From NCBI GenBank assembly GCA_030532135.1, contig JAUNLT010000002.1, positions 62,001 through 126,000 on the forward strand: 64,000 nucleotides of DNA, given 5' to 3'. Position numbers and translations under genes: made by a program. The stretch is from Lagierella massiliensis (GTDB lineage: Bacteria > Bacillota > Clostridia > Tissierellales > Peptoniphilaceae). Below, one piece after another: positions 1 to 64,000 of the stretch. The notes under the pieces were generated by a model. It made no database searches. It was not told where the DNA came from and worked only from the letters and a program-made list of their open reading frames with translations. The stretch's first letter is position 1. Every line of letters starts with the position of its first letter.

Positions 1-613
1 GTAGAATGAGCATAGCAACTACTGAAACACATCCAGCTGCAATAGCAGGTATATTTCCTCTAATACCTTTTGCCAATTCATTTGCAAAGAAAAATCCCAT
101 AGCCCCACAAATTGCTCCAATTGATATAGCTCCTAGAAGCTTAGCATCTCCACCTGTAACCTTCTTACTTGCAACATCCAATTTGTCTGCAAAAAGTCCT
201 GATACAACAAGCCATGATGCTCCGTTTAAAGCTGTAACCCAAGCTGCATTAGCAAAATTAACTAAATTGTACTCGGGTGCTCCAAGAGTTGTTCCCATAG
301 CATTTGCCGCCATTTCAGATGCTGCTAATTCTGTAGGTGCCGCACCTATGATGGACAATCTCAACCACGCTAAAGGTCCTCCAATTTGAGAACTTAATCC
401 AAGCATTACTACAAAAACTCCAAATGCTGGACCGATGGCTGACATAGCTCCAATTTTAAAAGCCTTTGAAACTTCTCCAGATCCTAGATCAACTAGTACC
501 GCTGCATCTTTAACTCTTTTGTAAAAATAGATTGCTTGATAGATTACCAAAACTAGTGTAGGTACACAGGCAATCCATAGCCAAATCGAATTGGCCGCTT
601 GTAAATGTGACAT
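1..613 (-). CDS. DUF5058-like integral membrane permease (3' end off window)
   Basis: An open minus-strand frame begins at ATG 613, eight bases after a perfect AGGAGG-type site, and runs off the left edge, so only the N-terminal 204 residues are visible. The protein starts MSHLQAANSIWLWIACVP and is strongly hydrophobic, with at least four membrane segments separated by short loops (a first one around residues 8-30, others around 55-75, 125-145 and 170-200). It resembles the DUF5058 family of small-molecule permeases as I remember it; the substrate is not known to me. It is divergent from the TetR-type gene at 841, and the 18-base inverted repeat between them suggests that regulator controls it. 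Family call is from memory; membrane nature is certain. Confidence 0.65.
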   Translation of the reverse strand, partial: MSHLQAANSIWLWIACVPTLVLVIYQAIYFYKRVKDAAVLVDLGSGEVSKAFKIGAMSAIGPAFGVFVVMLGLSSQIGGPLAWLRLSIIGAAPTELAASEMAANAMGTTLGAPEYNLVNFANAAWVTALNGASWLVVSGLFADKLDVASKKVTGGDAKLLGAISIGAICGAMGFFFANELAKGIRGNIPAIAAGCVSVVAMLIL

Positions 614-715
614 AATGACCTCCTTGAATAAATCGTTTTCATGAAGAAATATATCTTCTAACTTCATTGTTACATTAACGAGATATTTTTTCAATTTGCA
701 ACTTTATCGTAATGT

Positions 716-733
716 ATTGACTGTTTAGTCAAT
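716..733. promoter_or_regulatory. 18-base inverted repeat, candidate TetR operator
   Basis: Perfect 7-bp arms ATTGACT and AGTCAAT flank a GTTT centre. The site sits in the gap between the divergent permease gene (start 613) and the TetR-type gene (start 841), where an operator for that regulator would be expected. ATTGAC also resembles a -35 hexamer, so binding could block a promoter. Binding is inferred. Confidence 0.5.
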
Positions 734-840
734 CACCTTTTACTATATTAATTTAGATTACAAAAGACTTAATTTGTCTAAAGATATTTAACAGCTTGAA
801 TAAATTGTTTTCTTAATATAAAATTTAATTGGGTGATAAT

Positions 841-1392
841 ATGGAAAAAAACACTCCTGAAGATCTCTTTAAAAAAATGCTCTTGCAGTTGGCTAAAGAG
901 AACAGACTGAAGAACCTAACTGTGGTTGATTTGGTGAATAAATCAGGACTTTCAAGACAGACATTTTATAGATATTTCTACAATATTGACGATTTGATAT
1001 ACTCTGTACATAGAGATATTGTCAAACCTGCTCACAAATCCATGGAACAATTAAACGACAGCTTTTTATTTTTAGACTTATATGTAAGACTTATGGACAA
1101 TTACAGATTTTATTATAAGCAAATTATTTCATTTAACCCTCATACTCCATTTGTAGATAAGTATATTAATGAAACTAAAATACGTATGCTAAAATATACA
1201 TTTAATACTAATACCCATGAAATTCTTGAAAGTCAAAGACTTTATTTTGCATATACTTTCTACTACGTTGGATTTTGCATTACCCTTTTGGAATGGTTAA
1301 AAAATGACAATAATATCACAGCAAATGAGCTATATATCTCATATAGAAAATTAATTCCAGAAAGTCTAGTTCCTTATCTTTCAACAAAATAA
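841..1392 (+). CDS. TetR/AcrR family transcriptional regulator
   Basis: A 183-residue DNA-binding protein. Residues around 20-50 form a TetR helix-turn-helix ending in the typical SRQTFYRYFYNIDDL recognition region. The C-terminal ligand domain is helical and aromatic-rich, like the DhaS/TetR_C_8 group. The start is taken as ATG 841 because GGGTGAT lies just upstream; an in-frame TTG at 829 overlaps that site. The divergent neighbour is a membrane permease and an inverted repeat lies between them, so local autoregulation plus control of the permease is likely. The effector cannot be read from the sequence. Confidence 0.85.
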   Translation: MEKNTPEDLFKKMLLQLAKENRLKNLTVVDLVNKSGLSRQTFYRYFYNIDDLIYSVHRDIVKPAHKSMEQLNDSFLFLDLYVRLMDNYRFYYKQIISFNPHTPFVDKYINETKIRMLKYTFNTNTHEILESQRLYFAYTFYYVGFCITLLEWLKNDNNITANELYISYRKLIPESLVPYLSTK

Positions 1393-1429
1393 GGTAGCAT
1401 ATGAAACACAAGTTCCAATATGCTACCTT
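1391..1429. terminator. Convergent hairpin between tetR-type gene and radical SAM gene
   Basis: Perfect 12-bp arms AAGGTAGCATAT / ATATGCTACCTT with a 15-base loop start at the stop codon of the TetR-type gene. On the minus strand the stem is followed by TATTTTGTT, so it probably ends the radical SAM operon; on the plus strand only three Ts follow. It can serve both convergent transcripts. Confidence 0.7.
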
Positions 1430-1431
1430 TC

Positions 1432-1443
1432 GCTAAACTTAGC
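1432..1443 (-). promoter_or_regulatory. Candidate SECIS hairpin of the radical SAM selenoprotein mRNA
   Basis: Thirteen bases after the in-frame UGA (1457-1459) the minus-strand RNA can fold GCUA-AGUU-UAGC, a short stem with a G/U-containing loop. Bacterial SECIS elements sit directly downstream of the UGA with a G and U exposed in the loop. The spacing to the loop matches the hairpin after the grdB UGA. The stop codon UAA of the extended reading frame is inside the hairpin. Prediction only. Confidence 0.4.
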
Positions 1444-2392
1444 TTAATGAACCTCCTCAAGATGATCCTGCTCCCGCAGTACATCCATAGCAGTGATTTC
1501 CGATAGAAATTTTCCTCTTAAAATCAAAATCTTCAGGTAAAGTCTTTATATTTAATTTTTGATTGCTATTTAATCCCATACTCAAATTGAAATCACAGTC
1601 GTAAATTTTTCCGTCATAGTCAACCGATATGGCATCAAGACACATTAATCCCTTTAATACTTCGTCATTAAAAGCAGTCTCAAGCTTTTTCATATATCTA
1701 TCATAATTAGAACTTTTTAAAAGCCAATTTTTAAATCTTCCTATAGGCATATTAGTAATAGAATAAAGATTATTAAAAATAATTCCGTACTCTTCTTTAA
1801 GTTTTTTTCTATAAATATCTTCAAGTTCTTTTTGATTTCCAGGTAATATTGCTCCCGATGGATTGTATACTAGATTTAAATTTAGTTTTTTTCCATATCC
1901 AAGTTCATTTAATTTTTTTAATACTATTATACTCGAATCGTAAACGCCATCTCCTCTAACCCTATCAGTTTTTGATTTTTCATAAAAAGGAAGGGATGCA
2001 AAAACCTCAACTTTATTTTCTTTTAAAAATTCTAAATCATATCCTTTTTTTAGGTAGATAGATAAATTTGTTCTTACGATTATATTTTCTGCAAAGTCTC
2101 TAAGTTCTTCAACTAAGTATTTAAATACTTTACTCATCTCTGGAGAACCTCCCGTTAAGTCAAGCACTTTAAAGTTTTCGCTTTTAAAGACTTTAATGCA
2201 CGCCTTTGCAGTTTCCATATCCATATCCTCTGTCATATGTGGTCCACAACTCAAATGACAGTGTTTGCAAGATAAGTTACATCTTCTAGTCAAATTAATT
2301 TGCATTGTAGAAGGTTTAGAATTAGAAATTAACTCACCTGCTCTTTTAAAAAAAGGGGTTATCACATTTTTGTTTTCTAAAGAAAAAGTCAT
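1439..2392 (-). CDS. Radical SAM / Cys-rich selenoprotein (ArsS/rSAM_SeCys family), Sec near C-terminus
   Basis: Radical SAM enzyme with the CxxxCxxC cluster motif at Cys38, Cys42, Cys45 and a further Cys49. A Cys-rich C-terminal domain (DUF3641-like) follows, ending NHCYGCTAGAGSS. An ordinary reading stops at TGA 1457-1459, but the frame continues Sec-Gly-Gly-Ser-Leu-Ser to TAA at 1439-1441, giving 317 residues with Sec312. GSS(C/U)GG is the characteristic C-terminal end of this family, so the UGA is read as selenocysteine, supported by selA, selB and tRNA-Sec in the same window. It is the last gene of the eight-gene cluster and overlaps the CMD gene by one base (TAATG). Homologues are annotated as arsenosugar-related ArsS; no arsM is present here, so the substrate is open. 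Confidence 0.9.
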
Positions 2393-2730
2393 TAAATTTC
2401 TAGCTCCTCAGCTACTTTTGTCATTTGAATTCCATGGGCAAGAACAGCTCCACCTGTAATGGCACTTGCAACATGTACCGCTTCCATCATCTGCTCTGTA
2501 GTATATCCACTTTCAAGTGACGCATTTGTATATGCTTCAATACAATATGGACAACTTACTGCATGGGCAACGGCAAGTGCAATTAAATTTTTTTCTCTGG
2601 TGGTAAGAGTTCCCTCTTGAAAAACAGGTCCATAATATTTTAAAAATGAGTCCCATAATTTTTTTCCATGCTCTCCAATTTTTCCATTATTGAAGTCTTC
2701 TAAATCTTTTCTTTCAAAATATTCTGCCAT
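2392..2730 (-). CDS. Carboxymuconolactone decarboxylase / AhpD-like protein with CPYC motif
   Basis: A 112-residue AhpD-fold protein with the redox motif Cys60-Pro-Tyr-Cys63 in AHAVSCPYCIEAY. This is the 'peroxidase-like' small protein that accompanies the radical SAM selenoprotein in many genomes; some relatives have Sec at the first Cys, but here it is TGT. It begins one base after the C_GCAxxG_C_C gene ends and overlaps the radical SAM start, so the genes are translationally coupled. A thiol-disulfide or peroxide-linked redox role is inferred from the motif; the substrate is unknown. Confidence 0.85.
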   Translation of the reverse strand: MAEYFERKDLEDFNNGKIGEHGKKLWDSFLKYYGPVFQEGTLTTREKNLIALAVAHAVSCPYCIEAYTNASLESGYTTEQMMEAVHVASAITGGAVLAHGIQMTKVAEELEI

Positions 2731-2731
2731 A

Positions 2732-3163
2732 TTAATTCTCCTTTAAAATCTTTTCTAATATTTCAATCGTTTCGTAGATTATGCTTGGGCAAATTTTATT
2801 GTATAGTGTTAAACCCTTTGAAAAAGCTTTTTTACTCTCTATTTCATCAATTTCTAAAATACTCTTACAAGTATTTGAAGGTGATTTTTCATTAAAGTAA
2901 TTATCAAATTCTCTTCTCTTTAGCTTGAATAAGTCCTTGTCTTTATTTGTAAAATCTGTTCCATAATAATGACCTAAAACTAAATACGCTGAAATTACTA
3001 CTCCACAAGTTTTGCCCTTCCCCATGCCACCCCCAAGTAAAGAAGTAAGTCTAAGGGCTTCATCAATTTCCATATTCAAGTCCTTTGCAAAATATGAAAA
3101 GACTATTTGTGCACAATTAAATCCTTTATCTTTCATTGTTTCAGCATAGTTTTTTGGCGTCAT
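2732..3163 (-). CDS. C_GCAxxG_C_C family (redox-associated) protein
   Basis: A 143-residue protein of the C_GCAxxG_C_C type: GFNCAQ with Cys17, then a glycine-rich GGGMGKGKTCG stretch with Cys53 and two later cysteines (in SNTCKS and KICPS). The four spaced cysteines probably bind a metal or Fe-S centre or form redox pairs; the family is uncharacterised as far as I know. It overlaps the upstream Fe-S protein gene by 4 bases (ATGA). Its place between an Fe-S oxidoreductase-like protein and the AhpD-like protein suggests an electron-transfer step. Confidence 0.8.
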   Translation of the reverse strand: MTPKNYAETMKDKGFNCAQIVFSYFAKDLNMEIDEALRLTSLLGGGMGKGKTCGVVISAYLVLGHYYGTDFTNKDKDLFKLKRREFDNYFNEKSPSNTCKSILEIDEIESKKAFSKGLTLYNKICPSIIYETIEILEKILKEN

Positions 3164-4113
3164 CTATCTCTCCTATAATTCCTCAATTCTAAGCTACCGG
3201 GAAGAAATTTCAGTTTTTCATCTTCTTTTATTCCTAAAATTTCACAAAGAATATGTCCTGTTAAATTTAGATTGCTTTTCTTAAACCTTCCTGAACAGCT
3301 TGCACAATAGGTGGTAATAGGAAGTTTTTTTTCTTTTAATTTTTCTATAAACCCATTTGCAATCTCTGGCTCAAATCCAATTGCAAGCCCACCTAATCCA
3401 CAACATTGTACCGATTCAAAGGGAGTTTCTAAATTTGGTACATAGTACTTTACATCATTGAGAACTTCTTTTGTTTCCCTATCAGGGCATGGAATAAATA
3501 AGTTTTTTTTCTCATATATTTTATCTCCAATTCCAAGTTCCCTAAGTTCTCTATAAATTGAAACCACTTCCACATCAAAATGCTCTTTAAAAAAATAGTA
3601 ACAATTCATACATGTGGTTACAATTCTTTTAACACCCTTCTCTTTAAAGATTTTATTTAGTCTATTTCTATCTCTATGTATTCTCTTTAAATCTCCTGTT
3701 TCAAAAATTGGCTTTCCACAACACTCTAGAGTAAAGTCTATGCCTTTTTCTAAAAATAAATCTATCAAAAATTTTGAAGTCTTCGGGTATTGTCTAGGAA
3801 ATGAACACCCTAAAAACAAGATCGTATCTGACTTTTTCTTTACAGTATTTCTAAATATATAAGGTGACTTTTCCAGTTTTATAAAAGTAAAACCTTTAGT
3901 TTCTCCCATTCTATGTATACTTGATATCTTTCTTCCATCCAAGTCAAGGGGACATACAACCTTACACTCACCACATAGAAAACAGCTATACTTTAAATCT
4001 ATTCGTTTTGTATAATCTTTTAAATTCAATTTGTATTTAGTTAAAAAATCACAGTTTTTAGTACATTTACCACATTCAATACATTTATCGCTTACATATT
4101 CTAAATAATTCAT
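3160..4113 (-). CDS. 4Fe-4S / CCG-domain (heterodisulfide reductase-like) protein
   Basis: 317 residues. The N-terminus carries two ferredoxin-type 4Fe-4S motifs (Cys11, 14, 17, 21 and Cys44, 47, 50, 54). Two CCG-type domains follow (CCGKP near 130 and CCGLGG near 235), each with a later CxxC (TTCMNCYYF and TYCASCSGRF). This is the HdrD/GlpC-like plan of proteins passing electrons to a disulfide or small-molecule acceptor. ATGA overlaps join it to the glycosyltransferase gene upstream and the C_GCAxxG_C_C gene downstream. It probably supplies electrons within the cluster; donor and acceptor are not evident. Confidence 0.8.
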   Translation of the reverse strand: MNYLEYVSDKCIECGKCTKNCDFLTKYKLNLKDYTKRIDLKYSCFLCGECKVVCPLDLDGRKISSIHRMGETKGFTFIKLEKSPYIFRNTVKKKSDTILFLGCSFPRQYPKTSKFLIDLFLEKGIDFTLECCGKPIFETGDLKRIHRDRNRLNKIFKEKGVKRIVTTCMNCYYFFKEHFDVEVVSIYRELRELGIGDKIYEKKNLFIPCPDRETKEVLNDVKYYVPNLETPFESVQCCGLGGLAIGFEPEIANGFIEKLKEKKLPITTYCASCSGRFKKSNLNLTGHILCEILGIKEDEKLKFLPGSLELRNYRRDR

Positions 4114-4778
4114 CTTATATCCTTATATAGTTGTGCTATAGTTTCAGGATTAACCCCTCGTCTATACATACTTTGATACTTTTGCATCTTATACATGGTC
4201 CTTATAATCCCTTCTCTTTCAAATCTAACAGACCTTGTGATAATTTTGCTATCACATTGATTTACTCTAATTCCCTGATTTTTTATATCTATTGATAATT
4301 TGTAATCCTCCATTATTGGAATTTCTTCAAATCCTCCTATTTCTTCAAATAGCTTTCTAGTCAAAAAAATTCCCTGGTCTCCAAACGCTATACCTCTTAA
4401 CTTAACTCTTAATCTTGACATTAGGCCACAAATTTTCATAAGTGGATGGTTTGAGTCAAAGTGTAGTTTTAGACAGCCAAATGGGCTAATCTCTAAACTT
4501 TTTTCTATTTCATTTAAAATATTGTCTTCAAATATACTATCACAATGTAAAAATAAAAGTATCTCTCCTGTAGACTGTTTGACACCATTATTCATCTGAA
4601 AACTTCTTCCCTTTTTTGAGATAATAAATCTCTCATTTGGATATTTTTGTTTAAGTTTAATATCTTCCTTGGTTATAACAAAAAGCAACTCATAAATTCC
4701 TTTTAGTTTTGTTTTTTGTGCTAAAAAGTTTTTAAAAGCTGCTTCTTCTTTATAAACGGGAACTATTATGGAAATCAT
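4110..4778 (-). CDS. Family 2 glycosyltransferase, TIGR04283-like (rSAM/selenodomain-associated)
   Basis: 222 residues with a GT-A fold: MISIIVPVYKEE at the N-terminus, a DxD-like LFLHCDS motif near residue 77, and the subfamily signature FGDQGIFL...GGFEEIPIMEDYKLS around 130-165. No membrane segment is evident. This subfamily occurs beside radical SAM selenoproteins and is named 'arsenosugar biosynthesis glycosyltransferase' in databases. What it glycosylates here is unknown. It is coupled to its neighbours by ATGA overlaps on both sides. Confidence 0.8.
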   Translation of the reverse strand: MISIIVPVYKEEAAFKNFLAQKTKLKGIYELLFVITKEDIKLKQKYPNERFIISKKGRSFQMNNGVKQSTGEILLFLHCDSIFEDNILNEIEKSLEISPFGCLKLHFDSNHPLMKICGLMSRLRVKLRGIAFGDQGIFLTRKLFEEIGGFEEIPIMEDYKLSIDIKNQGIRVNQCDSKIITRSVRFEREGIIRTMYKMQKYQSMYRRGVNPETIAQLYKDIR

Positions 4779-5434
4779 ATCTTGCCCTTTTTCTTTAAAT
4801 ATTTTGCCATTAAATTTGATATTATCACAAGTAAAATCATAAATATCACAGACATTAAAAACTCTATGGATCTATAGTCGATGGATTTATCTCCCATATT
4901 TAAATATACAATAGTCCCGGGCATAATGCCAAATATAGATATAATTATATACTTTTTAAGTCCTATATTTAATAATCCTGACATATAATTTATTATATTA
5001 TATGGGATAATTGGAGTAAGTCTTAATACAAATAAATAAAATCCAATATTAGTTTCTTTTGATTTCAATCTTTTTTTAACATCTTCGCTCAAGTGCTTTT
5101 CTAATAACTTATCCACTTGCTCTTTACCAATATACCTTGCAATAAGATACATTAAAATACAGTTTATTACAGCACCTATAATTGTATAAAAAGTTCCTTT
5201 CCATAACCCGAAGGCAATTCCTGCAGCAAGTGCAAGTACTGGAACTGGAAAGAAAAATATTGGAAGTATGGAGAATAATAAAATATATATTAAAGGTGCA
5301 AAAGAGCCACCTTTTTTGATAATCTCTCTAACTTTTTCAAAAGGCAAATATTTTAAAATTATTACCGATAGCACTAAAATTAGTACTATTAAAAGTATTT
5401 TAGTTTTTCTTTGTACGTTTTTCTTGTCTGTCAT
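4775..5434 (-). CDS. TVP38/TMEM64 (DedA superfamily) membrane protein, second copy
   Basis: 219 residues with about five membrane segments and the VTT/DedA-type core: FFPVPVLALAAGIAFG around 60-75, then LFVLRLTPIIPYNIINYMSG around 135-155. The family is thought to move lipids or small solutes across membranes. Its start lies 35 bases inside the preceding TVP38 gene, which it resembles in domain plan but not closely in sequence, so this is an old duplication or an obligate pair. Its presence in the cluster suggests membrane transport or processing of the pathway's product. Confidence 0.8.
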   Translation of the reverse strand: MTDKKNVQRKTKILLIVLILVLSVIILKYLPFEKVREIIKKGGSFAPLIYILLFSILPIFFFPVPVLALAAGIAFGLWKGTFYTIIGAVINCILMYLIARYIGKEQVDKLLEKHLSEDVKKRLKSKETNIGFYLFVLRLTPIIPYNIINYMSGLLNIGLKKYIIISIFGIMPGTIVYLNMGDKSIDYRSIEFLMSVIFMILLVIISNLMAKYLKKKGKI

Positions 5435-6113
5435 TGTATATCTTCTTAACCATATATAAAATTACTGAAAGTGCAAATAAGCTTAGAAGTCCGATTACTA
5501 GAGTCTTAGCTGACCCACTTAACTCGCCCACCTTTGAGTATATGATTGTGGCAGGAAGTTGACCAAGTCCTGTTGCGACAAAGAACTTCCAAAAGGACAT
5601 GGGAGTAAGTCCTGCAGCATAACTTACTGCATCAAATGAAATAAAAGGAAGAAGTCTACAAACTAAGATAGTATAATTACCATATTTTTCAAAAAACTCA
5701 TCTACAGATTCAAGCGCAGTCTTAGTTGCAATTTTTTCTACCACATCTCTACCAAGGATTCTAGAAATGTAAAAACACATTACAGCTCCTACCATGGCAG
5801 AAGACCATGAGAGTAAAGCTCCCTTTGCCCACCCAAATATTGCTGCATTTGCTAGGGTTATGAAAAAGGCAGGTACAGGCGATATGATGGACTGAAGTAT
5901 CATAAGTAAAAATGAAATTATAGCAGCATATGTCCCATAACTTCTTATATAATTTATCACACCGTCTAGATCCAATTTAGTGAGGGTCTTTATAGAACTA
6001 TTTATTCCTTTATTTATTGACGGAACAAAAAAATACAAAAGCAAACAAATTCCAAGGATAAGTAAAAGCACTATTCTCCTTTTACTTTCAGAGGTCATAT
6101 TCTTATTGTCCAT
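5400..6113 (-). CDS. TVP38/TMEM64 (DedA superfamily) membrane protein, first copy
   Basis: 237 residues. There is one N-terminal membrane anchor (about 13-30), then the VTT domain with SPVPAFFITLANAAIFG around 75-95 and VCRLLPFISFDAVSYAAGLTP around 150-170. The C-terminus is basic. It overlaps the preceding DUF2064 gene by 11 bases and the following TVP38 gene by 35, showing one co-translated operon. Function is inferred only at family level. Confidence 0.8.
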   Translation of the reverse strand: MDNKNMTSESKRRIVLLLILGICLLLYFFVPSINKGINSSIKTLTKLDLDGVINYIRSYGTYAAIISFLLMILQSIISPVPAFFITLANAAIFGWAKGALLSWSSAMVGAVMCFYISRILGRDVVEKIATKTALESVDEFFEKYGNYTILVCRLLPFISFDAVSYAAGLTPMSFWKFFVATGLGQLPATIIYSKVGELSGSAKTLVIGLLSLFALSVILYMVKKIYNDRQEKRTKKN

Positions 6114-6741
6114 ATTTTATAATCCTTTCAAATTCACAAATATTCTTGTTTTTATTTCCTGTTATTAAATTAAAATCTCCTATGTCATCCACATCCAAAA
6201 TTTCTTCAAGTAAACCATAGGTCAATCTGGTTTCTACAATTCTTTGAATTAGATTCTTAAGCACTTCACTGTGACCAGATTTCTCTTCATTAAAAATTTC
6301 ATGTCTTTTCTTCATTCCGATTAATCCATATCCCCCATCTTTTACAGGGCCTATGACAATATCTTTTGTATCTAACATGTTAAAAGCCTTATCCATGTAG
6401 GACTTGTCAATCCCAACAATGTCCGAACCTACAAGTATCACCTTATCATAGCCCTTTTCAAGGGTTTCGTAGATGGAATTTGCTATCTTTTCATTCAAAT
6501 TTTTGCCCTTTTGACCATAAAACTTCTCAAATTTTAAAATACTTTCCATTAAATCAACTTTTTCTATAGGATATATATATATGAAAATATCTCTTTTTGT
6601 ACTTTTTATACAATTGAATATATTTTCTAGTAAAATGGTATGAATTTTACAACTATCTTCCTTTGAAAAATCCGGCATCAACCGAGTCTTAGTTTTTCCT
6701 GGCACTGGCACTCTTGTAAATAATATAATCGCTTCTCTCAT
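6103..6741 (-). CDS. DUF2064 / TIGR04282-like nucleotidyl- or glycosyl-transferase
   Basis: 212 residues with the GT-A-like fold of the TIGR04282 family: LFTRVPVPGKTKTRLMP at the N-terminus (loop binding a nucleotide-sugar or NTP), VGSDIVGID near 102 and DGGYGLIGM near 137. It is first in the cluster and pairs with the TIGR04283-type enzyme at 4110. The ATG at 6741 fits the family N-terminus but has no Shine-Dalgarno; a terminator hairpin ends only a few bases upstream. Product unknown; the database label 'arsenosugar biosynthesis' is not supported here by an arsM gene. Confidence 0.8.
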   Translation of the reverse strand: MREAIILFTRVPVPGKTKTRLMPDFSKEDSCKIHTILLENIFNCIKSTKRDIFIYIYPIEKVDLMESILKFEKFYGQKGKNLNEKIANSIYETLEKGYDKVILVGSDIVGIDKSYMDKAFNMLDTKDIVIGPVKDGGYGLIGMKKRHEIFNEEKSGHSEVLKNLIQRIVETRLTYGLLEEILDVDDIGDFNLITGNKNKNICEFERIIKYGQ

Positions 6742-6746
6742 AACAT

Positions 6747-6779
6747 AATAAAAAGAGCCACTCCAAATAGAGTAGCTCT
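6747..6779 (-). terminator. Terminator between rhodanese lipoprotein and selenoprotein cluster
   Basis: On the minus strand, AGAGCTACTC and GAGTGGCTCT form a 10-bp stem with one G-U pair around CTATTTG-type loop bases, followed by TTTTATTAT. It lies after the rhodanese stop (6788) and ends six bases before the ATG of the DUF2064 gene. Confidence 0.75.
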
Positions 6780-6787
6780 AAATAAAA

Positions 6788-7525
6788 CTATTTTACCAAG
6801 TCATATTCGTATTCTTTTGTTCCTTCAATAACATTGAATACTTCATATCCTTTTTCCTCTAGAGCCTTAGCTACTTCACTGCTCTTATTTCCTGTAAAAC
6901 AGTAAGCTATAACAGGTTTTCCCTCAGGAACTTTGTCCATATTGTCATCTACAGCATCAAATGGTACTGAAACCGCTCCCTCAATATGTCCTTCTTTGTA
7001 ATCTTCTTCAGGTCTTGCATCAACAACTGTTGCATCATCCTTCATAGCTAGAAAATCTTTTGCAGTAAGATTTGAATAAGTTACAATATTTTCATATTCG
7101 TAAGATTTAACTCCGTCTGCATTTGTAACGTCTTTATATCCGTTTTCTACCAATATATCTGCTACTTTTCCACTTTTATTTCCAGTGTTACAGTATAGTA
7201 TAATTGGAAAATCTTTATAATCAGCTAAAACTTCTGGGTCCGCTTCAACATCGTCTATTGGAACGTTTATCGCATGTTTTAAATGACCTTCATCGTATTC
7301 TTCTTTAGATCTTACATCAACTACTAAAACTTTATCTTTCTTTTTATTATCAGCTTGTAAAGCATCTAGTTCTTTACCATCCATAGTCTTCACATCCGCT
7401 ACTTGATCACTAACAGCTTGACCATTACTGTCAGTTGCATTATTAGTGTCTCCTGGTTTATCACAAGCAGTTAGAGTTAATGCAGATACTGCTACAATTC
7501 CTAATAAGATTCTTTTAAAATTCAT
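6788..7525 (-). CDS. Double-rhodanese lipoprotein
   Basis: 245 residues. A signal peptide with lipobox LTAC puts the lipidated Cys at residue 21. Two rhodanese domains follow (about 48-140 and 150-245), each with its own active Cys loop: LYCNTGNKSG and AYCFTGNKSS. Both keep the Cys, unlike two-domain thiosulfate sulfurtransferases whose N-terminal domain is inactive, so this looks like a recent internal duplication of a single-domain sulfur carrier. Located outside the membrane, it could carry sulfane sulfur or selenium. It lies upstream of the selenoprotein cluster but is separated by a terminator. Confidence 0.85.
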   Translation of the reverse strand: MNFKRILLGIVAVSALTLTACDKPGDTNNATDSNGQAVSDQVADVKTMDGKELDALQADNKKKDKVLVVDVRSKEEYDEGHLKHAINVPIDDVEADPEVLADYKDFPIILYCNTGNKSGKVADILVENGYKDVTNADGVKSYEYENIVTYSNLTAKDFLAMKDDATVVDARPEEDYKEGHIEGAVSVPFDAVDDNMDKVPEGKPVIAYCFTGNKSSEVAKALEEKGYEVFNVIEGTKEYEYDLVK

Positions 7526-7631
7526 ATTTCCTCCTAAATTTTTTTAATTATTTATCAGAAATTATTATATCATAGATTATAAAAGAATCAACACTTATTT
7601 AAAAATCTTATTTATGTTTATAAAATAGAGA

Positions 7632-8132
7632 TTAGTTTAGTTTTTTTATCTCTTCAAAAGCCTTATCAAAATCCACCGCATTAGTTGACTCAGAAACATA
7701 CTCTGTATAAGTTATCTTACCATCTCTGTCAACTATAATTATTCCCCTTTGCAATAACATATTTTCTTCCATAAGAAATCCATACTTTTTACCAAAGTCA
7801 TGTCCGTTGTAATCTGATACCACAACTACATTTTCAATTCCTTTAGAGGCACAGTATCTTTGTTGTGCAAAAGGTAAATCCACAGAAATTGTAATTATTT
7901 TTACATCTTTCCCAAGTTCTTCTACCTTTTCATTAAAGGTTCTAGTTTGTATATCACATACAGGAGTGTCCACTGAAGGAACTACTGAATACACTACTAC
8001 TTTTCCCTTGTCTTCTGTTGAATTATAAACAGAAAGGTCTGTATTAACAGCTTTAAATTCAGGTGCCAAATCACCTACTTTAACTTGCTCTCCTATGATT
8101 GTTACAGGCTTGTTTCCAAATGTTGTTTTCAT
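7632..8132 (-). CDS. tpx: Thiol peroxidase (atypical 2-Cys peroxiredoxin)
   Basis: 166 residues, the usual Tpx length. The peroxidatic Cys59 is in PSVDTPVC and the resolving Cys94 in PFAQQRYC. It reduces hydroperoxides in the cytoplasm using thioredoxin, which fits the thioredoxin reductase in the grd operon. Some anaerobes carry Sec in this position, but here the codon is a normal Cys. The start ATG follows an AGGAGG-type site (CCTCCT on the plus strand at 8142-8147). It is divergent from the rhodanese gene at 8276 and monocistronic, or co-transcribed with the downstream rhodanese gene. Confidence 0.93.
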   Translation of the reverse strand: MKTTFGNKPVTIIGEQVKVGDLAPEFKAVNTDLSVYNSTEDKGKVVVYSVVPSVDTPVCDIQTRTFNEKVEELGKDVKIITISVDLPFAQQRYCASKGIENVVVVSDYNGHDFGKKYGFLMEENMLLQRGIIIVDRDGKITYTEYVSESTNAVDFDKAFEEIKKLN

Positions 8133-8275
8133 AATTTAAACCTCCTAAATTATTGTATTAATTAACATACGTTATATACCCTATAAATATGTATTAAACC
8201 TTTTATGTATATTTATAGAAAATCTAAATAATGTATGATAAAATTGTTTTAGTTAAATAAGAAAGGAAGATGTAT

Positions 8276-9367
8276 TTGAAAAGATATTTTAAATTTGCTT
8301 TAATGCTTTTAGTTATTACTTTTACCTTTACATCCTGCAAAAGTGATAATGAAGAAATAAAATCTACAGAAGAAGCGACAAAGTCAAATCAAATCCAAAA
8401 TGAAACAAAAGAGCTATCCACAAATCTGGAAATAAAACCTGTAATAGAAGAAAAAAGGGTTTATGTGGACGTGGATTGGGCAAAAGAATTTTTAGATAAT
8501 ACTGCCAAAGAGGATTATGTCCTTGCTGAAGTTACTTGGGGTGAAGAAAAAGATAGTCCCGACTATTTAAAAAAGCACATTCCTGGTGCAATTCACATAA
8601 ATACCGATATGGTGGAAGAAGGACCCGTTTGGAATTATAGAAGCCCTAACGAGCTTGAAAAAAATTTCTTAAATCTCGGAATTACTTCAAATAAAACTCT
8701 ATTATTATATGGACCAGATACTGGAGCCGATAGGGTTGCTCTTGCAGCCTTATACATGGGAGTTGAAGATGTAAAGATAATAGATGGTAGACTTAATGTT
8801 TGGGAAGAAAATGGGTTTGAAACTGAAGAAGGTTTAGTGAAACCTAAAGCAGAAACTGACTTTGGTATAAAAACTCCTGCCCATCCTGAATTTATTATTG
8901 ACATAGAAGAAGTTAATCAAAAACTAGAAAATGAAAAGGACTTCGAACTAGTATCTGTACGTTCAAAAGAAGAATGGCTAGGTGAAACCTCTGGTTATAG
9001 CTATATTCCAAAAGCTGGAGAGCCTAAAGGTGCAAAGTGGGGAGATTCCGGTCTTGGAAATAGCGGAATGGAAAATTACTGGAATGAAGATAATACTGTT
9101 AGAGATTTTAAAGAAATTGTATCAAAGTGGAATACAAACAATATAACTCTTACAAATAATATGTCCTTTTACTGTGGAACCGGTTGGAGAGCCGCAACAC
9201 CCTTTTTAATGATGTATGAAAGGGGATATGATGTAACTTTATTTGATGGTGGCTGGAATGAATGGCAGATGAATGATGAATTAGAAGCTCAAATAGGAGA
9301 TCCTAACTCAGCTGAATTTAAATATGAAAAGGTAGGAGATTTATCTGATGACAAAGCGACAAAATAA
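8276..9367 (+). CDS. Two-domain rhodanese (sulfurtransferase) lipoprotein
   Basis: About 363 residues from TTG 8276. The ATG at 8270 directly abuts the GAAAGGAAG ribosome binding site, so TTG six bases further is the better start. A signal peptide with lipobox FTSC is followed by two rhodanese domains. The first has LLYGPDTGADR, lacking the catalytic Cys. The second has FYCGTGWRAATPF with the active Cys. This is the thiosulfate/3-mercaptopyruvate sulfurtransferase plan with an inactive first domain. It acts outside the membrane. The next gene overlaps its end by 20 bases. Confidence 0.85.
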   Translation: MKRYFKFALMLLVITFTFTSCKSDNEEIKSTEEATKSNQIQNETKELSTNLEIKPVIEEKRVYVDVDWAKEFLDNTAKEDYVLAEVTWGEEKDSPDYLKKHIPGAIHINTDMVEEGPVWNYRSPNELEKNFLNLGITSNKTLLLYGPDTGADRVALAALYMGVEDVKIIDGRLNVWEENGFETEEGLVKPKAETDFGIKTPAHPEFIIDIEEVNQKLENEKDFELVSVRSKEEWLGETSGYSYIPKAGEPKGAKWGDSGLGNSGMENYWNEDNTVRDFKEIVSKWNTNNITLTNNMSFYCGTGWRAATPFLMMYERGYDVTLFDGGWNEWQMNDELEAQIGDPNSAEFKYEKVGDLSDDKATK

Positions 9368-9737
9368 GTCCTATGTCCTTTTTTCAATATTTCAAATAAT
9401 ACTAATTCTTACAGGAATTATATTTAATTACTTTTCTTTAAAAAAAATGGGTCTTATGCGTTACCTAGTATATAGAAATTATGAACTGGATAAGATGAAT
9501 ATTAAGGTATATCTATGGCTTATACTTTTAGCTTTTATCTTTGCAATGTTTTTAATTTATAAGAACAAAAAATTTAAAGTAAGTATAGATTTAATATTTT
9601 CCGTAATTTTAGTTGTCATTATCGGGCTTTTGTTTAATCAAGTACTAAAAAGATTTAAATATGACTACTATTATCAGTCTTTTTTATTCATAATAGTATC
9701 GACACTTCAAATCTTAAAACTCAATAAAAAACAGTAA
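9348..9737 (+). CDS. Hypothetical four-helix membrane protein
   Basis: 129 residues with four hydrophobic segments (about 10-28, 50-68, 77-96, 106-122) and a basic C-terminus. I do not recognise a family. It starts 20 bases inside the end of the rhodanese lipoprotein gene, with GGAG about a dozen bases upstream, so it is co-translated with it. It could be a membrane partner of the lipoprotein, but there is no direct evidence. Confidence 0.6.
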   Translation: MTKRQNKSYVLFSIFQIILILTGIIFNYFSLKKMGLMRYLVYRNYELDKMNIKVYLWLILLAFIFAMFLIYKNKKFKVSIDLIFSVILVVIIGLLFNQVLKRFKYDYYYQSFLFIIVSTLQILKLNKKQ

Positions 9738-9768
9738 AGTCTTTTTTGGAAGACTTTACTGTTTTTTT
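9731..9768. terminator. Bidirectional terminator
   Basis: ACAGTAAAGTCTT and AAGACTTTACTGT form a 13-bp stem around TTTTGG, followed by seven Ts on the plus strand. It overlaps the stop of the membrane protein and also serves the convergent gene ending at 9771. Confidence 0.9.
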
Positions 9769-9770
9769 AA

Positions 9771-10292
9771 TTATACAAATGCGGTTTTGTTTTTTATAAA
9801 TACATCCCAGATATACACTGCTATTCCCATAAGTAAAATAAAGTTCTTCTCATCACTTACCTGAATTTCCATAGTCTCATAAGGTTTAAATCCCTGTTTT
9901 AAAACTTTAATTCGTCCCACATTTCCAAGTACAAATTCATTTATTCCCTTTGGAAGAACCATATGCTCAACTATGCGATTGTATCGTATATCTAAGTGAA
10001 TATTGTCATTTTCAATCCTTGAGACCACATTTCCCGTCTCTTTTCCTTGTTCAAAATAGGTGTATTTTTTATCATTAGTGTAAAACTGTCTTTTTATTCT
10101 AAGTATCTCTTTTTTATCTAGGTTATAAAAAACAAATTCTGCACCTTTCGATACAGTTTCATTTACAAAGGCGTCAAAATAAGATCCTGGATTTCCAACC
10201 TTCTCTCCAACAATAACTAAGTCATCTGTTCTATCTTCATATACTTTAAATCTATCATTAACATACTTGTCAATTTTTATCTTATAATTCAT
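9771..10292 (-). CDS. Hypothetical protein, possibly tubby/LURP-like beta-rich
   Basis: 173 residues, no signal peptide. It is rich in short beta-strand-like stretches (KIKIDKYVN, AEFVFYNLDKKEILRIKR, IHLDIRYN) and ends with a hydrophobic helix (LLMGIAVYIWDVFI). The alternating strands followed by a C-terminal helix recall tubby C-terminal/LURP-one folds, but this is only an impression. It is preceded by a good AGGAGG-type site and stands alone between two terminators. Function unknown. Confidence 0.65.
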   Translation of the reverse strand: MNYKIKIDKYVNDRFKVYEDRTDDLVIVGEKVGNPGSYFDAFVNETVSKGAEFVFYNLDKKEILRIKRQFYTNDKKYTYFEQGKETGNVVSRIENDNIHLDIRYNRIVEHMVLPKGINEFVLGNVGRIKVLKQGFKPYETMEIQVSDEKNFILLMGIAVYIWDVFIKNKTAFV

Positions 10293-10390
10293 TTTGACCT
10301 CCTTTGATATCTATATTTGTATTTTATCATATTTTAATTCAATCACTTAACAATCTTTTTGGACTTAACTTTTAAAGATTTTATAGATTA

Positions 10391-10427
10391 AAACAAAAAA
10401 CCCCAAAAGGAAATACCTTTTGGAGGT
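10391..10427 (-). terminator. Terminator of the HU gene
   Basis: On the minus strand CCTCCAAAAGG / CCTTTTGGGG form a stem around TATTT, followed by TTTTTTGTTTT, just after the HU stop codon. Confidence 0.9.
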
Positions 10428-10447
10428 TTATAGCTCTTATACGATAA

Positions 10448-10726
10448 TTATTTATTAACAGCTTCTTTTAATGACTTACCAGCTTTAAATACAGGCGCAT
10501 TAGATGCAGGAATTTTTATAACTTCTTCAGGATTTCTTGGGTTTCTTCCTTCTCTAGCTTTTCTAGCTCTAGATTCGAAAGTACCAAATCCTACTAATTG
10601 AACTTTTTCTCCATCAGTTAATGCTTCAGTAACTGTTTCAATAAAAGCATTTAATGCTCTTTCAGATTCTACTTTAGTTAATTCACTTTTTTCTGATATT
10701 TTTGTTAATAATTCTGCTTTATTCAT
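10448..10726 (-). CDS. hup: HU family DNA-binding protein
   Basis: 92 residues, the standard length. It starts MNKAELLTKISEKSEL and has the HU signature GFGTFESRARKAREGRNPRNP in the beta-arm. It bends and compacts DNA as a dimer. An AGGAGG site precedes the ATG. It lies downstream of the glmU-pth-mfd-prsA block, where HU is commonly found in this group, but a 145-base gap suggests its own promoter. Confidence 0.96.
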   Translation of the reverse strand: MNKAELLTKISEKSELTKVESERALNAFIETVTEALTDGEKVQLVGFGTFESRARKAREGRNPRNPEEVIKIPASNAPVFKAGKSLKEAVNK

Positions 10727-10871
10727 TTATTTCCTCCTGATTTTTCTTGAATATATCATTCCTACTGATTATAACTAAACAAGGGCAAAGTTTCAAGGTT
10801 TGTTGCCAATTTTTTACTTTGTCTATATAATAATTTAATCTTTTAATCCTATTTTTATAAACTTTTATAGA

Positions 10872-12068
10872 CTATTTTGTCTCTTGTGTAGTATCCGTAT
10901 TTTCAGTTTCTTTTTCCTTAGACTCGTCTTTATCACTGGATTCTTTTTTATCGTCATTAGGTCCTTTTATCTTGCTAAAGTCAAAGCTTTCAATAGCTTT
11001 TTGTGCATCTTCTACAACATTTCCGTCTTTGTCATAAAATTCCACATCAATTTTTTTGATTTCTTCTTCTTTATACTTTGTAATTTCCTCTTCTACTATC
11101 ATATCTTTGTAATTGGACATTAATTGATCGTTATAGTATTTTTCATCTAATTGATCAAATTCTTCAGCTTTAGAAATTTCCTGTATAATGTGAAAACCAA
11201 ATTGAGTCTTTACAAGCTCTTGACTAATTTCTCCAGGATTCATAGATTCCACCGCTTCAGTAAACTCAGGAACCATATCTTTTCCATTGAAATTGCCTAG
11301 TTCTTCAGCCTTTATAGGTGTATCTTGAGATGTTTTGTTTTCCCCTGGCTTATACTCTTCAAAGGCTTTTTCAAATTTTTCCTTATCTGTTTTTATCTCA
11401 TCTAATTTAGCTTGTGCTTCTTTTCTTATTTCTTCTATTTTTGCTTCATCTGTTATTGGTTGTCCCATTTCGTCCATAGTTGTGAATAAGATGTGGTTTG
11501 CATTGTAAACGGGAAGTAGAGAATCTTTATCTTCCTTAATTCTCTTTTCAACCTCATCATCGGAAGGAGCAAGTTCTTCTTTTAATTTATCATCTAATTT
11601 AGTAATATAATTTTGCATTTCAAAGGAGTCATATTGTTCTTTTCTAAATTCCTCTTCAGTTAAGTTGTTTTCTTTCAAAAACTCCTTCAAAGCATCTTCT
11701 CCACCTGCTTGTTCAACTAAGTTGTCAATGGAGGCATTTACTTCTTCCTCAGAAACTTTTATTCCCTCTTTCTTTGAAACCTCTACAGTTTGCTCTTGCA
11801 TAACTAGAGATTGCAATATTTCAGATCTTATTCCTAGAGCTTGTTTCTTGCCCTCTTCTGTTGTTTCGTCAAAGTTACCACCTTGTCCAAACATTTCCAT
11901 TTGCTCTTTATAGTATGTGAAATACTCTTGCACCTCTTCAGCAGAAATATACACATCTCCCACCTTTGCTATAGCATTTTCAGGTTTTTTACCCACTTTG
12001 CTACATCCTGCTATAAGCATTGTAGTTGCTAATAACCCAGTTAAAAGCTTCTTCGTTCCTTTTTTCAA
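10872..12068 (-). CDS. prsA: PrsA/SurA-like peptidyl-prolyl isomerase lipoprotein
   Basis: 398 residues. Signal peptide with lipobox LIAGC (Cys22), a SurA_N-like helical chaperone region (about 30-165), a parvulin domain (about 185-300, NANHILFTTMDEMGQP to QTQFGFHIIQ-type end), then an acidic, low-complexity tail rich in Lys, Glu, Asp and Thr. It helps fold secreted proteins on the outer face of the membrane. It starts one base after mfd stops, so it belongs to the glmU-pth-mfd operon. Confidence 0.9.
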   Translation of the reverse strand: MKKGTKKLLTGLLATTMLIAGCSKVGKKPENAIAKVGDVYISAEEVQEYFTYYKEQMEMFGQGGNFDETTEEGKKQALGIRSEILQSLVMQEQTVEVSKKEGIKVSEEEVNASIDNLVEQAGGEDALKEFLKENNLTEEEFRKEQYDSFEMQNYITKLDDKLKEELAPSDDEVEKRIKEDKDSLLPVYNANHILFTTMDEMGQPITDEAKIEEIRKEAQAKLDEIKTDKEKFEKAFEEYKPGENKTSQDTPIKAEELGNFNGKDMVPEFTEAVESMNPGEISQELVKTQFGFHIIQEISKAEEFDQLDEKYYNDQLMSNYKDMIVEEEITKYKEEEIKKIDVEFYDKDGNVVEDAQKAIESFDFSKIKGPNDDKKESSDKDESKEKETENTDTTQETK

Positions 12069-12069
12069 A

Positions 12070-15000
12070 TTAATTACCTACCTTTTCTTTGTTAAAATTT
12101 AATATTAATACTAAAAGCCTTATCACAGGCTTCAAATCTTTTGAATTTACATATATTTTTGGAGTCCCTGCTAAATCAAAGTTCATGCTATCATCAAAAT
12201 TTTCACTAATATACTTTAATTCATCAAAATCCAAATCCTTTTTATTACTATATTCTAAACCAAAAGCTTGATCTTTCTCAAATATTTTGACAAATCCAGC
12301 CTTAGCTCCATAGGACTTAGTCAAAGCTATATCCATTATATTTTGAACAGGCTTTGGCAAATCTCCAAATCTGTCTATAAGTTCTTCAATTAACTCATCA
12401 TAATCTTCTTCATCTAAAATCGAAGCTATCTTTTTATACATTTCTATCTTTTCATTTGAGTCAAAGATATATGAAGATGGAATATAGGCATCCATTTTTA
12501 AATCTACTTCAACTTCTGACATTTTAACTTTATTCTTATTCTCTCCCTTGAGTTCTCCCAAGGTTTCTTCTAATAGTTTAACATAAAGATCATATCCTAT
12601 AGCAGAAATATGTCCCGACTGTACCTCTCCTAAAATATTTCCAGCGCCTCTAAGTTCTAAATCTCTCATGGCAATTTTATATCCAGATCCAAATTCTGTA
12701 AAATCCTTAATTGCCATTAATCTCTTTTCGGCAACTTGAGATATGCTCTTATTCTTCTCATAAGTAAAATATGCAAAAGAAGTTCTATCTGATCTTCCAA
12801 TTCTTCCCTTAAGCTGGTATAGCTGGGAAAGTCCCATCCTATCAGCATTGTAAACAATCATTGTGTTTACATTTGGTATATCCATACCAGTTTCTATAAT
12901 AGTGGTACATAAGAGAATATCGTATTCTCCTCCTTCAAATGCAAGCATTACCGTCTCAAGCTCTCTTTCAGACATCTGTCCATGTGCTATTGCAATTTTT
13001 GCATCAGGAACCATATCTTGCAATTTAAAGCTCATATCTTCAATATCTTGAACTTTGTTATAGACAAAATAAACTTGTCCTCCTCTGTCCATTTCTTTTA
13101 AAATGGCATCCCTTATAACTGATTCATTATATTCAATCACATAGGTATTTATAGGAAATCTCTCTTCTGGAGGTTCATCTAAAGTGGACATATCTCTAAT
13201 GCCTACAAGTCCCATTTGTAAAGTTCTTGGAATTGGAGTTGCTGAAAGAGTTAGAACGTCTACATTTTGTTTTAAATTTTTTAATTTTTCTTTGTCTTTG
13301 ACTCCAAACCTCTGTTCTTCATCAACGATCAAAAGCCCTAAGTCCTTATAATTTAAGTCCTTAGATAAAAGTCTGTGCGTTCCTATAATTATATCCACAA
13401 GTCCTCTTTGGACATCCTTAATAATAGCTTTTTGTTGGCTAGGTGTTCTAAATCTAGATAACATCTCCACAGAAACTGGATAATCTCCAATCCTTTGTAA
13501 AAAAGTATTGTAGTGTTGCTGTGCAAGAATAGTGGTTGGAACTAAAACCGCCACTTGCTTTTCATTCATAACCGCTTTAAACGCCGCTCTTATTGCAACC
13601 TCAGTCTTTCCATATCCAACATCTCCACATAACAATCTGTCCATAGGACTTTTAGATTCCATATCCTTCTTAATCTCTGCTATAGACCTAATTTGACTTG
13701 GTGTTTCTTCAAATATAAAATCGTCCTCAAACTCTCTTTGCCAAGCTCCGTCCTTGTCAAAAGAAAAGCCTTCTATCTTAGATCTTTTAGCGTAAAGCTC
13801 CACAAGTTCTTGTGCAATGGTCTCAACGGATTTTTTAGCTCTTATTTTAGCTTTTTGCCACTCTACTCCACCTAATTTATTAAGTCTTGGTCCCTTTTCA
13901 GATCCTGTTCCAACATATTTTTGGACTAAATTCATCTGATCTGTTGGTATATAAAGTTTATCGTTTCCCCTATAAGAAATTACTATATAATCCTTTGTGC
14001 TATCTTGAACTTTAATTTGTTCAATTCCCTGATACTGACCAATTCCATGATTTTCATGAACTATAAAATCTCCAATATCTAAATCAGAATAATTTATTAT
14101 TTCAGAGCTAGTTTTTTTCTTCTTTAATTTCTTAGAAGATTTTTTTTCTTTTCCATAGATTTCTCTAGTAGTCAAACAGGTAAATTTTAGTTTTTTATAC
14201 TCAAAACCTCTAGGCATTTGGCTACTTAAGATAAATACCATTCCAGAAAGTAACTTGCTATTAAAATCCTTTACAATTGCAGCATTTAAGTTCTTGTCTT
14301 TACAAAGCTGAAGTATTGCTACGGCTCTGTCTTCAGATCCTGCAAATATTACAAATTTTTCTCCTCGATAGGTCTGTCTTTCCAAATGTTCTGCAAGAAC
14401 TTCCAAATTTCTATTGAAATTCATAGCTTCAGAAGACTCTATTAGAACTTCCGTCTTAGGGTTTAAAAGCCTTGTTTTTTTTGCAAGAGGCGTAATGTTT
14501 AATACTGTATTTTCCATAATCGATTTTAAGATATCTTTAAATTCAATAAAAATATCTTCGTGAGTTATGAAAACCTCGCCTTTTTCCATCCTATACGCAA
14601 TGTCCTCTTTGAACATTTGATTAATTTCGCTATTTCTATCATAAACCCTTGTTACATCATCAACTACAACTAGAGAATTTTTAGGTAAATAATCTAAAAT
14701 ACTATGATAGTCAACTTTCTTTAAGTACGGCGACACTAGATCCGGGTTTGAAATTTCATATCCATTTTCAACGTATTCTAAGATATCCCCATATTTTTCC
14801 ATGAGTTTATCCTTATCCATTCCATACATTGTCGATCTATCCGCAATGTCCAAGTCCCTGCAAAGACCCTTTATAATCTTTTCTCTATGCTTTGAATCTA
14901 AAATTAATTCTTTAGAAGGAACCACTTTAACTTTATCAATATTTTCAACAGATCGTTGATCTGAAATATTGAAAGTTCTCATAGAGTCTATTTCATCATC

Positions 15001-15588
15001 AAAAAGTTCAATTCTAACAGGGTTATCCTCTTGTATAGGATAAATATCTACGATACCTCCCCTAATTGCAAATTGACCTTTTCCTTCTATTATACTTACC
15101 CTCTCATAATTGAGTTCTATTAATTTCTCAGAAAGACTTTCTAAATCCAAAGTATCATCAATGCCAATACTCAAGGTCATCGACTTGTATCTATTAACTT
15201 TAGTTAACTTTCTTTGAATAGCTCTTGAACTAGCTACGGTTATAAACGGCTCTTTCTCCATGAGTCTATTTAGAACTTTAAGCCTTTGATCTTCATTCTT
15301 TTTCTCTAAAGAAGAAAAATTATAGAAATTTAACTCAATCTCTGGAAAGTGTTCTACTATACTTTCATCTATTTCTTCAATATCTTCTACTATTTTTTTT
15401 GCAGTGGTTTCATCTTCAGTTATAAGTAAAATATTTTTATTCTCATTTATATATATTGAATAGATGAGATGATAAATACTCTCTTTAACTATACCATGCA
15501 GATATATTGAATTTTTTTCCACCTTTAAAGCAGATGATAAATTTTTATATTCATCTAAGTTTTTAATTATATCTGTAAAGAAATTCAT
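12070..15588 (-). CDS. mfd: Transcription-repair coupling factor Mfd
   Basis: 1172 residues, normal for Mfd. The order is UvrB-like N-terminal region, RNA-polymerase-interacting CarD/RID domain (about 495-560, DLDIGDFIVHENHGIGQYQG), RecG-type helicase with Walker A GDVGYGKTE near 655 and DEEQ box near 752, and a C-terminal TRCF domain. It removes RNA polymerase stalled at DNA damage and recruits UvrA. It sits between pth and prsA in the arrangement common in Firmicutes. Confidence 0.97.
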   Translation of the reverse strand: MNFFTDIIKNLDEYKNLSSALKVEKNSIYLHGIVKESIYHLIYSIYINENKNILLITEDETTAKKIVEDIEEIDESIVEHFPEIELNFYNFSSLEKKNEDQRLKVLNRLMEKEPFITVASSRAIQRKLTKVNRYKSMTLSIGIDDTLDLESLSEKLIELNYERVSIIEGKGQFAIRGGIVDIYPIQEDNPVRIELFDDEIDSMRTFNISDQRSVENIDKVKVVPSKELILDSKHREKIIKGLCRDLDIADRSTMYGMDKDKLMEKYGDILEYVENGYEISNPDLVSPYLKKVDYHSILDYLPKNSLVVVDDVTRVYDRNSEINQMFKEDIAYRMEKGEVFITHEDIFIEFKDILKSIMENTVLNITPLAKKTRLLNPKTEVLIESSEAMNFNRNLEVLAEHLERQTYRGEKFVIFAGSEDRAVAILQLCKDKNLNAAIVKDFNSKLLSGMVFILSSQMPRGFEYKKLKFTCLTTREIYGKEKKSSKKLKKKKTSSEIINYSDLDIGDFIVHENHGIGQYQGIEQIKVQDSTKDYIVISYRGNDKLYIPTDQMNLVQKYVGTGSEKGPRLNKLGGVEWQKAKIRAKKSVETIAQELVELYAKRSKIEGFSFDKDGAWQREFEDDFIFEETPSQIRSIAEIKKDMESKSPMDRLLCGDVGYGKTEVAIRAAFKAVMNEKQVAVLVPTTILAQQHYNTFLQRIGDYPVSVEMLSRFRTPSQQKAIIKDVQRGLVDIIIGTHRLLSKDLNYKDLGLLIVDEEQRFGVKDKEKLKNLKQNVDVLTLSATPIPRTLQMGLVGIRDMSTLDEPPEERFPINTYVIEYNESVIRDAILKEMDRGGQVYFVYNKVQDIEDMSFKLQDMVPDAKIAIAHGQMSERELETVMLAFEGGEYDILLCTTIIETGMDIPNVNTMIVYNADRMGLSQLYQLKGRIGRSDRTSFAYFTYEKNKSISQVAEKRLMAIKDFTEFGSGYKIAMRDLELRGAGNILGEVQSGHISAIGYDLYVKLLEETLGELKGENKNKVKMSEVEVDLKMDAYIPSSYIFDSNEKIEMYKKIASILDEEDYDELIEELIDRFGDLPKPVQNIMDIALTKSYGAKAGFVKIFEKDQAFGLEYSNKKDLDFDELKYISENFDDSMNFDLAGTPKIYVNSKDLKPVIRLLVLILNFNKEKVGN

Positions 15589-15608
15589 AACTCACCTATC
15601 TTGAAACT

Positions 15609-16187
15609 CTACTCTTCACTATGGTTTAACCCATTATAACGGTTCATTGCATCATTTAACTTTCCCTGAGCTATCAGTTCTACCGCTTTTGCAGCATCTT
15701 CTATCTCTAACTCTAAAATTTTTTGTTCTTCATTAGTAAAATTACTTAATACAAAATCAGCTAAATCCATTTTTGGATGCTTTTTACCAACTGCAATTTT
15801 TACCCTTGGAAAGTCCTGGGACTTCAGATGATAAATTATCGACTTTAAACCGTTATGACTGCCTGCAGATCCCTTTTGTTTAATTCTTATACTTCCCCAA
15901 GGGATGTCAATATCATCAGTTATAACTATAATGTCCTTTGGTTCTAAATTATAGTAATTAGCAAAGTCTACTACCGCCATTCCCGAATTGTTCATATAAG
16001 TTAGAGGTTTCATTAATACAACTTTTTCACGTCCTATCCGACCTTCTCCAAGTCCCGATCTAAACTTTTCCTTATTAATGAGGATATCATTTCTCTTCAT
16101 TAATAAGTCAATTGTCATAAAACCTACATTATGTCTATTGCCTAGGTACTTTTGTCCTGGATTTCCAAGTCCAACTATTAATTTCAA
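15609..16187 (-). CDS. pth: Peptidyl-tRNA hydrolase
   Basis: 192 residues. N-terminal LIVGLGNPGQKYLGNRHNVGF carries the catalytic His20-region motif, with further family motifs MKPLTYMNNSG and DDIDIPWG. It releases peptides from prematurely dropped peptidyl-tRNA. It directly follows glmU with no spacing and precedes mfd by 20 bases. Confidence 0.97.
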   Translation of the reverse strand: MKLIVGLGNPGQKYLGNRHNVGFMTIDLLMKRNDILINKEKFRSGLGEGRIGREKVVLMKPLTYMNNSGMAVVDFANYYNLEPKDIIVITDDIDIPWGSIRIKQKGSAGSHNGLKSIIYHLKSQDFPRVKIAVGKKHPKMDLADFVLSNFTNEEQKILELEIEDAAKAVELIAQGKLNDAMNRYNGLNHSEE

Positions 16188-17576
16188 TTAATTATTACTA
16201 TTCCTTTCCTCTCTTTTTTTAACCCAACCTTCTATATTAGCTTGAGTTCCCCTCTCAATGGATAAATCTCCACTTCCAACATCTTTTGTGATTGTTGAGC
16301 CTGCAGCAATAAATCCCTTTTCTCCTATGTGAACAGGTGCTACTATATTTGCATTAGATCCAATAAAAGCTCTATCTTCTACTTTGGAACGATGTTTCTT
16401 ATATCCATCGTAATTTACAAATATTACTCCACATCCGATATTTATATTTTTGCCTAAATCCGCATCTCCTATATAAGCTAAGTGACCTGCCTTTGTATTA
16501 TCTCCAATTGTAGCATTCTTAACTTCTACAAAATTTCCTATATGAACTTTTTTACCAAGTCTAGATTTAGGTCTTAAATGGGCAAAAGGTCCAATGTCTG
16601 TTCCTTCTCCAACAAAAGACGATTCTATAACCGAAGATTTTATTATTACATTATCTTCTATAATACTATTATCTATTGTGCTATCTCCTGTTATTAAACA
16701 GTCTTCTCCTATTACAGTATCTCCTGTAATTTTAGCACCTGAACAAATTTTTGTGTCCTTTCCTATCTTTACCCCGTCTTGTATAAATATATTTGACGGA
16801 TTTTCCATAATCACTCCTTCAGCCATAAACCTTTTGTTTATTCTAGCCCTTAGAAGTTCTTCCGCTTCAGAAAGTTGAACTTTTGAATTAATTCCATGAA
16901 CTTCAATTTCATCAGGTATTTGATATGTCAGTATATTTTTCCCATCTTGTCTTATTATTTGAAAAATATCAGTTAAATATAATTCTCCTTGATCATTATT
17001 CTGATCTAGTTTTGAAATTGCTATTTTTAGTTCTTTTCCATTTATAACCATCAATCCTGAATTATATTCTTTTATTTCCAATTGCTCTTTCGTACAGTCT
17101 CTATGTTCCACAATCTTTAAGAAATAACCTTTTTCATCTTTTATGATTCTTCCATAATCAGTAGGGTCATGTGCAATAGCTGTAAGCACCGTTGCAACCG
17201 AATTTTTCTCGTTGTGATATTTAACAAGCTCTTTTAAAGTTTCTCCCTTTATAAGAGGAGTGTCTCCTGTTAGAATTAAAACCGTATCCTCATCTGAAAC
17301 TTCATCTAAAGCCAGACTAACCGCATATCCGGTACCATAAGGAAATTCAGGACCTATTTTTTGTTCTTTAACAATTAAATTAGATTCTTTAAATAATTCC
17401 TTTAACTCTTCTTTATTTTTACCTGCAATGATAATTTTCTTTTCCATATTACACTCATCACAAGCATCCATTACATATTTAATCATAGGTTTATTAATAA
17501 GTTTTTGAAGAACTTTAGAATGTTTAGATTTCATTCTAGTTCCTTCGCCCGCTGCTAATATTATTGAAATATTCAA
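16188..17576 (-). CDS. glmU: Bifunctional GlmU uridyltransferase / glucosamine-1-phosphate acetyltransferase
   Basis: 462 residues. The N-terminal pyrophosphorylase domain has LAAGEGTRMKSKHSKVLQ; the C-terminal left-handed beta-helix (from about 250) has the acetyltransferase residues around HLRPKSRLG and GNFVEVKNATIG. It makes UDP-GlcNAc for peptidoglycan, feeding murA and murC elsewhere in the window. The start codon is TTG at 17576, six bases after GGAGG; no nearer ATG exists in frame. It is the first gene of the glmU-pth-mfd-prsA operon. Confidence 0.96.
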   Translation of the reverse strand: MNISIILAAGEGTRMKSKHSKVLQKLINKPMIKYVMDACDECNMEKKIIIAGKNKEELKELFKESNLIVKEQKIGPEFPYGTGYAVSLALDEVSDEDTVLILTGDTPLIKGETLKELVKYHNEKNSVATVLTAIAHDPTDYGRIIKDEKGYFLKIVEHRDCTKEQLEIKEYNSGLMVINGKELKIAISKLDQNNDQGELYLTDIFQIIRQDGKNILTYQIPDEIEVHGINSKVQLSEAEELLRARINKRFMAEGVIMENPSNIFIQDGVKIGKDTKICSGAKITGDTVIGEDCLITGDSTIDNSIIEDNVIIKSSVIESSFVGEGTDIGPFAHLRPKSRLGKKVHIGNFVEVKNATIGDNTKAGHLAYIGDADLGKNINIGCGVIFVNYDGYKKHRSKVEDRAFIGSNANIVAPVHIGEKGFIAAGSTITKDVGSGDLSIERGTQANIEGWVKKREERNSNN

Positions 17577-17915
17577 ATTTTTACCTCCGATTATAAACTC
17601 ATACTTAATAATATATTTATTTGTTAAAATTGTCTACCAATTAAGCCATTTTAACAGCTTTACACTGTTTCTTTTAAAGTTTACTACACTTAGCTTTAAT
17701 TAAAATTAAATAGATTTTTATTTACTTTCAAACTATATTATATCTTATTTTAAAGAATTGTATTTGTTTCATAAGGTATTTTATTAGTTAATGCCTTTAA
17801 ATTTCAATAAATTTATAACAATTATTACAACATTTTAACAAAAGTTCTATTTAACTAGACTTTTCTTTAACCCAATTTTTCCTTATGGTATAATACACTT
17901 GTTTAGGGGGAAATT
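17577..17915. other. Divergent intergenic region glmU/murC
   Basis: 339 bases, very A/T-rich, without a credible gene. The right end holds the murC promoter. A short pyrimidine/A-rich stretch precedes glmU, whose own promoter I could not define. No riboswitch consensus was recognised. Confidence 0.6.
17866..17894 (+). promoter_or_regulatory. Probable sigma-A promoter of murC
   Basis: -35-like TTTAAC (17866-17871), 17-base spacer, perfect -10 TATAAT (17889-17894). The expected start is near 17901, leaving a short leader with AGGGGG before the murC ATG at 17916. Confidence 0.65.
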
Positions 17916-19304
17916 ATGTTTAATTTTGATTTTAACGATAAAAATATAAAGAAAATTCACTTCATTGGAGTTGGTGGAATTTCTATGAGTGGAATTGCCC
18001 AACTACTAAATTTTCACGGATATGAAGTTACCGGTTCCGATAGAGAAGACTCTGAGACTTTAGATAACCTTAGAGAAAAAGGTATAAAAGTTTATGTTGG
18101 TCAGAAAAAAGAAAATATTGAAAATCCTGACCTGGTAGTTTATACCGATGCAATTTTAGATGATAATGAAGAATTAATTGAAGCACATAAAAAAGGATGC
18201 CCAGTTGTTACAAGGGGCGTTTTTCTAGGTGCTCTTATGAAAAATTATAGATATTCCATGGGAATTTCAGGTTCCCACGGCAAGTCTACAACCACCAGCA
18301 TGATCTCAAAAATTCTAGTTGAGGCAGATGTTGATCCTTCAATACTTCTAGGTGGAAAACTAGATGAGATTGAAGGAAATATGCATAATGGAAATAGTGA
18401 ATACTTTTTAACGGAAGCTTGTGAATTTAAAGGAAATATCCTATATTACTATCCTGCTATGGCAGTTATACTAAATATAGATGAAGACCATTTAGATTAT
18501 TATAAAGATATTAACCATATAGTTAGTACTTTTATAGGTTATATGAAAAATCTTTCTGAGGATTCAAAAGCTATTATAAATATAGATGACGAAAACTGTC
18601 TACCTCTACTTGAGCATATCAAAGGAGAGATAATAACCTTTGGTATTGAAAATAAAGACGCAACCTATAATATAACTAATGTAAGTTTTGATGAAATAGG
18701 TCATCCTTCATTTACAATTATTAGTGACAGGCTTGGTTTTGGTAAACAACACTTTACTTTAGATATAATTGGACGTTACAATATATATAATGCAGCAGCT
18801 GCAATTATTGCCTCTTTTGAATCGGGAATTGAGATTGAAAAGATAAAAAAATCTATAACAGGTTACCACAATCTTCACAGAAGAATGGAAGTTGTAGGTT
18901 CTTATAAAGATGCTACTATAATGACCGATTATGGTCATCACCCTACAGAGATCAAGGCAACTACCTCTGCTTTAGGTGAACACAAAAAAGGTAGGTTAAT
19001 TTGTGCTTTCCAACCTCACACTTATAGTAGAACTAAGCATCTTTTAGATGATTTTTCTAATTCTTTTTATGATTGTGACGAAGTTATAGTTACTGAAATA
19101 TATGCTGCAAGGGAGAAATTTGATCCTTCTATCCACTCTGTGGACTTGGTGGAAAAACTTAGAGAAAATGGTGTAAACGCCATTTATATCAAGACCTTTG
19201 ACGAGGCCTGTGATTATATACAAAAAAATGTAAGAGCAAATGACACAGTGATTACCACAGGTTGTGGAAATCCCGATGTCCTAGCAAAAATGATAGTAAA
19301 GTAG
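17916..19304 (+). CDS. murC: UDP-N-acetylmuramate--L-alanine ligase
   Basis: 462 residues. N-terminal Rossmann motif HFIGVGGISMSGIAQLL, ATP-binding GSHGKSTTTSMI near 115, and central LNIDEDHLDYY. It adds L-alanine to UDP-MurNAc in the cytoplasm, the first peptide step of peptidoglycan synthesis. AGGGGG precedes the ATG. The threonine aldolase gene begins 10 bases downstream, probably in the same transcript. Confidence 0.97.
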   Translation: MFNFDFNDKNIKKIHFIGVGGISMSGIAQLLNFHGYEVTGSDREDSETLDNLREKGIKVYVGQKKENIENPDLVVYTDAILDDNEELIEAHKKGCPVVTRGVFLGALMKNYRYSMGISGSHGKSTTTSMISKILVEADVDPSILLGGKLDEIEGNMHNGNSEYFLTEACEFKGNILYYYPAMAVILNIDEDHLDYYKDINHIVSTFIGYMKNLSEDSKAIINIDDENCLPLLEHIKGEIITFGIENKDATYNITNVSFDEIGHPSFTIISDRLGFGKQHFTLDIIGRYNIYNAAAAIIASFESGIEIEKIKKSITGYHNLHRRMEVVGSYKDATIMTDYGHHPTEIKATTSALGEHKKGRLICAFQPHTYSRTKHLLDDFSNSFYDCDEVIVTEIYAAREKFDPSIHSVDLVEKLRENGVNAIYIKTFDEACDYIQKNVRANDTVITTGCGNPDVLAKMIVK

Positions 19305-19314
19305 AGGTTATGTT

Positions 19315-20343
19315 ATGATTTATTTAAATTGCGACTATGCAGGTGGAGTACATCCAAATATTCTAAAGAGATTTATGGAGACGAATGGCGAACAATCTGG
19401 CGTGTATGGATTTGACAAGTACTCCCAGGAGGCAAGAGAAAGAATTAAATCCCTTTGTAGTAAAGACGATATGGATATTTTCTTTATTTCTGGGGGAACT
19501 CAGACAAATGTAATAGGAATTTCCGCAACTATTAAACATTATCAAGCTGTAATTTCAGCTGATACTGGTCATATTAATACCCATGAATGTGGCGCTGTTG
19601 AAAACACTGGACATAAAATTGTTACGCTTCCAAATAAAAATGGAAAATTAGTTGCAAAAGACATTGCAAAAATGATTGATGCCCACCACGTTCAAGGTAT
19701 GGCAAGAATTCACGATGTACAGCCAAAGATGGTCTACATTTCAAATTCTACTGAATTTGGTACTATTTACTCTCGTAAGGAGATAGAAGAAATATATGAA
19801 GTATGCCAAAAATATGGATTGTACTTATTTATTGACGGAGCAAGACTTGGATATGCTCTTACTGCAGAAAACAATGATATAGATTTGGAATTTTTAGCAA
19901 ACCACTGCGACCTTTTTTACATTGGTGGAACCAAGATAGGTGCAATGTTTGGTGAAGCTCTTGTGGTAATAAACCCTGAAATTAGAAAAGACTTTCAATA
20001 CAATTTGAAACTAAGAGGTGCTTTACTTGCTAAAGGCAGAATGCTTGGAATACAATTTTTAGAATTATTTACTGATAATTTATATTTTGATTTAGCTAGA
20101 GGAGCTAATAAACTTGCCACAAAATTAAGAAAAGCACTTGTTGAAAAAGGTTATGAATTAACTGTAAATTCTCCAACAAACCTGACTTTTGTAGTCATGA
20201 ATGACGATAAGTTAGATGATTTATCCCAAGATTTTTCGTTTGAGGTAATAAGTCAATATGACGATGAAAGCAAGGTTATTAGAATTGCCACAGGATGGGA
20301 TACTAAAGAAGAAGATATTGACGCATTAATAAGTAGATTATAA
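19315..20343 (+). CDS. ltaE: Low-specificity threonine aldolase (PLP beta-eliminating lyase family)
   Basis: 342 residues of the aspartate-aminotransferase fold I group. PLP lysine is in DLFYIGGTKIGAMFGEAL (about residue 205); the conserved DGARLGYAL lies upstream. It cleaves L-threonine or allo-threonine to glycine and acetaldehyde. In this organism the glycine could enter the glycine reductase pathway encoded at 44066-51401. It follows murC by 10 bases and ends in a strong terminator. Confidence 0.88.
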   Translation: MIYLNCDYAGGVHPNILKRFMETNGEQSGVYGFDKYSQEARERIKSLCSKDDMDIFFISGGTQTNVIGISATIKHYQAVISADTGHINTHECGAVENTGHKIVTLPNKNGKLVAKDIAKMIDAHHVQGMARIHDVQPKMVYISNSTEFGTIYSRKEIEEIYEVCQKYGLYLFIDGARLGYALTAENNDIDLEFLANHCDLFYIGGTKIGAMFGEALVVINPEIRKDFQYNLKLRGALLAKGRMLGIQFLELFTDNLYFDLARGANKLATKLRKALVEKGYELTVNSPTNLTFVVMNDDKLDDLSQDFSFEVISQYDDESKVIRIATGWDTKEEDIDALISRL

Positions 20344-20347
20344 AGTT

Positions 20348-20377
20348 AAAGCCTAAGTCTTAAGACTTAGGCTTTTT
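20348..20377. terminator. Bidirectional terminator after threonine aldolase
   Basis: Perfect palindrome AAAGCCTAAGTCTT / AAGACTTAGGCTTT followed by TTT on the plus strand. The far arm overlaps the last codons of the convergent dCMP deaminase gene. Confidence 0.9.
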
Positions 20378-20816
20378 TATTAAAATTCAACTGAGTTAAT
20401 TTTATATTATTTCTATTTAAGAGTTCCAGTGCATAATCGTCAATTCTATATGCTTCTTCATAATATATTTCAGATATTCCTGCTTGGATTAATGCTTTTG
20501 TACAATTTAGACATGGAAAATGGGTTACATAACACTTACACCCTTTTACGCTAATCCCCTCTTTTGCACAATATAACAACGCATTCATTTCCGCATGTAT
20601 GGTTGCAATACAATGTCCTTCTCTCATAGTATGCCCTACTTCATCACAGTGTGGATTTCCTACCACTGATCCATTATAACCTGTTGAAACTATTCTATTG
20701 TCTTTATTTACAAGTACACACCCTACATATGCTCTATCGCAAGTACCTCTAGAAGCTACCATTTTTGCAAGGTTCATAAAATATTCATCCCAAGAAACTC
20801 TCATAATTTCCTCCAT
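20367..20816 (-). CDS. dCMP deaminase family protein (ComEB-like)
   Basis: 149 residues. Zinc-binding and catalytic motifs are HAEMNALLYC and HFPCLNCTKALIQAG. It deaminates dCMP to dUMP for thymidylate supply. MRVSWDEYFMNLAKMVASRGTCDRAYVGC matches the family N-terminus, so the Met five residues into the frame (near 20804) is the likely start, with GGAGG upstream. It has a convergent neighbour and appears monocistronic. Confidence 0.92.
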   Translation of the reverse strand: MEEIMRVSWDEYFMNLAKMVASRGTCDRAYVGCVLVNKDNRIVSTGYNGSVVGNPHCDEVGHTMREGHCIATIHAEMNALLYCAKEGISVKGCKCYVTHFPCLNCTKALIQAGISEIYYEEAYRIDDYALELLNRNNIKLTQLNFNKKA

Positions 20817-20954
20817 AATCTTGTTTCTTTTTGTATTGTATCATCTAAATTGAAAACAAGCCATAATTTTTTATTATTTTATATTTGTTATTTAATATTA
20901 GTAAATTTTATTCCACAATACTTTTCTGTTATAATATTTTTATTGGAGGCCATT

Positions 20955-21386
20955 ATGAAAAAATTATTTATAATGATTCTTCTCACTTTTCTTCTAAATT
21001 CCTGCAAGAGTAAAGTTGATATAGCTAAAATCAGTGAAATAAAGGTAAATCTAAATGAAAATCCTAAACTTGAAAAGCTGATTAAAGACATTAACCGAGA
21101 TCAAAGACATTCAGCCTTGGTTTTAAATAGGGATAAATTTATTTTAATTTACAATAACCCGTCATCTAAGGTAAAAGATTACAATTTAGATATTTTAGAT
21201 GGAGAACTATACATAAATTTAGAAGGTGAAGAAGCTAAAGACGAACCAATGAGGTTCTACCAAGTTGGTAAAGATACCGAAGTTGGAGATTATATAAAAA
21301 AATATGATGTTCCAAAAAAGGTTCATATATTCCAAAATGGAGAAGAAATACAAGTAGTATATTTTGAAAATGTAGATATAAAATAG
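20955..21386 (+). CDS. Hypothetical lipoprotein
   Basis: 143 residues from ATG 20955, chosen because TTGGAGG precedes it and because the product then begins with a proper signal peptide and lipobox LLNSC (MKKLFIMILLTFLLNSC). The mature part is hydrophilic, with a mixed alpha/beta look and a C-terminal stretch containing GKDTEVGDYIKKYDVP. I do not recognise a family. A TATAAT at 20930-20935 places the transcript start almost at the ribosome binding site, so the leader is very short. Confidence 0.75.
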   Translation: MKKLFIMILLTFLLNSCKSKVDIAKISEIKVNLNENPKLEKLIKDINRDQRHSALVLNRDKFILIYNNPSSKVKDYNLDILDGELYINLEGEEAKDEPMRFYQVGKDTEVGDYIKKYDVPKKVHIFQNGEEIQVVYFENVDIK

Positions 21387-21416
21387 GCAGTATGTCAAAT
21401 TTGACATACTGCTTTT
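21387..21416. terminator. Bidirectional terminator
   Basis: Perfect inverted repeat GCAGTATGTCAAA / TTTGACATACTGC followed by TTTTAT on the plus strand, immediately after the lipoprotein stop codon. It also serves the convergent gene ending at 21415. Confidence 0.9.
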
Positions 21417-22170
21417 ATATTAAACTTCTTTTGAAATAATAAGATAAGGCTATATACATTATTGGTTGATGTATAATATAGAATACAAGCCTGTTTCTAC
21501 CTATAAAAGTAATTGGATTGTAAGATTTTTTAGCTTTTTTAGGTTTATGGGATAAGTAAATCTTTCCTAAAAAATATCCTCCTATTAGTAAAAATATCCA
21601 CGGTAGTATGGGATAGTAGTCTGTAGACTTAAAGCTTTGTGAAGGAAATCCTAAAAAAAACAGATACTTTGCATTATATAGGTATCGAGGAAGCTCAATA
21701 TTTCCCATGGGCCAATTTAAATATCCATTTGTTATTGGCCAAAAAACATAAAAACCAAACATGGAAATAAAAAAACCAAAATACCCATTAATATATTGCA
21801 GTATTAGTTGCAAAAACACCATTATTAAGGTAGCAAATGCAAAAAAGTGAATTATTCCAAATACTATATATTCCTTAGAATTCATAAGATATGTTGTAAC
21901 TGTTATTATAACTGCAACAATTCCTAGCTTTATCACCTTAGAAACATATCTTTTAGAAAAATGTAAAGTCATTCCAGAAATTGTCATAAATACAAATACT
22001 GAAACTATTCTTAAGTATTCCATCCACTTTGAAGGGTAGAAACTAATATCTTGATTAAATATATATCTCAGATCGTATGAAAAGTGATAAAACATTATAA
22101 AGAGCATGGCTAATCCTGCAAATAAGTCTATGTTGTTATATCTTCTATTTTTTACTTTTTCCTTATTCAT
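21415..22170 (-). CDS. DUF1624 / heparan-alpha-glucosaminide acetyltransferase-like membrane protein
   Basis: 251 residues, about seven membrane segments. The N-terminal NNIDLFAGLAMLFIMFYHFSYDLRYIF has the Asp/His-containing pattern of the acyltransferase-like DUF1624 family. It probably acylates a cell-envelope glycan; no substrate is visible. It is the last gene of a minus-strand group with cardiolipin synthase (8-base gap) and an FMN-binding protein, so a cell-surface role is plausible. Confidence 0.75.
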   Translation of the reverse strand: MNKEKVKNRRYNNIDLFAGLAMLFIMFYHFSYDLRYIFNQDISFYPSKWMEYLRIVSVFVFMTISGMTLHFSKRYVSKVIKLGIVAVIITVTTYLMNSKEYIVFGIIHFFAFATLIMVFLQLILQYINGYFGFFISMFGFYVFWPITNGYLNWPMGNIELPRYLYNAKYLFFLGFPSQSFKSTDYYPILPWIFLLIGGYFLGKIYLSHKPKKAKKSYNPITFIGRNRLVFYIIHQPIMYIALSYYFKRSLI

Positions 22171-22178
22171 ATTTTCTC

Positions 22179-23714
22179 CTATAATAAAGGTGCAAAAATT
22201 CTTAAAACTGATTTTGTAATTCTAGCTATTAAAATTTCATCCCTAACTTCTTGCAAAGTCTTCCTTTGTGAGATTTTAAGAGTTTTTACAAAATCTTCAT
22301 ATATGTCTTTTATAATTGGGGAATCAAAAAACCAAATTCCATTCTCAAAGTGTAAATATAGGGATCTAAAGTCTACATTTATTGTACTTACAACTGCCAC
22401 ATTATCATCGGATACAATATTTTTTGCATGGATAAACCCTGGTTTATATTCGTAAATTTTAACTCCTGCTGATATAAGCTGTTCATAATAACTTTGAGTA
22501 ACCATAAAGACGAGTTTCTTGTCTGCAATATAAGGCGTTATGATTCTTACATCAATTCCTCCTTTTGCAGCAGAGGTTAGAGCTGTGAGCATTTCTGAGG
22601 ACATTATCAAATAGGGAGTGGTTATATATACATAATTTTTTGCTCTATTTATTATATTTAAGTAAATATTCTCACCTACAGGTTCCTTGTCCATAGGAGA
22701 GTCTGCAAATGGTTGAACAAATCCTCTATCTTCTTTAAAATCATCCTCTAAGAAAAACTTATCTGGAATAAACTCATTAAAAGGAGTAAATTCACTACTC
22801 AATGAATTCCACATGGACAAAAAGAACACTGTAAGTGACCAAACCGCCTGTCCTTCAACCCTTACGCCTGAATCTTTCCAATGTCCAAAACGAACTATTT
22901 TATTTATATATTCATCTGCTAGGTTTAACCCTCCCGTATAACCAATTTTTCCATCTATAACAGCAATTTTTCTATGATTTCTATTGTTGTGCTTAGGAAG
23001 TACTATATATTTTATGGGATTAAATACTTGATGTTTTATTCCAACTTCTTCAAGCCTATCTCCAAAGTCTCTGTCCACTTTGTTCATGCACCCAAAATCG
23101 TCATATATAAGTCTAACATCAACACCTTCTTTTACCTTTTCTACTAGAACATCATATATAGTGTCCCATACATAACCCTTATCAATAATGAAATATTCTA
23201 AAAATATAAATGATTTTGCTCTTTTCATATCTTCTACTAAATCTTTAAAGTAAAGCTCCCCAAGTGGATAGTACTTAGACTTAGTTTTTCTATATACGGG
23301 ACAACTTGCGTATCTTTCAAGATACCTACTCTCTAGATAAGCATCTGGATTTTCAATATCTTCTAAAATATTATCTTCATTTGTCATTAAAAAATGAAAT
23401 GAGGAAGTGGTTGTAGCCATGCTATCTCTTACATTCTTAACAAATGTATTTCTAGCAAAAAACAGGTATAGGAAAGATCCAAACAATGGAAGTGTAAGTA
23501 TAGGTATAATCCAGGTTATTTTATATGCAGGATTTGTATCCTTGTTTATTAATACCACAACTAAAATAAGTGAAAGAACTACACTTACCACATAGAACCA
23601 GATAAAATTTTCTTGCAATAGAATAAACATCTCTGCTATTAGAAAAACTTGCAAGAAAAATATTATGGTCATAGAAAAAACTCGACCTGTAATTATTTCC
23701 AAAAATTTTTTCAT
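22179..23714 (-). CDS. cls: Cardiolipin synthase
   Basis: 511 residues. Two N-terminal membrane helices are followed by two phospholipase-D HKD motifs: HNNRNHRKIAVIDGKIGYTGG (about 245-265) and HAKNIVSDDNVAVVSTINVDFRS (about 425-447). It condenses phosphatidylglycerol into cardiolipin at the membrane. Its start overlaps the stop of the upstream FMN-binding gene by 4 bases. Confidence 0.95.
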   Translation of the reverse strand: MKKFLEIITGRVFSMTIIFFLQVFLIAEMFILLQENFIWFYVVSVVLSLILVVVLINKDTNPAYKITWIIPILTLPLFGSFLYLFFARNTFVKNVRDSMATTTSSFHFLMTNEDNILEDIENPDAYLESRYLERYASCPVYRKTKSKYYPLGELYFKDLVEDMKRAKSFIFLEYFIIDKGYVWDTIYDVLVEKVKEGVDVRLIYDDFGCMNKVDRDFGDRLEEVGIKHQVFNPIKYIVLPKHNNRNHRKIAVIDGKIGYTGGLNLADEYINKIVRFGHWKDSGVRVEGQAVWSLTVFFLSMWNSLSSEFTPFNEFIPDKFFLEDDFKEDRGFVQPFADSPMDKEPVGENIYLNIINRAKNYVYITTPYLIMSSEMLTALTSAAKGGIDVRIITPYIADKKLVFMVTQSYYEQLISAGVKIYEYKPGFIHAKNIVSDDNVAVVSTINVDFRSLYLHFENGIWFFDSPIIKDIYEDFVKTLKISQRKTLQEVRDEILIARITKSVLRIFAPLL

Positions 23715-24181
23715 TTTTTCATTTTTCCACGAGCTTCTTTTACGAGAATTTTAAAAACAGCAGTCCTATCCATGGCCTTCTCACTAAATTTAAAGTCTTC
23801 GTCTAGATGATAGTCATCTACAAGTACTTGTAAACTATGTAGTTTTTCATCATAATCAGTTATTTCTTCCATAACTCCATAACCTATCACGCTTGAGTAG
23901 TTCATAGTACAATATCCTCTGCTTTTATCTGCAACTAGCTCTAAATCAGTATCAGCTTCAAAAGAAACCAATGCACCTTCTTTAATATAATCGTACTTAG
24001 TGCCCTCTTTTGCTCCATGAAAGTATAAGACAATTTGTTCACCAAAAAGATAGGCACCCGTGTTGACTGGAAGAAGATATGGGACTTCTTTTCCATTAAA
24101 AGCAAGAACCGTCCTTTGAGACCTTTTAAGAATATCCAGTATTTCCAATTTGTCAGTTACTTCTCTATCTTTTTTTCTCAT
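23711..24181 (-). CDS. Pyridoxamine 5'-phosphate oxidase-fold FMN-binding protein (NimA-like)
   Basis: 156 residues. It begins MRKKDREVTDKLEILDILKRSQRTVLAF and carries YLLPVNTGAYLFGEQIVLYFHGAKEGTK-type strands of the split-barrel flavin fold. NimA-like members reduce nitro compounds; others bind haem or flavin without a known role. It is first in the operon with cls and the DUF1624 gene. Confidence 0.85.
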   Translation of the reverse strand: MRKKDREVTDKLEILDILKRSQRTVLAFNGKEVPYLLPVNTGAYLFGEQIVLYFHGAKEGTKYDYIKEGALVSFEADTDLELVADKSRGYCTMNYSSVIGYGVMEEITDYDEKLHSLQVLVDDYHLDEDFKFSEKAMDRTAVFKILVKEARGKMKK

Positions 24182-24345
24182 AGTAAACCCCTCTACTCCT
24201 TAATTAAATTATAAAACTTTATTTAACTATATCATAGGCTTTAAATTATGGACAGTATTTATATAGACCAATTAAAATTTTCTAAAAGTTCTTGCATTTT
24301 TTCAAATTAAGTATATAATCACTTAAGACGGTAAAGGAGAGATTT

Positions 24346-24636
24346 ATGAAAAAATTATTTAGCATTAGAATTTTACTTAGCTGTAAAGTCGATTCCAAAG
24401 AACTTTTTGAAGAGTCTTTAATAATTGTTAAATTGAATAATATCGACGAAATAAAAGATGCAGTTTCTTCCTATGTGGAAGATTTAGATGAAGAACACGA
24501 AGATAAAATTTTTAAAGTAATTTCTATATTGGATTATTATGAAATTCACGATGAAGTTAATTTTTCTCAAGACTACTCTCAAATCTATAGTAGGTTTTTA
24601 AGTAGTGAAGAACTTGAACTTTATCCAGAATTTTAA
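24346..24636 (+). CDS. Small conserved-looking protein, possibly DUF4288
   Basis: 96 residues, acidic, without membrane segments. The layout (FSIRILLSCKVDSKELFEESLIIVK, then a C-terminal VISILDYYEIHDEV) resembles DUF4288 proteins, whose function is unknown; the match is tentative. AAAGGAGAG lies seven bases before the ATG and a strong terminator follows, so it is a real monocistronic gene. Confidence 0.65.
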   Translation: MKKLFSIRILLSCKVDSKELFEESLIIVKLNNIDEIKDAVSSYVEDLDEEHEDKIFKVISILDYYEIHDEVNFSQDYSQIYSRFLSSEELELYPEF

Positions 24637-24648
24637 TCTAAAATTAAA

Positions 24649-24697
24649 AAGTGCAAATGTAAAGCTTTTATTATCAGCTAACATTTGCACTTATTTT
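24649..24697. terminator. Bidirectional terminator
   Basis: 12-bp arms AAGTGCAAATGT / ACATTTGCACTT with a 20-base loop that itself has AAGC/GCT complementarity, followed by ATTTTTATT on the plus strand. It separates convergent genes ending at 24636 and 24697. Confidence 0.85.
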
Positions 24698-25212
24698 TAT
24701 TCTTCAGCACCTGTTTCAGTTGGCTTTTTTCCTCCCTTATCAGGGTTTGTGTTTCCATCTGTTTCTTCATTACCAGTTTCAACTTTTGCCTTATCGTCTG
24801 TGATATTAGGTGGGTTTTTTATCGGGTTTAAAAATGGTGACATTGTAACTTCACCTGTTAACTTACTTATTTCTCCCTCTTCTATCTCTCCTATATGTCT
24901 AATTGCAACCTCATCACCCTCTTTAAAAAGCTTAACATCAGCAGGAGAACCATCTTTGTTTATAGGGTTGAATTTTTCATCTGTGGTATATTCAAAAACC
25001 TTCCCTTTAAATTCCTTAGGGCTTTCTTCAAGACCTTTAATGCTAAATTTAGTTTCCTCTCCCACTTCTTCCATAGACTCAATTGTTCCGTAAAATACAG
25101 AAGTCATCTTGTCTATTTTTTCTTGTTCTTTCTTTGTTTTAACATTGTCATAAATTCCATAAGCAGATATTACGACAATTAGTGCAAATATAATTGCAAA
25201 AAACTTTTTCAT
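24697..25212 (-). CDS. Hypothetical membrane-anchored or secreted protein
   Basis: 171 residues. One N-terminal hydrophobic segment (3-20) without a clear cleavage Cys is followed by a charged strand-rich domain (about 38-125), then a tail rich in Asn, Pro, Gly, Thr and Glu, typical of a flexible exported linker. No family recognised. AGGAGG precedes the ATG. It appears to be a single-gene unit. Confidence 0.65.
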   Translation of the reverse strand: MKKFFAIIFALIVVISAYGIYDNVKTKKEQEKIDKMTSVFYGTIESMEEVGEETKFSIKGLEESPKEFKGKVFEYTTDEKFNPINKDGSPADVKLFKEGDEVAIRHIGEIEEGEISKLTGEVTMSPFLNPIKNPPNITDDKAKVETGNEETDGNTNPDKGGKKPTETGAEE

Positions 25213-25248
25213 ATATTCCTCCTACAAAAATTGATAATAACAGATATA

Positions 25249-26061
25249 TTATAAACTTAACCTTTCTACAATTTCAACTATTGGACTGTCCTTATAACTT
25301 GAATTTAAAACTAATTTAGCTTCTTTTTTTAAGTCTAAAACTGCATTTGAAACACAAACGCCATAAAACCTATTTATCATTTCCAGGTCGTTATAATTAT
25401 CTCCAATCGCTATTATTTCATCGTTTCTAATGTTTAATATATCTGAAATGACTTTTATTCCTTCAGCCTTATTAACATCTTTACATGTCATGTCTAAGTA
25501 CCTAGTATTTGAAAATGCAAAGTTTATTTTTTCACCATACTCTACTTGAAGCCTATCCTTGTGTAATGTCAAAAGCTCTCTGGAATTGTCTATATAATTA
25601 ATTTTACAAATGTCCTCTTTAATGAGACTTAAAATCTCATTATTTTCTACCTTTTCAAAATCTATTTGTCTCCTTTTATAGTCCTCAAATTGACTTTTAT
25701 CTCCATTGTATAAATACACTTTTTTCGGTGTAAAAAGTTCCATTGTAAGATTATGCTTAATTCCATATTCTACAATGCCCATTGAAATACTCTTTTTAAT
25801 CGTGGACTTAAATAAGGTTTTATCATTTTCTAAATCAAAAACACAAGCACCATTTTGGCTTATTGCATATTCTTTCTTATCTTTAAGAACCGTATCAATA
25901 TGTCTATACATGGAAGTTATATTTCTTCCAGAGGCAAAAACAAATTTTATTCCTTTATTCAAAATATATTCTATTGCTTCAATGTCTTTTTGAGAAATCT
26001 CATCTTTTTCATTTAAAATAGTCTTGTCCATATCACAGACTATCAATTTAAAACTATTCAC
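25249..26061 (-). CDS. Cof-type HAD-IIB family phosphatase
   Basis: 270 residues. Motif I is CDMDKTILNE with the nucleophilic Asp, motif IV is IAIGDNYNDLEMI, and the FASGRN loop is present. A C2B-type cap lies between about 80 and 185. It dephosphorylates sugar phosphates or similar metabolites in the cytoplasm; the substrate is not determinable. Its ATG overlaps the preceding FAD-dependent gene by 8 bases. Confidence 0.9.
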   Translation of the reverse strand: MNSFKLIVCDMDKTILNEKDEISQKDIEAIEYILNKGIKFVFASGRNITSMYRHIDTVLKDKKEYAISQNGACVFDLENDKTLFKSTIKKSISMGIVEYGIKHNLTMELFTPKKVYLYNGDKSQFEDYKRRQIDFEKVENNEILSLIKEDICKINYIDNSRELLTLHKDRLQVEYGEKINFAFSNTRYLDMTCKDVNKAEGIKVISDILNIRNDEIIAIGDNYNDLEMINRFYGVCVSNAVLDLKKEAKLVLNSSYKDSPIVEIVERLSL

Positions 26062-27634
26062 TTAAATCCTCCAAATAAACAGTAGCCGCCTTTATTCCAT
26101 CAACTGCTGAACTCATTATACCCCCTGCATAACCAGCACCTTCTCCAACAGGATATAATCCTTTAGTATTTAGTGACTGAAAAGTAGCTTTATCTCTAAG
26201 TATTCTTACAGGCGATGAAGTCCTAGTCTCCACTCCCGTCAATATGCCATCTGCTAATGAAAAACCATGAAGTTTTCTGTCCAAGTTTACTATAGCTTCT
26301 TTTAATGCCTCGTTAATATCTTTAGGATAAATCTCATTTAGATCAGAAAAAACAGTCTGTGGTTTATACGATGGAAGTACATTTTTAAATTTTTCAGACT
26401 TTCTATTTTTAATGTAATCTTCAATTAGTTGAACCGGTGCGTAGTAATTTTCTCCTGCAATTTTAAAAGCTTTTTCCTCTATATCCTCTTGAAATTTCAT
26501 TCCAGAAAGTACCCCTTTTCCAAAGTCCTTTTCACCCACATTTGCAATTATGGCAGAATTTGCATTTTCTAAATTTCTTGCATGATAACTCATTCCATTT
26601 ACACAAAGTCTATTTTTTTCAGAACAAGCTGAAATTACCCTACCCCCCGGACACATACAGAAAGTATATACCCCCCTATTGTTTTTACTTCTATAGGTTA
26701 GTTGGTACTCTGCTTGAGGTAGTACAGGATTGTCAAAGTTTGTTCCATACTGTGCTTTATTTATTAAAATTTGAGGGTGTTCAATCCTAAATCCAACAGC
26801 AAAAGACTTTGACTCCATGGAAATGTTTTTATCATAAAGCATCTTAAAACTATCTCTTGAACTATGACCCAATGCTAGAAATACCGTATCCGTTTCAAAC
26901 TCTTCTTTATCCGTAATAAGTTTTTTCACCTTGCCCTTAGAAATTACAATGTCCTTCATAGTCGTATTAAAAAGAACTTCCCCACCTAGGGAAATAATCT
27001 CTTGTCTAATGGACTTTATAACCTCCTTTAATATATCTGTACCAATATGGGGTTTTTGAAGAATTAATATGTCCTTAGGCGCTCCATGTTTTACAAATAC
27101 ATTTAAAACCTCTCTAATTAAAGGGTCTTGGGACCTACAAGTAAGTTTACCATCAGAAAAAGCCCCAGCTCCTCCTTCACCAAACTGAACATTTGAATTT
27201 TCCTTTAATTTCCCACCACTCCAAAACTCTTCCACACTTATGGTTCTGTCATCTACACTTTCTCCCCTCTCAATAACTATAGGATTAAATCCATTTCTTG
27301 AAAGGGTAAGAGCTGTAAATATTCCACATGGACCAAAACCTACCACAATGGGCCTTGTACTTTTCTTTCTTTTAACATTTATGCTAAATTCTTCCTTTTT
27401 ATAATCTCGTACATCTCCTGGATTATACTTTGAAAGTCTTTTTTGAGAAAGTTTAATGTCTACGATAACAGAATATACAAATTTAATATTGTTTTTTCTC
27501 CTCGAGTCAATCGAACGCCTATAAATTTTGTAGTCAAAATCATCGTACTTTATTTTTAATTTATCTTTTATCTTCTGTTTAAGATTATCTATTGGTTCAT
27601 CTATGTCCAGTTTCAAATTATTTACAAAAATCAT
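26054..27634 (-). CDS. FAD-dependent dehydrogenase (COG2509-like)
   Basis: 526 residues. After a 90-residue N-terminal domain comes a dinucleotide-binding VVGFGPCGIFTALTL motif and a second nucleotide region, with TVFLALGHSSRD and GEGAGYAGGIMSSAVDG near the C-terminus. This matches the uncharacterised FAD dehydrogenases widespread in Firmicutes. It overlaps CapA's stop by one base (TAATG), so the three genes CapA-FAD-HAD are co-translated. Substrate unknown. Confidence 0.85.
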   Translation of the reverse strand: MIFVNNLKLDIDEPIDNLKQKIKDKLKIKYDDFDYKIYRRSIDSRRKNNIKFVYSVIVDIKLSQKRLSKYNPGDVRDYKKEEFSINVKRKKSTRPIVVGFGPCGIFTALTLSRNGFNPIVIERGESVDDRTISVEEFWSGGKLKENSNVQFGEGGAGAFSDGKLTCRSQDPLIREVLNVFVKHGAPKDILILQKPHIGTDILKEVIKSIRQEIISLGGEVLFNTTMKDIVISKGKVKKLITDKEEFETDTVFLALGHSSRDSFKMLYDKNISMESKSFAVGFRIEHPQILINKAQYGTNFDNPVLPQAEYQLTYRSKNNRGVYTFCMCPGGRVISACSEKNRLCVNGMSYHARNLENANSAIIANVGEKDFGKGVLSGMKFQEDIEEKAFKIAGENYYAPVQLIEDYIKNRKSEKFKNVLPSYKPQTVFSDLNEIYPKDINEALKEAIVNLDRKLHGFSLADGILTGVETRTSSPVRILRDKATFQSLNTKGLYPVGEGAGYAGGIMSSAVDGIKAATVYLEDLSE

Positions 27635-28842
27635 TAATTCCCTCTTAATCCCGTTTCATATCCCATGCTCTCTAATATTTCCACAGATCTATTTTCTATA
27701 TCTAAGATTCTTTGTTTTGTATTTTCATCAACAGAAGTTCTAAGTTTTCCGCCTTCTTTGTAGTCTTTTATGGCTGTTACCTTCGCCCTAACGTTTCCTG
27801 TGGATTTATCTATTTTTACCCAAGTAGGATACAATTCTATTTTTTCAAGGGTTGTAATCTCATCGTTTAATTCTTTTTTTATCTTTAAATTTGCAATAAG
27901 TCCTGCTTCAACTTCCCTCAGTCCATTATATTCCTGTCTTTGACCTGAAATAGAATTACCCATAGAGTAGAAAATATACTTTTTCACTCCGTTTACATCC
28001 ACCTCTTCGATGGGTTGGATTACGTGGGGGTGACTTCCAATTACCACATCCGCTCCCCAATTTAAAAGATTTTTACCCATATTTCTTTGAAACTCCGTAG
28101 GTGTAAACATGTACTCTTCTCCCCAATGGGGAAATACGATTAAAAAGTCGACTTTATTTCTAATCTCTTTTACATCTTTCTCCATAATTACTGGGTCCAT
28201 AGGATTAATCATTTCCCTTTGCTCTTGAGATAAAATTGTTTCCATTCCATTAAATCTTTGAGTATAGGCTAAAATACCAATCTTTATTCCCTTTTCTTCC
28301 ACTATCAAAAGTGGTCTTTCCCCCAATTTAAAAGTTCCAGTTTGATGTATATCGTTGGATTTTATTGCATCTATTGTGTCATTTATCCCATTAACCCTTG
28401 AATCTAAACAGTGATTGTTAGCTGTAGTCAAAATGTCAAACCCTGAGTTTTTTAAAGTAGAAATAGAATTAGCTGGTGTATTAAACATAGGATATCCTTC
28501 CATTTGTCTCTTAGGAGTTGAAGTAGATTCAAAATTACCAGCCATTAAATGAAAACCTCCTATTAAATCCTCTACATCTTCATAAAAATAAGAAAAATCA
28601 TAATTTCCATTCTCATCTATATTTTTATAAAAAGTCCACGGATGATACATTATATCCCCTGTTACTCCAAATGTAATTTCAGAATACTCATCTTTTTTCT
28701 CCGTACTCTCATTTATATTTGACTGGGTATTGTTTTCTGTTACCGGTATTTCCTTTGATATGTTTTTACTTTCATTAAAATTACAACTTGCTAAATTTAA
28801 TAATAGAACAAACGCAAGTGTCAGTTTAAAAAATTTTTTCAC
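27634..28842 (-). CDS. CapA family lipoprotein (PGA_cap domain)
   Basis: 402 residues from GTG 28842, chosen because GGAGG lies five bases upstream; the ATG at 28854 is just ahead of that site. A signal peptide with lipobox NLASC precedes a metallophosphatase-like PGA_cap domain (VTGDIMYHPW, then TANNHCLD and FPHWGEEY, GSHPHV). CapA proteins take part in poly-gamma-glutamate capsule handling; no capBC genes are adjacent, so the capsule link is weak here. Confidence 0.85.
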   Translation of the reverse strand: MKKFFKLTLAFVLLLNLASCNFNESKNISKEIPVTENNTQSNINESTEKKDEYSEITFGVTGDIMYHPWTFYKNIDENGNYDFSYFYEDVEDLIGGFHLMAGNFESTSTPKRQMEGYPMFNTPANSISTLKNSGFDILTTANNHCLDSRVNGINDTIDAIKSNDIHQTGTFKLGERPLLIVEEKGIKIGILAYTQRFNGMETILSQEQREMINPMDPVIMEKDVKEIRNKVDFLIVFPHWGEEYMFTPTEFQRNMGKNLLNWGADVVIGSHPHVIQPIEEVDVNGVKKYIFYSMGNSISGQRQEYNGLREVEAGLIANLKIKKELNDEITTLEKIELYPTWVKIDKSTGNVRAKVTAIKDYKEGGKLRTSVDENTKQRILDIENRSVEILESMGYETGLRGN

Positions 28843-28940
28843 TTTATCCTCCATCTTTAAAATTATCCTTCTTATATATTATCAAATTTTTAATTGTTTT
28901 GTGATATAATCATTTGAAAAGAACTTAAAGAGGAATTAAA

Positions 28941-31900
28941 ATGTTATCAAAAATAAAAAAGATTTTAGTTGCAAATAGAGGAGAAATAGCTGTCAGAATT
29001 TTTCGTGCCTGCTCTGAGCTTGGAATAAAATCAGTTGCTATATACTCCGAAGAAGATAAGACTTCTCTTTTTAGAACCAAAGCTGACGAGTCTTATGAAA
29101 TTGGAATTGGAAAAAATCCAGTAGATGCTTATCTCGATATGAATGAAATAATAGGACTTGCAAAGAGAAAAGGTGTCGATGCAATTCATCCAGGTTATGG
29201 ATTTTTGTCTGAAAACAAAGAATTCGCTAAAAGATGTGAAGAAAATGGAATAATTTTTATAGGTCCTAGCTATGAAGTTTTAGATACTTTGGGAGATAAG
29301 ATAAAATCTAAAATTGCTGCTAGAAATGCGAATGTTCCAACAATACCCGGTGTAGATAAACCCATTAGAACAAAACAAGATGCCCTAGACTTTGCAAGGG
29401 AAGCTGGATATCCTGTAATGATTAAAGCTGCTGCAGGTGGCGGCGGACGTGGGATGAGGATTGTTAATAGTGAAGATGAACTTTTCACAGCTTTTAAAAC
29501 TGCCCAATCAGAAGCTAAAAAAGCTTTTGGTATAGACGATATGTTCATTGAAAAGTATTTGAGTAAACCAAAGCATATTGAAGTGCAGATTTTAGGAGAT
29601 AAAAAAGGAAATATCTTCCACTTACACGAAAGAGACTGTTCGATTCAAAGACGTCATCAAAAATTAATTGAATATACACCTGCTTTTTCATTAGATGAAA
29701 ATTTGAGAGAAAAAATCTGCAATGACGCTGTTAAAATTGCAAAATCTGTAAATTATTATAATGCTGGAACTGTTGAGTTTTTAGTAGATGAACATGGAAA
29801 ACATTATTTTATAGAAGTAAACCCTAGAATTCAAGTTGAACACACTGTTACAGAACTCGTTACTGGTGTTGATTTGGTTCAAGCCCAGATTTTAATTTCT
29901 CAAGGGTATGAATTGTCTCATGAACTCATTGGTATAAACAGTCAACAAGATATATCTGTTAGAGGGTTTGCTGTACAGTGTAGAGTTACCACTGAAGATC
30001 CTGCAAATAACTTTGCCCCAGATACAGGTGTAATCGATGTATATAGATCTGGATCTGGTTTTGGAGTTCGTCTTGACGTGGGAAATGCCTATGTAGGTTC
30101 TGTTATAACTCCATACTACGATAGTTTACTTGTTAAAGTCACAACTACTTCTAGAACTTTCAACGATACTGTAAATAAAGCTAAAAGGGCTCTTGGAGAA
30201 CTTAAAGTAAGTGGCGTTAAAACCAATATCGCTTTTTTATTAAACGTTTTAAATTCTAAAGAATTTATCTCCGGTAAGACCAATACTAAATTTATTGAAT
30301 TAAACCCTCAACTATTTGATATTTCTCCTAGAAGTGACAAGGAATTGAAAGTGCTTAATTACATTGGAGATATAGTTGTAAATAACAAAAATAGAATAAA
30401 TAAAAACTTTGACACTGTAACAGACTATTCTCATCTAGATAACACTTCTTTTAAATCTGGAACAAAACAGATTTTTGATGAAAAAGGTTCAAAAGGTTTA
30501 GTAGATTGGATCAAAAATAAAGAAAACACCCTACTTACAGACACTACTTTTAGAGATGCTCATCAATCTCTTCTTGCAACTAGGGTTAGAACTGTCGACA
30601 TGGCAAAAATTGCTCCTGCAGTCTCCAGATATATGAATGAACTTTTCTCCTTGGAACTTTGGGGAGGTGCTACTTTTGATGTTTCCTATAGATTTCTACA
30701 GGAAGACCCTTGGGAAAGACTTAGAATTTTAAGAAAAAAAGTTCCAAATATACTTTTTCAAATGCTCTTAAGAGGAAACAACACTGTTGGTTATAAAAAT
30801 TATCCTGATAATGTGGTTAAGAGATTTGTCACTCAAAGTGCCAAAGAGGGAATTGATGTATTTAGAGTCTTTGACTCCTTAAATTGGATAGAAGGTATGA
30901 GATATGCTATGGACTGTGTACTTGAAGAAGAAAAGATTCTAGAAGCAACTATCTGCTATACTGGTGATATTTTAGATTCCAATAGAGATAAATACAGTTT
31001 ACAGTACTATGTGGATAAGGCTAAAGATTTAGAAAAATGTGGAGCCCATATTATTGGAATAAAGGATATGTCTGGACTATTAAAGCCTTATGCTGGTAGA
31101 AAATTAATTAAAGCATTAAAAGAAGAAGTTTCTATCCCCATACACCTACACACCCACGATACCACAGGTAATGGAGTTGCTACAGTTCTTGCAGCTACGG
31201 AGGCAGGAGTTGATATAATCGATACTGCTTTTAATTCAATGAGTGGCTTAACAAGTCAACCAGCACTTAATTCTGTTGTGGCTGCTCTTGAAAATACTAA
31301 AAGAACTACCAATATAAATTTAGATTCTGCAGAAGAAATTTCTAAATATTGGGAAGCTGTAAGACCCATTTACGGAAATTTTGAATCTGGATTAAAATCA
31401 GGTTCTACAGAAATTTACAAATACGAAATACCTGGAGGTCAATACTCTAATTTAAAACCTCAAGTTGAATCCTTTGGATTAGGCCATAGATTTAAAGAAG
31501 TCAAAGATATGTATAAAGAAGTAAACCAAATGGTTGGAGATATAGTAAAAGTGACCCCATCTTCAAAGATGGTTGGAGATTTTGCAATATTTATGGTTCA
31601 AAACGGACTTACTCCAGAAAATATCTATGAAAAAGGAAAAACCTTGGACTATCCCGACTCTGTAGTTACTTTCTTTAAAGGTATGATGGGTCAACCTGAG
31701 GGAGGTTTTCCAAAAAAATTACAAAAGCTTGTGCTAAAAGGAGAAAAGCCTATAACTGTAAGACCTGGAGAGCTATTAGAACCAGAGGATTTTGAAAAAA
31801 ATAGGAAATATCTTAAAAATAAATTTAAATTTGATCCAACTGAAGAAGATCTATTAGCCTATGCCCTTTATCCAAAAGTTTTTGAAGACTATATTGAAAA

Positions 31901-32375
31901 AAAGAACGCTCTTGGAGACTTATCCCATATGGAATCAAAAGTGTTCTTTCACGGGATAAATCTAGGACAAACTAGAGAGGTTAAACTAGCAGAAGGTAAA
32001 AATTTAATTATAAAACTCGTTGACATTTCAGAAACCGATGATGACGGCAACGTTTCACTAGCTTTTGAAGTAAATGGAAATAGAAGAGTTGTAAAAATAT
32101 TTGATAAGCATACTAAGAAAGACTTTTCTGAAACTATTATACAAAAGGTAAACCCAGATAACCCAAAAGAAGTTGGTGCAAGCATACCAGGAAGTATAGT
32201 CAAAATTCTTGTAGAAGAAGGACAAACCGTAAAAGCTGGACAACCTTTAATGGTAATTGAAGCTATGAAAATGGAAACAGACATACTTTCACCAGAAGAT
32301 GGAAAAATAGAAACTATTGCCATCAGTGAAAAAGAAATGGTTGAGTCTGGACAACTGCTAATTAGACTAGAGTAA
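28941..32375 (+). CDS. pyc: Pyruvate carboxylase
   Basis: 1144 residues, the length of single-chain pyruvate carboxylases. In order: biotin carboxylase (IKAAAGGGGRGMR near 160), carboxyltransferase (TFRDAHQSLLATRVRT near 535) and biotin carrier domain with biotinyl Lys in EAMKMETD near 1115. It carboxylates pyruvate to oxaloacetate, feeding C4 reactions that fumarase (36285) would continue. A TATAAT at 28905-28910 is a likely -10; AGAGG precedes the ATG. Confidence 0.97.
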   Translation: MLSKIKKILVANRGEIAVRIFRACSELGIKSVAIYSEEDKTSLFRTKADESYEIGIGKNPVDAYLDMNEIIGLAKRKGVDAIHPGYGFLSENKEFAKRCEENGIIFIGPSYEVLDTLGDKIKSKIAARNANVPTIPGVDKPIRTKQDALDFAREAGYPVMIKAAAGGGGRGMRIVNSEDELFTAFKTAQSEAKKAFGIDDMFIEKYLSKPKHIEVQILGDKKGNIFHLHERDCSIQRRHQKLIEYTPAFSLDENLREKICNDAVKIAKSVNYYNAGTVEFLVDEHGKHYFIEVNPRIQVEHTVTELVTGVDLVQAQILISQGYELSHELIGINSQQDISVRGFAVQCRVTTEDPANNFAPDTGVIDVYRSGSGFGVRLDVGNAYVGSVITPYYDSLLVKVTTTSRTFNDTVNKAKRALGELKVSGVKTNIAFLLNVLNSKEFISGKTNTKFIELNPQLFDISPRSDKELKVLNYIGDIVVNNKNRINKNFDTVTDYSHLDNTSFKSGTKQIFDEKGSKGLVDWIKNKENTLLTDTTFRDAHQSLLATRVRTVDMAKIAPAVSRYMNELFSLELWGGATFDVSYRFLQEDPWERLRILRKKVPNILFQMLLRGNNTVGYKNYPDNVVKRFVTQSAKEGIDVFRVFDSLNWIEGMRYAMDCVLEEEKILEATICYTGDILDSNRDKYSLQYYVDKAKDLEKCGAHIIGIKDMSGLLKPYAGRKLIKALKEEVSIPIHLHTHDTTGNGVATVLAATEAGVDIIDTAFNSMSGLTSQPALNSVVAALENTKRTTNINLDSAEEISKYWEAVRPIYGNFESGLKSGSTEIYKYEIPGGQYSNLKPQVESFGLGHRFKEVKDMYKEVNQMVGDIVKVTPSSKMVGDFAIFMVQNGLTPENIYEKGKTLDYPDSVVTFFKGMMGQPEGGFPKKLQKLVLKGEKPITVRPGELLEPEDFEKNRKYLKNKFKFDPTEEDLLAYALYPKVFEDYIEKKNALGDLSHMESKVFFHGINLGQTREVKLAEGKNLIIKLVDISETDDDGNVSLAFEVNGNRRVVKIFDKHTKKDFSETIIQKVNPDNPKEVGASIPGSIVKILVEEGQTVKAGQPLMVIEAMKMETDILSPEDGKIETIAISEKEMVESGQLLIRLE

Positions 32376-32379
32376 TTAA

Positions 32380-32412
32380 AAATCCCGTATCCAATTGGAT
32401 ATGGGATTTTTT
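32380..32412. terminator. Bidirectional terminator pyc/brnQ
   Basis: AAATCCCGTATCCAA / TTGGATATGGGATTT form a 15-bp stem with one G-U, with poly-T after the stem on the plus strand and A-rich sequence serving the opposite strand. Confidence 0.9.
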
Positions 32413-32414
32413 AA

Positions 32415-33719
32415 TTATTTTCTTTTTAATTTAGAAGACTGTCCCAACGCTCTTGCTAAAATAGCAAATACAATTGCTGTTACAATCGCAGGAATTAACC
32501 ACTCAAAACCTATAGATTTTAAAGGTAAACCCTTTATAAATTCCGTAGGTCTTTCTAAAATATTAAAAGCTGAATTTAAACTTTGTATAAAACTAATTAA
32601 AAACGTAGCTATTACAGCCCCCACATAAGTAAGGTCATACTTAATATATCTTTCAAACATTCCTAAGAGGATAAGTACTATTATAATAGGATAAATTGTC
32701 GTTAGTATTGGTCCTGCCGCCTTGATTAATCCTTCAACTCCAATCAACGAAAATATTCCTGAAACTACTACAGATATTAATACTATAGGTTTATACTTTA
32801 TTTTATTTTCAGTTATGGAAGAGAAAAAATCTCCACAAATTGCAGTAAGTCCAACAGCTGTAGTTAAACACGCTAAAGAAACTGCAATTCCAATAAGCAC
32901 AGTCCCAAATGATCCAAGTATTTGTTCCACCGTTCCAAGTAATATATCTACTCTAGTATTTTTAATAGTATACATATTAGATGCGGTAGCTCCTACATAT
33001 GTAAGTCCTCCGTATATGAGTGCAAGTAGTACAAATGCTACAACGCCAACTCCATTAATAAGTTTAGACCTTTCCCTTTCATCTTTATAGCCTCTTCTAA
33101 TTAAATCTGAAACTACTATTCCCGTCATCATTGACGCTCCCAAGGCATCCATCGTCTGATACCCTTCTACAAATCCTTTTAAAAATATAGAATCTTCTTT
33201 AGGATAAGCCATTTCACCAATCGGATCTATTAAACATTTCACAATTATAATTCCTAAAATTATTATAAGTCCTGGTGTTAAGTACTTTCCTATCTTATCA
33301 ATTACTCCCGACTCGTTCATTACAAATATGGCTGTTAATGTAAAAAATACGATTGCTGTAACCCAGTGGGGTACACCGGGAAATTGTTTGCTTACAAACA
33401 CTTCGTGTGTAGTTGCAGCAGTTCTTGGTACTGCAAAAAAAGGACCTATGGTAAGTATGGTAATAGTACCAAGTATTTTTGAAAACTTATTACCAACTCT
33501 TTTACCTAAATCCTCTGCCCTACCACCAAGTTTTGCTGTTATAATTACGCCAAGAATAGGTAAAACTGGATCCATAAGCAAAAAACCCCACATGGCCTTT
33601 TTAAATTCACTTCCTGATAACACTCCTAGATAGGGAGGAAATATCAAATTCCCTGCACCGAAGAATATTGCAAAAAGTGCAAACCCCACAATTATCACAT
33701 CTTTAAATTTCTTATTCAA
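32415..33719 (-). CDS. brnQ: Branched-chain amino acid transporter (LIVCS family)
   Basis: 434 residues with about twelve membrane segments. It starts FKDVIIVGFALFAIFFGAGNLIFPPYLG, the BrnQ signature. It imports Leu, Ile and Val with sodium or protons. These amino acids are the usual electron donors in Stickland fermentation, which fits the glycine reductase operon. Monocistronic between terminators. Confidence 0.94.
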   Translation of the reverse strand: MNKKFKDVIIVGFALFAIFFGAGNLIFPPYLGVLSGSEFKKAMWGFLLMDPVLPILGVIITAKLGGRAEDLGKRVGNKFSKILGTITILTIGPFFAVPRTAATTHEVFVSKQFPGVPHWVTAIVFFTLTAIFVMNESGVIDKIGKYLTPGLIIILGIIIVKCLIDPIGEMAYPKEDSIFLKGFVEGYQTMDALGASMMTGIVVSDLIRRGYKDERERSKLINGVGVVAFVLLALIYGGLTYVGATASNMYTIKNTRVDILLGTVEQILGSFGTVLIGIAVSLACLTTAVGLTAICGDFFSSITENKIKYKPIVLISVVVSGIFSLIGVEGLIKAAGPILTTIYPIIIVLILLGMFERYIKYDLTYVGAVIATFLISFIQSLNSAFNILERPTEFIKGLPLKSIGFEWLIPAIVTAIVFAILARALGQSSKLKRK

Positions 33720-33927
33720 AATATCCTCCTTAAGCCTTTTTAATATTTTACAACAATAGAGATTTAAATTAAAGAGTTTTCTTAATTAGAAATATATTTT
33801 GATTGAGTTTTAATTATTATAAGTCAATTTAAAAAATATAATCTTTTTGTTTTATTTAATTCTAATAATAAGTAATATTTAAAAATCCTAGAGTTTCACT
33901 TTAGTGTCACTTGAAATTTTAAACCAC

Positions 33928-33966
33928 AAAAAACACTGTAAAAATTAATTTCACAGTGTTTTTTTA
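33928..33966. terminator. Terminator downstream of small-protein pair
   Basis: AAAAAACACTGT / ACAGTGTTTTTT stem with a 13-base A/T loop and T-runs in both orientations. On the minus strand it follows the gene ending at 34003. Confidence 0.85.
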
Positions 33967-34002
33967 CTTAAATATATTTTAAAAAATTTAGTTTTACTTT
34001 TC

Positions 34003-34305
34003 TTACTTTAACCCAATTCCTGGTTTCTCAATTGAACTAGGAATCTGATTTTGATTAGTTACCCCTCTGTTAATTGGGTCTTTGTGGTCAATTTCTCTTT
34101 CATCTACAAACATATTTTTATCACTTTTTTCATTCTTCGAATCTTTTTCATCTTTAGTCTCTTCAATATTTTTAATATCTTCATTTTTTATATTTTCAAA
34201 GTCTTCATCGTCTAAAGTACTTGGTATTTGATTTTGATTTGGAACTCCTAAATTTATAGACTCTAATTTATCATTTTTTCTCTCTTCAGGTTTGAATTTT
34301 GACAT
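34003..34305 (-). CDS. Small charged protein with duplicated INxGVxNQNQIPS motif
   Basis: 100 residues, very hydrophilic, probably disordered in the middle (acidic/lysine-rich, about 31-75). Two nearly identical 13-residue blocks, INLGVPNQNQIPS (17-29) and INRGVTNQNQIPS (78-90), bracket it. No signal peptide or membrane segment. GGGGAGA lies upstream of the ATG and a strong terminator follows. I know no family; the conserved blocks look like binding motifs. It is preceded in the same direction by the small gene at 34348-34518. Confidence 0.65.
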   Translation of the reverse strand: MSKFKPEERKNDKLESINLGVPNQNQIPSTLDDEDFENIKNEDIKNIEETKDEKDSKNEKSDKNMFVDEREIDHKDPINRGVTNQNQIPSSIEKPGIGLK

Positions 34306-34347
34306 TATATCTCTCCCCTCTTTAAGCTTTTACTTATTAATCTATTT

Positions 34348-34518
34348 CTATCTATTTAAATTTTGATGAACTTGTTGATTATCTCTTAATATTTCCATTT
34401 TCGCTCTTACTTTTTCTTTTTCTTCAATACCTTTTTTGATATTTTCCTCATCTTCTCTTGAAGGAAGTATTTCTCTCTCCTCTTCAAAACTCTTGTTTTC
34501 CTTTTTAATATCTTTCAT
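34348..34518 (-). CDS. 56-residue charged helical small protein
   Basis: A short frame MKDIKKENKSFEEEREILPS... ending HQNLNR, with AAGGAAGG nine bases before the ATG. About half the residues are Lys, Glu, Arg or Asp and there are no helix breakers in the second half (about 24-50), suggesting an amphipathic helix. It lies 42 bases ahead of the NQNQIPS protein gene and is likely co-transcribed. Function unknown. Confidence 0.55.
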   Translation of the reverse strand: MKDIKKENKSFEEEREILPSREDEENIKKGIEEKEKVRAKMEILRDNQQVHQNLNR

Positions 34519-34664
34519 ATTTAAATTCCTTCCTTATTTCGTTTCAGTAAATATCGTTTCATAATATACATACCCAAATGTTAAAAATCACACTATTTTT
34601 AGTAAATTTTAAATTAAAAACTACTTATTATTCAATTTTTATTAATTTATTCATACTCTAATTG

Positions 34665-34694
34665 TTGACAAAGTATTTTCTATAAGTTACCATA
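34665..34694 (+). promoter_or_regulatory. Promoter of the M-box/mgtE transcript
   Basis: Perfect -35 TTGACA (34665-34670), 18-base spacer, -10-like TACCAT (34689-34694), ending about ten bases before the aptamer begins. Confidence 0.55.
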
Positions 34695-34705
34695 AAAAAT
34701 AGATG

Positions 34706-34850
34706 GTCCGTTAGGTAAGGCTACCTTAGGGATATGGATTACTACCGCAAAATGATGGAGACATCATCCGCCGGTTAACAGACTACATCGCTCTCAAGGT
34801 GTAGTTTAATGTAATTTCACCGCCCTTTGATGCTAAAGCTCATACGGTTT
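34706..34850 (+). ncRNA. M-box (magnesium-sensing, ykoK-type) riboswitch aptamer
   Basis: The leader contains the conserved M-box blocks in order: CCGTTAGGTAAGGCT, GATATGGATTACTACCGC, CATCCGCCGGTTAACAGAC, GGTGTAGTTTAATGTAA and GCTAAAGCTCATACGG. M-box RNAs fold around several Mg2+ ions and switch off Mg2+ transporter genes when Mg2+ is plentiful. The downstream gene is mgtE, as expected. A terminator hairpin follows directly. Confidence 0.93.
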
Positions 34851-34861
34851 CAAACTTTTAC

Positions 34862-34889
34862 CCACACAGATCATTGTGTGGATTTTTTT
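34862..34889 (+). terminator. M-box-controlled intrinsic terminator
   Basis: CCACACA / TGTGTGG stem around GATCAT followed by ATTTTTTT, between the aptamer and the mgtE ribosome binding site (GAGGAGG). It is the expected expression platform: Mg2+-bound aptamer favours termination. Confidence 0.9.
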
Positions 34890-34913
34890 ATTTTTTTTAA
34901 GAGGAGGTAGGTT

Positions 34914-36272
34914 ATGGAAAAAAGTTTAGAGATTCTAAAAGAGAGGCTATCCGAATCCCTGGAGAATGGGAATTTAAAAGAGACCAAAATGATTCTAAAT
35001 TCTTTAAATATATACGATATTGCAGAATTTTTTGATGATTTATCTCAAACAGATCTAACTATATGTTTCAATCTACTATCGAAAGATACTGCTGCATTGG
35101 TGTTTGCAGAGATGGATATTGAACAACAAAAGCTTCTAATTTCCGGATTTTCTGATGAAGTTTTAGAGCAAATAATAAACGGTCTAAGAACAGATGATAA
35201 GGTCGACATCATTGAGGAACTACCTTCGAATTTAGTAAAAAAAGTTTTAAAATTTACAGATCCTGAACATAGACGTGTAATCAATACCATGTTGAACTAC
35301 CCTAAAGATTCAGCAGGTTCAATAATGACAATAGAATATGCCTCTACTAAAGCAGGTCATACGGTTGAGGAAGTTATTAAACTTTTAAAGAAAAATGGCG
35401 CTAACAAAGAAACCATTGATATTATATATATAATTGATGATACTAGACATTTAATAGGTGAAGTATCCTTAGCCGACTTAGTTCTTTCAGATTCTGAAGC
35501 ACCTATATCCTCTATTATGAACCACGATGTTATATCTGTTAATACCACCGAAGATAGAGAAGAGGTTTCAAGAATTTTCACAAAATATGACTTTTATAAT
35601 ATGCCCGTTGTAGACAATGAAAATCGCCTTGTTGGAATTATCACAGTTGATGACGTATTAGATATTATAGAACAAGAAATCACAGAAGATATGGATATAA
35701 TGTCTGCGATAACTCCTACAATTAAACCCTATAAACAGCTATCAGTTTTTGAAATTTGTAAAAATAGAGTGCCTTGGTTATTAGTTTTACTAATTTCATC
35801 GACTTTTACTTCACTTATATTGATGAATTATGAAAAGACCTTGGAAAAATATGTAGTTCTTGCTGCATTTTTACCTATGATAACAGATACAGGGGGTAAT
35901 GCTGGAAGTCAGTCTGCTTCCACCATTATACGTTCTCTTTCTTTAAAGGAAATTGACCTTAAAGATTTGTTATATGTAATTTGGAAAGAGGCAAGAGTTG
36001 CTTTTTTTGCAGGCTTAATACTTTCATTTTTTAATTTTTTAAAGTTGATGTTTTTTGATAAAGTTGGCCTTCACGTGGCTGCTGTAGTATCTGTAACAGT
36101 TGTGGTTACAGTTCTTCTTGCAAAAGTTACAGGTTCTATCTTGCCTGTAGTAGCCGATAGTCTTGGTGCAGATCCAGCAGTTATGGCAAGTCCACTTATC
36201 ACTACCATTGTAGATGCACTTGCTATACTTGTTTATTTAAATATAGCAATAGCAATGTTACCTAATATGTAA
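34914..36272 (+). CDS. mgtE: Magnesium transporter MgtE
   Basis: 452 residues: N-terminal MgtE superhelical domain (about 15-120), CBS pair (about 130-255; ISSIMNHDVISVN and MPVVDNENRLVGIITVDDVLD), a plug helix and five membrane segments (from about 285) with TDTGGNAGSQSASTIIR, the MgtE pore signature. It imports Mg2+ down its gradient, gated by cytosolic Mg2+ at the CBS domains. Controlled by the M-box in its leader. fumC starts 12 bases downstream and may be co-transcribed. Confidence 0.96.
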   Translation: MEKSLEILKERLSESLENGNLKETKMILNSLNIYDIAEFFDDLSQTDLTICFNLLSKDTAALVFAEMDIEQQKLLISGFSDEVLEQIINGLRTDDKVDIIEELPSNLVKKVLKFTDPEHRRVINTMLNYPKDSAGSIMTIEYASTKAGHTVEEVIKLLKKNGANKETIDIIYIIDDTRHLIGEVSLADLVLSDSEAPISSIMNHDVISVNTTEDREEVSRIFTKYDFYNMPVVDNENRLVGIITVDDVLDIIEQEITEDMDIMSAITPTIKPYKQLSVFEICKNRVPWLLVLLISSTFTSLILMNYEKTLEKYVVLAAFLPMITDTGGNAGSQSASTIIRSLSLKEIDLKDLLYVIWKEARVAFFAGLILSFFNFLKLMFFDKVGLHVAAVVSVTVVVTVLLAKVTGSILPVVADSLGADPAVMASPLITTIVDALAILVYLNIAIAMLPNM

Positions 36273-36284
36273 AAGGAGAGTAAA

Positions 36285-37649
36285 TTGAAAACTAGAATTG
36301 AACACGACAGTATTGGAGAATTAGAAGTTCCTGAAGAACACTATTGGGGAGCACAAACCCAAAGATCTTTCCAAAATTTTAAAATTGGTACAGAAAAAAT
36401 GCCTAGAGATATAATCGAATCTCTTGCAATCGTCAAAAGATCTTCAGCTATAGTAAATTGTGAACTTTCTATACTATCTGAAGAGAAAAGAGATTTAATT
36501 GTAAAAGTATGCGATGAAATAATAAATGGAGGATTGGAAGAAGAATTTCCCCTTGCATTGTGGCAAACAGGAAGTGGTACTCAAAGCAATATGAATGTTA
36601 ACGAGGTTATAGCACATAGAGGCAATGAAATCGCAAATGACAATATTTTACATCCAAATGACGATGTAAATAAGTCTCAAAGTTCCAACGATACATTTCC
36701 TACCGCTATGCACATAGCTGCTTATACTTCCTTACAAAAAAAACTTATTCCCCAATTAAAAGATACTTTGAATGTACTATATGGACTTTCAGTAGATAAT
36801 GCCAATATTATAAAAGTAGGTAGAACTCATTTACAAGACGCTACACCTCTTTCCCTTGGACAAGAAATTTCAGCATGGTCAAATATGCTAGAAAAATCAA
36901 TTCAGTACATTGAACAGTCCAGTAAACACTTACTATCCCTTGCAATTGGAGGAACAGCTGTAGGTACAGGATTAAACGCTCCAGAGGGTTATGATGAAAA
37001 AGTATGTAATGAAATAAAATCCTTCACAGGTTTTGACTTCTCTCCTGCAGAAAACAAATTTCACGCTCTTTCTTCAAAAGACGAACTTGTTAACTGTCAT
37101 GGAAGTTTAAAAACCTTAGCCACAAATCTATTAAAAATAGCAAATGACGTTAGATTTCTAGCATCTGGTCCTAGATGTGGAATAGGAGAACTTTTAATTC
37201 CAGCCAATGAACCTGGAAGTTCCATAATGCCCGGAAAAGTTAATCCTACACAAGCGGAAGCTTTGAGCATGGTTGTGGCACAAGTTCTTGGAAATGACAC
37301 AACTATTTCATTTTGTGGGTCCCAGGGTAATTTTCAATTAAATGTATTTATGCCAGTAATTATATTTAATTTTTTACAGTCTGTAACTCTCTTAACCGAT
37401 GGACTAAACTCATTTACCGATAAGTGCTTAAAGGGCTTAAAGCCTAATGAAGAAAAAATCAAAGAGTATTTAGATCAGTCCTTAATGCTTGTGACAGCTC
37501 TAAACCCTTATATAGGTTATGAAAATGGTGCAAAGATTGCAAAATATGCACATAAAAATAACACCACCTTAAAAGATGCTGCCATAAAACTTGAAATTTT
37601 AACAGAAGAAGAATTTAACAAATATATGGATCCTGAAAAAATGATTTAA
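36285..37649 (+). CDS. fumC: Fumarate hydratase class II
   Basis: 454 residues starting with TTG 36285, seven bases after AAAGGAGAG. The superfamily signature GSSIMPGKVNPTQAEA lies near 310-325, with earlier TGSGTQSNMNVNEV and GRTHLQDATPLSLGQE. It is the oxygen-stable (non Fe-S) fumarase interconverting fumarate and malate. It follows mgtE by 12 bases, so the M-box may affect it through readthrough. Confidence 0.95.
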   Translation: MKTRIEHDSIGELEVPEEHYWGAQTQRSFQNFKIGTEKMPRDIIESLAIVKRSSAIVNCELSILSEEKRDLIVKVCDEIINGGLEEEFPLALWQTGSGTQSNMNVNEVIAHRGNEIANDNILHPNDDVNKSQSSNDTFPTAMHIAAYTSLQKKLIPQLKDTLNVLYGLSVDNANIIKVGRTHLQDATPLSLGQEISAWSNMLEKSIQYIEQSSKHLLSLAIGGTAVGTGLNAPEGYDEKVCNEIKSFTGFDFSPAENKFHALSSKDELVNCHGSLKTLATNLLKIANDVRFLASGPRCGIGELLIPANEPGSSIMPGKVNPTQAEALSMVVAQVLGNDTTISFCGSQGNFQLNVFMPVIIFNFLQSVTLLTDGLNSFTDKCLKGLKPNEEKIKEYLDQSLMLVTALNPYIGYENGAKIAKYAHKNNTTLKDAAIKLEILTEEEFNKYMDPEKMI

Positions 37650-37653
37650 AGAC

Positions 37654-37694
37654 AAATACCCTAAAGTTAAGATTAACTTAACTTTAGGGTATTT
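37654..37694. terminator. Bidirectional terminator fumC/ZIP
   Basis: Perfect 18-bp inverted repeat AAATACCCTAAAGTTAAG / CTTAACTTTAGGGTATTT around ATTAA, between convergent genes ending at 37649 and 37696. Confidence 0.88.
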
Positions 37695-37695
37695 A

Positions 37696-38469
37696 TTATC
37701 CCAATAGTATATCCATTATCATCATTATGATAAATCCAATTATTACTCCATAAGTAGCTTCTCTCTCATAACCTCCACTATGTGTTTCAGGAATTATCTC
37801 ATCACTGATTACAAATAGCATTGCTCCTCCTGCAAGCGCAAGTATAAACGGAAGTACTTGAGAGAATAAATTTACAAGACCATAACCTAAAAAAGCCCCA
37901 ATAGGTTCTACAAATCCTGTTATTAAAGCTATTAGAAAAGCCTTTTTTACTGAATAATCTTCTCTTAATAGGGATATGGCAACTGCTAGACCCTCTGGCA
38001 TATTTTGTAATCCTATACCTAAGGCGATTGAAATTCCATTTGTAATTTCTCCAGTTCCAAACCCTACTCCAGTAGCTAAACCTTCTGGAAAATTGTGAAT
38101 TGTTATAGCAATTATAAATAACCAAATCTTTTTTAAACTATCCGGTGAAGTTCCCTCCATTTTATTGTCTAGTAAATGTTCATGTGGTGCATACTTATCA
38201 ATTAAATCAAGCATTACAGCTCCTAAAAAGATTCCAAGACCTGTAATTAGAACTGCCTTAATTCCTCCTCCACCAAATTCAATACTTGGTATGATTAAAG
38301 AAAAACAACTAGCCGCAAGCATTACACCTGCTGCAAAACCTAACAGAGTGTCAAGTAAAGACCTCTTTATTTTACTTTTAAAAAAAATAGGTACAGCTCC
38401 TAGTCCTGTCATAAAGCCTGGTATTAAAAGCCCAAGAGCCACAACCCACTTTGAATCTATATTTCCCAT
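37696..38469 (-). CDS. ZIP family metal transporter
   Basis: 257 residues, about eight membrane segments. The metal-binding motifs are HNFPEGLATGVGFG (helix IV) and NMPEGLAVAISLL (helix V). It resembles the ZupT/ZIP group that imports Zn2+, Fe2+ or Mn2+. The ATG has an AGGAGG-type site upstream. Specificity cannot be read. Confidence 0.92.
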   Translation of the reverse strand: MGNIDSKWVVALGLLIPGFMTGLGAVPIFFKSKIKRSLLDTLLGFAAGVMLAASCFSLIIPSIEFGGGGIKAVLITGLGIFLGAVMLDLIDKYAPHEHLLDNKMEGTSPDSLKKIWLFIIAITIHNFPEGLATGVGFGTGEITNGISIALGIGLQNMPEGLAVAISLLREDYSVKKAFLIALITGFVEPIGAFLGYGLVNLFSQVLPFILALAGGAMLFVISDEIIPETHSGGYEREATYGVIIGFIIMMIMDILLG

Positions 38470-38554
38470 TACTTTCCTCCCTTTTTCTCAAAAAATATAA
38501 TATCACAGTAGAGTAATTTTGATAATACTAAATGTTAAATCTTTAAATTTAACA

Positions 38555-38588
38555 AAAAAAAGCACTGACAATTGTCAGTGCTTTTTTT
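38555..38588. terminator. Terminator of the AGCS symporter gene
   Basis: Perfect palindromic stem AGCACTGACAA / TTGTCAGTGCT with A-run and T-run on either side. It lies downstream of the gene ending at 38610 and upstream of the ZIP start. Confidence 0.92.
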
Positions 38589-38609
38589 ACTGAAAGGTAT
38601 TAATAAAAA

Positions 38610-40043
38610 TTATTTGTGTTCATATTCATAATCATATGTGATTTTTCCAAGTTGTTTTAACCTGTCATAATCTTTAGTTAATGCTTTTACATGTTTATGA
38701 AGGAATAATAAACCTACTAAGTTAGGGAATACCATTAATCCGTTAAAGAAGTCAGATAGGTTCCATACAAAGTCAATCTTAAATACTGAACCTAGAACTA
38801 TACAAACAACTACTATAATTCTATATGGAAGAAGTCCTTTTTTACCAAATAAATATCTGATATTTGTTTCTCCAAAATAGTACCAACCAATTACTGTGGT
38901 AAAAGCAAATGCTGTTAAACATATAGCTAGTACTACTTTACCAAATCCTGGGAATGCTATTCCAAACGCCTCTTGAGTCATAAGAGGACCTTCTTTTCCT
39001 GAACTGTAAGCTCCTGTTAGGATTATAACCAATGCTGTAGCTGTACATACGATACCTGTGTCAATTAATACTCCAAGCATAGCTGTTAAACCTTGTTCAA
39101 CAGGGTGGTTAACTTTAGCTGTAGCGTGAGCATGAGGTGTAGAACCCATACCTGCCTCATTTGAGAATAGACCTCTTGCTACCCCAAATCTTATAGCTAA
39201 TTTAACTGTTATACCTGCTCCAGCTCCTAGTGCAGCTTGAGGGTTGAAAGCACCTTCAAATATTAGTCCAAATCCTTTTCCTATATCTGATCTAAATTTA
39301 ATAAGTACAAATATTGCAAGACCAACATAAACAAGTGCCATTATAGGAACTACCATCTCTGCAAAGTTTGCAATTCTCTTAATACCACCTATAAATACTA
39401 AAGCTGCAAGTATTGCTATTACAATACCTATTGCAATTGTAGGTACTCCAAAAGCTTCGTTTATAGCAGAAGCCATAGAGTTTGACTGTACCATGTTTCC
39501 TATAAAACCTAATGCTAATATAATTGCTACAGAGAAGAATCCAGCTAAAAACTTAGCTAATCCTTTGTTTTGTATACCTTGGCTAATGTAGAATGAAGGA
39601 CCCCCAACGGTTTCACCGTCTTTGTCAAGAGTTCTAAATTTTTGAGCAAGTACAGCCTCTGCAAATATTGTTCCCATTCCAAATATAGCTGCTAGCCACA
39701 TCCAGAATATAGCTCCTGGACCACCAGATAGTATTGCTGTTGCAACCCCTGCAACGTTACCTGTACCTATTTGAGCTGCAATTGCAACTGCTAGAGCTTG
39801 GAATGAAGAAATTTCTCCAGCCGCTTTTCTTCTTGCATTTTCCTCTTTGTCAAATAGTCCGCCAAATGTTTGTTTAAAGGCAGCCCCTAATCTAGCAAAT
39901 TGAGGGAAACTTAAATAAATTGTAAAAAATAGTCCAACAATAGGTAATAAGAAAATTAATACCTTGTCCCAAATAATACCGTTTCCAACAGCAACGAATT
40001 TGGTTGCCGCTTCGGCAATTCCTGCAAATAATAAACCTTTCAC
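38610..40043 (-). CDS. Alanine/glycine:cation symporter (AGCS family)
   Basis: 477 residues from GTG 40043, which has AAAGGAGGT five bases upstream; the longer frame from 40085 would put that site inside the gene. About ten membrane segments, with AGCS signatures AAQIGTGNVAGVATAI and FSNEAGMGSTPHAHATA. It imports alanine or glycine with Na+. Lying beside the selenocysteine genes and about 4 kb from the glycine reductase operon, it is a reasonable supplier of glycine; that substrate is inferred. Confidence 0.92.
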   Translation of the reverse strand: MKGLLFAGIAEAATKFVAVGNGIIWDKVLIFLLPIVGLFFTIYLSFPQFARLGAAFKQTFGGLFDKEENARRKAAGEISSFQALAVAIAAQIGTGNVAGVATAILSGGPGAIFWMWLAAIFGMGTIFAEAVLAQKFRTLDKDGETVGGPSFYISQGIQNKGLAKFLAGFFSVAIILALGFIGNMVQSNSMASAINEAFGVPTIAIGIVIAILAALVFIGGIKRIANFAEMVVPIMALVYVGLAIFVLIKFRSDIGKGFGLIFEGAFNPQAALGAGAGITVKLAIRFGVARGLFSNEAGMGSTPHAHATAKVNHPVEQGLTAMLGVLIDTGIVCTATALVIILTGAYSSGKEGPLMTQEAFGIAFPGFGKVVLAICLTAFAFTTVIGWYYFGETNIRYLFGKKGLLPYRIIVVVCIVLGSVFKIDFVWNLSDFFNGLMVFPNLVGLLFLHKHVKALTKDYDRLKQLGKITYDYEYEHK

Positions 40044-40151
40044 TTTGACCTCCTTTAGGCTTAAACGTTTTCCTAGTGCAAGCACGTCGATTGCACTCTT
40101 TTAACAACTCCCTTTCAGTATCTATATTAATTTATAATATAGTATGTAACG

Positions 40152-40248
40152 TGGCGGGAATGCGTGGGAATCGAACCCACCCGAGAAGCTCCTAACCCCT
40201 CATACTGGTTTTGAAGACCAGAGAGCACACCAGCACTCATTCACTCCC
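40152..40248 (-). tRNA. selC: tRNA-Sec (anticodon UCA)
   Basis: 97 bases with the features of bacterial tRNA-Sec. Anticodon stem CUGGU/ACCAG holds the loop CUUCAAA with anticodon UCA. There is a 6-bp D stem GAGUGC/GUGCUC with a tiny UGGU loop, and a long variable arm GAGGGG...CUUCUC. The T arm is GUGGG-UUCGAUU-CCCAC and the end is GCCA with CCA encoded. The 8-position acceptor stem GGGAGUGA/GCAUUCCC has one G-U pair and an A-G mismatch at its last position. It lies downstream of selB on the same strand. Confidence 0.97.
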
Positions 40249-40320
40249 ACATCACATATATTCTACCATATTTTTATAATAATGAGAAATTTCTTGTATT
40301 TAATTTTTTTATTTTAATAT

Positions 40321-42201
40321 CTATACAAGGATTCTATAATCATCAACCCTTCTTGTCAGTTTGATACTATCAAAATAATCTAGTATTAAAAGTACATTTT
40401 TTCTGCTTGAACCGAGTATATCTCTAGCCTCTGAAACTGTAATTTTGCCATTATCTTCTAAATATCCTATAATTTTCTCTCTTGCCATTTCAAAGTCTTT
40501 TTTCAATAAGATATTTTTTTCAGATCCAAATACAATAATCTCATCTCCTGCCATAAACTCAAGTACTTGTCTTTTCTCCTTATCTTTACCACTCAAAGAA
40601 GAAATATTTTCAATCTTCTCAAGTCCATTACTTTGGATTTCATGTAAAAGCTCTTCTTTTACTTTTTTCTGTTTAGGACTTAAGGTTACTTTATGACTTG
40701 CTAGACCAAAGTTTTTTGAAATTTCTACTATAGTATTTTTTTCCGTCATAAGTTCTAGAATATACTCAAGCTCTCTTAAATTTAATTCATATGAGGATTG
40801 AGTCAAAATCTCATTCTTTGTCATTCCTAAAGCTAGTGGGTTTTTCTCATGAAATCTCTCTAATATATCTTTTATATTTTCCACGATTTTCATAAAAACC
40901 TGCTCACTAACATAGCGATCCACTATTTTAAAAAGTCTTTTTTTATCAATCAGATTAGATACTTCTTGTCCTACTACATCTTTATTTTCTCCCGTATAGG
41001 AAATTATTTCTTTTAAAGATAATAAACCGTCCTCAGAATTTGCAAACTGAACTATTATATCTTCCAGTTCCCCCTGTTCCTTAATCTGCAGTTGCTTTAC
41101 AAGCTCTTCGTCTATGTTGTGTTTTTTAGCTAAAGGCTCAATAATTATACCCCCACCAATGGTTTCTACCGGTGAATAAGAACGAAATACAAACCTATCT
41201 CTATTTCTACATACAAGAGGTTCCTCAAGTCTTAGTTGAACAAAACCTTCCTCTCCTTGATTTATCTCTTCTTGATCCAAAGGTACAGCCCTACAAAATA
41301 TTTCTCTAGTTCCTATTCCCAGTCTAAGTCTCATCCAGTGATGTATTGGAAAATCCGCAGAATTTGAAACCATTACTTTACAATCCACAATATTTGTCGT
41401 TATAACAGAACCTTCTTTTGCAATTACATCCCCTCTTTTTATATCTCCCGACTTAATCCCAGAGAGATTTATCGCAGTTCTTTGCCCTGCATATGCGGTA
41501 TCTTCATCTTTACCATGTACTTGAATAGACCTTACCTTTGCAACTTTTCCCTCAGGATAGATGAAAACATCATCTCCCTTAGAAATTTTTCCTTCCATAA
41601 GAGTTCCTGTAATAACTATTCCTATTCCTTTTACTGGAAAAGCCCTATCTATATTCATCCTAAAAGGCGTATCTGATTTTTTTTCTTCCACAAGCTCACT
41701 TTCCTGAGCAATTAACGCTTTTAAATCTTCAATTCCCCTTAAAGAAATTGAATCTACTTCTATAATAGGAGCATCTTGTAAAAAAGTACCCTTTGCAAAA
41801 TCTTTAAGCTCTTCCTTTACTAATATCAAGTATTCTTCTTCTACCATATCCGATTTAGTCAAGACGATAATTCCCCTATGAACATCCATGTACGATAAAA
41901 TATCTAAGTGTTCTTTACTTTGAGGCATAACCCCTTCATCAGCCGCAATTATAAACAAAACTAAATCGATACCTGTTGCACCAGCCATCATATTCTTTAT
42001 AAATTTCTCATGACCTGGCACATCTACAATACCTATCCTGTTGCCATTAGGTAAATCTAAATAGGTAAATCCTAAGTTAATGGATATACCCCTTTTCTTT
42101 TCTTCCTGTAAAGTGTCAGTTTCTCTACCAGTTAAAGCCTTAACCAAAGTAGTCTTGCCATGATCAATATGACCGGCAGTTCCTATAATAATATTTTTCA
42201 T
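40321..42201 (-). CDS. selB: Selenocysteine-specific elongation factor SelB
   Basis: 626 residues from ATG 42201, with AAGGAG upstream. The N-terminal EF-Tu-like GTPase has GTAGHIDHGKTTLVKALTG, DVPGHEKFIKNM and LTKSDM. Beta-barrel domains follow, and the C-terminal half carries winged-helix repeats that bind the SECIS hairpin (about 440-626). It delivers Sec-tRNA to UGA codons, needed for grdA, grdB and the radical SAM selenoprotein. Its start overlaps the selA stop (TAATG), so the two are co-translated. Confidence 0.97.
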   Translation of the reverse strand: MKNIIIGTAGHIDHGKTTLVKALTGRETDTLQEEKKRGISINLGFTYLDLPNGNRIGIVDVPGHEKFIKNMMAGATGIDLVLFIIAADEGVMPQSKEHLDILSYMDVHRGIIVLTKSDMVEEEYLILVKEELKDFAKGTFLQDAPIIEVDSISLRGIEDLKALIAQESELVEEKKSDTPFRMNIDRAFPVKGIGIVITGTLMEGKISKGDDVFIYPEGKVAKVRSIQVHGKDEDTAYAGQRTAINLSGIKSGDIKRGDVIAKEGSVITTNIVDCKVMVSNSADFPIHHWMRLRLGIGTREIFCRAVPLDQEEINQGEEGFVQLRLEEPLVCRNRDRFVFRSYSPVETIGGGIIIEPLAKKHNIDEELVKQLQIKEQGELEDIIVQFANSEDGLLSLKEIISYTGENKDVVGQEVSNLIDKKRLFKIVDRYVSEQVFMKIVENIKDILERFHEKNPLALGMTKNEILTQSSYELNLRELEYILELMTEKNTIVEISKNFGLASHKVTLSPKQKKVKEELLHEIQSNGLEKIENISSLSGKDKEKRQVLEFMAGDEIIVFGSEKNILLKKDFEMAREKIIGYLEDNGKITVSEARDILGSSRKNVLLILDYFDSIKLTRRVDDYRILV

Positions 42202-43613
42202 TATAAACTCCTTGGAAAACAATTTTCGATTTCTTCAGCAATCCTATCAAAATCCTTATCATTTAAAGTCCTTAAATCCAGCATATACCTATCATCTTTT
42301 ATCCTTCCAATGACATGGATTTTTGAAAGCCTTAAAGTCTCCTCAATTTTAACAGAGCTAACCCCTTCTCCTTGAAGGACTATGACTTTAGAATCAAATT
42401 CCTCTCCTGGCATAGAACCTCCACCTACAGTAGATTTTTCATCCTCGACATTCACTTTTAAAAAAGTGTTTTTATCTTCAATTTTAGATTTTAAAACATT
42501 AGCTCTAACTTCAAGTTCCTCTGGTGTATAGGTAATCATTCTTATTGTGGGAATGTGTTTTTTTGCCTTTTCTTCATCAAAGTACATTCTAATTGTACAT
42601 TCAAGCGCTGCTAGAGTAAATTTATCAACTCTTAACGCTCTAAGAATCTGGTTTTTCTTCATCTTATCTATATGTTCTTTCTTCCCAACAATAATTCCCG
42701 CTTGAGGCCCTCCAAGCAATTTGTCTCCACTAAATGTTATAAGATCAATACCCGACTTAATAGATTCAGAAATTGTGGGTTCGTGGGGAAGTCCATACTC
42801 CTCCATGTTAAAATAAACACCACTTCCCAAATCTTCAACCACCGGCAAATTGTACTTATCTCCAAGTTCTTTCAATTCCCTATTTGATACGGCATCAGTA
42901 AATCCTATCATCTTATAATTGCTAGTGTGTACTTTCATGAGTACAGAAGTTTCTTCAGTAATGGCGTCTTCATAGTCAGAGATTCTAGTTTTATTAGTAG
43001 ATCCCACTTCCACAAGTTTTGCACCACTCATGGACATTACAGAAGGTATTCTAAAAGCTCCACCAACTTCTACTAGTTCTCCCCTCGATACAATCGCCTC
43101 TTTATCTTTGGCGAAAGTATTTAAAACTAAAAAAACTGCAGCAGCATTATTATTTACAATGAGTGCATCCTCAACTCCAAATAAAAGTTTTATCATCTTC
43201 GTAACATGAGAATACCTTGAGCCCCTCTTGCCCTTTTCAATATCGTATTCTAAGTTGGAATATCCTGAAATTATATTCCAAATTTCATCTTTAAGCGAAT
43301 CATCCAATAATGACCTTCCCAGGTTAGTGTGAAGAATTGTTCCCGTTCCATTAATAACATTTAATAAAGAAGGAGAAAATTCTTGCTCCAATTTAATTTC
43401 TACCTGCTGTACAATATTTTCAAAACCCAACTTATGAAATATCCTCTCAATTGTTTCATCTGTCGAACCTACAATTTCTTTTCTAAGTTCATCTAACACA
43501 TCTCTAATTGCTTTTGTCTTAAGAACTCTAGAGTATTCAAGTTCACTAATTTTATTTGATTTAAGAATCTCTTCAACTTGAGGAATCCTTTTAAACAAGT
43601 CTTTTTTTGTCAT
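42201..43613 (-). CDS. selA: L-seryl-tRNA(Sec) selenium transferase SelA
   Basis: 470 residues, normal for SelA. The PLP lysine is in TFSGDKLLGGPQAGIIVG; the N-terminal domain binds tRNA-Sec (INGTGTILHTNLGRSLL). It converts Ser-tRNA-Sec to Sec-tRNA-Sec using selenophosphate. First gene of selA-selB-selC. selD, which makes selenophosphate, is not in the window. Confidence 0.97.
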   Translation of the reverse strand: MTKKDLFKRIPQVEEILKSNKISELEYSRVLKTKAIRDVLDELRKEIVGSTDETIERIFHKLGFENIVQQVEIKLEQEFSPSLLNVINGTGTILHTNLGRSLLDDSLKDEIWNIISGYSNLEYDIEKGKRGSRYSHVTKMIKLLFGVEDALIVNNNAAAVFLVLNTFAKDKEAIVSRGELVEVGGAFRIPSVMSMSGAKLVEVGSTNKTRISDYEDAITEETSVLMKVHTSNYKMIGFTDAVSNRELKELGDKYNLPVVEDLGSGVYFNMEEYGLPHEPTISESIKSGIDLITFSGDKLLGGPQAGIIVGKKEHIDKMKKNQILRALRVDKFTLAALECTIRMYFDEEKAKKHIPTIRMITYTPEELEVRANVLKSKIEDKNTFLKVNVEDEKSTVGGGSMPGEEFDSKVIVLQGEGVSSVKIEETLRLSKIHVIGRIKDDRYMLDLRTLNDKDFDRIAEEIENCFPRSL

Positions 43614-43788
43614 CTATTTCTCCAATCTCAAACTAATTCTATCTTTATTTATATAAGCATTATATGTATTAAGTGTAATAGAAAAACTTAAAACTTTAAA
43701 GCTTTACATATATTTATTAATATCTTTATCTATTTGTAACGTTTTTGTAATATTTTAAATAAATAAATTTTAAAGAACTCTTTATTCG

Positions 43789-43817
43789 TTGACTTTTTGA
43801 CAATCGGGTGCTATCAT
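43789..43817 (+). promoter_or_regulatory. Promoter of the glycine riboswitch / grd operon
   Basis: -35 TTGACT (43789-43794), 17-base spacer, -10 TATCAT (43812-43817). The transcript would begin near 43824, before the riboswitch leader. A second TTGACA at 43797 has no suitably spaced -10. Confidence 0.6.
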
Positions 43818-43851
43818 ATACATGAAAGTTAAGAAAATAACTAAATATTAT

Positions 43852-43968
43852 CGGTGTGATTGTCGTGGGAGACACATACGGACCGAAGGGACAAAAAGAC
43901 TTCTGCCAATAGTTTTTGAAATTCTCAGGTAAAAGGACCGCGACAGGACCGGATTCTGAAGTTACCGA
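43852..43968 (+). ncRNA. Glycine riboswitch (single aptamer)
   Basis: One glycine aptamer is visible. P1 is TGTCGTGG (43861-43868) with CCGCGACA (43938-43945); conserved core blocks are GGACCGAAGGGACAA and TTCTCAGGTAAAAGGACCG. A leader TCGGT (43853-43857 region) can pair with ACCGG just after P1 (leader-linker helix) or with ACCGA near 43964. The second full aptamer of the common tandem form is absent, so this is a singlet type. Glycine riboswitches usually turn genes on; the gene set downstream degrades glycine, so an ON switch is expected. Confidence 0.92.
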
Positions 43969-44004
43969 CAGAGGATAAAGGCATATCTATTCTGTCGTTT
44001 TTTT
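43966..44004 (+). terminator. Riboswitch-controlled terminator before grdX
   Basis: CGACAGA (43966-43972) and TCTGTCG (43991-43997) form a stem followed by seven Ts. The first arm overlaps bases that can pair with the riboswitch leader, giving a possible anti-terminator choice when glycine is bound (inference). Confidence 0.85.
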
Positions 44005-44065
44005 ACATGTGTAACATTTTTTCTTAACATTTATAGTAAAATGATATATCTTATAAGAGGTGTCT

Positions 44066-44431
44066 ATGTTAATTATTACAAACAATCCTAAATTTATTGG
44101 TTTAAAAAGACAAGATTGTGAAATTAGATACTTGGAAGAAGATTATCTATCAGTATTAAAGGCTGCTAGAGATCTGGTTCATACCGGTTATGAGGTATTA
44201 ACTCATCCCCTATACGGTTCCGTAAAACCCTATGAGACCGTTTACAGAACCATAGTATTAAAAGAAGGGGATAAAACAGATTTTAACTCAGTTCAACTTT
44301 TAGAAAATGCCATAGAAACCGCTGAAAAATTCTATAAAATGAATAAACACTTTAAATGGACAGCGGATATCTTGGACGATTTCCAAGTTATAGATAAGGA
44401 TTTAATCGATAACGCACTAGAGAGAATTTAA
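44066..44431 (+). CDS. grdX: GrdX-type glycine reductase-associated protein
   Basis: 121 residues from ATG 44066 (AGAGG upstream); begins MLIITNNPKF. Motifs VHTGYEVLTHPLYGSVKPYETVYRTI match the small GrdX protein that heads glycine/sarcosine/betaine reductase operons. Its function is not established; an assembly or accessory role is usually suggested. It is the first gene after the glycine riboswitch, and trxB follows after 14 bases. Confidence 0.88.
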   Translation: MLIITNNPKFIGLKRQDCEIRYLEEDYLSVLKAARDLVHTGYEVLTHPLYGSVKPYETVYRTIVLKEGDKTDFNSVQLLENAIETAEKFYKMNKHFKWTADILDDFQVIDKDLIDNALERI

Positions 44432-44445
44432 TAGTTGGAGGGCAT

Positions 44446-45384
44446 ATGGATAATATTTATGATATTATTATAATTGGTGGAGGTCCTGCAGGTCTTACTT
44501 GTGGACTATACTCTTCACGAGCTAAACTTAAAACTCTGGTTATAGAAAAAGGCAGTATGGGTGGACAGATGTTTCTAACTGGAAGCGTTGAAAACTATCC
44601 AGGTTCCCCTGAGGGATCTACTGGTATGTCCCTTACTGAAAGATTCAAAGAACAGGCTATAAGCTTTGGTACTGAAATCGTAAAAGATACGGTTGAAAAA
44701 TTAGAGCTTGATGACAAAATCAAAATAGTCAAAGGTGAATCAAAAACCTACAGAGCTAAGACAATTGTTTTAGCCACTGGAGCAACTCCAAAAAAAGTTG
44801 GAGTACCTGGCGAAATGGAATTTGCTGGAAAAGGAGTTTCCTATTGTGCAACCTGCGATGGTGCTTTTTTCCAAGACTTAGATATTATAGTAATTGGAAG
44901 TGGTAATTCTGCTTTTGAAGAAGCAATAGAACTTACAAAGTTTGGTAAAAAAGTATATTTGGCACATAGAAAAGACCTTTCAAAAGTAACTCCTGTTATT
45001 CTTGAAAGAGCTAGAGAAAACGAAAAGATCCAGTTCCTTTCTGAAGAAGAAATTCAGGAAATAAAAGGCGATGGTTTCGTTAAATCTGTAGTCTTTAAAA
45101 ACTCAAGTACTGATGAAGTGACTGAACTTACTATAAAAGATGGCGATCCTACCATGGGAGTATTCATCTTTATAGGAGCTAAACCAAACTCAGATCTTGT
45201 CAAAGGTTTTAAAAATTTAGATAACGGGTATATCGTAACCGACAGCGAAATGCAAACCGAAGTACCGGGAGTATTTGCTGTAGGAGATGTAAGGTCTACC
45301 CCAGTAAGGCAAATAGTTACTGCTGCATCTGATGGAGCGATTGCTTCCATAAGCGCGGTAAGATATATTTTAGAAAACTTTTAA
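44446..45384 (+). CDS. trxB: Thioredoxin reductase
   Basis: 312 residues. FAD motif IIGGGPAGLTCGLYSSRA, redox-active CATCDGAFF (CxxC) near 135, NADPH-binding IGSGNSAFEEAIELT, and FAVGDVRS near the C-terminus. It passes electrons from NAD(P)H to thioredoxin, the reductant of glycine reductase selenoprotein A. In related operons trxA follows; here grdE follows instead after a 56-base gap. Confidence 0.96.
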   Translation: MDNIYDIIIIGGGPAGLTCGLYSSRAKLKTLVIEKGSMGGQMFLTGSVENYPGSPEGSTGMSLTERFKEQAISFGTEIVKDTVEKLELDDKIKIVKGESKTYRAKTIVLATGATPKKVGVPGEMEFAGKGVSYCATCDGAFFQDLDIIVIGSGNSAFEEAIELTKFGKKVYLAHRKDLSKVTPVILERARENEKIQFLSEEEIQEIKGDGFVKSVVFKNSSTDEVTELTIKDGDPTMGVFIFIGAKPNSDLVKGFKNLDNGYIVTDSEMQTEVPGVFAVGDVRSTPVRQIVTAASDGAIASISAVRYILENF

Positions 45385-45392
45385 TTGCATAA

Positions 45393-45413
45393 ATCACCAA
45401 TTGTGGTGTTTTA
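45393..45413 (+). other. Short intercistronic hairpin trxB/grdE
   Basis: ATCACCA-ATTG-TGGTGTT forms a small stem followed by TTATATAAAA. It is a weak terminator or processing site that could lower or separate trxB message from grdE. Low confidence because the stem is short. Confidence 0.35.
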
Positions 45414-45440
45414 TATAAAAATTTTAGTCGGAGGTGTGGT

Positions 45441-46727
45441 ATGAAATTAGAATTAGGCAAAATCTTTATTAAAGATATCCAATTTTCTGATTCATCAAAA
45501 ATCGAAGACGGTGTCCTTTATGTAAATAAGGATGAGTTATTAGAAGCTGTCTCAGGAGACGAGCATATTAAATCAATTGACTTTGATATTGCTAGACCTG
45601 GAGAAAGTGTTAGAATAACTCCTGTTAAGGATGTTCTTGAACCTAGAGTTAAGGTTGAAGGCCCTGGAGCAGTATTCCCTGGAATCCTTAATAAAGTTGA
45701 TACCGTTGGTGAAGGCAAGACACATGCTCTTAAGGGAATGGCTGTTGTTACTACTGGTAAGATAGTTGGTTTCCAAGAAGGTATTATCGACATGGTTGGA
45801 GAAGGTGCTGATTATACACCATTCTCAAAAACTATTAACTTAGTTGTTGTAGCTGAACCTGTTGATGGTATTAAACAACATGTGCACGAAAACGCTGTAA
45901 GAATGATTGGTCTTAAGGCTGCAAACTACATTGGAGAACTTGCAAGAGATATTACTCCTGATGAAGTTTCAACTTATGAAACAAAGCCATTATTAGAGCA
46001 AATCAACGAATATCCTGATCTTCCAAAGGTAGCTTACGTATACATGCTACAAACTCAAGGTTTGTTACATGATACCTACGTATATGGTGTAGATGCTAAA
46101 CAAATAGTACCTACTATCCTTTACCCTACAGAAATCATGGATGGAGCTATCGTAAGTGGTAACTGTGTTTCTGCATGCGATAAGAACCCAACTTACGTTC
46201 ACTTAAATAATGGTGTTATTGAAGACCTTTATGCAAGACATGGTAAAGATTACAACTTCGTAGGTGTAATTATTACTAACGAGAACGTGTACCTAATGGA
46301 TAAAGAAAGATCTTCAAACTGGACTTCAAAGTTAGTTGAATACCTTGGAGTTGACGCTGTTATAGTATCTCAAGAAGGTTTCGGAAACCCTGATACTGAC
46401 TTGATCATGAACTGTAAGAAGATTGAAAACAAAGGTGTTAAGACTGTAATCGTAACTGACGAATACGCTGGTAGAGACGGTGCTTCTCAATCATTAGCTG
46501 ACGCTGATGAAAAAGCAAACGCAGTAGTTACTGGTGGAAATGCTAACCAAGTAGTAGTACTTCCTAAGTTAGATAAGATTATAGGACATGTAGAGTACGT
46601 TGATATTATAGCTGGTGGAGCTAAAGGTTCTCTAAGAGAAGATGGAACTATCGAAGTTGAGATCCAAGCTATTACTGGTGCTACTAATGAAACTGGATTC
46701 AATTATTTAACGTCTAAAGGTTATTAA
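45441..46727 (+). CDS. grdE: Glycine reductase component B, GrdE proprotein
   Basis: 428 residues. GrdE is made as a proprotein cleaved at an Asn-Cys bond to create a pyruvoyl group; here the site is SGN-CVSACDK with Cys242. The two fragments form the 25- and 22-kDa subunits of the substrate-binding protein B, which forms a Schiff base with glycine. GGAGGTG precedes the ATG. It partners with grdB. Confidence 0.95.
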   Translation: MKLELGKIFIKDIQFSDSSKIEDGVLYVNKDELLEAVSGDEHIKSIDFDIARPGESVRITPVKDVLEPRVKVEGPGAVFPGILNKVDTVGEGKTHALKGMAVVTTGKIVGFQEGIIDMVGEGADYTPFSKTINLVVVAEPVDGIKQHVHENAVRMIGLKAANYIGELARDITPDEVSTYETKPLLEQINEYPDLPKVAYVYMLQTQGLLHDTYVYGVDAKQIVPTILYPTEIMDGAIVSGNCVSACDKNPTYVHLNNGVIEDLYARHGKDYNFVGVIITNENVYLMDKERSSNWTSKLVEYLGVDAVIVSQEGFGNPDTDLIMNCKKIENKGVKTVIVTDEYAGRDGASQSLADADEKANAVVTGGNANQVVVLPKLDKIIGHVEYVDIIAGGAKGSLREDGTIEVEIQAITGATNETGFNYLTSKGY

Positions 46728-46815
46728 TTCAATCTGTACAACTTAAAAAACTAAACAACTTAATTTTAACAAAAACAAATAAACGACAACAAAATAAATT
46801 AAACAGGAGGATGTC

Positions 46816-47274
46816 ATGAGTATATTAGAAAATAAAAAAATCTTGATAATTGGCGACCGTGACGGAATACCTGCTCCTGCAATTGAAGAGTGTGTTAACA
46901 CTGTTGCAAATACAGAAGTAGTATTCGGATCAACTGAGTGTTTCGTCTGAACTAGTGCCGGAGCTATGGACCTAGAAAACCAAAGAAGAATTAAAGAAGC
47001 AGCAGAAAAATATGGTGCTGAAAATCTTGTGGTTATTTTAGGTGGTGGCGAGGCAGAAGCTGCAGGTTTAGCAGCTGAAACTGTTACAACTGGAGACCCT
47101 ACATTCGCTGGTCCTCTAGCAGGCGTGGAACTTAACTTAGCTGTTTACCACGTAATCGAAGAAGCTTTAAAAGCTGAATTTGATCCTGAAGTATATGACG
47201 AACAAATCGGTATGATGGAAATGGTTCTAGACGTTGACGAAATCGCTAGCACTATGGAAGAGATTAGAGGATAA
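46816..47274 (+). CDS. grdA: Glycine reductase selenoprotein A (Sec45)
   Basis: 152 residues. The reading frame from ATG 46816 (AACAGGAGG upstream) passes through an in-frame TGA at 46948-46950, decoded as Sec45 in the redox motif CFVU followed by TSAGAMDLE. Without readthrough only a 44-residue fragment and a false start at 46966 would be seen. Protein A carries the carboxymethyl group as a selenoether from protein B to protein C and is re-reduced by thioredoxin. tRNA-Sec, selA and selB are in the same window. Confidence 0.97.
46952..46975 (+). promoter_or_regulatory. Candidate SECIS element of grdA
   Basis: Starting one base after the UGA, CUAG pairs with CUAG and, past a 2x2 internal mismatch, CC pairs with GG around the loop GGAGCUAU. 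A hairpin with a G-rich apical loop right after UGA is what SelB recognises in bacteria. Folding by eye only. Confidence 0.4.
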
Positions 47275-47311
47275 TTTATAATTAAAATTTTATAATAAGG
47301 AGGATGGATTA

Positions 47312-48622
47312 ATGGCGGATATTAGAGTCGTGCATTATATTAACCAATTCTTCGCTGGAATTGGTGGCGAAGAAAAGGCCGATGTAGCGCCTTTCATTGC
47401 TGAAGAGTTACCTCCAGTTAGTAAACAATTAAAATCAAAACTAGGAGAAGGATTCGAAATAGTTGGAACTGTAGTTTGCGGTGACAGCTACTTTGGTGAA
47501 AATATGGAATCAGCAAGTAAAGAGGTTTTAGAAATGATAAAATCTTTTGAACCTGATCTATTTATCGCAGGACCTGCTTTTAACGCTGGACGTTATGGTG
47601 TTGCTGCAGGAACTGTAACAAAAATGGTAAAGGAAGAACTTAACATTCCTTCATTAACAGGTATGTACGTGGAAAACCCAGGTGCTGATATGTTTAAGAA
47701 AGATGTTTACATTGTATCTACAGCAAACTCTGCTGCAGGTATGAGAAAAGCACTTCCTGCTATTGCTAACCTAGCAAGAAAACTTGCTTTAAATGAAGAA
47801 ATTCTTGGACCTGAAGAAGAAGGCTATATTGAAAGAGGAGTTAGAGTTAACTTTTTCTCTGACAAGAGAGGTTCTGAAAGAGCTGTTGATATGCTTGTTA
47901 AGAAAATCAACGGTGAAGAATTCGTTACTGAATACCCTATGCCTGTATTCGACAGAGTTGAGCCTAGTCCAGCACTAACTGACTTATCTAAAGCTACTAT
48001 TGCTATAGTAACTTCAGGGGGTATTGTTCCTAAAGGAAACCCTGACAGAATTGAATCTTCATCTGCATCTAAATATGGTGAATATTCAATTGCAGGAATT
48101 GATGATTTAAATTCTGAAACTCACGAAACTGCTCACGGTGGTCATGACCCTGTATATGCAAACGAAGATGCTGACAGAGTTATCCCTGTTGACATTTTGA
48201 GAGAAATGGAAAAAGAAGGTAAAATCGGAAAATTATACGATTATTACTATGCAACAGTAGGAAACGGTACAGCAGTTGCTTCTGCAAAGAAATTTGCTGC
48301 TGAAATCGGTCAAAAGTTAAAAGAAAATAACGTAGATGCAGTTATCTTAACTTCTACGTGAGGTACTTGTACACGTTGCGGTGCAACAATGGTTAAAGAA
48401 ATTGAAGCAACAGGTATTCCTGTAGTTCACATGTGTACAGTAGTTCCTATCTCATTAACAGTAGGAGCTAACAGAATAGTACCTGCTATTGCTATCCCTC
48501 ACCCATTAGGAAACCCTGCATTGGATCCTAAGGAAGAGAAGGATTTAAGAAGACACTTAGTTGAAAAAGCATTAAAAGCTTTAACAACTCCAGTGGATGA
48601 TCAAACTGTTTTTGAAGATTAA
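47312..48622 (+). CDS. grdB: Glycine reductase component B gamma subunit, selenoprotein GrdB (Sec350)
   Basis: 436 residues with an in-frame TGA at 48359-48361 (Sec350) in ILTSTUGTCTRCG, the conserved U-x-x-C-x-x-C site that attacks the Schiff-base-bound glycine. The piece after the TGA (to 48622) matches the GrdB C-terminus (ANRIVPAIAIPHPLGNP), so this is one gene and not a frameshift. AAGGAGGATGG precedes the ATG. It forms component B with processed GrdE. Confidence 0.97.
48375..48387 (+). promoter_or_regulatory. Candidate SECIS hairpin of grdB
   Basis: Thirteen bases after the UGA, GUUGC and GCAAC form a 5-bp stem with loop GGU. A GGU-type loop at this distance is close to the known bacterial SECIS arrangement. 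The same 13-base offset is seen after the radical SAM UGA. Confidence 0.5.
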
Positions 48623-48656
48623 TCAATTTAATCTTTCATATAATTTAACTAAATTG

Positions 48657-48684
48657 GATTCTGCCCCAAGCTTGGGGCAGAATC
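48657..48684 (+). repeat. Perfect 28-base palindrome between grdB and grdC
   Basis: GATTCTGCCCCAAG and its exact complement form a 14-bp G/C-rich stem with no spare loop bases. No T-run follows (TATAATTAAAATGG), so it is not an intrinsic terminator. It likely protects or processes the mRNA, setting component B and C levels apart. Confidence 0.75.
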
Positions 48685-48708
48685 TATAATTAAAATGGAG
48701 GTTTTTTT

Positions 48709-50244
48709 ATGTCATTTCCTGTATTTAAAAGCGCCGGATTTGTATTAGTTCATACACCAGATATGATTATTCAAAACGGTTCCACTACTTCAACTGAAAG
48801 AGTAACAAACCCTGGCTCTGAGTTTTTACAAAAAGTTGGAGATCACATCAGAACATATGAAGAAGTAGTAAATTATTTACCTAACCAAGTTTATATTGGT
48901 AATTTAAGACCTGAAGAATTACAAAAACACGACTTACCATGGTTTGATAAAGAATGTAAGGGAGAAAGAAAAGGTAGATTTGGAGAAATCGTACCTCAAG
49001 ACGAATTTATAGCAGCTATTAAAGCTTGTGACTCTTTTGAATTAGTTCAATTATCTGAAGAGTTTATAGAAGCTGTTAGACCTAAATTAGAAGAAAACTA
49101 TCCTCATCTAGCTGAGTCATTCGCAAATGTAAAGCCTGCTGATATTGAAGCAGATAAACATCTAATTGACGAACACAAAGCTGAAGGACTATACATGGAT
49201 GGAAAACTTGTTGGATATATTAAACAAGCTCACGATGTAGACGTTAACTTAAGTGCTCACACAATGTTTGAAAACCTTGTATCTAAAGCTTCAGCAGTAC
49301 TTTGCGCTGACTATATGTTCCAAACACAAGATAAAGTGAAAAAAGAAGAGATAGATTATGTTATAGAATGTTCAGAAGAAGCCTGCGGAGACGTTAACCA
49401 AAGAGGTGGCGGTAACTTTGCAAAGGCTGTAGCTGAGAAGGTAGGACTTGTAAACGCATCTGGTTCTGATACAAGAGGATTCTGTGCTGCTCCTATCCAC
49501 TCATTTATCCAAGCTGCTGCATTAGTAGAAGCTGGAGTTTATGACAATATCCTTGTAGTTGCTGGTGGTTCAACTGCAAAACTTGGTATGAACGCTAAAG
49601 ACCACGTTAAAAAAGGTTACCCTGTACTTGAAGACGTAGTGGGAACTTTCGCTATTGTTATATCTAAAAACGACGGTGTTTCCCCTATCATAAGAACTGA
49701 CTTAACAGGAAAACACACTGTAGGTACAGGTTCTTCACCTCAAGCAGTTATGGGTTCCCTTGTAACTAACTGCCTTGACAAAGGAAACTTGAAAATTACA
49801 GACATTGATACATTCTCAGTAGAAATGCAAAACCCTGATATTACAGTTCCTGCTGGTGCTGGTAATGTTCCTGAAGCTAACTACAAGATGATAGCAGCTT
49901 TAGGAGTAAAAGCTGGTGCTCTTCAAAGAACTGATATCCCTAGCTTTGCTACAAATTACGGATTACCAGGATGGGCTCCTACTCAAGGACATATTCCATC
50001 TGGAGCACCTTATATAGGATTCTGTATAGATGACTTAACTACTGGTGATAAGAATAGAGCTATGTTCATTGGTAAAGGTTCCCTATTCCTAGGAAGACTT
50101 ACTAACCTATTTGACGGTGTTTCTTTCGTAGTAGAAAGAAATAAAGGTGAAGAATCTGAGGAATCTGGAGTATCAAGAGAAGAAATTAAAAAATTAATTG
50201 GTGAATCCTTAAGAGAATTAGCAACTAATATGCTTGCAGAATAG
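48709..50244 (+). CDS. grdC: Glycine reductase component C, subunit beta (GrdC)
   Basis: 511 residues, beginning FPVFKSAGFVLVHTPDMI. The protein has a ketoacyl-synthase/thiolase-like FabH relation, with a Cys in GSDTRGFCAAPIHSF and central AALVEAGVYDNILVVAGGSTAKLGM. Component C receives the carboxymethyl group as an acetyl thioester and releases acetyl phosphate. GGAGG lies upstream of the ATG. grdD starts 11 bases downstream. Confidence 0.95.
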   Translation: MSFPVFKSAGFVLVHTPDMIIQNGSTTSTERVTNPGSEFLQKVGDHIRTYEEVVNYLPNQVYIGNLRPEELQKHDLPWFDKECKGERKGRFGEIVPQDEFIAAIKACDSFELVQLSEEFIEAVRPKLEENYPHLAESFANVKPADIEADKHLIDEHKAEGLYMDGKLVGYIKQAHDVDVNLSAHTMFENLVSKASAVLCADYMFQTQDKVKKEEIDYVIECSEEACGDVNQRGGGNFAKAVAEKVGLVNASGSDTRGFCAAPIHSFIQAAALVEAGVYDNILVVAGGSTAKLGMNAKDHVKKGYPVLEDVVGTFAIVISKNDGVSPIIRTDLTGKHTVGTGSSPQAVMGSLVTNCLDKGNLKITDIDTFSVEMQNPDITVPAGAGNVPEANYKMIAALGVKAGALQRTDIPSFATNYGLPGWAPTQGHIPSGAPYIGFCIDDLTTGDKNRAMFIGKGSLFLGRLTNLFDGVSFVVERNKGEESEESGVSREEIKKLIGESLRELATNMLAE

Positions 50245-50255
50245 GAGTTGGTTAT

Positions 50256-51401
50256 ATGCCTAAGAATATTATTGCAGAAGCTCTTTTAGAAATTGCAGAA
50301 GGTATCGAAAGCGGTTCCTTTGCAAAAAAACCTAGAATCGGTCTTACCATCTTAGGTTCAGAGCATGGAGTTGAAAATATGATACAAGCTGCAAAGCTTG
50401 CTAAATCTCCATCTCACGAAGTTGTTCTTATTGGACCTAAACAAGAAGGATGCGATTTAGAAACTCATGAAGTTTCTTCAGAAGAAGAAGCTCATAAAAA
50501 AATGGAAGAGCTACTTGATAAAAAAGTTATAGATGCTTGTGTAACATTACATTACACATTCCCTATTGGAGTATCTACAATCGGTAGAGTTGTTGCTCCA
50601 AGTACAGGTAAAGAAATGCTTATTGCTACAACAACAGGAACTTCATCTCTAAATAGAGTTGAAGGTATGGTAAGGAATACCATAGCAGGTGTTGCAGTTG
50701 CAAAATCACTTGGAATTGAAAAGCCAACTGTAGGCGTTTTAAACGTAGACGGTGCAAAACAAGTTGAAAGAGCTTTACAAAGCCTTATAGATAACGGATA
50801 TGACCTAGATTTTGCTGAATCAGCAAGAGCTGATGGTGGTGCAATCCTAAGAGGAAATGATATACTACAAGGTGTTCCAAACGTATGTGTTACCGATTCA
50901 CTAACAGGTAATATCCTGATGAAGATGTTTGCTGCTTTCTCTACAGGTGGAAGTTATGAAGCAGCTGGATTTGGATATGGTCCAGGAGTTGGTAAAGACT
51001 ATGATAGAAACATCTGTATAGTTTCAAGAGCATCAGGAGCTCCTGTAATAGCTAATGCTATTAAATATGCTGCTGAACTTGTAAGAGGAAACTTCTTCAA
51101 AGTTACAGCTGACGAATACAAAGCAGTTGAATCTGCTAAATTTGACGCTGTATTAGAAACTCTTCAACCTAAGAAGGAAGAAGCTGCTGAAGAAGAAGTA
51201 GTAGAAGCACCTCCAAAAGAAATTGTTACAGATTCAATAACAGGAATTGAAATTCTTGATCTTGAAGATGCAGTACAAGCTCTATGGAGAGAAGGTATTT
51301 ATGCTGAAAGTGGTATGGGATGTACTGGACCTATCGTTATGATAAGTGCTGCAAACCATGAAAAATCAGCTGAAATCTTAAAAGACAAAGGTTTCATCTA
51401 A
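50256..51401 (+). CDS. grdD: Glycine reductase component C, subunit alpha (GrdD)
   Basis: 381 residues, phosphate acyltransferase/PlsX-like fold. Conserved cysteines are Cys95 (VIDACVTLHY) and Cys356 (SGMGCTGPIVM), the latter the proposed acetyl-thioester carrier. An acidic Glu/Ala-rich linker (about 307-325) joins the two regions. It catalyses phosphorolysis to acetyl phosphate, giving ATP via acetate kinase. Last gene of the operon; a terminator follows. Confidence 0.95.
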   Translation: MPKNIIAEALLEIAEGIESGSFAKKPRIGLTILGSEHGVENMIQAAKLAKSPSHEVVLIGPKQEGCDLETHEVSSEEEAHKKMEELLDKKVIDACVTLHYTFPIGVSTIGRVVAPSTGKEMLIATTTGTSSLNRVEGMVRNTIAGVAVAKSLGIEKPTVGVLNVDGAKQVERALQSLIDNGYDLDFAESARADGGAILRGNDILQGVPNVCVTDSLTGNILMKMFAAFSTGGSYEAAGFGYGPGVGKDYDRNICIVSRASGAPVIANAIKYAAELVRGNFFKVTADEYKAVESAKFDAVLETLQPKKEEAAEEEVVEAPPKEIVTDSITGIEILDLEDAVQALWREGIYAESGMGCTGPIVMISAANHEKSAEILKDKGFI

Positions 51402-51410
51402 AAATAAATT

Positions 51411-51437
51411 AAAGCAGGATTTATTCCTGCTTTTTTT
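51411..51437 (+). terminator. Terminator of the grd operon
   Basis: AAGCAGGA / TCCTGCTT stem around TTTAT followed by TTTTTT, shortly after the grdD stop. Confidence 0.92.
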
Positions 51438-51679
51438 ATTTCTAATATTTTTAATCGAAAATTTAATATCTATTGCTATTTCTTTTTTGCTATTAACCTA
51501 AGGTAGTAAATTATATTATTGACTAGTTATATTATTTAATCCACCCCCTATTTTAAATCTAAAACCATTAAATTAAAAATTTAAAATAGCTAATCTATTA
51601 GTCTCATTTATATTCTTCTTGTCTAAAAAACTTTTTCTTACTTTTTTTTAATAAATATTAAGTTATTATCCTTTACATA

Positions 51680-51722
51680 ATAAAAGAAAGATGTAATTTG
51701 TCTACACATCTTTCTTTTTTAG
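51680..51722. terminator. Terminator of the 51727 gene
   Basis: AAAGAAAGATGT / ACATCTTTCTTT stem with an 11-base loop, T-rich on both sides, directly after the stop of the minus-strand membrane protein gene. Confidence 0.85.
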
Positions 51723-51726
51723 TCTT

Positions 51727-52242
51727 TTATTTAAACCATACTGCTGGTATCAAATATAGATATGGAGCTGTAAATATAGCCATATTTCTTGCTAGTATAT
51801 GTTTTTCATATTCCTCTATATCTAAATTTTTAAAGGCAAATTTCTTGTTTAAATAGTATATTAAAATCCCTGCAATCCCAATTGCTAGTACTACAATAAG
51901 AAATGATATTACTGAATCAAAGGGATTTGTAGCTGCAGGGCGTACATTGTCAATCCACCATTTTCCAAAATCTGTCTTATAATCAACATCTATTAAAAGC
52001 ACTGATATTAGTAATAGTAAACTTCCTATTATATCTGAAAGAAATCCAAATAATACGGTTTTAACAATTATTTTTTTTACTTTCTCCTTTATATCTATAA
52101 TTTCCATATATTTCATGCTTAGATAGAGTACTACTGCATCAATTATAATATTTATAGGAATTATGACAAGCCATACAGGAGGCAGAACCCACAAAAACCA
52201 TACGGGAAATATAATATTTCTAAGTTTTAAATTGCTTTTCAT
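51727..52242 (-). CDS. Hypothetical membrane protein beside apbE
   Basis: 171 residues with four membrane segments (about 10-42, 63-85, 108-130, 147-168) and a conserved-looking WWIDNVRPAATNPFDS loop between segments two and three. No family recognised. It begins 11 bases after apbE ends and is likely co-transcribed with it, so it could be part of a flavin-linked membrane system; this is weak inference. Confidence 0.6.
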   Translation of the reverse strand: MKSNLKLRNIIFPVWFLWVLPPVWLVIIPINIIIDAVVLYLSMKYMEIIDIKEKVKKIIVKTVLFGFLSDIIGSLLLLISVLLIDVDYKTDFGKWWIDNVRPAATNPFDSVISFLIVVLAIGIAGILIYYLNKKFAFKNLDIEEYEKHILARNMAIFTAPYLYLIPAVWFK

Positions 52243-52253
52243 AATTTAACCCC

Positions 52254-53318
52254 TTATTTTTTTGTATGCTCTTCAAAGCCTTTTGTCTTAATTATAGTTT
52301 TGTCTTTTTTAACCCACATTACTTCAACATCATCAAATTTTTTTATTAATTCAACTCCCTCTTCATAATCTAATATGAAAAGAGTTGTAGACAAATAGTC
52401 CGCAATACCACTGTCTTTTGCAATTACAGTTACAGACTTGTATTTTTCTGCAGGAAATAGTGTTTCAGAGTCTATTATATGTGCATAATCCTTGCCATCC
52501 ACTGTATAATATCTTTGATAGTCACCACTTGTAACAACGGTCAGGTCTGTTCCTCTTATAATCTCTATAGGCTCTTTTTCTTCGTCTTTAGTGTTAGGAT
52601 TTTCAACTCCTATACTCCACTTATCTCTACCTTCTTCCACTGGTTTTCCAAGTGCTATAATATTACCACCTGCAGAAAGTATCGCCGATTCACAACCTTC
52701 CTCTTTGACTTTTTCCATGATGAGTTGGGACGCATATCCCTTTGATGTAGCTCCAAGATCTAAAGCCATTCCTTTTTCTTCTAAATATACTGTTGATTTT
52801 TCTTCATCTAATATGACTTTTTCAATATCTATAAATTTATTAGCTTCTTTAAGTTCTTCATCTGTTGGAATTTTTGCGTTTTCAGGGTCTTTAAGTCCCT
52901 CTTCTCTATAATTATGCCAAACTTCAAGAACAGGTCCAAACGCCATATTTGTATTATCGGAATAATTCAAGGTTAGATTTTTCGAGAATTTAATAAGGTT
53001 AAATAAATCCTTATCTACCTTTACAGGCTCAATTCCCGCATTGTCATTTATAGTTTTTATATTATTTATTCCTTCAAAGCTGTCAAAGTGATTATACAGT
53101 TTGTGAAGCCTCTCAAATTCTGATTTAACTAATTCGTAGTACTTGTCATACTCTTCTTGAGTTTTCGTGTATGCGGTAAAGTCTATAATAGTGTCAAAAA
53201 CATCAAAAAATGTCTTTTTGTGCTTTTCATAACCTTCTGAAACTTCATTATTATTAGTAGCACATGAAGTCAAAATTACAATTGTAATCATCAATACAGA
53301 TAATAGCTTTTTCTTCAA
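52254..53318 (-). CDS. apbE: FAD:protein FMN transferase (ApbE), lipoprotein
   Basis: 354 residues from TTG 53318, chosen because GAGGTGAT lies just upstream and the product then starts with a normal signal peptide and lipobox LTSC. Earlier ATGs lack a site. The ApbE core has MALDLGATSKGYAS, SAGGNIIALG and YAHIIDSETLFP with the Mg2+-binding residues. It attaches FMN to Thr residues of extracytoplasmic redox proteins such as Rnf or Nqr subunits; none is in this window. Confidence 0.92.
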   Translation of the reverse strand: MKKKLLSVLMITIVILTSCATNNNEVSEGYEKHKKTFFDVFDTIIDFTAYTKTQEEYDKYYELVKSEFERLHKLYNHFDSFEGINNIKTINDNAGIEPVKVDKDLFNLIKFSKNLTLNYSDNTNMAFGPVLEVWHNYREEGLKDPENAKIPTDEELKEANKFIDIEKVILDEEKSTVYLEEKGMALDLGATSKGYASQLIMEKVKEEGCESAILSAGGNIIALGKPVEEGRDKWSIGVENPNTKDEEKEPIEIIRGTDLTVVTSGDYQRYYTVDGKDYAHIIDSETLFPAEKYKSVTVIAKDSGIADYLSTTLFILDYEEGVELIKKFDDVEVMWVKKDKTIIKTKGFEEHTKK

Positions 53319-53402
53319 ATTTATCACCTCACTATTATTATAACTTATTTTAAAAATAAAATAATTATTCATACAAATTTTTAGTGCTATTTTATTAATT
53401 AA

Positions 53403-53440
53403 CAAAAACCCTCTCTACTGTTTTATCCAGTAAAGAGGGT
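53403..53440 (-). terminator. Terminator of the htrA gene
   Basis: ACCCTCTTTACTG / CAGTAGAGAGGGT on the minus strand with a GATAAAA loop, then TTTTTGTT. It lies after the htrA stop. Confidence 0.88.
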
Positions 53441-53479
53441 GCTTGAATGGTAGTTAATAGCTTTTAACAGCCTACTATT

Positions 53480-54745
53480 TTATCTATTTCTGACCATAAA
53501 TTCTTCAAATACTATTTTTATATTTTCATTTTTTCCATTTCTGATGATTTCAAGTTCTGTTTCATCGCCAATTCGATAATTTAATAAAGATTTTCTAATG
53601 TCGTTCATTCCAGCAATCTTTTTATCTCCTAGTCCTACTATTATATCATTTGGTTGTAGTCCAGACTTTCCTGCTGGTGAATTAGGTTCTACTTTTAATA
53701 CCACTGCCCCATTTTCGGCTCCAGTATCGATTTGGAAATACTTTTCGTACATTTCAAGGTCAACTCCTTGAATACCTAATTTTACTATTTTGAAATTTCC
53801 ATTTTCTTTTATCTCATCCACAATTGACTTTGCTATATTTATAGGAATTGCAAACCCAATTCCTTCTCCTCCTCTTGCTTTAGCAGTGTTTATACCGATT
53901 AGCTCTCCCTTTGCATTTAATAGTGCTCCACCTGAATTTCCTCCATTTATTGCAGCATCTGTTTGGATAAGTCCGTCCATTGAAGACCCATTTTCCATAT
54001 TTATAGTCCTATTAAGACCAGAGATATAACCGGAAGTTAAAGTCGACTGTAAATCCAGTCCCAACGGATTTCCTATTGCAATTGCTTTATCTCCTACAGC
54101 TACCTTGTCAGAATCTCCCATATCAATCACAGGTAAGTTTGTCTTTTCGACTTTGATAACAGCTAGATCCAACCCTTCGTCTTGCCAAATCAACTCTCCA
54201 GGGGTCTTTTCTCCATTATTAAATACAACGGTCATCTCTTTAGCTTTTCCATTTCCTACAACATGAGAATTGGTAAGTATATATCCATCTTCGCTAACTA
54301 TTACTCCTGACCCTACCCCTTCTACATATCCATTTAAATTGAAAATGTCATTTGATAAAGTTATTGTAGTTATGCCCACAACTGATGGTATAGCTTTTTG
54401 AGCTATTACATTTTCAACGTTTTGATCTCCTTTTACATTTATAGTCATATTGTTATTTGCACTACTTTGAGTCACTTTGCCATATTCAGCTTCTACAATA
54501 TCCTTTACTTTTACAGCTGTGGCTAAAGAAGAAAGTATAGAAAATAGTAATGTTATTACAATGATTCTAAGCCATGGTGTTCTTCTTGGAGCTCTTCTTA
54601 TCTCTTCTCTGGCAACTCTTCTAACGTCGTCCTGAGTCAGTTTTTCATCCTCTCTTTTGTAAGTATAATCATCGCTATATGAATTATAATAATATCTATT
54701 TTCATCTCTAAAATCATCATTTCTAAAATCTTTGTCATCGTTCAT
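53480..54745 (-). CDS. htrA: HtrA/DegP-like serine protease, membrane-anchored
   Basis: 421 residues from ATG 54745 with GAGGTG upstream (a GTG nine bases earlier lies inside that site). Cytoplasmic charged N-terminus (about 1-60), one membrane helix (61-80), then a trypsin-like domain with catalytic His in TNSHVVG, Asp in GLDLAVIKV and Ser in NGGNSGGALL, and one PDZ domain (about 320-415). It degrades or refolds damaged exported proteins. Confidence 0.95.
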   Translation of the reverse strand: MNDDKDFRNDDFRDENRYYYNSYSDDYTYKREDEKLTQDDVRRVAREEIRRAPRRTPWLRIIVITLLFSILSSLATAVKVKDIVEAEYGKVTQSSANNNMTINVKGDQNVENVIAQKAIPSVVGITTITLSNDIFNLNGYVEGVGSGVIVSEDGYILTNSHVVGNGKAKEMTVVFNNGEKTPGELIWQDEGLDLAVIKVEKTNLPVIDMGDSDKVAVGDKAIAIGNPLGLDLQSTLTSGYISGLNRTINMENGSSMDGLIQTDAAINGGNSGGALLNAKGELIGINTAKARGGEGIGFAIPINIAKSIVDEIKENGNFKIVKLGIQGVDLEMYEKYFQIDTGAENGAVVLKVEPNSPAGKSGLQPNDIIVGLGDKKIAGMNDIRKSLLNYRIGDETELEIIRNGKNENIKIVFEEFMVRNR

Positions 54746-54940
54746 ACTAATCACCTCTTTTATAAGTTATTTTATAATCAATTCCTTTAAACTTTCTTAA
54801 ACTATTAATTTAAATAATCTAAAATTTAGTTTCTTTATTATTTATACCCATTTGTTAATAAATTAATAGTAATTATAGTGTTACATAAACTGAAATTTGG
54901 AGTACAATAATATAAGATGCTAATATTTAAAGGAGGAAAT

Positions 54941-56368
54941 ATGTTAGAAGATTTACAGCCTAAAGATGTGCTTTATTGGTTTGAACAGATAAATAAAATC
55001 CCTAGATGTTCAAAACACGAAAAAGAAATTAGTGATTATATTCTTGATTTTGCTAAAGAGAGAAATTTAGAAGCTAAAAGAGACGAACTATTTAATGTAA
55101 TTATAAAAAAACCTGCTACTAAAGGACTTGAAAATGGACCTACTATAATCCTACAAGGTCATATGGACATGGTATGTGTTAAAACTGAAAATTCAGATCA
55201 CGACTTCTCTAAAGATCCTATAAACTTAAAAGTTATAAATAATTGGATTACTGCAGAAAACACAACTCTAGGTGCCGACAATGGAATTGCGGTGGCATAC
55301 TGTCTTGCACTTTTAGATAGTAAAGACATACCCCATTCCAATTTGGAAATACTCTTAACCACTAGAGAAGAGCTTGGACTAGAAGGTGCCTCCATAGTAA
55401 AAGGTGAAGATTTAAACGGAAAGTATTTACTCAACATTGACGGTGAACTTGAAGGAAATTTATTAGTTGGCTGTGCTGGCGCTGTTACAATGACTTCAAA
55501 AAAGAAATTGGAATTTGAGAAGGCAAAACTAAAAAGTGGATATTCTCTAAAAATTTCAGGCCTAATGGGCGGCCATTCTGGTATGCAAATAGAAAACTTT
55601 CGTGGAAATGCAATTAAATTTATTCCAAGACTATTCCATGGTATAGACAATATTGAAATTTCCCATATGGAAAGTGGACTAAAAAGAAACGCCATTCCCG
55701 CATATGCAGTAGTTAAATTCAATTCCGATGAAGAGTCTATAAAAGAAATCACAAATAGAATTAATACCATTGTATTTGAACATAGAATAACAGATCAACA
55801 TCTTACAATACACATAGACAGGGAAGATAAATTCGAATCTGTCTGGTCTAAATCTTGCCAAAAAGATATTTTAGATTGTCTTCTTACGGTTCCAGACGGA
55901 GTTTTATACATGGACCCATCCTTTAAAGGACTTGTTCAAACGAGTATCTCCAATGATATCTTAAGGCAAAAAGACGATGAAATCTCACTTGTTGCATTAC
56001 TTAGGTCTACTGTGACTTCATCTCTTGATGAATTTAGATATAAATATGAAGTGATAGTAAATAATCACGGATTTGAACTTAGTGATGATGGAGGTTACCC
56101 TGTTTGGGAATACAATCCAGATTCTAAACTTCAAAAAATTGCCACAAGTGTTTACAATGAAATGTATAATGAACAACCAAATGTGCATACTGTACATTGT
56201 GGACTAGAATGTGGAATTTTAAAACAGATTCTAAAAAATACAGATATGATAAGTTTTGGACCCACAATGCACGATGTCCACACCACAAAAGAAAGAGTAA
56301 GTATCGAGTCAATAGGCAAAGTTTGGAATTTTACAAAAAATCTAGTTACAACTTTAAGTAAATCATAG
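54941..56368 (+). CDS. pepD: Aminoacyl-histidine dipeptidase (M20, PepD)
   Basis: 475 residues from ATG 54941, directly after AAAGGAGGAAAT. M20 metallopeptidase motifs are LQGHMDMVC, LGADNGIAVAY and TTREELGLEG; the long lid domain lies about 180-390. It cleaves dipeptides, providing amino acids for fermentation. Monocistronic. Confidence 0.93.
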   Translation: MLEDLQPKDVLYWFEQINKIPRCSKHEKEISDYILDFAKERNLEAKRDELFNVIIKKPATKGLENGPTIILQGHMDMVCVKTENSDHDFSKDPINLKVINNWITAENTTLGADNGIAVAYCLALLDSKDIPHSNLEILLTTREELGLEGASIVKGEDLNGKYLLNIDGELEGNLLVGCAGAVTMTSKKKLEFEKAKLKSGYSLKISGLMGGHSGMQIENFRGNAIKFIPRLFHGIDNIEISHMESGLKRNAIPAYAVVKFNSDEESIKEITNRINTIVFEHRITDQHLTIHIDREDKFESVWSKSCQKDILDCLLTVPDGVLYMDPSFKGLVQTSISNDILRQKDDEISLVALLRSTVTSSLDEFRYKYEVIVNNHGFELSDDGGYPVWEYNPDSKLQKIATSVYNEMYNEQPNVHTVHCGLECGILKQILKNTDMISFGPTMHDVHTTKERVSIESIGKVWNFTKNLVTTLSKS

Positions 56369-56418
56369 TTACATTAAAAAACAAATACACTGTATTATAA
56401 AAACATTTAATAATCATT

Positions 56419-56451
56419 AAAGAGCCAAATTAAATTACTTGGCTCTTTTTT
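56419..56451. terminator. Bidirectional terminator pepD/comF
   Basis: AAAGAGCCAA / TTGGCTCTTT stem with a 10-base A/T loop and T-run on the plus strand, between convergent genes. Confidence 0.88.
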
Positions 56452-56464
56452 CAATTCTTATTAA

Positions 56465-57124
56465 CTATATTCTTCTCTTAAATAGGCTTTCAGGTTTTGC
56501 TTTTCCTATTACAATGCAGTCAATATTTTTATATCCAGCTAATTTCAAATTTTTTATACAGTATTCTAATGTATATCCTGATGTCATTATATCGTCTACT
56601 AGGAGAATTTTTTTATCTAATAATTCTTCAAATATATTTACTTTAAAAGCTGAAGATAAGTTATTTCTACGCTTCTCCATATTCAATAAGTGTTGATCTG
56701 GAGTATCTTTAATCTTTATTAAAATATCCTTATTATAGGGAACTTTAATTCTATCACTTAAAAATTTACATATTACCTCACACTGATTAAAGCCTCTTTT
56801 TAAAACCTTCTTATTTGTTAGGGGTATTGGAACCAAAATATCGTATTTTAAATTGTATAAATTATAAAAATCTTCTAAAAGTTTTGCAAAAAGTTTACCG
56901 TAATATTTCTTTTCTTTAAATTTAAATTCTCCAATCAAACGTTTAATATGACCACTATAAAGGTATGGACTGTAACATGTACAGTCTTCTATAACTCTAA
57001 AGTCATAAACCTTCTCAAGACTATTTTGGCAATTTTCACAAATATAGTCCTTAGCATTTTCTTCACGACAGCATAAACAGATTCCCTTTGGCAAAAAAAT
57101 TAAATCCCTTAAGCTAAAGCCCAT
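56465..57124 (-). CDS. ComF family phosphoribosyltransferase-like protein
   Basis: 219 residues. An N-terminal zinc-finger-like region with Cys16, 18, 19, 29 and 32 is followed by a phosphoribosyltransferase domain with ILLVDDIMTSGYTL near 170. ComF proteins assist single-stranded DNA uptake during transformation; partner com genes are not adjacent. It starts 9 bases after recD2 ends. Confidence 0.9.
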   Translation of the reverse strand: MGFSLRDLIFLPKGICLCCREENAKDYICENCQNSLEKVYDFRVIEDCTCYSPYLYSGHIKRLIGEFKFKEKKYYGKLFAKLLEDFYNLYNLKYDILVPIPLTNKKVLKRGFNQCEVICKFLSDRIKVPYNKDILIKIKDTPDQHLLNMEKRRNNLSSAFKVNIFEELLDKKILLVDDIMTSGYTLEYCIKNLKLAGYKNIDCIVIGKAKPESLFKRRI

Positions 57125-57133
57125 GTTTTCTCC

Positions 57134-59362
57134 TTATTCAATTACCCCAGAATAAACATTATAGTATTCTATTATTCTCTTTTCCAATGTGGAATTTCTA
57201 TTAATTACGTAAGTATTTTTAATCATATTAGACAGATATCTTCTATCTCCCACCATTACCACGAGTTTCTTAGCTCTTGTTATAGCGGTATATATTAGGT
57301 TTCTAGTCATAAGCATAAAAGGTCCTTGACCCACTGGAATTACCACTACAGGAAATTCACAACCTTGTGACTTGTGTATGGTTATGGCATATGCAAGTGA
57401 AAGCTGTTCCAGTTCATTATAAGTGTATGTTACAACTTTTTCATTGTCGAATATAACTTCAAGCTTGTCATAGTAATTGTCCACCTTTGAGATAATCCCA
57501 AAATCACCATTAAAAATACCCAAGCTCACTTCTCCATTTTCCAACCTACATTCTTTTTCATAATTGTTCTTTATCTGCATAACTTTATCGCCTTCTCTAA
57601 AGATTTTTTCACCTTTGATTATTTCTTCAAGTTGAGGCGTTTTTGGATTTAGAACTTCCTGCAAGCTCTCGTTTAATTCCTTTGTGCCAATATCTGTTTT
57701 TTTCATAGGAGTTAGTACTTGAATATCCTGTGTGCTTTCAAAATTATAAAAATCGGGAAGTCTCTTAGAAACAAGTTTTAGTAAAGTAGCTTTAATATTA
57801 GGTCTTTTATTTTCATCTATAAAGTAAAAATCCTTTCCCTTTTCATTTAAAATAGGAAATTCTCCATTATTAATTCTGTGGGCATTTAATACTATATTAC
57901 TTTTTTCCCCCTGTCTAAATATTTTATTAAGTCTTATGGTTTTTATAAGCTTTGAATCTATAATGTCTTTTAGTACATTTCCTGCACCAACTGACGGAAG
58001 TTGATCTGTATCTCCTACAAAGATTAGCTTTGTATCGCTTGAAATACCTTTTAACAGATTTTCTAATAAAATTAAGTCAATCATAGAAGCTTCATCTATT
58101 ATTAAAATATCTCCATCCAAAGGATTGTCCACATTATGTTCAAAAATCATTCCTCTTCCTGAATCTACCGGTGTATATCCTAAAAGTCTATGAATTGTCT
58201 TTGCTTCTACTCCTGAAGTTTCTTCCATTCTCTTAGCTGCTCTTCCCGTAGGTGCTGCAAGTAAAACTTTGAGTTTGTGCTTTTTATAAATATCTACAAT
58301 CTTTTTTACAATGGTGGTCTTACCCGTTCCAGGACCTCCTGTAATTACAAGAATATTTTCAGTACAAGCATATTTAATAGCATCTATCTGCTGTTTATCA
58401 TAAGTTATTTCTTCGTTTTTTAAGATTTCCCGTTCTTCCATTTCCCAATTTATTCCTGTAAATATCTTATCGTTATTAAGAAGTCTTCCAAAAGCTTCCC
58501 CCACCTTTAGTTCTGAACTATACAATTCAGGACTATAGATGATTTTTTTATCCTTATATTCATCTAAGACTAAAACTCCTTCAATAACTGCATAACTTAA
58601 ATGTTTTTCAACTTCTTCATTTGACAAATCTAAAAGAGCTCCTACATTTTCAATAGTTAAATCATATGGCATGTAACAATGTCCGTTTGTCACCGCCTCA
58701 TTGTTTAGATAGTAAGAAAAGCAAGCTTTAACTCTAAATGGTGAGTCTTTTTTTATGTCCGTCTTTAGTGCAATTTCATCCGCCCTCTTAAAACCTATTC
58801 CCCAAATATCATTTATTAAAGAATATGGATTTTTTTTAATCCTCTCAACAGTTTCATCCTTATACTCTCTTATTATTCTTTGAGCCTGTGTAGAAGTGAT
58901 ACCTAAGCTTTGAAGATATATTACCGTATCTTGAACTTCCTTTTGTTCATTAATAGCATTTTCAATTTCTTCAAATTTTTTCTTACCTATTCCGGGAACT
59001 TCTAAAAGCCTTGATGGAGTTTCATTTATAATACTTAGAGTATCTTCTCCAAACCTATCTACGATGCGTTTTGCCATGACCTTGCCCACATGAGGAAAAA
59101 TTCCCGATGACAAATACTTTATAATGGAAACTTTGGACTTTCCCTGATTTACTTTATATTCTTCAATATTAATTTGTTCGCCGTATTTATCGTGATAAAT
59201 AAAATCTCCAGAGATTTTAAGTCCGTCCCCTACTTTAATATCTTTTATGTAACCGACAGCCGTTATATCTCCATCTTCCGTCTTTAGTTTAAGAACCGTA
59301 TAGTTATTTATTTTATTGTTAAAGATAATATTTTCTACTACGCCTTCAAATTCCATAAACAT
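57134..59362 (-). CDS. recD2: RecD2-type ATP-dependent DNA helicase
   Basis: 742 residues: N-terminal OB-like domain, helix-hairpin-helix repeats (about 85-200), then SF1B helicase core with Walker A GGPGTGKTTIV near 345, DEASMIDL near 425 and a C-terminal TITRAKKLVVMVGDR motif. It unwinds 5'-3' in repair. An ATG two codons inside (MEFEGVVENI) is an alternative start; neither has a strong ribosome binding site, and a terminator sits just upstream. Confidence 0.94.
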   Translation of the reverse strand: MFMEFEGVVENIIFNNKINNYTVLKLKTEDGDITAVGYIKDIKVGDGLKISGDFIYHDKYGEQINIEEYKVNQGKSKVSIIKYLSSGIFPHVGKVMAKRIVDRFGEDTLSIINETPSRLLEVPGIGKKKFEEIENAINEQKEVQDTVIYLQSLGITSTQAQRIIREYKDETVERIKKNPYSLINDIWGIGFKRADEIALKTDIKKDSPFRVKACFSYYLNNEAVTNGHCYMPYDLTIENVGALLDLSNEEVEKHLSYAVIEGVLVLDEYKDKKIIYSPELYSSELKVGEAFGRLLNNDKIFTGINWEMEEREILKNEEITYDKQQIDAIKYACTENILVITGGPGTGKTTIVKKIVDIYKKHKLKVLLAAPTGRAAKRMEETSGVEAKTIHRLLGYTPVDSGRGMIFEHNVDNPLDGDILIIDEASMIDLILLENLLKGISSDTKLIFVGDTDQLPSVGAGNVLKDIIDSKLIKTIRLNKIFRQGEKSNIVLNAHRINNGEFPILNEKGKDFYFIDENKRPNIKATLLKLVSKRLPDFYNFESTQDIQVLTPMKKTDIGTKELNESLQEVLNPKTPQLEEIIKGEKIFREGDKVMQIKNNYEKECRLENGEVSLGIFNGDFGIISKVDNYYDKLEVIFDNEKVVTYTYNELEQLSLAYAITIHKSQGCEFPVVVIPVGQGPFMLMTRNLIYTAITRAKKLVVMVGDRRYLSNMIKNTYVINRNSTLEKRIIEYYNVYSGVIE

Positions 59363-59370
59363 CCCATCTT

Positions 59371-59392
59371 AAAAAAGCGGGGATAACCCCGC
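59371..59392 (-). terminator. Terminator between murA and recD2
   Basis: GCGGGG-TTAT-CCCCGC on the minus strand followed by six Ts, one base after the murA stop codon. recD2 begins only about nine bases after the T-run. Confidence 0.92.
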
Positions 59393-60658
59393 CTAATCAT
59401 CAATACTTTCTATTTTAGCTCCTAATTTCTTTAGTTTTCCAACAATATCGTCATATCCTCTGTATATATGTTGTACTTGAGAAATATAAGTCTTTCCTTC
59501 AGCTGCAAGACCTGCAAGTATTAGTGCAGCCCCTGCTCTTAAATCAGTTGCATTCACCTGAGCTCCCTTTAATTTAGGAACCCCTGCAATTCTCGCCTCT
59601 CTAGCATCAGTTGCAATAATTGCTCCCATCTTTAAAAGCTCATCCACATGCATAAACCTATTTTCAAAAACCGTTTCTGTTACCATGGATTGACCTTCTG
59701 CAACGGTTAAAAGAGCCATAAACTGTGCCTGTGCATCTGTAGGAAATCCTGGATATGGTAAAGTCTTTATATCAGTTCCAATAAGTTTTTCTCCACCTAT
59801 AACCCTTATTACATCCTTATCTTCGTTTACATAAACTCTACAGCCTACTTCTTTTAGCTTCGCAATAATAGGCATAACATGACTTGGTATACAATTTTCT
59901 ACAGTAATATCTCCCTTTGTAATAGCTGCAGCTATCATATATGTGGAGGCTTCAATTCTGTCAGGAATAATTGCATGTTGTCCTCCACCAAGTTTTTCTA
60001 CACCTTTAATTCTTATGGCTGAAGTACCTGCCCCTTTTATATTTGCTCCTAATTTATTTAAGAAATTGGCAAGGTCTACAATCTCAGGTTCTTTAGCTGC
60101 ATTTTCAATTACAGTTTCACCTTTTGCCAAAGTTGCTGCCATCATAATATTTTGAGTAGCTCCAACAGAAGGAAAATCTATATATATAGTATCTCCTGTT
60201 AACCCATCCTTAGAAACCGCTTCTATACTGTCAGCACTCTCATTTATAGTTGCACCTAGTGCTTTAAAACCTTTTAAATGTAAATCTATAGGTCTTTTAC
60301 CAATTGCACATCCCCCAGGTAAATAAGTCATGGTTTCTCCTTTTCTTGCCAGTAATGGCCCCATAACTAAGAAGGACGCTCTCATTCTATTCATTAATTC
60401 TCTTTCCGCAATATGACCTGTTAATTGGGAAGAGTCTATCTTAACAGTATTTTCATCCAAATATGAAACTTTAGATCCTAATGACTCTAAAACTTTTAAT
60501 ATTACACTTATATCACTTAACTTTGGTACATTCTCCAAAACAATAGGTTCTGTTCCTAATAAAGAAGCAGCAATTATAGGTAGAGCAGCATTTTTTGCTC
60601 CATCTACCTTGACATTTCCGGATAATGGACCACTATTACTTATAACTATTCTTTCCAC
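59393..60658 (-). CDS. murA: UDP-N-acetylglucosamine 1-carboxyvinyltransferase
   Basis: 421 residues, typical MurA length. The catalytic Cys lies in LPGGCAIGKRPIDLH near 117 and the substrate-binding DGAKNAALP near residue 20. It transfers enolpyruvate to UDP-GlcNAc, the first committed peptidoglycan step, upstream of MurC. The presence of Cys (not Asp) predicts fosfomycin sensitivity of this enzyme. AGGT precedes the ATG. Confidence 0.97.
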   Translation of the reverse strand: MERIVISNSGPLSGNVKVDGAKNAALPIIAASLLGTEPIVLENVPKLSDISVILKVLESLGSKVSYLDENTVKIDSSQLTGHIAERELMNRMRASFLVMGPLLARKGETMTYLPGGCAIGKRPIDLHLKGFKALGATINESADSIEAVSKDGLTGDTIYIDFPSVGATQNIMMAATLAKGETVIENAAKEPEIVDLANFLNKLGANIKGAGTSAIRIKGVEKLGGGQHAIIPDRIEASTYMIAAAITKGDITVENCIPSHVMPIIAKLKEVGCRVYVNEDKDVIRVIGGEKLIGTDIKTLPYPGFPTDAQAQFMALLTVAEGQSMVTETVFENRFMHVDELLKMGAIIATDAREARIAGVPKLKGAQVNATDLRAGAALILAGLAAEGKTYISQVQHIYRGYDDIVGKLKKLGAKIESIDD

Positions 60659-60919
60659 GATACCTCCATAAACTTTCTATCTTATTACAATATTATATCA
60701 TAAAGGTTGATTTTAAGCATTTTAAAAGACTTTTGCATCAATTTATACTACTAGATATTATATCCTTATACAAATAAATTAAACTTAAATTTTCCATTTT
60801 CCTATTCTATCATAAAATATTAAAATTTTTACAATAAACAATATTAAATCTCCAATATCTGATATAATAATTATGGTTTATTTTAAATAAAATTGAAAAA
60901 ATATTATTAGGAGGATAAA

Positions 60920-61501
60920 ATGAAAAATCTTTCTACAAGAGATTTAACTATCTTAGCCTTACTATCAGCCATAACCATAGTATTTGGACTTACCCCTCTA
61001 GGATACATACCACTTGGGCTAATAAGAATAACTACACTTCACATACCAACAATTATCGGTGCAATCATTTGTGGTCCCTTAATTGGTGGACTTGTAGGGC
61101 TTGTATTTGGCTTGTTTTCTCTATTTACAAACTTAACAGCACCTACTTCCCTACTGTACTTTATGTTTATAAATCCACTTGTTTCAGTAGTTCCTAGGGT
61201 TTTAATAGGCGTTTTAACAGGACTATTATTTAGAAAATTGGACCTTAAATTCAAAGACAATTTTTTTATTCCTTTTATTGTCGGAGCTTGTGGTGCTATT
61301 ATCAATACTGTATTTGTACTTGGAACTGGATATATAATATATGGACAAAAGATTGCAGAAATTTATAAAGTTTCCAATTCCGGCAAAATTCTAATTGGGA
61401 TTGCCGCATCAAATCTACCTTTGGAAATGTTAGCTACAAGTGTAATTGTAGGTTTTGTGATTAAACCACTTAAAAAATCTCTAATAAAAACTAGAAAATA
61501 A
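60920..61501 (+). CDS. ECF transporter S component
   Basis: 193 residues, about six membrane segments, starting STRDLTILALLSAITIVFG, with GAIICGPLIGGLVGLVFGLFSLF typical of the PF12822-type substrate-binding subunit. These capture vitamins (pantothenate, folate and others) for an energy-coupling ATPase module encoded elsewhere. The substrate is not determinable by eye; no vitamin riboswitch is seen upstream. AGGAGG lies before the ATG, and a TATAAT at 60863-60868 is a likely -10. Confidence 0.85.
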   Translation: MKNLSTRDLTILALLSAITIVFGLTPLGYIPLGLIRITTLHIPTIIGAIICGPLIGGLVGLVFGLFSLFTNLTAPTSLLYFMFINPLVSVVPRVLIGVLTGLLFRKLDLKFKDNFFIPFIVGACGAIINTVFVLGTGYIIYGQKIAEIYKVSNSGKILIGIAASNLPLEMLATSVIVGFVIKPLKKSLIKTRK

Positions 61502-61503
61502 TT

Positions 61504-61527
61504 GAGGCTATACGCCTCTTTTTTTTA
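61504..61527 (+). terminator. Terminator of the ECF S-component gene
   Basis: GAGGC / GCCTC stem around TATAC followed by nine Ts, three bases after the stop codon. Confidence 0.9.
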
Positions 61528-61656
61528 TTTACTTAAACCAATTTACCTTTTTATATTATATGAATTTGATAACTATGTGCTACTGTGATATATTGAATTA
61601 AAGCGAAGCTGTAACTGAGGTCTTCGGATCTTAAATATAAAAAAAGGAGTAATTGA

Positions 61657-62859
61657 ATGAGTAAGAAAAACGGTTTCAAACTTGGACTATTGTCCAAATT
61701 GATTATCGGAGTTATTTGTGGGATTATTATCGGTATAATCGCACCTACGATAGTCATGCGTGGGATTAACACATTAGTAGGGATATTTAGTAACTATCTA
61801 AACTTTATCGTACCAATGATAATACTTGCATTTGTAGTTACAGGAATTTCTGATTTAGGTTCTGGTTCAGGAAAAATATTAGGTTTTTCCGTCTTCGTAT
61901 CTTATGGTTCCACAATTCTTTGGGGCTTTATAGCTTATTTCCTTTCCATGGCTATATTCCCAAGGGTTCTAGATCTTTCAGGAACAGCTTCAGTAAATGA
62001 TATGGCAGAAATAGAACCTTTCTTTGTCATCGAAATGCCACCTCTTGCCAATATAACTTCAATTTTAATACTGGCATTTATTTTAGGAATTGGTATTTCC
62101 ATGTTAAAAACAGAAAAGATTAAAGGAATTTTTTCAGAATTTCACAAGATTATCAATATGATCTTAGAAAAGTCTATTATTCCATTTTTGCCTTGGTATA
62201 TTGCAGGAATTTTTGCTCAACTTGCCTTTACTGGCAATATCCAAGAAATACTAAAATCCTATGGATTTGTATTTATAGCTGTTGTACTATTCCAAATAGT
62301 TGCAAATATTTTGGAATATGTAATAGCTAAAATTTACAACAAAGACGCTCCAAGCATACCACAGTTTATTAAAAATCAAATTCCATCCTGGTTAACTGCT
62401 GTGGGAACTCAATCTTCTGCCGCTACCATTCCCATAACTTTACAAACCGCTGAGAAAAACGGTACATCAAAGGAAATTAGAGACTTTTTTATACCTCTTT
62501 CTGCTACAATACACTTTCCTGGAAGTTCAATTGCAATCATGATGTTTGCAACAGCAGTTATGTTAATGGACAATATGAACCCTTCTTTTGGATCCATTGT
62601 AATTTTTATCCTTTTAATGGGTGTTACAATGGTTGCAGCTCCAGGAGTTCCCGGTGGAGCGATAATGGCAGCTCTTGGATTATTAGGAGCTCATTTAGGT
62701 TTTAGTGACACCCAAAGTACACTAATGATTGCTCTTTACTTAGCTCAGGATAGTTTTGGAACTGCTTGTTCTGTTTCAGGAAACTGTGCTCTTGTTACCA
62801 TTGTTGATAAGAAAGCTTTAGAATTGGAGGCAAAAGATGCAAAAAGTAAAATCAGATAA
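61657..62859 (+). CDS. Dicarboxylate/amino acid:cation symporter (DAACS)
   Basis: 400 residues with about eight membrane segments. Family features are the serine-rich TAVGTQSSAATIPITLQ hairpin (near 250) and the NxMDG-equivalent region toward LAQDSFGTACSVSGNCAL (near 375). It would import glutamate, aspartate, serine or C4 acids with Na+ or H+. AAAAGGAG precedes the ATG. Its last 23 bases overlap the acetamidase gene, so the two are coupled. Confidence 0.92.
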   Translation: MSKKNGFKLGLLSKLIIGVICGIIIGIIAPTIVMRGINTLVGIFSNYLNFIVPMIILAFVVTGISDLGSGSGKILGFSVFVSYGSTILWGFIAYFLSMAIFPRVLDLSGTASVNDMAEIEPFFVIEMPPLANITSILILAFILGIGISMLKTEKIKGIFSEFHKIINMILEKSIIPFLPWYIAGIFAQLAFTGNIQEILKSYGFVFIAVVLFQIVANILEYVIAKIYNKDAPSIPQFIKNQIPSWLTAVGTQSSAATIPITLQTAEKNGTSKEIRDFFIPLSATIHFPGSSIAIMMFATAVMLMDNMNPSFGSIVIFILLMGVTMVAAPGVPGGAIMAALGLLGAHLGFSDTQSTLMIALYLAQDSFGTACSVSGNCALVTIVDKKALELEAKDAKSKIR

Positions 62860-63745
62860 AGTAATTTATACATTCAAAACCGATTTAAAAGAAGTAGCTA
62901 CAGTAAAAGAACACGAAGAATTTATAGTTGAAACAAACGACTGTTTCTATCAGCAAATACAAAGAGAAGATCAAGTTATTGAAGAAATAGACCAGTCTTC
63001 ATTAAATCCTGCTACAGGACCTATCTATGTAGAAGGAGCTCAAAAGGGAGATTTATTAAAAGTAAATATAAAGAAAATAGAAGTTTCTGAAAAAGGTTGC
63101 TCCCTTGCTATTCCTGGATTTGGTGTTCTTGGAGATAAAAAAATGAAAGCAACTACAAAAGTAATTGAAGTTTTCAACTCTTTAGCTCATTTTTCAGAAG
63201 ACATTAAAATTCCTATAAAACCTATGATAGGAGTAATAGGTGTTGCCCCTTTTGAAGAGGACGGATCTCACAATACGGATACACCTTTTAAACATGGTGG
63301 AAATATGGACACTACAGAAATAGGTGAAAACACAACTCTTTATTTTCCTGTTGCAGTTGACGGAGCAATGCTTGCACTAGGAGACTTACACGCTGTTATG
63401 GGTGATGGTGAAGTTAGTGGAACAGGTCTTGAAATTCCTGGTGAGGTAACTTTAGAAGTTGAAGTAATTAAAAACAAAACTTTTAACTGGCCTATTTTAG
63501 AAACTAAAGATGAAATAATTGTACTTTCAAGTGGTGATAGTATGGAACAAGCCACTAAATACGCTCTAGAGAGTATTATAGATATATTAAAAAACTCCTT
63601 GAATATATCTTGGGAAGAAAGTTATATACTATCTAGTTTGGCTGTAGATTTGAGAATTTCTCAATTAGTAGATCCAAAAATTACAATACGATCTGCTATT
63701 TCAAAGGAAATTCTTTCAATTGATAAGGTTATAGAAAATTTATAA
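62837..63745 (+). CDS. Acetamidase/formamidase family protein
   Basis: 302 residues. Family hallmarks are NPATGPIYVEGAQKGDLLKV and the metal-site region GGNMDT...LYFPVAVDGAMLALGDLHAVMGDGEVSGTG. It hydrolyses formamide or short amides to ammonia and acid. TTGGAGG lies six bases before the ATG, inside the end of the symporter gene. The overlap suggests that the symporter imports a substrate or exports a product of this enzyme. Confidence 0.93.
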   Translation: MQKVKSDKVIYTFKTDLKEVATVKEHEEFIVETNDCFYQQIQREDQVIEEIDQSSLNPATGPIYVEGAQKGDLLKVNIKKIEVSEKGCSLAIPGFGVLGDKKMKATTKVIEVFNSLAHFSEDIKIPIKPMIGVIGVAPFEEDGSHNTDTPFKHGGNMDTTEIGENTTLYFPVAVDGAMLALGDLHAVMGDGEVSGTGLEIPGEVTLEVEVIKNKTFNWPILETKDEIIVLSSGDSMEQATKYALESIIDILKNSLNISWEESYILSSLAVDLRISQLVDPKITIRSAISKEILSIDKVIENL

Positions 63746-63756
63746 CTATACAAAGA

Positions 63757-63789
63757 AAATAGGAGGTGTCAAGTTGACACCTCCTATTT
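63757..63789. terminator. Bidirectional terminator
   Basis: AAATAGGAGGTGTCAA / TTGACACCTCCTATTT, a 16-bp stem between the convergent acetamidase and aldo/keto reductase genes. The T-rich side is on the minus strand (TTTTCTTTG), so it mainly ends the edge gene. Confidence 0.85.
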
Positions 63790-63797
63790 CCTAATAA

Positions 63798-64000
63798 TTA
63801 CTTTAAATACTCATGTGCATCTCTTAAACCTTTTATAATCTGAAGATTTTGAGGACATATATCTTCACATTTTCCACATTCAATACATTCTACTGGAGAT
63901 ACACCATCTTCTAAATATTTTTTATATTGTAATTTACTCTTTTCTTCTTCATTGTACAAATACGCATTATTCCATAACCCAAAAACTTTAGGAATATTTA
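63798..64000 (-). CDS. Aldo/keto reductase with C-terminal 4Fe-4S motif (5' part off window)
   Basis: Only the last 67 residues are visible. They read NIPKVFGLWNNAYLYN near the edge, then VECIECGKCEDICPQ with the CxxCxxCxxxCP cluster motif, ending DAHEYLK. This is the C-terminal ferredoxin-like extension of a subgroup of aldo/keto reductases in anaerobes; the catalytic barrel lies beyond the window. Stop TAA is at 63798-63800. Confidence 0.75.
   Translation of the reverse strand, partial: NIPKVFGLWNNAYLYNEEEKSKLQYKKYLEDGVSPVECIECGKCEDICPQNLQIIKGLRDAHEYLK

Follow-up and report, generated by a model that had tools for sequence, protein, structure and literature searches.

What do the tightly packed genes at positions 1439..6741 of the window (the whole 64,000-nucleotide stretch of Lagierella massiliensis DNA analysed here) make, given that database names point to arsenosugars but no arsenite methyltransferase gene lies among them? 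The eight open reading frames that a sequence-only reading had placed there are real and all lie on the minus strand, and the overlaps of 1-35 bases that it described hold for six of the seven junctions (11, 35, 4, 4, 4 and 1 bases), the C_GCAxxG_C_C and ahpD genes being separated by a 1-base gap. Since the eight genes also stand together, uninterrupted and in identical order, in both same-genus genomes, the arrangement is not a matter of chance. A ninth member, absent from the earlier reading, lies 46 bases upstream. The explanation that we favor, with confidence slightly better than even, is a nine-gene, two-module make-or-import pathway whose product is a 5'-modified, adenosine-derived sugar, probably an arsenical. 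It builds on the observed gene content, co-occurrence, linkage, domain fusions and selenocysteine codon.

The gene set consists of two modules, a core and an ahpD-arsS pair. The core comprises the rhodanese, TIGR04282, two VTT, TIGR04283, HdrD-like and usually C_GCAxxG_C_C genes, all on the minus strand in the window. Its first gene, the ninth member, encodes a lipoprotein with two rhodanese domains (6788..7525; PF00581 in two stretches) that contains Cys21 and two active-site-like cysteines (YCNTGNK, YCFTGNK) and scores 98 bits against NF045521 ('rhoda_near_glyco'), under the cut-off of 145; homologues lie directly upstream of TIGR04282 in G083, G084, G046, G047, G048, G054, G055, G069, G070 and G077. 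The TIGR04282/DUF2064 protein (6103..6741; 158 bits, cut-off 134) has a CofC-like nucleotidyltransferase fold (PF01983, 37.5 bits, cut-off 22); its sole solid PDB match is 3cgx, a 'putative nucleotide-diphospho-sugar transferase' (E 7e-22), and K18, R20, G105, D107, D135, G137, D183 and D185 are invariant in 25 aligned rows. NCBI names this family 'arsenosugar biosynthesis glycosyltransferase'. Next come two VTT/DedA-type membrane proteins (PF09335, cut-off 33.9), VTT2 at 5400..6113 (98 bits) and a second at 4775..5434 (96 bits). The undecaprenyl-phosphate transporter UptA was rejected as an identity for them (NF052604, 28 and 50 bits, cut-off 250). The core continues with a GT2-type glycosyltransferase, TIGR04283 (4110..4778; 203 bits, cut-off 182), and an HdrD-like protein (3160..4113; PF02754 in two stretches, 53 bits, cut-off 20.6) with two 4Fe-4S motifs (CxxCxxCxxxC twice) and CCG at 131 and 237, for which no equivalog model scored above cut-off in the NCBIfam/Pfam profile search. 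It ends with a C_GCAxxG_C_C family redox protein (2732..3163; TIGR01909 62 bits, cut-off 47.4; PF09719 81 bits, cut-off 27), in which four cysteines are kept (17, 53, 99, 125) and TCGVV stands in place of the GCAxxG of the family name. Two plus-strand genes flank the set: a TetR-like gene facing its 3' end (829..1392; TetR_N and TetR_C_8 weak, below cut-off), a possible regulator whose homologue in G083 occupies the equivalent position, the retrieved stretch of G084 showing none, and a divergent rhodanese lipoprotein gene (8270..9367) whose product is homologous to E. coli K-12 YnjE (phmmer E 3e-63), shares its FYCGTGWR site and, in G083 and G084, has homologues encoded close to the cluster.

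The second module pairs an AhpD/CMD-type protein with a CPYC motif (2392..2730, minus strand; TIGR04169, 155 bits, cut-off 120) with the radical SAM protein ArsS (1439..2392, minus strand; TIGR04167, DUF3641; 383 bits, cut-off 300), and in 67 of the 80 named loci ArsS has an AhpD homologue no more than 10 kb away (own HMM, at least 40 bits). The arsS frame contains a UGA at 1457-1459, followed by GGSLS and the true stop TAA at 1439-1441, so that read-through would give CTAGAGSSUGGSLS. Judged from sequence, this UGA is read as selenocysteine: ArsS has UGA in 15 of the 29 family members at a position where 14 have Cys, the CxxxCxxC motif and the C-terminal CxxCTAGxGSS[C/U] are invariant in 18 aligned rows (U shown as C), and SelB is above cut-off in all 15 genomes with the UGA type. 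The window itself encodes the machinery needed for ArsS and ArsM on the minus strand (40152..42222), namely a tRNA-Sec (40152-40248; ARAGORN tRNA-SeC) and SelB (TIGR00475, 363 bits; G000:C16:102330-104192, window 40330-42192), and the gene after selB (42201-43613) reads by eye as SelA. A short minus-strand hairpin with an AGUU loop 3' of the UGA (1432..1443) is a candidate SECIS apical stem, and of 15 relatives with the UGA, 11 likewise have AGUU in or at the loop of a similarly placed hairpin, with differing stem letters; the folding z, however, is below -2 in only 3 of the 15 and is -0.06 in the window. The radical SAM selenoprotein TrsS is listed in PMC13188914, and TrsS/DVU_1555-type neighborhoods likewise contain C_GCAxxG_C_C and dicluster proteins alongside a radical SAM selenoprotein, but the window's proteins fall under all the model cut-offs and are not members (TrsS model NF045646, 29 bits for ArsS, cut-off 490; dicluster model 100, cut-off 530; DVU_1555 model 59, cut-off 103).

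Does the metabolite carry arsenic? The earlier reading had argued that, as neither arsM nor arsR is present, the product must be a different one. This argument fails, because arsR and arsM lie side by side elsewhere in the same genome, which is 65% complete (G000:C5, about 30.5-31.7 kb; ArsM NF008823, 269 bits with UGA read as Cys, cut-off 263), and they adjoin in both same-genus genomes too. The arsM gene of the window's genome itself carries a UGA. In our main survey of 130 genomes of the family, 29 with and 101 without ArsS, an ArsM-like gene is found in 26/29 ArsS+ but only 10/101 ArsS- genomes (Fisher 4e-16), 17 of these 26 having the short UGA type and nine only the long type; within genus g3 the counts are 3/4 and 0/27. 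An arsM elsewhere in the genome, co-occurring with ArsS, is much of what the earlier reading had itself named as speaking against its view. Across five phylogenetically independent pairs on well-supported branches, ArsS and ArsM change in the same direction in about three and oppositely in about none; outside the family, ArsM occurs in one of three ArsS+ genomes. We consider it likely that the metabolite carries arsenic, which we infer along with all the reactions proposed below.

The core follows ArsS as well. Strong matches to TIGR04282 and to TIGR04283 fall in one identical set of 42 genomes among the 130, with ArsS present in 29 and absent from 13, so that the core accompanies ArsS in 29/29 genomes against 13/101 lacking it (p 3e-19), and the two transferases are present even where arsS lies elsewhere. 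Among the 13 core genomes without ArsS, eight also lack a strong ArsM; TIGR04282 and TIGR04283 are therefore no proof of arsenosugars, and to this extent the earlier doubt about the database names was justified. The accompanying idea of a membrane-linked sugar pathway is likewise borne out in part.

It is possible, though we think it unlikely, that the same two-module pathway makes a metabolite with selenium, sulfur or another element, ArsS adenosylating another nucleophile and arsM co-occurring only because both fit selenium-using anaerobes. The eight core genomes just mentioned are consistent with this, as is the lack of a strong ArsM in 5/32 ArsS+ genomes (G007, G016, G069, G295 and G315, which are 95, 99, 81, 100 and 99% complete), and the two rhodaneses and the AhpD, C_GCAxxG_C_C and HdrD-like genes suggest thiol or persulfide chemistry. 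The link to selenoproteins, which the sequence-only reading had proposed weighing against that to arsM, is also strong (SelB in 27/29 ArsS+ versus 21/101 ArsS- genomes), but the ArsM link persists within SelB+ genomes (25/27 versus 10/21, p 8e-4). Moreover, arsS is followed immediately by an arsM-like gene in G020, G021 and G032 of genus g3, 24 of the 80 named loci have such a gene no more than 10 kb from ArsS, and the characterised enzyme, a radical SAM enzyme of Synechocystis, adenosylates arsenic according to the part of the report consulted (PMC12159101).

The 13 family genomes with a core but no ArsS mostly carry a YnjBCD-like importer instead. YnjB is found in 13 family genomes that all have the core, 2/29 with and 11/13 without ArsS (p 1.3e-6), and in nine of the 13 no more than 10 kb separate it from core genes; both ArsS and YnjB are absent from the core-bearing G036 and G037. 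Three genomes other than these 13 encode YnjB but lack the core. In five independent pairs on well-supported branches, YnjB and ArsS change oppositely in about four and alike in none (p at best 0.0625). Outside the family, the core occurs in seven of 282 further genomes, all seven with YnjB and three also with ArsS; there the two sources do not rule each other out, since all three ArsS+ genomes, of one genus, have YnjB. A nucleoside hydrolase gene (PF01156 above cut-off in 3/3 scanned) is linked to YnjBCD in 12/13 genomes and sits within the core of the ArsS+ YnjB- genomes G016 and G021; all but one of its 16 strong matches come from core-bearing genomes, and the exception (G027) is beside a TIGR04282 fragment. 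An APH-type domain, whose PDB search gave weak matches to aminoglycoside-type phosphotransferases only, is fused to or beside TIGR04282, or beside YnjB, in 13/13 YnjB+ family genomes. The cluster of the window's genus contains no APH domain, nucleoside hydrolase or YnjB, and YnjB has no match in the window's genome (65% complete) or in G083 and G084.

These associations bear on plain arsenic detoxification, in which arsenosugars would only neutralise arsenite and the core would be an exporter, with no import for use. The arsR-arsM pair would fit such a role, as would the VTT proteins, membrane proteins of a transport-type family, but in ArsS- genomes the core goes with a binding-protein-dependent ABC system, of importer type, and a nucleoside hydrolase, and the scanned flanking genes (TetR-like, thiol peroxidase, two rhodaneses) include no arsenic genes; we regard this scenario as improbable. 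Weaker still, and very improbable, is that the core has nothing to do with ArsS, being an envelope glycolipid or lipid-carrier pathway that chance or shared redox needs have linked to it: the 13/42 core genomes without ArsS, solitary arsS genes away from the core (G002-G005, G007, G008 and G085) and the weak resemblance of VTT2 to UptA (50 bits) would agree with it, but not the constant presence of the core in ArsS+ genomes, the 41 of 80 named loci where ArsS has a TIGR04282 or TIGR04283 homologue no more than 10 kb away, or the confinement of nearly all strong nucleoside hydrolase matches to core-bearing genomes.

How might the make-or-import pathway operate? AhpD and ArsS would add a 5'-deoxyadenosyl radical to a substrate, giving a 5'-modified adenosine. 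The substrate is most likely dimethylarsenite from the unlinked ArsM selenoprotein, as in the cyanobacterial system, where arsenosugar synthesis in Synechocystis begins with ArsM and ArsS, in the part of the source available (PMC8552651). The base would then be removed, by the in-cluster nucleoside hydrolase in some relatives and by another enzyme in the window's genome; a nucleosidase step has been proposed for an algal arsenosugar lipid, in the portion of that work consulted (PMC10456119). The sugar may be phosphorylated by the APH-type domain in many relatives, TIGR04282 would convert it into an NDP-sugar-like donor, and TIGR04283 would transfer it to an acceptor. The two VTT proteins may carry the sugar, lipid-linked or phosphorylated, across the membrane, and the HdrD-like, C_GCAxxG_C_C, AhpD and rhodanese proteins would hold metalloid or thiol chemistry reduced. 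Genomes without ArsS would mostly retain the core and import the nucleoside through the YnjBCD-type ABC transporter. Like the cyanobacterial pathway, for which NCBI names TIGR04282 and TIGR04283, this one has an ArsS equivalog and an ArsM in the same genome; unlike it, ArsS and ArsM carry UGA (Sec), arsM is unlinked, VTT-pair, HdrD-like, C_GCAxxG_C_C and rhodanese genes are added, and relatives have an import variant. In methionine salvage, methylthioadenosine is handled by a nucleosidase and then by an APH-fold methylthioribose kinase. The likeness is one of logic, base removal plus phosphorylation of a 5'-modified ribose, and kinase activity of the relatives' APH-type domain is doubtful, since it reads NTE where APH kinases have the usual catalytic HGD.

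A second known system bears comparison. The ydjXYZ-ynjABCD and ynjE genes of E. coli K-12 are orphan genes. Both are listed in the FNR regulon (PMC3688515), and ynjABCDEFI group genetically with Suf genes (PMC3930520), in the parts of these sources consulted. Family HMMs relate VTT2 to YdjZ (310 bits; phmmer E 7e-76) and the 4775..5434 protein to YdjX (116 bits), a YnjE homologue lies next door to the window's cluster, YnjBCD homologues occur in core-bearing relatives, a YdjY homologue lies beside the cluster in G100, and both systems have an iron-sulfur protein among the VTT genes. E. coli differs from the cluster in having no TIGR04282 match in a control search, and from the window's genome, 65% complete and with no YnjB match, in having the importer; family HMMs of the HdrD-like and AhpD proteins matched neither YdjY nor YnjA, even at E values as high as 1. 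A bolder and rather unlikely scenario is that ArsS bacteria make a 5'-modified, probably arsenical adenosine which others import via YnjBCD, that E. coli ydjXYZ-ynjABCDE is the importing half, and that many anaerobes share a metalloid-nucleoside economy, of which we found no description in the literature searched.

The NCBI label 'arsenosugar biosynthesis glycosyltransferase' should be read with caution, as genomes that lack both ArsS and a strong ArsM also receive it. We found no open-access paper describing a gene set of this kind, acting after ArsS, and the portions of the literature searched name no substrate for YnjBCD and its VTT partners of the E. coli FNR regulon. The gene set described here offers testable candidates for the steps that follow ArsS in arsenosugar-type synthesis, and for YnjBCD and its VTT partners we propose 5'-modified nucleosides as a first concrete class of substrate.

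The eight open reading frames described in the sequence-only reading were confirmed on the minus strand of the window (1439-6741), and six of their seven junctions do overlap by 1-35 bases as it had stated; the remaining junction is a 1-base gap. Seven of the eight products score above curated cut-offs, namely ArsS (TIGR04167), the AhpD-like protein (TIGR04169), the C_GCAxxG_C_C protein (TIGR01909), TIGR04283, TIGR04282 and, via Pfam, the two VTT proteins. The HdrD-like protein, in which 4Fe-4S motifs and CCG stretches each occur twice, reached no equivalog cut-off in the curated model scan, and that scan also led us to reject membership of the TrsS system and of UptA. Phage records gave no match to the cluster DNA. 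Read-through of the arsS UGA at 1457-1459 yields the C-terminus CTAGAGSSUGGSLS, a candidate SECIS hairpin lies downstream of this codon, and the window encodes both tRNA-Sec and SelB. ArsS is above cut-off in 29 of the 130 Peptoniphilaceae genomes surveyed; this position is UGA in 15 of the genes and Cys in 14, and SelB is above cut-off in all 15 genomes with the UGA type. ARAGORN further calls a 'tRNA-Stop (tta)' at 324-408 within a coding-looking region, probably falsely. Elsewhere in the window, an ORF at 45441-46727 (plus strand) resembles glycine/proline-reductase-type precursors by eye and is preceded by a thioredoxin-reductase-like ORF (44446-45384).

Homology mapping of fetched loci indicates that ahpD-arsS is able to stand apart from the remaining genes, hereafter the core: rhodanese lipoprotein, TIGR04282, two VTT, TIGR04283, HdrD-like and usually C_GCAxxG_C_C. 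Core genes lie close together in most fetched loci, are on both strands in genera g3 and g34 and are spread across separate loci in genus g134; some fetched loci have no detected rhodanese or C_GCAxxG_C_C gene. Gene counts in locus maps, including those of named ArsS loci and of loci outside the family, rest on HMMs that we built. Among the best 80 of at least 592 matched stretches representing named ArsS loci, two of which (L091 and L092) appear to belong to the family genomes G021 and G103, ArsS has an AhpD homologue nearby in 67 loci, a homologue of TIGR04282 or TIGR04283 in 41 and ArsM in 24; 28 have neither glycosyltransferase nor ArsM genes. At thresholds of our choosing (168 bits or more for TIGR04283, 126 bits or more for TIGR04282), strong matches to both families occur in exactly the same 42 family genomes, all 29 with ArsS plus 13 without it, a TIGR04282 fragment in genome G027 (68 positions, 32 bits) being excluded from the count. 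The 13 genomes without ArsS led us to reject the idea that these two families alone denote arsenosugars. Their homologues form one fused protein in genomes G088 and G062 (L172:6950-8281, L173:5883-8607), further evidence that the two would act together. An APH-type domain (PF01636 above cut-off in 3/3 scanned) is fused to TIGR04282 in many core-bearing genomes and encoded by a separate gene in others.

What accompanies the core when ArsS is absent is suggested by the loci of genomes G122 and G045, in which the next genes encode one binding protein, a pair of permeases and an ATPase, which match E. coli YnjB, YnjC and YnjD (YnjB E 5e-66). Strong YnjB-type matches (E <1e-80, our threshold) occur in 13 of the 130 family genomes, all with the core; the genes are no more than 10 kb from the core in nine and elsewhere in the genome in four (G049, G063, G105, G107). 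Among the 42 core-bearing family genomes, YnjB is present in 2/29 with ArsS vs 11/13 without (p 1.3e-6), and the only two lacking both are G036 and G037. Of the 13 genomes with YnjB, all but G073 have a nucleoside hydrolase gene (PF01156 above cut-off in 3/3 scanned) linked to YnjBCD (12/13), and the hydrolase gene is also found in ArsS-bearing genomes without YnjB (G016, G021 and G048, the last copy with stops). Strong hydrolase matches (E <1e-20) were found in 16 genomes, the sixteenth being G027, with the gene beside its TIGR04282 fragment; since we had first excluded G027 as a remnant yet kept the stop-bearing G048, the fair count of core-bearing genomes is 15/16. Stop-bearing hydrolase copies (G048:C28:39052-39927, G027:C5:351-1794) lie beside core genes or the TIGR04282 remnant, and judged by these copies the module appears to decay in some genomes.

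The pattern was also viewed more widely, in 291 genomes drawn evenly from the class, nine of them family members and 282 new. Seven of the new genomes have the core, all seven with YnjB, and three of them, from one genus, also have ArsS (G295, G315, G405); thus, mutual exclusion of ArsS and YnjB did not hold among core-bearing genomes outside the family. Three genomes of this draw have YnjB without the core. In G267, G236 and G381, the genes for TIGR04283, TIGR04282, the APH-type, VTT and HdrD-like proteins and the importer all fall within 15 kb. Taking family and wider draw together, the statement that the core implies at least one source of a 5'-modified adenosine, which ArsS would make and YnjBCD import, is true in 47/49 genomes. 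A tree of 49 TIGR04283 sequences (G088 fills just 39% of its row and its branch is very long) requires at least five changes on well-supported branches for the label 'ArsS only'. Five phylogenetically independent pairs compare ArsS with YnjB, opposite in about four and the same in none, and with only five such pairs significance is out of reach.

The sequence-only reading took the lack of arsM and arsR to mean a different product from arsenosugar. We reject this argument, because both genes sit elsewhere in the same genome and their absence is true of the window only. An ArsM search of the 130 family genomes located arsM at G000:C5:30518-31273 in the window's own genome, in an arsR-arsM pair at about 30.5-31.7 kb of that contig (L070:8543-9670); the ArsR-type regulator gene is just upstream, both proteins are above NCBIfam cut-offs, and ArsM has an in-frame UGA (MYGT-UGA-VAG). 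The corresponding pair is found in both same-genus genomes (G083, G084). An ArsM-like gene occurs in 26/29 family genomes with ArsS vs 10/101 without, at a threshold of 180 bits or more that we chose, the curated 263 being reached in only 6/130 genomes; the next scores are 145 (a second match in a genome already counted) and 68. Seventeen of the 26 have a short type with UGA in the match and nine a long type alone. The latter, of about 355 residues with a Cys-rich tail, matches NF008823 best (184-191 bits in two scanned, below cut-off), lies directly downstream of arsS in G020, G021 and G032, and also occurs in G083. In 40 genomes chosen from the 282, ArsM-like genes occur in 2/7 with the core (G405, G236) vs 0/33 without.

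The product of the pathway probably carries arsenic. Published work describes radical SAM adenosylation of arsenic in arsenosugar synthesis (PMC12159101), joint action of ArsS and ArsM in Synechocystis (PMC8552651) and a proposed nucleosidase step for algal arsenosugar lipid (PMC10456119). The next steps of such a route would involve the nucleoside hydrolase and the APH-type domain as well as a nucleotidyltransferase fold of the CofC-like type and a GT2 transferase, and the cluster together with its relatives could supply these enzymes after ArsS; the VTT, rhodanese and redox proteins would presumably also have a place. For TIGR04282, 3cgx is the sole convincing PDB match, and its alignment retains Lys, Arg and Asp residues typical of a nucleotidyltransferase fold of this type. 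The APH-type proteins have NTE at the catalytic loop in all 11 aligned rows (L042, L172, L182, L183, L200, L201, L233, L234, L235, L237, L242), where HGD is the norm, which makes phosphorylation the weakest step of the proposed route; perhaps these proteins are not ordinary kinases. A selenium- or sulfur-containing metabolite stays the main rival to an arsenical, given the gaps in ArsM, with ArsS lacking a strong ArsM in 3/29 family genomes (G007, G016, G069) and 2/3 outside (G295, G315) and strong ArsM missing from 8/13 family genomes that have the core but no ArsS, and given that the cluster in the window's genus has no importer, nucleoside hydrolase or APH-type gene.

The membrane part of the pathway has relatives in E. 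coli K-12, in which ydjX and ydjZ are annotated as DedA, ydjY as 4Fe-4S, ynjA as AhpD-like, ynjBCD as ABC and ynjE as rhodanese. VTT2 (5400..6113) is a clear homologue of YdjZ (310 bits) and VTT1 (4775..5434) is nearest to YdjX (116 bits). A YnjE-homologous rhodanese lipoprotein (8270-9367, plus strand; E 3e-63), with the FYCGTGWR site of E. coli YnjE, is divergent from the cluster and adjoins a thiol peroxidase gene (7632-8132; NF001808), an order kept in both same-genus genomes. Equating the AhpD-like protein with YnjA and the HdrD-like protein with YdjY was rejected, as E. coli YdjY and YnjA are unmatched by the window's proteins. Both ydjXYZ-ynjABCD and ynjE are among FNR-regulated operons, ynjE being directly activated (PMC3688515), and ynjABCDEFI is grouped with Suf genes (PMC3930520); the portions of the literature searched on ydjXYZ-ynjABCD/ynjE name no substrate. 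Overall, the pathway is real and conserved, and its key enzyme is annotated. It takes a variant form: ArsS and ArsM both use UGA for Sec, the core is separable and mostly accompanied by either ArsS or an importer, and the membrane proteins are, by sequence comparison, homologous to orphan E. coli genes.
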